A DNA stretch of 35,736 nucleotides from Gonapodya prolifera JEL478 (taxonomy: Eukaryota > Monoblepharomycota > Monoblepharidomycetes > Monoblepharidales > Gonapodyaceae): positions 428,697 through 464,432 of the forward strand of contig KQ965751.1 of assembly GCA_001574975.1 (NCBI GenBank). Reading direction: 5' to 3'. The notes under the pieces are model-generated. The model ran no database searches. It was not told the origin of the DNA and was given only the letters and a program-made list of their open reading frames with translations. Positions 1-35,736 of the stretch are shown here, piece after piece; position 1 is the first letter of the stretch; each line of letters opens with the position of its first letter. The translations under genes and the position numbers were made by a program.

Positions 1-2
1 CC

Positions 3-438
3 AACCTCGAATCCAATCAAGCCTACCTCCCGCCACTAACACGTATCGCGGAGCGGCTCACTGAGGAGACGGGCGAGACTGTTACGCTGGGGCAAGTCGC
101 GCTGGCGTGGGTCAAGAGTAGGGGGGATGATGTGTTTGCGATTCCGGTGGGTCTGATCGCTTTTCAATGTTCATGCCATGCCGCTGAAGGTTGCCCACCC
201 AACACTTCCACCCACAAACACACACACAAACACACAGGGCACGAAACGCCCACACATCGTCGTCGAAAATGCCCGCGCCGCCTCCCTCCGCCTCTCCCCC
301 TCGGACCTCGCCTCCCTCAACGCCGTCGCAAGGGAGCTCAAGGCAGCGGGTACGAGGTATCCGGAGCATGCGATGGGGATGTTGGAGGATTTGGGGAAGA
401 GTGGGGGTGCGGGTGGGGCTGGAGGAAGTAAGGTGTAA
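3..438 (+). CDS. Aldo/keto reductase, C-terminal part (5' end outside window)
   Basis: Exons 3-146 and 238-438, joined in phase 0 across a 91-base intron (GTGGGT...CACACAG) whose 3' half is CA-rich. The junction restores the family motif IPGTKR, which contacts the 2'-phosphate of NADPH in aldo/keto reductases. It is preceded by VTLGQVALAWV, the usual helix before the last strand, and followed by VVENARAASLRLS, matching the conserved 'ENxxAxxxxLs' segment. The arrangement is closest to YakC/AKR13-type enzymes, cytosolic NADPH-dependent carbonyl reductases. The catalytic Asp-Tyr-Lys-His residues lie upstream of the window and cannot be checked. The protein ends in a Gly/Ala-rich tail and a TAA stop. 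Only about 115 residues are visible; the substrate is unknown. Confidence 0.88.
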
Positions 439-945
439 GTTTGGCAGGGGTGGGGATTGGGCGTGTATACGAGACGGTACGAGCCCAGTAGAAAACGGAA
501 AAAAGTCCTCTTATAAATGGCTATGTTGGGTCACCATAATATTGATAATGCTTTTGCCTGGGGAGAGAATGCAGCGAAGAGGGCCCAGCGGTGCAAATGA
601 AGAGGATGAAAGATCATATATTCAGCCGGCAATGAACCGGCCGCCTGTGTCCGTGGAACTGAAATTACTTTTTTCGCATCTTTTGCCCTCCGCCCAGACC
701 CATTGATCTTCCTTCCGGTCCAGCCCAAATCTCGATGGGTGAATCAGATGCTCAGGTATAGGCATTTGCGGGGTGGGGTGGCGGGGAAACCGTTCCTCTA
801 CTTCGGTAGAAAGGTATATACCGAGCGTCCTGTATGAGTGTATCAGGGGGAACGGTTCGTATTGTTGTACAAAAAGCTTTTAGACTGTCGCACTTTTGCC
901 ATCGCTCAAGTACTTGCAAGGATCGCTCGTTGGGAGATCGAAACG
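439..945. other. Intergenic region, upstream of membrane protein copy 1
   Basis: No gene is visible in these 507 bases between the reductase stop and the next start codon. The right part carries the inverted GGAAC-type motif pair described separately. The rest is probably the reductase 3' UTR and terminator plus the promoter. Confidence 0.6.
788..858 (+). promoter_or_regulatory. Inverted motif pair upstream of copy 1
   Basis: AACCGTTCC at 788-796 and GGAACGGTTC at 849-858 are inverted copies of one motif. The same pair occurs upstream of copy 2 and of the broken third copy. The proximal half ends 87 bases before the ATG at 946. The core AACNGTT resembles a Myb-type recognition site, but the factor is unknown. 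The shared position across three paralogues is the evidence for function. Confidence 0.55.
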
Positions 946-2481
946 ATGGCAGTCCAGATTCCTGTTTGGAGACGCATTGTGCCGCTTGTGCTGCTGTGAG
1001 TACTCGACGGAAGGCGGACGCGGTGGCGCGACACTTATACGTGCGTGTTTGAAGCGTGGATGTGGAGGAGGTCGATCGTTTCCGTCCGTCGCCGCTCTTG
1101 TGCAACCATCATCTCATTTGCACCGTCCTTGGATTTCGTCACTGCAGAGTCATTTTGGCTGTTATCGTCGGTGTCACCAACTGGGCCTACCAAAAATACT
1201 GTGCGTGATGGAAATGATCCGTCCTTCTCTTCCCGAGTTCGACCTCCATACCTTCCACAGCTGTCCAGCCCAAAAAAGCTCTCAAAGAGTGCACTCCCGG
1301 TGGATTTTGCCAAGACGACAAGGGCACTCAATTCGTTCTTGGGATAAACAATACCTACGCAGATGGGCTCGGGATCTATGCGTCGTTCAGTAACATCGAT
1401 GTGCAATCGGGAAAGATCTCGTACAGGTTCTCGGTACGTGTGCTCGAGTGTTGCTTTTTCGTGATGCAGAGTGCTCATTTATCAACGAAATTAGATTGAC
1501 CCTATCGGGAAATACTATGGGAACCTCCGCAACGTCACTCTGGTCGCCGGCGACACCACCAAGAAGTTCGATGTCACTTCTCTTCTTCCCGGCATGGATG
1601 TCGTCGTCAGTGGTGATGGGGATCCATCAACGTACCCATTCGATAAATACGAGTCCTTCTTTCTCGTTGGCGCGGTCGACGGTCCCATCAACGTCGCCGT
1701 TCCCAACTATATTCCGCTTGGGTTCAGCTTCTCCGGATTGGTCGGGAGCTACTACGTCAATACAGAAGTTCTTCCACTCGCGGGGGAAGAATCTGGGGTG
1801 TTCTTGTACCAGGTCGGCTTGACGGTGGGGCGGAGTGTTACCACGCGGTTCTTCTCCATTGTTGCGGGGATCATCATGTGGGGTCTCACTTTGGCGTACG
1901 GGCTGGTTTCCACGGACATCAGGTACAAGGGACGGAAACTGGAGTTGCCTTTCGTTGGTGAGTACAATTTGCACTGCGGGGCGAGGGAGCGTATCCGTAG
2001 TTCAAAGTGATCGAATCTATAAACGTGCGGGCTTCTCCTAGCTCTTGGCGCTGCGCTCCTCTTCGCACTTCCAAACATCCGAAATGCCGCGCCAAACACC
2101 CCTCCGATTGGAACACAAATGGACATGGCGACTCTCTTCTGTAAGTTTGAATCACTGACAGGATATGAGGCGACGGATGTTGATAATTGATCACGTGTTA
2201 CGCAGTCGCCATCGTGGTCATCGGTGGATGCTTGATCGTCAACATTTTCCGAGCAGTGTACGAGTATGCTCCCGTAAGTAAAGTCTTCATGACCGCGAAC
2301 TTTTGGCTGTCGAATGACGTTCCCTTCAACCCCACAGCCCGCCGCCAAACCTGCCGAAAAGTCACCCGACCTCCCGAAGTTCGGCGGCATGGCTCCTGGC
2401 AAACTCGCTGAGCAGTCCAGTCGGTACGGCGCGGAAGAGCTTGTACCCATTATTACTGCCGACGTGCCCATTATGCGGTGA
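946..2481 (+). CDS. Four-pass membrane protein, probable DUF4436 family, tandem copy 1
   Basis: Seven exons: 946-995, 1148-1200, 1261-1433, 1495-1957, 2042-2140, 2206-2273 and 2338-2481, giving 349 residues. TM1 is at about residues 11-33 (VPLVLLVILAVIVGVTNWAY). A lumenal or extracellular region of about 170 residues follows, with two Cys (CTPGGFC) and the motif YPFDKYE near residue 140. Three further membrane helices lie at about 208-232 (FFSIVAGIIMWGLTLAYG), 245-262 and 272-298. A short Pro/Lys-rich cytosolic tail ends in VPIMR. The YPFDxY motif and the one-plus-three helix layout resemble DUF4436 membrane proteins; this assignment is from memory and tentative, and no function is known. Copy 2 downstream has exactly the same exon lengths. 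The start is the only ATG giving TM1, and it aligns with copy 2. Confidence 0.85.
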
Positions 2482-2784
2482 TTGCATGCGGCCGCATGAA
2501 GGGTGGAGGTACATACTGTGAGGCGGCAAGCGCAATTTTCGTCACCGGGGAGGTAGCAGTTACGATTTCAAATATTTTTAGGAATGTTTTGTGTGTATGA
2601 TGAGCTTGGCCGCTGGTCCTCTTTCCGTCTCAGGCTCCGACCGCACTTCCTCCTTCTTTGACCTTTCGCCCTTCTCTAACCCGGTCCCATCGATTTCATC
2701 GGATTGTTCGAAGTGCAGGCCAAATCTGAACTGAAACAGCAAAACCAGACATCCTCGAGGTGGGCATTCGGTGGCGTTGCGAGT

Positions 2785-2858
2785 GGAACCGTTCCGCCTT
2801 TTGCAGGCAGAATGATATCCCGAGCCTTCCCGCCCGCCGGAGTGACCGGAACGGTTCC
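2785..2858 (+). promoter_or_regulatory. Inverted motif pair upstream of copy 2
   Basis: GGAACCGTTCC at 2785-2795 and GGAACGGTTCC at 2848-2858 are perfect reverse complements over 11 bases, with starts 63 bases apart. The proximal half ends 85 bases before the ATG at 2944. This is the best preserved of the three copies. Confidence 0.6.
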
Positions 2859-2943
2859 TCCTAGGCTTTCAAAACCTTTCATACCGTTGCGATCGTCCAT
2901 CTTTCGCTGATACCAACGATCGTTCATTCGACAGATTCGAACC

Positions 2944-4532
2944 ATGGCACTCAGAGTCCCGCTTTGGAGGCGATTTATGCCGCTTGTGCTTTTGTGAGTA
3001 CTCGATGGAAGTCGGACGAGAAGGCAGGAGCACTTTTCGGTGCATGGTGGAAGCGTGGACGTGAAGGAGACTCGCTTTTGTAGCTCTTCGCGGTCGTTGC
3101 TGATCTGCAACCATCATTTTCTCATTCACACCTTTGATTGCGCCACTGCAGAGTTATCCTGGCAATTGTCGTCGGCGTCACCAACTGGGCCTACCAAAAA
3201 TACTGTCGGTAATGAAAAGTCCTACATAGGCGCATTGGGCGCTGTTGTGTAGCAATCCGTCACTGACCCCCGTTTCGGCCCTCTGACAGCCGTTCAACCC
3301 AAAAAGGCGGAACAGGATTGCTATGTTGATGGAGCTTGCCAGAGCGCCAACGGTACACAGTTCATCCAGGGCCATCTTGCCGAATACCCTGACGGTCTAG
3401 GCATCGCGGCGAGCTTCAGCACCATCGATACACAGAGTGGAAAGATAACGTACCGGTTTGCGGTAAGTAGTCCTGCGAATTGCTTGGTGGGAAAACCAAC
3501 CAGGGCTTACCCTCAATCAATTTCAGATCAATGCCCTCGGAAAGTTCTCGGGCAACCTCGGCAATGTCACACTTTACGCCGCCGACACCATCAAGAAGTT
3601 TGATGTGACATCCCTCCTTCCCTCTTTGGATGTCGTCGTCAGCGGTGACGGAGATCCATCAACCTATCCGTTTGACAAATACGAGGCAGCCTTTATAGTG
3701 TTTGCCGCCGACGGTCCAGTCAACAGTGCCACGTCCAAGTCTATTCCCCTCGGGTTCAACTTTTACGGATTGGTCGGGAGCTACTATGCAAATGCTGACG
3801 TTCTTCAAATCTTGAACGAGGCGGACGGCCAATTCTTTTACCAAGTGACCTTGACGGTCGGGCGGAGTGTTACCACGCGGTTCTTCTCCATAGTTACTGG
3901 GATTATCATGTGGGGTCTCACTTTGGCGTACGGGCTGGTTTCCACGGACATCAGGTACAAGGGACGGAAACTCGAGGTGCCTTTCGTCGGTGAGTACGAT
4001 TTTACACATTCCATTTAGGAACCGGGACCATACTTTCAGGGAAGCAGCTTCTAACGTTCGACCGTCTTTATAGCTCTTGGCGCTGCGCTCCTCTTCGCAC
4101 TTCCAAACATCCGTAACGCCGCGCCCAACACCCCTCCCATCGGAACGCAGATGGACATGGCGACCCTCTTCTGTGAGTTTATACCAGCCGATGACACGGA
4201 ATTTGCCATCCGCTGACATTCACATGTTGGTTTGGTTACCGTCTTCGTATGCTCACAGTCGCCATCGTGGTCATTGGAGGATGCTTGATCGTCAATATCT
4301 TCCGAGCTGTTTACGAGTACGCTCCGGTAAGTCACAATTGCGAATGCAACCATAGTGGCAATGGGCTGACATTTCTTCCTCCCCGTAGCCTGCCGCCAAA
4401 CCCGCGGAAAAGTCCCCCGACCTCCCCAAGTTCGGCAACATGGCTCCCGGAAAGTTTGCCGAGCAGCCGAGCCGGTACGGCGCGGAAGAGCTTGTGCCAA
4501 TCATTACAGCCGACGCTCCCATTATGCGGTGA
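2944..4532 (+). CDS. Four-pass membrane protein, probable DUF4436 family, tandem copy 2
   Basis: Seven exons: 2944-2993, 3152-3204, 3290-3462, 3527-3989, 4074-4172, 4259-4326 and 4389-4532. Each has the same length and phase as in copy 1, giving 349 residues. TM1, the YPFDKYE motif, the three C-terminal helices and the terminal PIMR are all kept. Exon 3 and the middle of exon 4, the soluble part, have diverged: the Cys pair is now CYVDGAC and the following stretch differs. The segment coding for TM2 and the loop after it is nearly identical in DNA to copy 1. Exon 2 uses a weak donor (GTCGGT), chosen because it preserves the frame and matches copy 1. No internal stop is present, so the gene looks intact. 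Function unknown. Confidence 0.85.
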
Positions 4533-4659
4533 TCGCGGGCTTCGTGATGAGATGTTGCAGGCGTAGTTCATCACTGCTTTGTGGTGGTGGTTGAAATTAT
4601 ATGCGCATTAATATTATTGCTGTTTTGTACGAATATGCGAGAGTACTGCCTCGTCAACT

Positions 4660-5052
4660 CACGTGGTGGTGTTCGGCTTGGCCCTAACTTCGCAGTCCGT
4701 CGTGTCTCAGTCACTGTCACTCTCCTTCATCGACCTCGTTTGCCCCTCAGCCGACCTCATCATCCTTCGGATTTCTTTCAATCCAGCTCTGAACTCTTAG
4801 CTCCACTGGAAAATCACAATCCTCGAGGCGGGCGCTCTTGGCGTCGTTGTTGGAACCGTTCTTCCTCTTGCAGGCCGCATTATATCCCGAACATTTGGGT
4901 CACCGAGCGAAAGCTGAGGGGAACGGTTCCTCCTTGGCTTCTTATAATAGACCGTCACATTTGCTCGTCATTCAATCGCTTCCAACGATCGGCCATTGTT
5001 CCCGCAGATAACAACGATGGCAGTAAGAGGATTATGCCACTTGTGCTTTTGT
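4660..5052 (+). pseudogene. Broken third copy: promoter and exon 1 only
   Basis: About 390 bases align with the upstream region and first exon of copy 2: a shared CCTCGAGG(T/C)GGGC block, the inverted motif pair, CCAACGATCG, and an ATG at 5017. The exon keeps ATGCCACTTGTGCTTTTGTG with the GTGAGTAC donor, but is about 16 bases shorter than in the intact copies, so the frame is lost before TM1. Nothing after about 5060 resembles exons 2-7. It is a truncated duplicate, not a working gene. Confidence 0.8.
4852..4930 (+). promoter_or_regulatory. Inverted motif pair in the broken third copy
   Basis: GGAACCGTTC at 4852-4861 and GGAACGGTTCC at 4920-4930. The proximal half ends 86 bases before the ATG at 5017, the same spacing as in the intact copies. 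Confidence 0.5.
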
Positions 5053-5347
5053 GAGTACCAGGCGAAAGGACACGGACCAGGATCACCGACCAGGATCAGC
5101 CAGTATATGTGTGTACCGGTAGCGTAGATGGGGCCAAGACTGTGTGCTCATGACCTCTGCCACCCCGATCACACATTCCCAAAAATAAACCACAAGATGG
5201 TGCAGAGTGACAATGACAAGGATCAAGGAACTCCATTCTGGAATGCCTTCGCATCGCAGCGTCAAATCCTCATTTTTGAACATGCTGAGAGCCTATAACT
5301 CAATGGGTTTTGGGAGGGAGCGCGCACCGTTGGGATCCTTCCATCAT

Positions 5348-5453
5348 GACGCCATCTCTTGTAATTCGCGAGTTCATCAGTCATGTGGGTCTACTATTCA
5401 CAAATGAATTCAAGTGAGGTCCAAAACTAAACCTTGACATGTAAGCGAGTGTG
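5348..5453 (+). repeat. Diverged dispersed repeat, copy 1
   Basis: Starts with GACGCCATCTCTT and ends with CATGTAAGCGAGTGTG. The same two blocks occur in the same order and orientation about 90-100 bases apart at 6999-7114. The sequence between them is only weakly alike. Confidence 0.55.
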
Positions 5454-6249
5454 TGTCACGCCATCATATTTACTTCAGGGAATCCAAAGTGATGCCCCAG
5501 CAGCTCCTCTGAGACGGGTAAGCGGTCCCGTTGACTGAGCGAGGTAGGTCCGCCACCTCTGTCGTCGCCACCGCGTGCCCAATGACAAGGGAAAGGAGGT
5601 GGGGTCATCCGGCGTTGTTGACATTTCACGAACTTACCTGAGGAAGATGGTCGTCATCATATTCGGGAGAGAATGGACCATAACCGTGAGGATGAGAGTG
5701 CGCCATATGGAGAACGCAATGAGTTAGTCGGGGTCTTCGAATGGAGGCCCCCAAGCGGTGGGTCAGGACGGCGCCAATAGAGTAGATGAGGCGCAGACAA
5801 CTAATAAAAGTTACACAGTAGAAAAGCAATTTGAAAGAGCAAGTCGCGTAGAGAAATGTTAAGAGTATAAGAGTTGTTACGACGTTGCAGAAGACTTGAT
5901 AAGGTCAACGAGTGACCGCACATGTCGTCTGCCAGGACATTTGATACGCATTTCTTTGTGAAGGTAGATTGCACGGAGGAGAGAGAGACGTCAGCGAACG
6001 AGAGCGACCACGAGCGTGTGGTCTGGGAGAGACGAGTAACGGGAGAGATGACGAGCGTGTGACCTTGGGGTTGAGACGAGCGAGCATGGCGAGCGAGACA
6101 CGACCAGAAAGAAATGTGGACAAAGGATTTCTTTTATTCGATACAGAATTACAGCGGTTTATACATCTCTAAATCTAGTTTAACCTTTCTAAATGCGATT
6201 CAGTTCCTGTACCTGCGGCTGGCGTTGCACTCGCAATGGGGGCCACAGC

Positions 6250-6284
6250 AACTGTGAGTGGGTACGCCCGAGCCCCTCACAGTT
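6250..6284. repeat. Perfect 9-bp inverted repeat
   Basis: AACTGTGAG at 6250-6258 pairs with CTCACAGTT at 6276-6284 around a 17-base loop. It lies in the gene-poor region, with no gene adjacent. Confidence 0.5.
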
Positions 6285-6998
6285 AGTACAGTGTGTGCAT
6301 TGCTCGTTATGTTGTCAAGTGACATGCCGGCAAGGGTGGGACAGGGCGTGAAACCAGCGTCTTGCGATGTTTCAACTTGGAAACGACGAACCGTTCCGTT
6401 GTGACTGAACGTCTACGTGTATTGCCCAACAATATGCGGGGACACAGGTGCAGTCCAAAAACAAAGAAGATAAATAAAGTCCGTCGCAGTGAGGTTTCTA
6501 GAAGAGGACAAAATCCGAGCTCGGGTCATTCATGTTCGCACGATACTAAAGTCCAATGCACAATAGTTTTCCAAACTATTTGTAATGAGAGCTTTTTTCA
6601 AGAATAATCTTTGAAGTGCCATACGGTGTGGGAGAAAACGTCATACATATTGATGCAATATCTTCCTCACATACTATCTCCAAACTACACTGTGGAATAT
6701 GTACAGAGTGGCCAAAAGGGAACCCTTGGAAAGGCGGTGAGGCGAGGGCTAGTAAATAAAATTAAGTTGTTGCGGACGGCGACACTTGAAGTCGCCTCAG
6801 TAGTGCATACTACCGAGTGTGACTTCACATCTTAATGCCCAACTTGCAATTTGAGACATGCAGAGGGCATAAAAACAAATGTGGTTTAGCATGTGTGACT
6901 TCTGCGATAGCAATACCCAATCAACAAAGAAGAAAAGCGCAAAATCTAAAATTAAAGATGGTTTAACAACGGAATTGGTGCAGTTATGACTTCATCAG

Positions 6999-7114
6999 GA
7001 CGCCATCTCTTATGATTCTCAAGCCCATCATCATTCTACGACTACTGTCTCCAAGCGACGATGTGGAGTGGAGACGGAATCTAAAATCATACTCTCGGCA
7101 TGTAAGCGAGTGTG
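6999..7114 (+). repeat. Diverged dispersed repeat, copy 2
   Basis: Second copy of the block pair seen at 5348-5453: GACGCCATCTCTT at 6999-7011 and CATGTAAGCGAGTGTG at 7099-7114. Spacing is 10 bases longer than in copy 1. Confidence 0.55.
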
Positions 7115-7723
7115 CGTCAGCCGTCGCGACAGGACAGCAACGCACCGATTGCATCAAGTCTGACTTCCCTTCGCAATGGCGCATCCACATTCTTGACCGG
7201 GTGGAAAAGTCTAGAAGCTAAACGTGGTTTGACAGGAAGTGTGCGCTGTGATGATTTTGACACGTCGAAGCAGATCTCGACTTTTGACTATGTCCACTAT
7301 GCGTTCTAGACATGCTGTCTCCAGACGGCAATTTGGATTACAGTCGTAGATATAAAATTTTTCTGCGAAATCGCGGCGAGATTGCGAAACTGCGTGGTAA
7401 CAGGTGACGTCAAAGTGTCTCTTATTGATCGGGCATCAGGATTGATTTTCAGGATGTATTCCCCGGAAAATATCAGGGGACACTTCTACAGACCAAAAAT
7501 AAAGTGAACGAAAAGCCCGACGCGACGAGGTCACGTGCTTTGGTTTGAATTGGCTTTCGAATTGCGGTAAGGCAGGGCGGGTAAACGATGATGCGATTTT
7601 TGCACAGGGCTGAAGGGGGGTTAGGACGCCACGCACACGAATCGGATCGCAGGCAGAGACGGTGGCCCAGCGACGGCGACGAGAAGAAGAGAAAGAGAAA
7701 GAAGAAGAGAAGAAGAAGAGCCG

Positions 7724-10075
7724 ATGGCGAACGAGGGACGCAAGAGCTTTGGCGACAGGGTGCAGTCGCGGCGGAGACAGTCGGCGGTGGCGGCGGGAAC
7801 ATCCGCAGCTGCACAGGCGAGCAACGGGACGGCGACGAGNGGGACACAGTCGACGGGACATGGACGCAGCCCGTCGTCGCAGTCAAACTTCTCCTTCACA
7901 TACACAGTCAGAAGTAACGGGGAGGAGAAGCGCAAGGGACTCTTTGGCGGGCGAGACAGAGACACGTCTGGCAGCAAGAAAGGCGCGCTCGGTGGGCTGG
8001 GAAGCGTCTTTGCCGCCGTGAGGTCTACGGTGAGGTTGGGAAGGACTGGCGGCGCAGCTGACACCGGCGAGTCGACACCCGGGGCAGACTCCAAGGACAT
8101 TGGCGGTGGTGGCAGCAGACTGCACTTGGGAACATCAAAGTCACTGGCCGGGTTAAACATGGGCATGGGAATGGGAATCGGGGGCAAGCAGCCGGCTTCA
8201 CCCGCCCCATCCCTTCCTGAAACCACACAGTCAGACGACGACGACGACGACGACGACGACGCGTCCCTCGGCGCGCTCACAGACTCCGAAGTCTACGTAA
8301 GGAGGGGAAAGAAGGACCACGGTGCCCTGTCCCCACGAAGACTCACCGACACGGACTTCAAGCCACTCGCCCTGTCGCTGTCCCTGCCAGACTTTGGCTT
8401 CGACATTTCCGATTCAGCCTCCGTTGCACCAACCTCTCACGTCGCATCCCCTCGCAATACCAATCCCACGCCGCCTCTCACACCACGCCTGCCCACGCCG
8501 TCAGTCCTCCCCGCCCAAACCGTCGAATCGTTCCAGTACCCAGTCCCCTTCTCAGACGATGCCGAAGAGCAGCAAACCCAACCGTCGCTGTCGAGGAGAC
8601 TATCGCAGAAGCGGAAACACCAGAAGGCGTCCAAGTCGGCTTCGGACATGGCTGCAATCGCAATGGAAGCCACCTCGTCACCTCCACCCCCCCCCTCGAC
8701 CTCCTCCTACCCCGCACCCGCACCACGGCCCCTCTCCACACCGCAACGCCAAATCACGTCCTCTACCACATTCATCTCATCTCCAAACGTCGCCTCATCC
8801 ACTCCCGACCCGTCTTCCTACGCCTACCGAACCAGCCCTCCTCCGCACCCCCACTCGCAATCCGCCTGGCCCACACCTTCAACATCCCCATCCTCCCATA
8901 CTTCCACACCTCCCTCCGTATCCCCCGTACCTGCCCCAACCTCCGCACCTCCCGCCGACTCCCCCGCCCTCCTCTCCGCCCTCTCCGTCCTATCATCTCA
9001 CATCGCTTCCCTCTCCGCCGCCCTGCACGCAACTCGCGTCGCCTCCGAGACAGCCCTGTCCGAAGCCCGCGCCGCAAAGGACGAAGCGCGTGCTGCGAGG
9101 GAGGAGGCAAGGGCGGCGAGGGAGGCCGTGACAGGGATTGGCGAGAGCATGGCGACGTGTGCCGACGCCTCGCGAACCGCCGAACGAGCCGCCCGGCGCG
9201 CGCACGAGGAAGCGACCAAGGCCGCCCAGGGTGTCGCGGAAGTGGCCGGGGACGTCAAGGCCGTCAAGGAGTCCCTCGACACCCTCGTCGCCAACGCCTC
9301 GTCATGGGCGCCTAACCGGACCGCTAGTGTCCGAACACCACCACCGGTTATTTCCACCGTGCCAACGAGCGCGTCGTTGTCGGGCTATAGGTCCTCCTCC
9401 GAGTCACCCCGCGTCGCGCAGGAGCACGACAAGGCGGCCAGGACGGGGTCGGCGCTCGCACTGACTCGCACAACGCCCGTGCCCAAGAAAGTCGACGGCC
9501 CGCGTGCACCCTCGGCGCAGGGGCATCAGCAGGGGCAGGCTGGGTTGATGCAGGCCGGGATGGGCGCGATGGGCGCGGTGCCCTCACCGGGGATGACAAT
9601 GGGCCAGATGGCAGGAGCACAAATGGCACCGCTTGGCCCCACCCTCACCTCCATGCCCTCCATGTCCAACATCGCCATGCAACACATGCAACCCATGCCG
9701 TCCATGCCGTCCATGCAGCAAATGCAGCCGATGCAGCCCTGGCAGCTTCAAATGGCACACATGGCCCAGCTCGCCCAGCTCCTGCCCGGGTATGGACCCC
9801 CGCAACCCGCAGCCTGGGCGGGTATGCATCCGCAACCGTCCCCGATTCTCTCCTCGGCGTCCTCCCCCGCGCTAGTCGGTGGTGGGGGGTACCCGTTCCC
9901 CGTGCCGACGTATACCGTGCCACTCCAAGGACAAGGGCAACAGACGCTCCCGAGGGCGCCGAGTCCGGCCCTAAGTGAGATTTCGGCTGTGAGTAGTCCT
10001 CGCGGTGGGCAGGCCAAGAGCGAGGTGGGAAGTGCGGTCGGGGGCAGGAGGAAGTTGGGCGGGTTGATGCGGTGA
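7724..10075 (+). CDS. Large low-complexity protein with coiled coil and Met/Gln/Pro-rich region
   Basis: A single exon of 783 residues. The N-terminal 150 residues are basic and Ser/Gly-rich. Nine Asp in a row at about residue 171 come from a (GAC)9 tract. A Pro/Ser/Thr-rich stretch runs from about 220 to 415. Residues 419-525 form an Ala/Glu/Arg-rich helix with heptad-like spacing ([20 protein letters not shown]), likely a coiled coil. Residues about 605-690 are rich in Met, Gln and Pro ([20 protein letters not shown]). No enzyme motif, membrane segment or signal peptide is visible. It may be a disordered scaffold or RNA/cytoskeleton-associated protein; I cannot name it. One ambiguous base (N at 7840) makes residue 39 unknown. 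The start is the first ATG in the open frame, right after a purine-rich leader. Confidence 0.8.
8234..8260 (+). repeat. (GAC)9 microsatellite inside the coding region
   Basis: Nine uninterrupted GAC units encode a run of nine Asp in the 783-residue protein. The tract is in frame, so length changes by whole units would not break the gene. Confidence 0.9.
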
Positions 10076-10928
10076 GACGGATGGGTCGTCTGGAAGGATG
10101 AAGAGAGGCGGTGGATGCGCAATTTTGGGACGCTGTGGGCGATGTGGCTGAGCGACGTTGGGGGGGGGGGGAAGGGGGCTTGGATTCGTTGGACGGGTTG
10201 CGTGACTTTGTGGTTCAGTGCACGGTGCGACGTTAGGCTTTTGAACTTTGGGCACAATCTGCATTTGCATACGAGAGACCGGGTTAGCTCCGGGGACGAG
10301 GGGACTTTGAAGGTGGTTGCATCGAGGGGAAGTGTTGGGACTTTTTTGAACAGACGACCGTCAGGCAGTCAAAATATTCTGGTCATTCGCTTACATTAGT
10401 AGTCAAAGCAGTGAGGAAAATAAATTATCCGTGTTGCTGCTTTTGTGACTTCTCAAATGTCGGACCCCAAGCCTTGCTTTGAAAGCCCAAACCTTGGAAC
10501 GGAGTCGCTCTCGCCGAACGAGCAATAGTCATGGCAGGTCGTGGAGAGATGTACTACCCGCCAACCCTTTTTTTTTTTTTTTTTTTTTGACTGTTGCCCT
10601 AGTATTAACGAGCTACTTGGCGCCACTCTGAATGACGTGCCGTCATAAATGTTCCCTGAGATCCTACTTGCGCTTACACGGGTTCATCTGATTTGTACAA
10701 GGTTCAACGCAATCACGGGTAGCGCAATTTTTATCGACATACAATACTTGGGAGTGGGTAATTGCATTGCGATGATAACCATGTGTAAGTAACGTATATT
10801 CCCTTCCCATCTTTTGTCACTGCGAAAACACATTTACTTCAAATGTGGTGGCGTATCTCTAACACAAAATCACGCTTATCTAAAGACGGCTTACTACACT
10901 ACCGTTACATTGCAGATACTCTTGTCGA
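10076..10928. other. Intergenic region between convergent genes
   Basis: 853 bases between the stop of the + strand gene and the stop of the - strand permease, so mainly 3' UTRs and terminators. It holds a run of 12 G at 10160-10171 and a run of 21 T at 10568-10588. No gene is visible. Confidence 0.6.
10568..10588 (+). repeat. T21 homopolymer
   Basis: Twenty-one T in a row in the convergent intergenic region. It could be a poly(A) scar of a retroposed RNA on the minus strand or simple slippage. No target-site duplication or RNA-like body was found next to it. Confidence 0.6.
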
Positions 10929-13295
10929 TTACTGCTTTTCATCGGCATCGGTCAAAGTCTCCGTATCATCGTCAGGAAGTCCCAACTTGGACACATCAAA
11001 TCCTTGTTGTTGCGCATACTCGCGGAACAGAGCGTCCTCGCGGGTCATCCACTTAAGTATGAGTCGTATTAGGACAATGCGGTGAAGAGGGACGAATTCG
11101 GGGGGGAAATAGTGCGTGATTGACATTGAGCTCATGGCGAAAACGTGTTCACTCGCACTTACGTCTGCATTGATGTTGGGGATCAAGAAAAATGTGATCA
11201 ATGCTCCCAAAATAGACAGCGAGCTCCCGATGTAAACTGGTACAGTTTCGCCAGCAACAGTGTCAGAACCACCGACGTCGTTTTGAATGGGGGTGAAAAC
11301 ACTATTCGAGAAAAGTTGCTCGCGTGATCAATAAAACCTCTTGACATCACGTCGAACGAAATACTCACTAGGTCGCGACAAAAGCTCCGATCTTGCCCAC
11401 AATCGCAGCAGTAGAGTAGAAGATACCGCGACATACGGTAGGGCCAGTCGCTTTCGTGGCTATAAAACGAGTCGTCAGCTAAACAAAGAAATCGAAAAGA
11501 TCTGGAGTCAATCCACCGTACGTACCCATCACACCGATACAGTTCCCGGGACCAAGCTCCCCAAAACTCAAGTAAATGCCATACAAAATTGCGAACGCCG
11601 CGATATTGTTCTGCAAATTGGTGTACGCAGCGGACATTGCGAACCCGACAATGGCTTGAAGTATGAAGCCAATTATCATCGTATACCTTTGTGACGAAGA
11701 AAGGGTCAGAAAGCAGTTGCGCAAGTCGCCGACACACTAACTTCGGTCCAAGGCGGTCGACAAGAAACAAGCCAGCGAAAGTACCAGGGAGGTAGAAAGC
11801 ATTGATTACGACGTCCCAAGCCAAGTTTGACTTGACGTCGCCATCGCCAATAATAGCGCTCACGATCGTGGAGCTGTAGATACCCGCGGGGTACGCGACC
11901 CAGTCGTAAACAAACCAGCACGCGCAAACTCCGAGAAGTCGAGGCCAATATCGTTTGAAAATGAGGAGCCACGGCAGTTCAGACGTTTTCAAGGCTTTGC
12001 CACTGGACCTCCTGTAGAGCTTCGGCTCGCGCATGGCCATTCGCATGGGAAGAACAATGAGGGGAAGGACAGCACCGAATCCGAGAGTAAGGCTGGGTCA
12101 TGCGAGTTGAAGAATTAGATTACTCAAGAAGTAGTGCCCCTTTAAGCTCGCGGAGCTCACCGCCATGACCAACCGAGTCCTTCGGCGTCAGTTCCAAAGA
12201 TATATACGCAGATCCACGGCTGACACAGATTCTGGTGAGAAGAGATGATCACGTAATTCGACATGGAGAAAGCCAACTCACCACCAAGTATGCTGCGACG
12301 AAACCAAGATCGATTGCACTGTTGGTGGCAAGCACAAGGAGCTTTTGTTGGTTTCCCTTGTGAATTCCTTCGTCTTCGGTGTTCTCCGAGGCTGCGATTG
12401 AACCTGCAGGGTACTACCACGCGGACAGTCATTAGTCATAATTATTAAATTCCATATCGTAAAGTTCAGTTCGCGGCAGTTCGGTTGCTCACCTCAGCTC
12501 CGATTCCGAATCCCAGCAAGAAACGGTATGCGATAAGGAGTTTCCAGAGGGTGGTAGGGTCCCTTCCCCCATAAGCGATTCCGGATAGGAGGGAGAATAA
12601 GGCAAGCCAGGCAGCAGCGAATATCACTAGCGTTTAAGTGTGATGAGTCCATTTCCTTTGGGATGCGAGATAAAGATTGTTACTTACTTCCAGGTTTCTA
12701 TGTTTGTCGAGAGATTGGATAGTCAGAAAACGAAATCTGATCGTCAATTGGACACAAACCCGCCCAACTCGATCCGACAGGTACCCGAACGTCGCCTGCC
12801 CTATGATGATGCCGACAAAACCAAGCGAAGCTGAATGTTTGGAACGTCGAAGACGATCAGAGATGCGTCGTCATCACTCGTTGCGGAGGTGCAAACGCGC
12901 TAAAAAGTGCCCTTACAGAAAAGAGTTCCGTAGTACGGATCATATGAACCGGGATAAACTTGCTGAAGGAGGTAGCGGGCAGCACCTGCAGGATGGTGAT
13001 ATTTGCTTGTGAAACTGGGTTCTTGCAAGAGCAGAACACGGCGAACTAACCGGAGGATGCGTTTGTGTATCCATCGGCGAATAACACTGATGGGAGGAAA
13101 GGTTTCGAAGTTTTCTTGAATTCTTGGGTTCCGAGGATTGACTTCCAAGACAACGGTAGCTCACCAGCCCCACACGCGATCACGTTGCTGTAACAAAAGG
13201 AATAGAGTGGTCGGTCCGGCTGCACGTTTTCGACCAAGAAGCGTTACCCACGCGACTTTACTCCAGGATTGAGCTCTCGGTTCAATCGCTGCCAT
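10929..13295 (-). CDS. GIT1-like major facilitator permease (glycerophosphodiester/phosphate type)
   Basis: Fourteen exons on the minus strand: 13252-13295, 13165-13187, 13051-13086, 12917-12985, 12760-12830, 12688-12697, 12493-12626, 12282-12413, 12161-12219, 11742-12092, 11526-11686, 11369-11459, 11163-11301 and 10929-11051. Together they give 480 residues. It keeps the MFS signature GYLSDRVGRKPG after TM2 (about 71-84), GFGIGAEYPAGSIAASE (about 123-139), WSWRLTLGFGAVLP, and ELGPGNCIGVMATKATGPTV in the C-terminal half. These match the sugar-porter-like phosphate/GIT1 branch, plasma-membrane proton symporters that take up glycerophosphoinositol or phosphate. TM helices cover most of the chain and the C-terminal tail is acidic. 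Exon 6 is only 10 bases long but is needed for the GRKPGM motif. Yeast Git1 is about 518 residues. The exact substrate cannot be read from the sequence. Confidence 0.88.
12688..12697 (-). other. 10-base micro-exon of the permease gene
   Basis: The minus-strand bases AAACCTGGAA are flanked by TAG acceptor and GTAAGT donor signals, with 62- and 61-base introns on either side. They supply K-P-G and the first base of the following Met, completing the family motif GRKxGM. Without it the frame breaks. Confidence 0.8.
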
Positions 13296-13627
13296 TAGCC
13301 GGGAGAGCGAGCGCAGGCGTGCTACAAAGGGGACGATGCGAGGTTAAGACGCGCGACGGAGCGTACTCAGATCCTGTTCTCGTGAGGGCGCTCATTGGTT
13401 TTGAACCGGCGGTGCCTTAACGTCCGAAGCATCCTAAAACGAGACTCTTGGCACCTTGGTACAGTCTTGGTGCCAAGCCCACGTGCGGGGTGGTTCAGTA
13501 ATGAGAACGTCCGTATAATGCACCGATATACAAAAATGTATCCCAAGATACTTGCACGCGAGGCGGAGCGTTACGATAAACCAAAACACAGCATTGCGTA
13601 GTTTATTACAGAGTCAAGTCTATGATA
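13296..13627. promoter_or_regulatory. Permease promoter region with hairpin and E-box
   Basis: 332 bases between the permease start (13295, minus strand) and the 3' end of the HMG gene. CTTGGCACC at 13447-13455 and GGTGCCAAG at 13469-13477 form a perfect 9-bp inverted repeat with a 13-base gap. A CACGTG E-box sits at 13480-13485, about 185 bases upstream of the start codon. In yeast, Pho4 binds CACGTG and GIT1 responds to phosphate limitation; a similar role here is inference. Confidence 0.5.
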
Positions 13628-16341
13628 TTACTACAAGGACAGATCAGAGTTCGTCGTGAAGTACTGCGGGATAACGGATACTTACTTCCTCTTCCCCCGA
13701 GCCTCCAGATGCACCCTCTGCAGTGTTCTCCCCACGCTGCTTCGCCTCCCATGCGAGCTTTTCCTTCTCGTACGCCAACTTCCGCTCCTTATATCGGTCA
13801 ACCCACGGCTGGAACCGGTGCGCAAGTCGAAATAAGTTCTATGGTCAGACGGACGTATCCGGAACTCACTTTCTTCTGTTCGACAGTCATGGCGTTCCAA
13901 GCTTCCATACCCTCCTTCATACCCTTACCATGTGATTTGGCGAAATCCGTTTGCACGGGTACTGGAGGACGTGGTTCTCCTTCCGCCCAAACCTATTTCG
14001 AGATCACTATGATTACTTACGCCGGAGAGCGGTCGCAGGTATGTCATACCTTCTTCGGCTTTGCCGGCTTTTTAGCACTCTCACCCGGTACCTGATTTGC
14101 CGTCTGCGGATCGAAAAGTCGTGCTCTTATAGGAAAGGCGGGGATTTGCCGGGAATAAACTTTCACATACCTTGCGTTCGAATGGTTCTTCACCTGGGTG
14201 CTCGTTCTTCCAAGCCGCCAACTCAGCTTGGTATCGCTTTCGATCCTCTGCGCTTTTTTCTTCATACACCTGAAGAAAGGAAATTCATTCCGGTTCAAGG
14301 GGACAACTCGTCAGGTTCAACTCACAGCTCTTTCTTCCGCGGAGAGGGATTTCCAAGCTTCGCCAGCTTCTTTCACGTCTGTAATGCCGCGTTCCAGCTT
14401 GAAAAGGAGATATGATGTGGTTGGATGCTTCGGCACACCCTAAGAGACGCGAATGAGGGTGTTGGGGATCAATACTTAGTCCGAAGACATTCCATGACGA
14501 ACCTCTTTAGCAACCTTCTTCCGCGAGGTGCCAGCCTCTTTGCGAGCCTTCTTCTCTGGTGGATGCGTCTCTTGCCATTCCCCGACGTTCAGTTTATACT
14601 TATCAAGAGCTTGTTTGTATTCAGCTTCATACTCCTGTTTCCGCGCGTTAGGCAGTGCGAAGTCATTTAGCGATTCACAAGGAAGATGCAAGTCCCTCAA
14701 CATACCTCCTTCTCTTCCTGTGGTAGAGCTTTCCAAAGTTCTGCGGCTTCCTTAGCATCCTTGATACTTTTATCTTTGCGAAACATGAAGAAGGCAGTGG
14801 GTGGGCGTTTTGGTTCCCCTTCCTCGTACACCTTTCCATGGAAGATTCAACTCAAACGTCAAGGTTGGCACAAAGAGACCGAGTGCCCACCTTCCGTTTC
14901 TTCGTATGTTTCTCGGTCGTTCCTCCCGATTCGTGGGTCGACTTCGAGTCCATCAAAAACCAATGAAATTTATCACGAACATTCGTTGCTGAAGTAAGCA
15001 CAATTCCTTAGTCACCTTATCTGCTGATGAAGAGCCATGTTGAGCACCCGACTTTGGATGAGGACATTGAGCGAGCGCTTTCATGGTGGTGGAGTACATC
15101 GACCAACTTACCTTTTGCTTGCCATCGGTAGCGCCTTGACTCGACGAGTCCGTTGCAGTCCCAGATTGCTTAGGAGCTTTGACCGCTCCCTTCAGCACGG
15201 CATCATCAACATCCAATCGTCGCAGAAGTTCTTCAACCCCAAGGTCCACAATCTCATCCGGGATTGGTGAAGGGTTTTGAAAATCATCGTCGTTCTCCGC
15301 AAAAATCTGCTCGATGGACTGTCCAGTGGTTCTGGCAGCGCCAAAAGCATTTGCGAGAGCTGCGGCAGAGTTCGATCCAAGGCGACCAGCGCTATACATA
15401 GCATCGTACTCAGATGTATCCGAATTTGAAAACAGCGTTGGTACCGCTCACCACCCACGAACGACTGTTGCTAAAGTCTTTGCCGAAAGCAACACCGTGA
15501 CGGCCTCGATCTGAGCCCGCTCCTTCGCCTTTTTCTGCTCCACCTTCCGCTTCTCCTCTTCGGCGCGCTTCTTGGCCTCTTCGGCGCGTTTTTTGGACTC
15601 TCGGTCCTCCTCTTGCTTCTTCTTCCGCGCCGCGGCGAGCTTCGCTTCCAACTCCTCGATTTCCTCCGCGACGGAGCTTGGCTCCGGGGCTGGCGGGGGT
15701 ACAGGGTTGGAACCCGAAGCTTTGGCAGGCTTTGCAGTTGGGGCTACCTTTGGGGCTGGTTTGGAAGCCTCCTTCGGTGCTGGCTTTGGCGGGACCTCTG
15801 GTTTCGAAGCCAGCGACGCTGCCGCGGACTTCTTCCCCGATTTCTCGGCTTTGGCATCCGATTTTGCGGCATTGGATTCCTCCACGACAGGCTTTTCCGA
15901 GGCAGCCTTCTCCTTCTCCTTCTTATCCTTGCCCTTCGCCTTCACCGGGGTCGAAGTCGATGGAGGCGGGGCCGCCTTTTTGCCTGGTTTCTGCCCGGCG
16001 CTGCTCGGTTTCTCGGTTTCCAGCTCCTCTTCAGCTACCTCTGGAGTTTCCTTCGGCTCGTCCTTGTCCTTATTCTTCTTCTTCCTCTTCGCCTTGCCTT
16101 CTCCATCACCAGATGAAGGCACCTGCACCTCCTCCGATTCGACTGATTCGGCGGCGGCTGCCTTCCCTTTCGCTTGCTTTTGTTTTTCGACGCGTGGCGC
16201 CTTGGCGGGAGGCGAATCGGTGTCGTCGTCGGCGGCGGGCGCGGCGCGTTTCCCCCTGGTGCGAGCGGGTTTGGACGCGGAGTCCGCGGGCGAGTCGAGT
16301 TTCGCAGCCTTATTCTTGGCGCGCGTGGTGGCGGACGACAT
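13628..16341 (-). CDS. HMG-box protein with Lys/Ala/Glu-rich N-terminal half
   Basis: Minus-strand exons 15452-16341, 15112-15391, 15016-15051, 14891-14941, 14706-14831, 14503-14634, 14326-14439, 14171-14269, 14050-14103, 13870-13992 and 13686-13808, then a TAA at 13628-13630 after a 55-base intron. Total is 676 residues. If that last intron is kept, the protein ends 14 residues later at 13644. Residues 1-220 are disordered and KA/KE/PA-rich with nuclear-localisation-like KRKKKNKDK. Residues about 225-290 form a charged coiled coil. Three HMG-like boxes follow: residues 420-505 (PKRPPTAFFMF), 506-576 (PKHPTTSYLLF) and 595-676 (PRPPVPVQTDF). Each has the Trp of helix II and basic helix III. 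All three lack about 11 residues normally found between helices I and II. Likely a nuclear chromatin or DNA-bending protein. Confidence 0.8.
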
Positions 16342-16581
16342 TGTGTGGGGATTTGAAAGGTCGATGGATTGGGGGTGGGTGGATTCTGGTGCTTCACGGT
16401 CGGGGTTAAGGTGCCAGAGCAGAAAAAGAAAGGGTAACTAAGCCTAGCCCAGGAATGAGTGCAGGCCGGTCTTCAGCTAGTCCCAGCAAGGCTAGTAACT
16501 AAAGCAACTACTCGAACCCATCATAAATTTCCCGAGACTGTGACAATTGTATTAAATGCAAACGCAATACTTCTAACTCAA

Positions 16582-18213
16582 TTACACTCCATCCCCGACT
16601 AATTTCCCAGTCGGTCCCCCATACCGCCGGTACGCCCAAAGTCCCAGCACTGCAAGTCCAACAGCCCCCACCGCAAAGTACATAGTACCACCCCAGCTCG
16701 ACGACGTGTCTCTTCGACGTCTTCGCTTTCGCTTCTCAGGGGAATGTCCGTTTATAGACCGGTCTATGGGCGTGGCAGGTCGCAGCACGCCGGAATCCAC
16801 GTCGGCTTTCACTTGCGCTACCAAGTCCCCGATCGGGGTTTCGGGGTGTTGGCGGTCAAGCTCGACCAGTCGCTCGATTCCCTTGTCGCCGAGTTGGGAC
16901 AGTTCTTCGGGAAGACTCAGTGTATGGTCGAGCATGTTGGCGGCGCGGAAGAGACGGACAGCTTGCTCGACGTTACGCTGTACTCCGGCACCGTTTGCTA
17001 GCAGGCCTGGTCCGTTCAGAAGGAGAACGGCGGTGTTGTAGCAGGATTGAGGGTGTCTACCGTCCGTAAAGCAGGTGTACAGGTTTGTGAACGTCAGAAA
17101 AGGCGACCCCCCCAAAAAGTCGGACGCGAGTCACACACCCTAAAGCCACGGAATGCTTCCAATACTCCATCGCCATCTGCGGATTCCCCTCACCGATCCC
17201 AAATCCGCCCTGCAAACACATCAACCCGGCATTAAAGCACGCGTCCTTGAACAGCTCCGGCCGAGTCTCCCGCAAATCCTCCACGCCAAATACGGCCCTG
17301 TCCATCCACCGCAGCGCCTCTTTGAAGTTGGGCTCCGCCCCTTCGACATCGGGGTTCGATGGGTTCTGGTACGATCCGGCGATGGCGTAACATGCGACGG
17401 CGCTTCCGTCTTCGGCGGCGGAAAGGTAGTAGGAGTGAGAGAGTGCGGGATCGGGTTTGATGGCGTCGCCGGCACCGAGGTGGTACGCCGCGGCGAGACG
17501 GAGTTTTGCGTATGTTGAGCCCCGTTTGGCGGCTTCCTCCAGCATCCTGACAGTGTCCTTCACATCTGCGAGATGGTCCTCCTCGTAGTAGTTCGCAAGG
17601 AGGAACAACGAGTGTGAATCCAGAGTCGGGTCATCCAGGAGCTCATCTGGAGTTGCGACGGGTTGGAGATGTGCCTGAAGACCGGATCGGATCAGGACTG
17701 GCCAGGGGATTTGGTTCGACGGGTGTTTCTCCAAATGGATGGTGACGAGTTTTCGGGGGGAATTTTTGACATTCTCGACTTGCCTTGTTGGAGAGATTCG
17801 AGTGTAAGAGGTTCAACCTGCTCCACCTCGATTACCAATCCCAGACAGTAGACGGCTCACCACAAAGACTCGAACGCATCGGCTTTTCCGAACAATGTGC
17901 CCAAGATCCGGTATGTCTTTTCTCCCTTGAGCTGCACTTCCAGCGTCGTTTCCTTGATCTTCACCGTCAAGTCTTTGGTCTGTCGCAGCCAGTGCAGAGC
18001 CATCAGCGTGGTCACGGAAAGTGACACCGTTATGCCGACCGTGGTTAGATACTCATCGTCAAGCAGAACCCGAACAAGTCGATCACCCACGGAAAACGTC
18101 GAAGGCACCGAAACCGTCACATCCACGTATTTGGCCGACTGAGCAAAGGCGTAAGCCAACGCCGCCTGCGAGGGATCGGAAGCGGGTGGCGGCGGGCCAA
18201 ACGTGGACAGCAT
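16582..18213 (-). CDS. Sel1-repeat membrane protein
   Basis: Minus-strand exons 17861-18213, 17139-17783 and 16582-17056, giving 490 residues. A hydrophobic segment lies at about residues 58-76 (VGITVSLSVTTLMALHWL). Residues about 160-400 contain Sel1/TPR-like helical pairs: AKLRLAAAYHLGAG, AVACYAIAGSYQNPS, ACFNAGLMCLQGGFG, SCYNTAVLLLNGPG and AVRLFRAANM. A basic run (KRKRRRRRD) precedes a C-terminal membrane helix (YFAVGAVGLAVLGLWAY), leaving a short tail. The layout suggests a membrane-anchored adaptor, possibly mitochondrial or ER, with the repeats between the two anchors. Sel1 repeats bind proteins; the partner is unknown. The second exon uses an AAG acceptor, chosen because it is the site that joins both frames without a stop. 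Confidence 0.78.
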
Positions 18214-18583
18214 TGTCTGCAGAAGTAGGTGGGGTGAGGAAAAGAGGAATGGGCGGGTGAATTAAAGGCTGTTGAGCCGGCTTTGGCCGCCACGTTGAAC
18301 CCACCACGTTTAAAACGCAAGTGTGCGTTCTTTCAATCACGAAGCGATCAATTGAGTGATTTTTCTGTACATGTTCTGTGATTCGGGCCGTCTCGGATTT
18401 CATAGGTCACACCGTCAGCACCATTTCGAGCGAAAAGAAAGGAAAACATGTACGTTTATTTACCCCCAAAGAAAGAATGATAGCATTGCATACAGTCGGT
18501 TTGATGTATATCCCCCTTCGTTACTGCTGAGTCTCCAGTCACCCAGACTTGACCGCCCTATGAATCATTTCCGCCTCCTTGCG
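18214..18583. other. Upstream region of the Sel1 gene
   Basis: 370 bases between the Sel1-gene start (18213, minus) and the stop of the next minus-strand gene (18584). It should hold the Sel1-gene promoter and the neighbour's 3' UTR. No gene and no clear motif are visible. Confidence 0.5.
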
Positions 18584-19216
18584 CTAGTGGTCGAGCGACT
18601 GCTTGGCAGACGGGGTTGGCTCGATGGTGGCCTGGACTTCGTCCTGGTTGAGGTGGGTTAGGGAATGGTGGTGATGGGGGTGTTTCGAGTAGCGGAGAAG
18701 CTGTCAGATGACAGGTCCGCCTGGACTTAAGAAGAGACGCAGAAACTCACTTTCAGCCTCTCCTGGCGAGCCTTGCGCTCCAGGTCTTGGATGTCGAGCC
18801 TGCTCTTGTACTGGTGGACGAATCGTGACGTCAGCGTGTGATGGAACGATGTGTGTGATATATTATAAGTATTGTAGTCTATTCTATGGGAACCCTCGAC
18901 TGGGTAGATCCCGACACGAATACACCTGATCCTAACTTTCAACTCATTCCACGTCACGCGTTTCTCTACAAGCGCAAACTCTCTTCTCGGCGAACGGTCG
19001 GTCACAGGCGTCTCCCGAGCATCGATGGGTGAGGTATGCGTCCGGTTCATGTCTCGAGCGCGTCTCGGTTTGCGCGCAGGGCCCGTGTGTTGAGAGAAAA
19101 AGTCATACTCACTCGTGGAGACTCGCCGAGCGTCTCTGCCACTCGTCCTCCTCGATTTGCTTCACTTCGTCTTTTGTGATGTCGTGCTCGACGGTCGGTG
19201 TTGCGGAGGAAGTCAT
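18584..19216 (-). CDS. Small charged helical protein, unknown
   Basis: Proposed minus-strand exons 19113-19216, 18937-18982, 18751-18810 and 18584-18643, giving 89 residues. It starts MTSSATPTVEHDITKDEVKQ and ends SAKQSLDH. The middle (WNELKYKSRLDIQDLERKAR) is strongly helical, with alternating acidic and basic residues and no Cys, signal or membrane segment. Exons 1, 3 and 4 are clear. Exon 2 was placed because splicing exon 1 directly to exon 3 breaks the frame and the gap between them is unusually long (302 bases). It uses an AAG acceptor and a GTTAGG donor; an acceptor three bases upstream would add one Arg. I do not recognise the family. Its start faces the RING-H2 gene at 19778, so the two may share a promoter region. 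Confidence 0.5.
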
Positions 19217-19777
19217 GTTGATCGCTTCTTCTTGCTGTGATTGATTCCGCTGAAAGGTGGATATTTGCCCGACTCAGCACCGACGTCGTTCACATCCTTC
19301 CAAACGAAATTAAATTGGAGATCCAATTGCAATTCGTAATTAATTTTTTCTCTCTGATGAGCAATGATGTTATGGACGGGCACAGTGATGATTCGTTGCG
19401 CCGGGTGGCACAAAATCTCGCGCCTACTTTCTTTTCCTGCACTGGGGGCCGGGGAACGGCATTTCGCCTCTGGGGAAAATAATGATCTATTTTAATTACT
19501 ACTACTTGGGCACATGCCCCCAATTCCCGAATCAGCAGCTTGCTGGAAGGGCGAGTGCACAGTTCGATTGCGAAACTCGGTGGCACAGTTGTGGCGCAGA
19601 GAGGGTGCTCTGGTGGTGGTGGAACTCGCCCTGAAATCACGCGAGGCCTGGTGAGTCCGTCGCAGCAAACTCGCCCCTTTGCACTCGCTAATATTCTCTA
19701 CTCTTTATCCTGCGCTTCCGCCGCCGCCGCTCTCTCGCTGCATCAACGCCTTCGATCTCTCGCAACCTTTGCAAACC
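19217..19777. promoter_or_regulatory. Divergent promoter region
   Basis: 561 bases between two start codons pointing away from each other. The centre is AT-rich (around 19305-19345) and the right side GC-rich. It presumably drives both the small helical protein and the RING-H2 gene. No gene and no specific operator are recognised. Confidence 0.5.
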
Positions 19778-22700
19778 ATGAAGACCGCTTTCAACGCCTT
19801 CGCTCCCGCCTACCACAACTACACGGTGGGCGCTGTGCATCTGATGGGCTCGTCGCAGTCACGGAGTGCGGATGTGGGCGCAACTGGGGCACCGGAACAC
19901 AGGAATGTGACTCAGCATGCACCGATGCTCGAGGTCGCAAGCGCGGCAACCGCACCACCCGCACCCCAGCAACACTCACAAAACACTCAGCCCATGCTCA
20001 CGGTTCACCCAAGACCTTCAACAGAGTCCACCAGACGCTCTGCTTCTCGCTCTCGCCCACATTCGCCCTCCGCCGGATCGGACTCGGACTCGTCGCAGGC
20101 CCACGCAAGGTCTCGCTCCCGCGTGAGAGACACAACTCCGTACCGTCGCTCGGTGACTGCCTCGGTTTCTGCCAGGTCCAGACTTAGAGGAGGAGCCGCA
20201 GAAACCGCACGTGGTCGCAGGTCGTGGCCAATAGAAGCCAGCAGGGAGTCGTTCACGGACAGCACGCACGTTCACGGGCATCACTCGGCGAATCATCTTA
20301 GTGATGCAACGTCCTTCTACAACGGCGAAGCAGCTACTTTGCCACCAAGTGCTTCGTTCGCAGCCCGACCAATCTTGTCCATCACTGAAGACGGAAACGC
20401 AATCGCAGGAGCAGGAATTTCGGATCAATCAATGGATATCGATTCAGGTGAGTCTGCTTTCAAACTTACTCGCTCCTCTTCGGGGCCTCATCTTCGCCGA
20501 TCCGGATGCGCTCGCCGCCGGTCGTCTTCGCAACTCGCCCGATTAACCGCAACCTCCAACCCAGACCCCCACCCAACCGGCAGTCTGGCCAACCTCCCCG
20601 ACCTCGTCGACATTGTCGACTCGCCCACGACATCTGCCAGACCTGATTTTCTCGACGGATCGAGGAGGGGACCGGATGTGGGATCTGTGGACAGTTCCAT
20701 TCCAACCCCCGTTGACTCGGCATATGGAGGATCGCCCCAGCAGGACGCTCCCATATCGGACGCCCACCGACCCCAGTCAGTCATGGGGGGTCCTGCGAGT
20801 TTGGTCTCGGCCCTCCTCTCCCTATTTACATCCCCAACCATCCCGACAACACCTACTCCCACTCCAGCACAACAACCTTTGAATGCGCCCTCGGACCCGG
20901 TCGCCAACCCCGCTACAACAACCCCAACACCAGTCCCGCCCCTCGGCCGTCTCCTCACTTCACTCTTCGCTCGTCGTGCCGGCGCGGCTAGTGCCGCACT
21001 TACAGATGGCGTCACCACCGTCCCAGCACCTCCAGCACTACTTAACCCTCCCCGCCCGTTCTCAACGTTCCGTTTGGCTGTTCCCACTCGCCGCTCCTCG
21101 TCGCCACCTTCGTCTGATGATGGCACTGCAGATGTTGGCATATCCACCTCCATGGGTTCAACTGATCGCAGCGGGAGCCAGGGGCCTCCTGCGCAAGTGC
21201 CAATTGTAGTCATTGGCGTGCGTCGCGGGAACTCCAGGACGGAAGGCGCTCCGAATACGACACAATCGAATGTGACTGTTGGAGCTGATAACGCCGAAAC
21301 TCAGGCCAGAGAATCGGACGAGCCGGCCAGTGGTATCGCTGAGCACCTACCAGTCGACGCCGTGACTCCTCAAGAGGGATCCGTATCAGGCGGAAGTGAC
21401 ACCACGTCCTCCACGAATGCAACGAATGCTCGCGAGCGCCAGCCGTACGTTCTTTATGTCGTCACAGGCCAGGTCAGTGTTGGTCCCTTTGGTCCTTTTT
21501 TCATCTCGAAATGCATCAACTCGAATTTTGTCTTTATCTCTCTCCACAGATTACGGTCAGTCCCGGTACACCACTCATGGAAGAACTGGAGCAAGCCCGC
21601 TCCCGTGCACGTGCAAGAGCTGGTCGCACAACGCCGCAGCGTACCCCGTCTCCTCCTGCCACAACCGATGCTCGCCCGACGTCCGAAGTCGAGACCACGG
21701 CACAGGATGGGATGAGTGGAGACAGTGGAAATGATGCTGCTCGTGGATTCAACTGGAGAGACCTGGCGCTTCTTGGTGGAGGCAGTAACTCTCGTGTCGC
21801 TGACCGAGGTACTGGCATTGGATCCAGCGTCGACCGAGCACGCTCCCTCTCCCAATCATCCACTCGTCCTGCTCAGGATGCGGGCATCGATACGGTATCT
21901 CCGGCTTCGCCCATCAACCCTCCTGCCCACGTCGATGCGGTCGACGAACAATCAAATGCGTCATCTGCAGAATCCTCAACAGCAACACTTCCATCAGTAC
22001 CATCGTCCCCAACCCGTGGTGATTCTACTCCTCGCACCTCGACCCGTGGCCCTCGATCTCGATCACCCTTTGGTGCCTCTGACTACGAGCTTCTCCTTCT
22101 TCTAGCTGAGTTGTTGGGTCCCGCTAAGCCCAGGCATGCCAAGCGAGAGGACGTCAATAAAGTGGGAGAGTGGGTCTATAGGGTGGACGAAGGAGGTGAC
22201 GGTTGGATTGAGGAAGTGAAGGAAGATTCTGAGGGTGGTCAGGTTGACGAAGGAGCTCGGCTGGCCGATGAAGATGGAACGAAAGACGTCAGCATGGAAG
22301 ACGCGACGCTGGCTGTGGACAAAGACGGCGATCTTGCGATGTCGGACGAATCTCACTCCACAGAGGATGGAATCCACACTTCCCCAGTCAAAGAAATCGC
22401 ACGTATTCGCCACCCCACCTCCCATCTCCTCGCCTCCACGGGTACTTCTTGCTCCATCTGCATCACGCCCTACGCTGTTGGTGACCGACTTCGCCTCTTA
22501 CCTTGCCGACATGCGTTCCACACCGGTTGCTGCGACGAATGGCTGACGGGGTATAACAACGCCTGTCCCGTCTGCCGCGTCAAACCTGTCGAGAGCGAGC
22601 CTGCTGCTCAACCCACTCATCGCTCGCCCTCACCCTCGCCATCGCCGATTGATGGGCCAACAACAGCCGCTGCTGGCTTCCCCGGTACTACTACGGGAGG

Positions 22701-22884
22701 AGCTGGCAGTCCCGCCTCTGTTGCTTCCCTGGTAGCTCGTTTGCTGTCTGGAAGGGGAAGGGGAGACGGATGGGTCGGACCAGTCCCCGCCGTTTTGGGA
22801 GACGAGATGGGTGGACCTGCGGGTGCCCGTGGTGGTGGTGCGGGGTTGATGTTCTTCATGATGGGGGAGACTGCCAGCAACTAG
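19778..22884 (+). CDS. Large RING-H2 protein, probable E3 ubiquitin ligase
   Basis: Exons 19778-21472 and 21550-22884, joined in phase 0, give 1009 residues. About 860 residues of Ser/Thr/Pro-rich, probably disordered sequence lead to a RING-H2 at about 866-908: CSIC, then CRHAFHTGCCDEWL, then CPVC. This gives the C3H2C3 zinc pattern and the Trp used for E2 contact. An acidic stretch (about 785-845) sits just before it. The region after the RING is Pro/Gly/Ala-rich. A second in-frame ATG at 19844 would give MGSSQSRS, a good N-myristoylation context; which start is used is undecided. A GTGAGT inside exon 1 near 20449 is not needed as a splice site, because the frame stays open on both sides. 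The role is likely ubiquitin transfer to unknown targets. Another RING-H2 gene lies just downstream on the other strand. Confidence 0.83.
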
Positions 22885-23189
22885 GCGACGTGCAGTACTG
22901 TTGGACTCTTTTGTGACACCGACGAAGTGGTATAAATTGAACTCTTCAACGTTGAATTTGGGTCGACACGTATATGTAAACTGATGACGTAAAAGTGCGA
23001 AGGTTGTACAATTTGAAAGTCTTGAATATCCGTAATGTCCACTTCGCAGGCAGCAATCAAATAAGATCCGATAGTGTTTTTTTTCTAAAATTATTCAAGA
23101 GTTGGCATTTAATAATTATTACGTGACTAGTCGAATCGACAAAACAATTTCAAAACATTACGGGTATCGACCCGGTTGCCTGACGTGGC
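22885..23189. other. Intergenic region between convergent RING-H2 genes
   Basis: 305 bases between two facing stop codons, AT-rich in the right half. It should contain both 3' UTRs and terminators. Nothing else is visible. Confidence 0.55.
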
Positions 23190-24272
23190 TCAAGCTGAAG
23201 CATTGGGTGACGAGTGAGCCTTCTCCAATTCATCCTTCAGATCGTGTTTGCATAGAGGGCACCTTGAAGAGGCATCACGCAGCCAAGGATCAACGCACTG
23301 CAACCACATATTTGAACACCGTGAGACACAGGAATTGCGAAGGAAGACAAACGCTCCTACCAGAAGATGGAATTCGTGCTGACAGGGAAGTACCCGAAGC
23401 TCATCGCCGTCCTCAAATGCAGTCAAGCATATTGTGCACCAGGGGGCCTCACTTGACAGCGAAGCACCATCGTGCTTCGAGTTCACTGTCGGTGCAACCA
23501 GGGCAATAGTGGCCTCGAGATTTATTTGCCCAGTTGAGCTCCTAGTTGAGTTCCATAAAATGTCTTCGCTGTAGCGAGTGGGATGTTTTACCCCAACGAC
23601 AGAGTGACGGTGGTAGCCCATGGGAGCCCAAGATGACCTCCATGACCGGACGGGTGACGGGAGTGTTTCCACTGAGGGGCGATGATGGATTAAAGTGGAA
23701 CCGTGGCTCAATTTCCCACGTGTGGAGTCAAGTTTTTGTGGTGCTTCTGTGACAGAAGTCGCAGCTCTGGATTTATCACGTTCAAATATGCGAATCGGAA
23801 TTCGTTCTACAAGCTTTGGTGACATGAGTCTTGTATCGATCCGAGTTTCAAACACCAACGAATCTGATTCGTTTCACGCACCTCGTCACCGAGTCCACTA
23901 GCAAGAAAAACCGGGTCTCTAAATGAAGCGGCATTGGGCCTTCGACTTCCTCGGGAATACCTGTATGCGCTTTAAATCGTGGAGCTTACTAAACCCACCG
24001 CTGGAACGGTACTACATTGTGAGGGACAGATCCACTCACTCGCGACATCGAAGTGCCCAGACTACAAAACAGCATATTCCAATGAGTCCAGTGGCGCCCA
24101 TCGCAGACAGGAGCGTTACCGTTCCCTTTGGGAGCTCGATTGATGTGACTTGCTGCGGGGTTGGTGTCGTGCTGCCGACGGGAGGAACCGGCGTTGGAGC
24201 AGAGGGCACGGGAGTGAGTTCATCCCAAGTGAACGTGACGGTGGGGATTTTCGGGGTGTCGATTCCTGCCAT
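23190..24272 (-). CDS. Membrane-anchored RING-H2 protein, probable E3 ubiquitin ligase
   Basis: Minus-strand exons 24040-24272, 23882-23960, 23361-23813 and 23190-23297, giving 290 residues. A short Thr/Pro-rich N-terminus is followed by a single membrane helix at about 52-76 ([21 protein letters not shown]). A basic cytosolic linker follows, then a C-terminal RING-H2 at about 230-275: [18 protein letters not shown] and CPLC. The RING is split by an intron between the second zinc His and the next Cys; splicing restores the canonical H-x2-C spacing. The layout is like plant ATL-type or fungal single-pass RING-H2 ligases acting at endomembranes. Exon 3 starts after an AAG acceptor, which keeps the frame and gives a 68-base intron. 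The start ATG precedes MAGIDTPK. Confidence 0.8.
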
Positions 24273-24637
24273 CGTGGGGAGACAGTTGCCACTGCGGTTG
24301 ATCTGATGCCGATCCTGGGAGGGTCGACCACTTTAGAGTTTCGTGATACCTGACCTGTCAAAATATCCAAATCAGAGAGCGCGATAACAGTTCTGGATGA
24401 TAGCCATATATTAAGAGAGATTCGTATATCACTGCGGCAGCTGTTCTGGATCAAATTCAAGAGAAGACCGGCCGCATCTTGATCTGTGATTACTTTTATT
24501 TGATTTCCGCAATAAAGATAGAACCTCTGTAGAGTTAGTTCGATAGTCCTGACGCGGAATTGCTTTCATGACAAGTTGAAATCGCCCACCACAGTAAGGA
24601 CTTCAATTTGAAAATACAACCCTCACGAGCCTCTGGG
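24273..24637. promoter_or_regulatory. Divergent promoter region
   Basis: 365 bases between the starts of the membrane RING-H2 gene (minus) and the WD40 gene (plus). It probably holds both promoters. No specific motif is recognised. Confidence 0.5.
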
Positions 24638-26720
24638 ATGCCGGCGCCTCTTTCCCGCGACACCAATCTTGTGCGTTCCCAGCAATTCAGCGTCGACGTC
24701 TCCGGCATCGCCACTCCCCTCGGGCGTCCGCTCATGGGTCACGAATCCCGAGGGTCTCTGAACGCGCTGCACGCCGCATCGACGTTATCTCTCGCAAAGA
24801 AAAGACAATCAGGCGCAGGGCTGGGGGGGATGGGATCAAGTGCGTTGTCCCCGGGGTTTCAATGAAAGCGCCGGAGTTCAAACACACTTTTGTACTCCGC
24901 TCATGTTTCAAGGAATGTCGTTGTTAAAGGGGAGGGAGAAGAGTGACAAAACTTCTTACGGTGGGAGCAGCATTCCTGAGCCAGTCTGCAAAGGCATCGC
25001 AAAGCTCAAGTTCTCCAAGAGGTGGATGGAATGATTGCGTTCCGAATCAGTCGTCCGCGCTCACGGCAACCTCGGAATAGGTTCGAAACCGAAGTGCAAG
25101 TGGTGAAATTCTCATCGGATGATGAGTACATCGCTGTTGGGCTCGGGGATGGAAAGATAAATGTCAGTACTTATCCACGAATGACTCGTGGTACTCCTGA
25201 ACGGCCAGAAGTCTCCTTACCGGTCACTAGATATTGCACGCAAAGTCCACTCTTCTCGTTCAATCTCTGGTACCACCCACAGAAACATCCACTGTTCCTT
25301 CGCTGCCTGGCGCCAAGTCAGCTTCAACGTCCAACCCGCTTCTCGCTTCACTGGAATCGATCAGTTATCCATGCACAAGCTTAGCCTGGAGGTTTGATGG
25401 ATCCAAGGGCGGAGAGAACTGGACGAGGAATGTCTTGGTGGCTGGATGTGAGTTTGAAGGGTAGCGACGATTCTCATTCAATGCAATAATGCGTTTGTCG
25501 GTCTCGTACTCCCTTGAAGACGCCGACGGGCGCTTCCTGCACTGGCATGCCACTACTGGTGTCCTCCTCGCATCCAAACGAACCGCAGAAAGCGACACGT
25601 TCGGCCCAACTGGTTCTAGTCCCATCACGTCCGTAGATTCTTCACGTGACGGGTCCTATTCTGCATGTGTGGGGGACGAGTGCGTCGTTCGATTGTGGGA
25701 TGAGATGGAGAATCGCTGGAAGGGACTACTCAAAGGAGGGTAAGTTGATAACCATGCGCCTTGCGACGTGTTAAGGTTCCCCTCTGAAATTTTCAAACGA
25801 AAGAAACAATCCAGAACTACAGGGCCCCACTTCTCGCTCGTTCGTGGTTCGGATCCACCCCCATACGTTCACGACATTACTTACTGCAGGATGGGATAAC
25901 ACGATCCAACTGTGGGACACACGAGTAGGCTCCGCCGTCTCTCGAATTTACGGTCCATACACGTGCGGAGAAAGTGTGGATTGGGACGAAGCAGGCCAAC
26001 GAATTGTCAGCGGAAGCTGGCGCAAAGAAAACCAGGTCCAAATCTGGGATTATCCTTCGGGGAATAAAGTCGAGACTGTCAAGTGGAGTCTGTTCCCAGA
26101 TGCCGCAGCAAAATCGACAATGATATATACGGCGGGGTTCTCACATCCAGTGAACTTTGAGGGTACCATGACGCCGTCTACTGTTCGGTTCACAAGAGAT
26201 GGCCCAGGGCAAGCTTACTCGGTATTCTCAGGCCAGAGTACATCAGGAGAACCAAGAGAACTCGTCAAGGATGTACATCTCCCCGATGGCACCGCAACAA
26301 GCAGGCTATTTTTTGCGGCTGGGAACGGTGCTCACGCGGGGCCCGCTCCTAAGTCACAGGGAGCGGGCAGTCGGAATGACTTGTCTCAAACCACCACAGA
26401 AAGAAGTCCGAATCCAGGTTCTAACGGGAACGGATCCAACGCCGCGGCAGCTCCTCCGGGTGGTGAAGCAAAGATTTTTGGGCAGACGGTGTTCGGTCCC
26501 CGAGTAAGTCTTTGTGTACTCATATTTGAAAGGACGGTGGATCTTAGAAATAACAATGTTCTAGTGTGTGGCGCATATCACCGGGGTTCCATCCAGTGTT
26601 TACAGCATGGGGATCTCGTATTCAGAGCGTCTCGCTGCGCTTGGCGGAAGCGGAAACATTCTCTACGTTTTCGATCTTGCAACGACGGGAGACCCACGTG
26701 ATCTTGAGTTTTTGTATTGA
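24638..26720 (+). CDS. WD40-repeat protein
   Basis: Seven exons: 24638-24839, 24913-25021, 25081-25162, 25231-25447, 25520-25739, 25804-26503 and 26565-26720, giving 561 residues. A non-repetitive N-terminus of about 100 residues is followed by WD repeats: VVKFSSDDEYIAVGLGDGKI, CTSLAWRFDG with VLVAGYADGRFLHW, ITSVDSSRDGSYSACVGDEC ending RLWDEM, VVRIHPHTFTTLLTAGWDNT ending QLWDTR, VDWDEAGQRIVSGSW ending QIWDY, and SMGISYSERLAALGGSGNIL ending VFDL. A Gly/Asn/Ser-rich insertion separates the last two blades. This is one beta-propeller of six or seven blades, a protein-binding platform. I cannot assign an orthologue. Three introns use AAG acceptors. A simpler CAG acceptor before exon 6 would break the frame. 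Confidence 0.82.
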
Positions 26721-26894
26721 AGGGACGTTTACTGGCTTTGTAAAAATGCACTTTCACAGTCACAACATCTCACAAAAATACTTCTGCCCCTGCTTCATTT
26801 CAGTTTTTGCCGCTGTTGCGTCAAAGACTGTGCCACATTCATTCGCTGAGGAATCGGTTGAGTTTTACCGGTTACACACAGAACCCACTCGCAA

Positions 26895-27959
26895 ATGTTC
26901 GAACTCGCAAACTGCTGGTGGGAATCAACTTGTGGCGCTTGATGGTTGTCTCTGTCCTCACCGGTCCCCTCCCACTCTCTCACCGCAAAACCGTCTCCTA
27001 TCCCTGCGACCACCGCACAATCAACCCACAGCTTCTGCATCGACCTCCGACGCGGAGTTCTCTTCCTCGCCGTCCTCGGGACTGTGAGTATGATGTCAAC
27101 CTTCTCGATGGCTTGTCCCGAAATGGCGGTTCGATTCACTCCTGCATTCGCCCCTGCCCTCACAACTCAGCTCTCGCACGGCTTGTCCGCTTTCAACCTT
27201 CTTGCTCTCTCCGCACATCACCATGCTCTTAACGGGATGTTCTTCCTCTCCGCGATGGGGGTGGTAGTGTGCGTAGCTGGAATTAAGGGAGTTCTGAAGG
27301 TGAGTCTTGCACCACGGAAGAACCTTCGGATACATGGTACAAATGATAATGAATGGTGTTGAACGCCCGTGGTAACTTCCAGCGGAATGCCGCACGCCCA
27401 TGTTTATCCGGGCTCCACGAGGCGTCGTTTCAGTTCATCTTCCAGCACTAACTCCTCTCTCATTCCGACAGAACTCACCACGTCATCTTCGCCTCTTCTC
27501 CATCTACTACTGGTTCGACCTTATCGCGTCTTTCCTCTTCACGGTCTTCCTCTCCATTGCCGCACCGGGTATGAAGGACAAGATCTGCGATGCTGTTCGC
27601 GAGCACCCCCAAGAAGGCTTCGGATACGATGAATGCATGGAAAACTACCCCCTTATTATGGCCACCGCCGTGACTACGCTGTGGGTTGGGGTTATCGTTC
27701 GTGTATGTAGTCGTTTTGTTTGTTGTGCGATGTGCCCCGAGTTCCACATTGTCTCACTCCTCTTCCTCGCCAGCTTCACCTCACCCTCGCAGTACACTCG
27801 CTCTACAACCGCCTCGTGAGGGAGCAAGCCGACATGACACGCGGTGTGGTGTACCTCGCCGTCCCGTTTAATTACGAGCCAGCGACGTCGGTTGACGAGG
27901 AGGCCCTGCCCGGATACCCTGGAACGTCGGAGAGTCAGTCGTTGCTGCAGAAGCACTAA
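26895..27959 (+). CDS. Four-pass membrane protein, tetraspan-like, unknown
   Basis: Exons 26895-26917, 27032-27299, 27472-27702 and 27774-27959, giving 235 residues. Splicing exon 1 (23 bases) to exon 2 creates NCCFCIDLRRGVLFLAVLG: a Cys cluster just before TM1, as in many small fungal four-pass membrane proteins, where such Cys can be palmitoylated. Further helices are GMFFLSAMGVVVCVAGI, YYWFDLIASFLFTVFLSI and LIMATAVTTLWVGVIVR. A loop with two Cys (CDAVREHPQEGFGYDEC) lies between TM3 and TM4. The tail is cytosolic, ending in ESQSLLQKH. The loop Cys pair could form a disulfide. Exon 1 is short and is supported only by frame and motif. No function can be assigned. Confidence 0.72.
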
Positions 27960-28184
27960 ATGGATGGGGAGGGGAGAGATGTGTGTCACCGTACAACTTC
28001 GGAGTAATCCCTGCACGAAGAACTGATGTTATGGGTACATTGTAAACGTTGGAATTTCAGTTTGATGTTCTTTAAACCTCGTGTGGGCCGGTGTTGAGGA
28101 GTGTCGGCGTGTGTCGGCGGGAAGAAACATAATTATCGGAATCAATCGACCACCGCCACCCATCTACACAGCTGCAACATTCCA

Positions 28185-29380
28185 ATGACCACCGAAATCT
28201 CCGACTGGTTCCTACGCTCCTTCAAGGACGAGCTGGCATGCGCGCGGCTGGGCATCGCGAGCTTCGAGAGTCTGAGGAACCTTCCGATCGAGTTGCAAGA
28301 GAAAGTCCGCCAAATCCACGCAGAGTTTGAGGAGGAAGTCGATACGGCGAGGGAGTGGTGTAATGATGCGGCGGTATTTCTCGGGCTGCAGGGAGTGGAG
28401 GCGGAGATTGTATCGTACTCGAAGGTGTGTGGAAGTCGGTGATTCGGTTCCTTTTCTGGACGCTCTGGTCGAGCGCTGAGGGGACGAGGATAAGTGATAG
28501 CGCTCGTGGCGTACGTCCTGAAATGTCTTGATGATGACTGGACCGATCGCTCGACTATGACAAAGTGCTTGTGGAGAATCGGACAAGACGCACTCCACGG
28601 CGATGTTGATTAGAAGGAGGAGACAGACCAGAAAGGAGAAGCACATGGGAGACCACGAGATGTGTTATTGACATACTGAAAGCGTTCTGTTTCCTTGCAA
28701 GGTCATACACTACTATGTGCGGAACTCTCGAACAATGGCTGAGCGACGAGACCCGGCATTATCATTTTCTAACGTGAGACATCTCTATAAAACTCATTTT
28801 TGTCGCATATTAGGCTCCATCGACTTTTAACCCCTCTTGAAGCCACTTCCTCTGCTCGGGCCAGAGTTCTTCGGTGGTCGCAGTTTGACTCCAAGAACAA
28901 AGGCGACCCCATTGGAGAAGCCGCGACCCAAATCTATATTCGCGTCACTGGCGCGAAATCCGGGAATGGACGCTGTTGAAGGGGCCTCTTGTATGATCGT
29001 CGACCCCGATCTGTACTTTTACAGGACGAGGAGTGCCCGAACGATGGAAGAGGAGGACACATCGGACACTTTGAAACCCACCAATAGTGTTTTCTTGCGC
29101 TCTTGCCCCAACGGTCACCCTCTTCTGCCCGTCACTCGCGAGTCCTACGGTGACTTGCGGAGGGTTTTTGGGAAGGGCGGCGGGCCTGTAGTCATGGGGA
29201 TCCGACAGACCTGTTCCGACGTTGACGAGTGTGGCTGGGAGTATAAGACGCACAATGTGAAGTGAGTGTTAAGATCAGTGGGAGACAAATCGGATGTTGC
29301 TATGTTGTGGCGTTCCGATACTGACCGACGCCTTTCTCCCACTCGACACATGCAGATCTAAGATGTCGAGCCTACTTTAG
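28185..29380 (+). CDS. Unknown protein of 251 residues
   Basis: Exons 28185-28424, 28702-28773, 28843-29261 and 29356-29380; all junctions keep the frame. The first 80 residues are helical and acidic (LQEKVRQIHAEFEEEVDTAR). The middle is basic and Pro-rich. The C-terminal part has SCPNGHPLL and CSDVDECGWEY, giving four Cys and a His that could bind a metal, and it ends SKMSSLL. The first intron is long (277 bases), so this might instead be two genes, one ending at 28442 and one starting at the ATG at 28735. The single-gene model is preferred because the second exon extends upstream of that ATG, in frame, exactly to an AAG acceptor. I do not recognise any domain. Confidence 0.55.
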
Positions 29381-29672
29381 CGATTAACAACCATGTAATA
29401 CGTAGTATGGCAGATAGCCATTTAGAAAGCTCTCGCCATACGTCGGAAAATCCACGATCCCGCAAGTGTCACAAAAATAAATTAATGACTTGGCACCGAC
29501 CTACAAACAAAGATTCCGCGAGTCGGAGACCCTCAGGGATCGCATTCTTGAGTCTCGATTGTACGGAATGTGTTTCCTCCGCGGCAACTGTTGAGGGTGG
29601 CTTCAGCGCCTCGAACCGGACTGTGACCGCTCACGCCACAGGTTGCCACACCCTATTCCCCTACGCAGGCCG

Positions 29673-31558
29673 ATGCCGTTCCTTCGTGTGCTTTTCACGG
29701 GCGGCAGCCATCTGATCATCATCCGCGATGAGGCATTTCCAAAGACGCTGGAGGATCTCGCCGACTTTGTGCAGACTCGGGTGCCAGAGCTGGCGGGGTT
29801 GCCACCCCACACGGTCGCGTGGACGTTTGTAGATGGCCTGCGGCGCATTCATCTCGACTCGGATCGGGCGGTGGCGGAAATGTGGGGCGATGCGACGGAT
29901 GGCTACTGGATGGTGGAAGCTGCTTTGGTAAGCGTTCGAGGCGGGCATTTTAATCACCGAGTCTTTTGCGACGTGATATCCAATGCAATGCAAAGATATC
30001 CAATACAAGCTCACGCTCTTTGGGTGCTCGGCAGGCCGGCACCTCGACGACAAACATCTCCCCAGCCCTCTCGCCTGTCACACTCAGAGGGCCAGACTCT
30101 GCTCGCCCACTGTCACCTGCAAATACTCTGGTCTCACCGCGTGAAGGGCGAATGGAAATACCTGCGGTGTACCCTAGGACGGCTGAAGGCGCAGTCCTTT
30201 CGCCATCGGATAGTGCAGCAGCAGGACCCATACGACAACGTCGCTCTTCTGACCAGAAGCGGTTCTCCAGCACCAGAAACTGGTTGTCATTCCGCTCCTG
30301 GGGTGATCCTGACGTCACCGAACACATCGGCAAGAGCGACTTTTCGCCGTACGTTCCACAAAATGACGGACAGGGGTCAGACAGGAGGGGGTCAGACAGG
30401 AGGGGCTCCACCAGCGCGTCGGAGAGGAGAGGGTCAAACAGCGGCGCGCCGGTGCCCCTAGCCGGTGGTGCACCATTAGCTACCAACGGTTTTCTTGGAG
30501 TCGGGCGTGTGCAGCCTCCACGGAGTGTTTCGGAAAGTGCGATTTCAAATCTGGGCGTCACGTCGGACAGTGACACTGATGCGAGCTACCACCAACATGG
30601 TGCGATCATAACGAGAGGCGCACATCGTAGCCTAAGCCCCAGCGCGTCAGTGGACAACTTTGGACGTCGCTTGTCGTCTTCATTTGCGCTGGCGTCTCGC
30701 GCCAAGTCACCCAACGAGGGAACCACACTCGTGCAGCGACATTCCAGGACCCGCACGAGCAGCATGGACATGCGTCCCCTCGCTGGACTCTCTCGCACAA
30801 ACACGCTCCGGAGGGATGCCGTGACCTTTACTTCGAGTGACATTGGAATTAACCTCCAGGTCTCGAACCTTGACTACATGTTTCCGCTTCGCTGGAAGAG
30901 TGAACTGACCTCGTCTTGGAAGGATATCATGGGGAGCGTGGCGAATGTGGAGTGGAGTGAGCAACGAGGTTGGTCTTACCGACAGGTGCGGATCTTGTGA
31001 TTCTGCTTTGTCGAGACATCGTGCGAATCTCAATACATTCCCCGCAGTCCGAAGTTGACACCAACGCCTTTTCAATCCGTTACACGCCCTTTCGAAGAGA
31101 TGACGGAATAAGTCGAACCTTGTGCAACGTGGAGATTGTGAGTTCACAGTTATTCCTCGCTTGCTCAACTGTTGGTACTAAACTGCCTTTTCCTACTACT
31201 CCAGACGTTTCTGTACAATTCCAAGTGTCTCTTCACCGCGGCGAAAAAGAATCTCAGTCAGAAGATTGACGCTCTCCGAGTCGTGGCATTCTACAACGAC
31301 TTTGTGGCCCCGCTCCAAATTCCCGACTCACCCAGCTCTCGTGCGCTCATCTGGCGTCGGAAATCGGAACGAAAACACATCGCGACGCCAATCATCACCG
31401 AGTGGGCCGCGATAGAATCGCCAGACGCTTTCGGAACTGCGGACCTCCACGTACTATATATCGTCCGCGCCGGTCAGGAGGCATTGAGTGACCTTTGTAA
31501 AAGGTCGGCCGAAGATTGGATTCTCAGGGTCTTGAACCTTGCGGTCATTCGCAAATGA
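29673..31558 (+). CDS. Unknown protein, tandem paralogue A
   Basis: Exons 29673-29927, 30035-30985, 31048-31137 and 31205-31558, all in phase 0, give 549 residues. The N-terminal block (1-85) starts MPFLRVLFTGGSHLIIIR, followed by a helix LEDLADFVQTRVPELAG and a final WMVEAAL. Its strand-strand-helix order and the acidic 'HLDSDRAVAEMW' stretch recall a ubiquitin-like or PB1-like fold; this is a guess. The middle (86-350) is Ser/Arg-rich with three RRGS motifs near 200-220. The C-terminal block (about 365-549) begins LRWKSELTSSWKDIMG and includes EQRGWSYRQ, LRVVAFYNDFVAPL, DLHVLYIVRAG and CKRSAEDWILRVL. Paralogue B shares the N- and C-terminal blocks, the four-exon structure and a third exon of exactly 30 codons. 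No membrane segment or known enzyme motif is visible. Confidence 0.75.
30373..30403 (+). repeat. 15-base tandem repeat inside paralogue A
   Basis: Two copies of GGGTCAGACAGGAGG encode GSDRR twice in a row and help create the RRGS cluster. The repeat is in frame. Confidence 0.7.
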
Positions 31559-31985
31559 CTTGATTGATCCGGTATGACCTGCGTATATCTTCTTCTCGAG
31601 CACTTTCCATGGACTTTTCTCGACTTGTAAAATCGTTTTACTACCTCACTAGACAGTTTTGATGATACCTTACACATATATTTGTAAACTCTACTCTAAT
31701 CTGGTATAAATTATGAGTGAATGGCAAACACCAAACGAAACAAATTTACTAAAGTAAGGCTCGCTGGAGAATGCTTACTCTGTACCGATTGAGTAAGACG
31801 GTTTCCGTTTTCGGGTTTCTGTCAGGACACCGCCCGCCATGACTCACCAACCGCACTCAGACGGGATCTTGAAACCACCCCACACAATCGAAGAGAGACT
31901 CGCATTTTTGGCGTCCATCTGTCAATCTCGAACCCTTTTCGACGTGATGTTGACGGTTTGCCGGGACAGCGCCCGTTCAGAGAAC
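31559..31985. other. Intergenic region between paralogues A and B
   Basis: 427 bases, AT-rich in the first half. It should hold the 3' end of A and the promoter of B. The open frame of B extends upstream to an ATG at 31839; the start at 31986 is preferred because it aligns with the start of A. No other gene is visible. Confidence 0.5.
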
Positions 31986-33960
31986 ATGGCGCCAATTCAA
32001 CGACTCAGGATTCTTCATCCATCCGGCTCGAACCTCATTATCGTACGACCGGAACAACGTCCCTGGAATCTGCTTGATTTCATTGCATTCCTCAAAACGC
32101 GCCTTCCACCTGCGCTGGGGAACTTTCGTCCCGAGGATATGAAACTTGTTGTGTCGGAGGGGGAAAGTTACGACGAGTTCGAGCTGCTTTCCACAGAGGA
32201 TGTTCGGAGACTTTGGGCGAGTCCTGAAGTCGCATTGACGTGCAATGTAGAACTAGTTCCTGGATATGCTCCCGAGGTGCAGTGTTTCTCGAAGTTTTTG
32301 TTTCGCCTGCTGCTTCTTCAACTCGCTTGCACGTCCGGAAACTCACCAGCGAGCTATCATCGGTGTGGATGTTCCATTGCCGCCTCGAAAATCGTCGCCC
32401 CCGGGTGGTCGTCGCAGATTGCCACCGATCCCTGACACCGACGCTCGGCGGATATCGGAACTCACGTTGAGTGATGAAGAGGTCCGGAAACCTCCAAAAG
32501 GTAATACGGTCGACAATCCACCGCTGGCGTCCAGGACGCTGCCCGGCCAAATCGCAATCGCCCCACCTCCCAACCTACAACTCCCGTTGGAGGACTTATC
32601 TTCCGATTCCGATTCACTCCCACTCTCGACAGTCCACTCACGTCACAGTATCCACTCGTCTGTGACGGCGACCTTGAGTGATGTGGTGAATGAAGACGAG
32701 CTTACCGACATTTCGAATGTGGAGGTTCCGACCATCGCTCGACCGAAGGGACACTCGCTGAACGTGATGACGACCGCGAAGGATATTCTTCCTGGAATGT
32801 TCCGCTCACGCGTGCCGGACGCCGTGGAGAAGGGCTACGTTTCTATCTATTGTGACGTGGGGTTTGACAACGGAGGTGATGTGGGACGCTTGGTCTCGGC
32901 AAATGCCCACCCAAATGTCGGAGTCACTCGTGCAAAGCGTATTGATCGCCCCAGTGCCACAGTGGATCTGTCGCCTCAGGATACCGCTGAGCCGGAGATT
33001 ACGCTCAGCATCTCGAACCATGGACCCGGAACTCCACCCAGTACACCACATCCTCTGGCGCCAGGCGGAGGCACTCGCGCACTAAATGTGTATCGCCGAC
33101 TGTCGCTGTTGAATCTAAAGCCGACACAGGGATATTCTGCAGCGTCGACAACTTCCTCCAGTGTTAACGCTGTCCCACCTTCGAATGGACAGCTGGAGGA
33201 GCAACTGCGGATATTTTTATCGGGAGGTGGACATTATGATGCTGAGCTGATGTGGAAGAGCGAGGAGGACGCAACGTTCAGGGAAATCATGGGAGAGCTT
33301 GCGGACGACCGATGGACTCTGCAACGAGGCTGGGGCTACAAAATGGTAATAAATGTGCATTGTTATATTGTGCGTCACCAATCACAATTTTTCCTGACAT
33401 GATACGTCCCCAAAGGTTGCGATGGATTCTCATCGGCATCTGGTGCAATACATCCCGCGGAACACTTCCTGGGAGAAAGTGAAAAGCCGTGGCTACCTTC
33501 AATTTGTGAGTTTGTGAAGTCTTTTGATCTGTCCCATCCCTTCTCCAATCCTTCCATGTGACTTGTGTGATACCTCTGCGCTGAAAAGACCATAATTTAT
33601 AATTCATCGCACCTCTTCCACACGGCAAAACGCACCCTCCCCACAAAACTGCCAGACCTTCGTGTTCCCACTTTTCATACCGAATTCATTGAGCCACTCA
33701 GCTCCCCGACGCATGGACCGGGCGCTGGGAGGCACACGGAGTGGGCGTGCCTCTACCCAGAAGGTCGATTCAGACCACCAAATGATGGTTCCGGGGATGT
33801 CCACGTTGCGTACGTGGTTAGAGCGGCAGGAGATGAGCTCGGACATAGCTGTAAGAGGGTCGTTGAGGACTGGGTCAGGAAGATGGTTGGAGTCCAAGGT
33901 GATTGGGGTGAGTGCATGAATGTGTTAAATCTATATTATGGCGAATGTCTGACACCTTGA
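31986..33960 (+). CDS. Unknown protein, tandem paralogue B
   Basis: Exons 31986-32276, 32350-33345, 33416-33505 and 33589-33960, all in phase 0, give 582 residues. The N-terminus MAPIQRLRILHPSGSNLIIV matches paralogue A (hydrophobic strand, GS turn, LII strand), followed by LLDFIAFLKTRL. The middle is Pro/Ser-rich and differs from A. The C-terminal block realigns: LMWKSEEDATFREIMGELAD, LQRGWGYKM, TIIYNSSHLF, LRVPTFHTEFIEPL, DVHVAYVVRAAG and CKRVVEDWVRKMV. Exon 4 was placed by homology to A; its acceptor is AAG. A GTGAGT near 33907 could splice onto 34004 and replace the last residues, ending near 34045. An upstream ATG at 31839 would add 49 residues. Function unknown. Confidence 0.72.
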
Positions 33961-35736
33961 AAAACCATTGATTTCTGCTTTTGCTCATCGCTGTGGTGCC
34001 TAGCTCTATCTGCTGCCGCTCCCAAGTTCCGAGTCTGGCGAGGTTAGAATTGCTCTGAGGATCAAAGCAGTTCCAGACTGTTATAATGCTTAATTCTTAT
34101 TGGTATATGTGTCGAATGGACTTTGTTAGAGCAGTGTACTTTTTGTCATTTGCATCATTACGTGCATTTTCATAATCAACCTGTGACGTGTGCCACCGAG
34201 TCAAAACGGCCATCCATTATTTAACAATTATTGAGAGTAAACCATTTCACATTTCACTTCTCTTCTTTACCATTTTTGGTGAAAATCATCAATAATTAAG
34301 TTTGGTGGCACAGGACAAATGCAATTTGTTTCATCTCATTGACGTGCCTCCCGCCCTGTGGCACAACCTGGTGACGCGAAGAAGACAAACGCAGGCAGAT
34401 AAACACGAGTACAGCTGTATCGTTTGAATTGCTGTGCTGCCTTGCCATGTGTGCGTCTTCCATTGACAGGCCTGAGTGCCTCGCTCGATGTTCAGAAAAG
34501 CTTCCCAGTTTCCGCATCAAGCAATCTATAGACCTCAACAATTGCCTGCAAAAGAACGAAAGGGTTTTAGTTGGGGGCGTTAATCAAGTTTGGGAGGTGT
34601 TGCAGTGATGGCTAGGAATTTCTCTGTTGGCTTTAGTTGACCATTGGCAATGAATGGCAGAAGTCACCCAGGCCTTTGCACACACATGTACGGAACTACA
34701 AATAAAGCATCTAATGAAGCGTGTTACTTGAAACTCAGGCATACAGCAGAAGCATTGCACCCAGATTCGAACAACCNNNGGTCACAACAGTAACCTGGCA
34801 GACCAACAACAAAGTATCAATTCTAAAGACTTGGTCTGACTTGCCTGCACAATCTACAAATTTCTAGCATGGATATAGACCCCGGAATCGTTGGTATAGT
34901 AGCACAAATATTGTAGATGTTGGCAGCACACGTCCCGCATCAACCCAATCCCCCTCCTGCTTCCCCTGTCTCACTCTAACCTCGCCATGCAGCTATTAGA
35001 GGTGTACGTTGTTGGGACCTGTGTCTTTGTTTCACAGGCAAAGCCATGAGGGGCGGTGATCCGGGGCTAAAATGTTAATTGAATGTGATTTCAAACATTT
35101 GTGATCCAACATTATCTTTTCCTTTTCCTTTTTGCAACTTTAATGCTGAAAACGCTCAAAGATTAAACTGAAATCAAAATGTATCAAGGTTAAAGGACAC
35201 CTGGCGGTTTTGCAGAACAAACGCTACACTTATATTTTCACAATTATAAATCATGAAGATAAAATACAGTCCACACCTTGCGCCAACCAAGCACACACCA
35301 ATGTGGCTGATACCAAAACATGCAAGACAATTTATCTGACTCTTCCAATTCAGATGCGGGGACTTGGGCTATGTTGCAAACAAAAAGGAGGTGCCAGTAC
35401 TTGGTGCAGTTGATCCTCCTCTCTCAGCTGGAGTGGATGATCCCAGCAGAAAGGTCTTTCTATGAAGACGCAAGGCTCAACTTGAATGCCATGTTGAATC
35501 CAGACTGCTTTTGGAACTTTCAGTGAGTTCTGGCAGGAACAATAAACACTGCTGTATATCCAACAAAGTCAACATTGTTCTGGACATAGTGCGGTAAGTG
35601 ATGTCAAGACTCTTAATCTGTAGATATCTTCGCCAGTAGCGCACTAGCCAAGATGATAGTAGAAGTTGAAGACAAAAGAAAGAGATCAAATCTATGCCCA
35701 AGAACTAAGTGGCAAAATCTTGGTTATCTCAATCCT
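33961..35736. other. AT-richer end region without genes
   Basis: 1776 bases with no open frame showing family features on either strand. The composition is visibly AT-richer than the rest of the window and lacks the short-intron gene pattern. An NNN gap sits at 34777-34779. No tRNA, rRNA, terminal repeats or transposase are recognised. It could be decayed repeat DNA or a long intergenic region. Confidence 0.5.
34777..34779. other. Assembly gap or ambiguous bases (NNN)
   Basis: Three N bases inside the gene-poor end region. The true local sequence or length is unknown. Confidence 0.95.

Follow-up and report, generated by a model that had tools for sequence, protein, structure and literature searches.

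A tandem pair of uncharacterised paralogues with conserved ends and a divergent linker in Gonapodya prolifera

Introduction

What do two neighbouring, similarly built genes of Gonapodya prolifera JEL478 encode, and do they amount to more than a pair of related proteins? The genes, called A and B below, lie in a window of 35,736 nucleotides, by which we mean the whole stretch of DNA that was analysed. An initial annotation had described them as tandem paralogues sharing the order of an N-terminal block (N-block), a long linker and a C-terminal block (C-block), and had put them forward as a candidate for an undescribed system. Here we ask how well the shared plan holds, which parts of the proteins are under constraint, and what kind of domain the N-block may be.

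Results

Gene models

To obtain the models, we translated the window with the splice sites that the earlier finding implied. They yielded two neighbouring genes on the forward strand, A (549 aa) and B (about 582 aa), each with four exons, all phase 0. These models confirm the common order of blocks and the common exon plan, including a third exon of 30 codons.

In gene A, exon 1 (29673-29927, 85 codons) carries the N-block, for which a PB1/ubiquitin-like topology is predicted. Exon 2 (30035-30985, 317 codons) holds a Ser/Arg-rich linker with five RRx[ST] matches and the start of the C-block (WKSE...QRGWSYRQ). Exon 3 (31048-31137), of exactly 30 codons, lies within the C-block, the remainder of which is encoded by exon 4 (31205-31558, 118 codons including the stop). 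Gene B follows the same scheme: the N-block in exon 1 (31986-32276, 97 codons), a Pro/Ser-rich linker with the C-block start in exon 2 (32350-33345, 332 codons), exactly 30 codons of the C-block in exon 3 (33416-33505), and the rest of that block in exon 4 (33589-33960), read until the stop ending at 33960.

The introns of both genes are short (62-107 bases), and this, with the neighbouring genes of eukaryotic type (the RING finger and the THOC3-like WD40 frame described below), agrees with a fungal origin. Numbered from the W of WKSE, residue 31 is followed by intron 2 and residue 61 by intron 3, in A and B alike. The same aligned positions suggest that the 30-codon exon was inherited rather than acquired by coincidence, and introns 2 and 3 of the two genes are, judging from the sequence, most simply seen as homologous.

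The start, first donor and 3′ end of B depend on the model and are uncertain. In-frame ATGs are present upstream at 31947 (13 more codons) and 31839 (49 more codons), the next in-frame stop being at 31794. The first donor (GTGCAG, 32277) is weak. Among introns of at least 45 bases, 13 donor/acceptor pairs leave the frame open in this region, five of them in phase 0; from these five we took 32277/32350, which retains most of exon 1. At the other end, a GTGAGT donor at 33908 and a TAG acceptor before 34004 would allow an alternative splice in which exon 4 ends at 33907 and a fifth exon, starting at 34004, gives a different C-terminus.

Conserved ends and free linkers

Two-sequence BLASTP aligned the C-blocks of A and B with 58 of 180 residues identical (E 2e-28). 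For the N-blocks it gave E 2e-06; the aligned stretch, 131 columns long, extends partway into the linker. We then compared each part with 2000 shuffles. None reached the observed score for the C-blocks (Z 49.4) or for the N-blocks (Z 12.6), whereas 588 did so for the linkers (Z 0.4), which agrees with the earlier statement that the linkers are unrelated in sequence. By these measures, the C-blocks are clearly homologous, and so are the N-blocks.

Additionally, identity at codon positions 1, 2 and 3 was 51, 57 and 29% over 170 aligned codons of the C-block and 46, 58 and 27% over 81 aligned codons of the N-block. This pattern fits constraint at the level of the protein in both blocks. Together with the shuffle scores, it upholds the proposal of two conserved ends under selection with a free linker between them. 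A tblastn search with A and B found no third copy in the window, as all matches outside both genes had E values of at least 1.4.

The C-block comprises about 180 residues and spans introns 2 and 3. The motifs that had been named for it are present in the alignment (WKSE...IMG, QRGW.Y, CKR..EDW), with one correction: DVHV occurs only in B, and A has DLHV at this place. The structure predicted for the exon-4 piece of the block was poor (mean pLDDT 47.2). A START/VASt-like fold, considered for the C-block, found no support in Pfam.

Ser, Pro, Arg and Thr abound in the linkers, and this composition, along with their lack of conservation, suggests that they are disordered. RRx[ST] is a consensus for a basophilic kinase such as PKA. 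The linker of A contains five such matches where 0.8 would be expected (5000 shuffles, p 0.0004), two of the five deriving from a short RRGSD repeat, and that of B contains two against 0.26 expected (p 0.025). A less strict pattern, R..[ST], is likewise in excess in A (15 against 7.5 expected, p 0.0016), in contrast to B (4 against 3.9 expected). No clear excess of [ST]P or P..P was seen in either linker.

Searches for families and relatives

Searches of Pfam-A with both whole proteins and with their separate blocks returned no family at E values up to 10; this covers the PB1 family profile as well as SH3, PX, RhoGEF, TPR and CBS domains. PDB sequences were searched with protein A, an N-block profile and a C-block profile, and all three gave matches at chance level only. 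The best E values were 0.57 for protein A, 0.78 for the N-block profile and 0.088 for the C-block profile, the last being a viral spike glycoprotein aligned to profile positions 51-101. Within Pfam-A and PDB sequences, these results support the view that the blocks belong to no known family.

When viral contigs were scanned, the alignments of the C-block, the N-block and exon 4 produced 14, 23 and 92 pattern matches, respectively; in prokaryote genome contigs, those of the C-block and exon 4 produced 21 and 18. None was confirmed as a relative. As each scan used two peptide patterns and the collections consist of viruses and prokaryotes, absence from them says little and has no bearing on fungi. 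A literature search with general terms, judged by titles and the openings of abstracts, found no description of the architecture of A and B.

Fold of the N-block

AlphaFold2, given the two exon-1 sequences, predicted a beta-beta-alpha-beta-beta-alpha order with moderate confidence (of five models, the best had a mean pLDDT of 65.7 and the other four had 41.7-51.2). At that confidence, the predicted order is that of PB1 (beta-beta-alpha-beta-beta-alpha-beta) minus the last strand. This topology is common to the ubiquitin superfold, and PB1 and ubiquitin have one fold in common.

A Foldseek search of the PDB with the predicted N-block gave 13 matches, none of them significant. Only two had a TM of at least 0.4, and both are PB1 domains: that of TFG (TM 0.50, 70 columns, E 6.8, 16% identity) and that of Cdc24 (TM 0.41, E 9.3).

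For profile comparison, a PB1 profile was built from the sequences of five proteins, each of which was represented among the chains retrieved by a PDB search. With hhalign, the N-block and the PB1 profile aligned in register across 61 columns (P 0.026). A rerun gave 52 columns (P 0.032), a score reached by 3 of 150 column shuffles. Ubiquitin relatives matched over 11 columns (P 0.04), and in the rerun ubiquitin matched over 26 columns (P 0.12), a score reached by 7 of 150 column shuffles; these values do not place the N-block in the ubiquitin family proper. As controls, the C-block matched the PB1 profile over 8 columns (P 0.26), and the PB1 and ubiquitin profiles matched each other over a single column (P 0.15) despite their common fold. 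The latter value indicates that the test has little power, so the weaker ubiquitin score leaves room for another ubiquitin-fold class. We regard the profile match between the N-block and PB1 as suggestive.

Sequence hallmarks were also considered. According to the available text of PMC8200828 and PMC2121648, PB1 pairing relies on two faces, one bearing a basic lysine and the other acidic OPCA residues. The beta3-beta4 region, which corresponds to OPCA, has three acidic and three basic residues in A and seven acidic residues and one basic residue in B. Neither contains the canonical acidic OPCA stretch (type I), as A is balanced and B lacks a DxDGD-like pattern. For the basic type II face, which lies near the first strands of PB1, the residues to compare are R5 (within predicted strand 1) and R18 (three residues past predicted strand 2) of A, and these are kept in B. 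Both are arginines, whereas the key basic residue of PB1, as given in the same parts of these sources (PMC8200828, PMC2121648), is a lysine. Neither N-block ends in GG, the C-terminal di-glycine of ubiquitin proper.

The initial annotation had loosely likened the N-block to a ubiquitin-like or PB1-like fold. That likeness survives in weak form, through the predicted topology, the two PB1 domains among 13 fold matches, all non-significant, and the in-register profile alignment, with a score that 3 of 150 column shuffles equalled. At best, then, the N-block is PB1-like, and we do not class it as a PB1 member.

Neighbouring genes

Several other features were noted in the window. A long open frame at 21400-22881 (+), rich in Ser and Pro, has a RING finger (Pfam zf-RING_2, E 3.7e-11) close to its end. 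This frame is overlapped by another at 19655-21712, which has no Pfam family and possibly belongs to the same gene. WD40 fragments occur in two frames within 24980-26698 (+): the frame at 25775-26698 (+) is closest to THOC3 (Pfam Beta-prop_THOC3, E 3.7e-11, 43 bits against a curated cut-off of 305), and the one at 24980-25381 (+) has weak WD40-type matches only. On the reverse strand, there is a fragment of a Sel1-repeat protein at 17060-17812 (Pfam Sel1, E 8.9e-11) and, at 11201-12097, a putative MFS-type membrane transporter, recognised by eye, whose raw frame has no Pfam match at E 0.01. Finally, a long low-complexity open frame of 816 aa (7625-10072, +), including one unknown residue, has no Pfam family at E 0.01; one stretch of it is rich in Ala, Arg and Glu and looks like a coiled coil, and another part is rich in Met, Gln and Pro.

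Discussion

A and B are a real, uncharacterised gene family, and we found no evidence of a new kind of system. The suggestion of an undescribed system is not supported; the evidence consists of one pair of uncharacterised paralogues.

The reading that we tentatively put first is that A and B are PB1-like adaptors encoded by a tandem pair of genes that have diverged, each with a linker that is disordered and possibly kinase-regulated and, at the C-terminus, a second globular domain. According to this reading, the two genes would be old tandem duplicates. The N-block would be a diverged PB1-like interaction domain of the ubiquitin fold, which may dock onto another PB1-like partner. The linker would be disordered and, at least in A, its RRx[ST] sites could be phosphorylated by a basophilic kinase such as PKA. 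The C-block would form a second globular domain that binds a ligand or a protein, and the whole protein would tether two things under the control of phosphorylation.

A realistic possibility, which we rank second, is that the N-block is a ubiquitin fold of another kind (RA, RBD or UBX-like), or an unrelated alpha/beta domain, and that the proteins are adaptors that serve a small GTPase or some other ligand. The predicted topology, being common to the ubiquitin superfold, would suit this equally; Pfam reports no PB1 match, A lacks a canonical OPCA, and the profile test discriminates poorly, as it could not link PB1 to ubiquitin. Against it, both fold matches with a TM of at least 0.4 are PB1 domains, and the profile match to ubiquitin relatives is shorter and weaker, with RA, RBD and UBX compared through Pfam only.

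We find it unlikely that the pair belongs to an orphan family that is specific to its lineage, evolves fast and lacks a conserved role as adaptor. The lack of any Pfam or PDB sequence match, and of relatives in the viral and prokaryote collections, is what such a family would show, but those scans, with two peptide patterns each, cover viruses and prokaryotes and so carry little weight here. Moreover, the ends and introns have been kept while the C-blocks have diverged to about one-third identity and the linkers have become unalignable, which suggests long-lasting constraint.

A more specific version of the PB1-like reading is rather improbable: A and B would form a complementary heterodimer through diverged PB1-like N-blocks, the acidic beta3-beta4 region of B binding the conserved basic residues of A. 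The pair would then have arisen by tandem duplication of a self-associating adaptor, and the C-block would have an undescribed fold.

The idea that one copy, or some of the exons, is mis-modelled or decaying could draw on the weak first donor, alternative starts and alternative 3′ end of B, but it is very improbable given the long open frames, the phase-0 introns in matching positions and the coding-typical third-position divergence in both genes.

If the PB1-like adaptor reading is followed, known proteins offer partial parallels. The N-terminal PB1 of TFG is the best length-matched fold match of the N-block (TM 0.50), with 16% identity and an E value of 6.8. TFG has a long low-complexity tail after this domain and, to our knowledge, no folded C-terminal domain comparable to the C-block.

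Among fungi, the PB1 proteins discussed in the available text of PMC2121648, a list that may be incomplete, are Cdc24, Bem1, NOXR and CBSn-PB1. Their likeness to A and B, as far as that text describes them, is a possible PB1-like fold at one end of the protein. In Bem1-type proteins, a serine-rich region precedes the PB1 domain (PMC2121648, same text), which may be compared with the Ser-rich linker of A and B. The architectures of NOXR, Bem1, Cdc24 and CBSn-PB1 presented there (PMC2121648) nevertheless differ from those of A and B, in which the PB1-like block is N-terminal and goes unrecognised by Pfam and, in the case of A, has no acidic OPCA stretch.

The pair points to a protein domain that is under constraint, is about 180 residues long and has no family assignment. 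Its intron plan, along with the motifs WKSE...IMG, QRGW.Y and CKR..EDW, should allow relatives to be recognised easily. Provided that the N-block is PB1-like, A and B would extend the fungal PB1 proteins covered by the available text of PMC2121648 by one architecture. If it is not, they would represent another uncharacterised fungal gene family.
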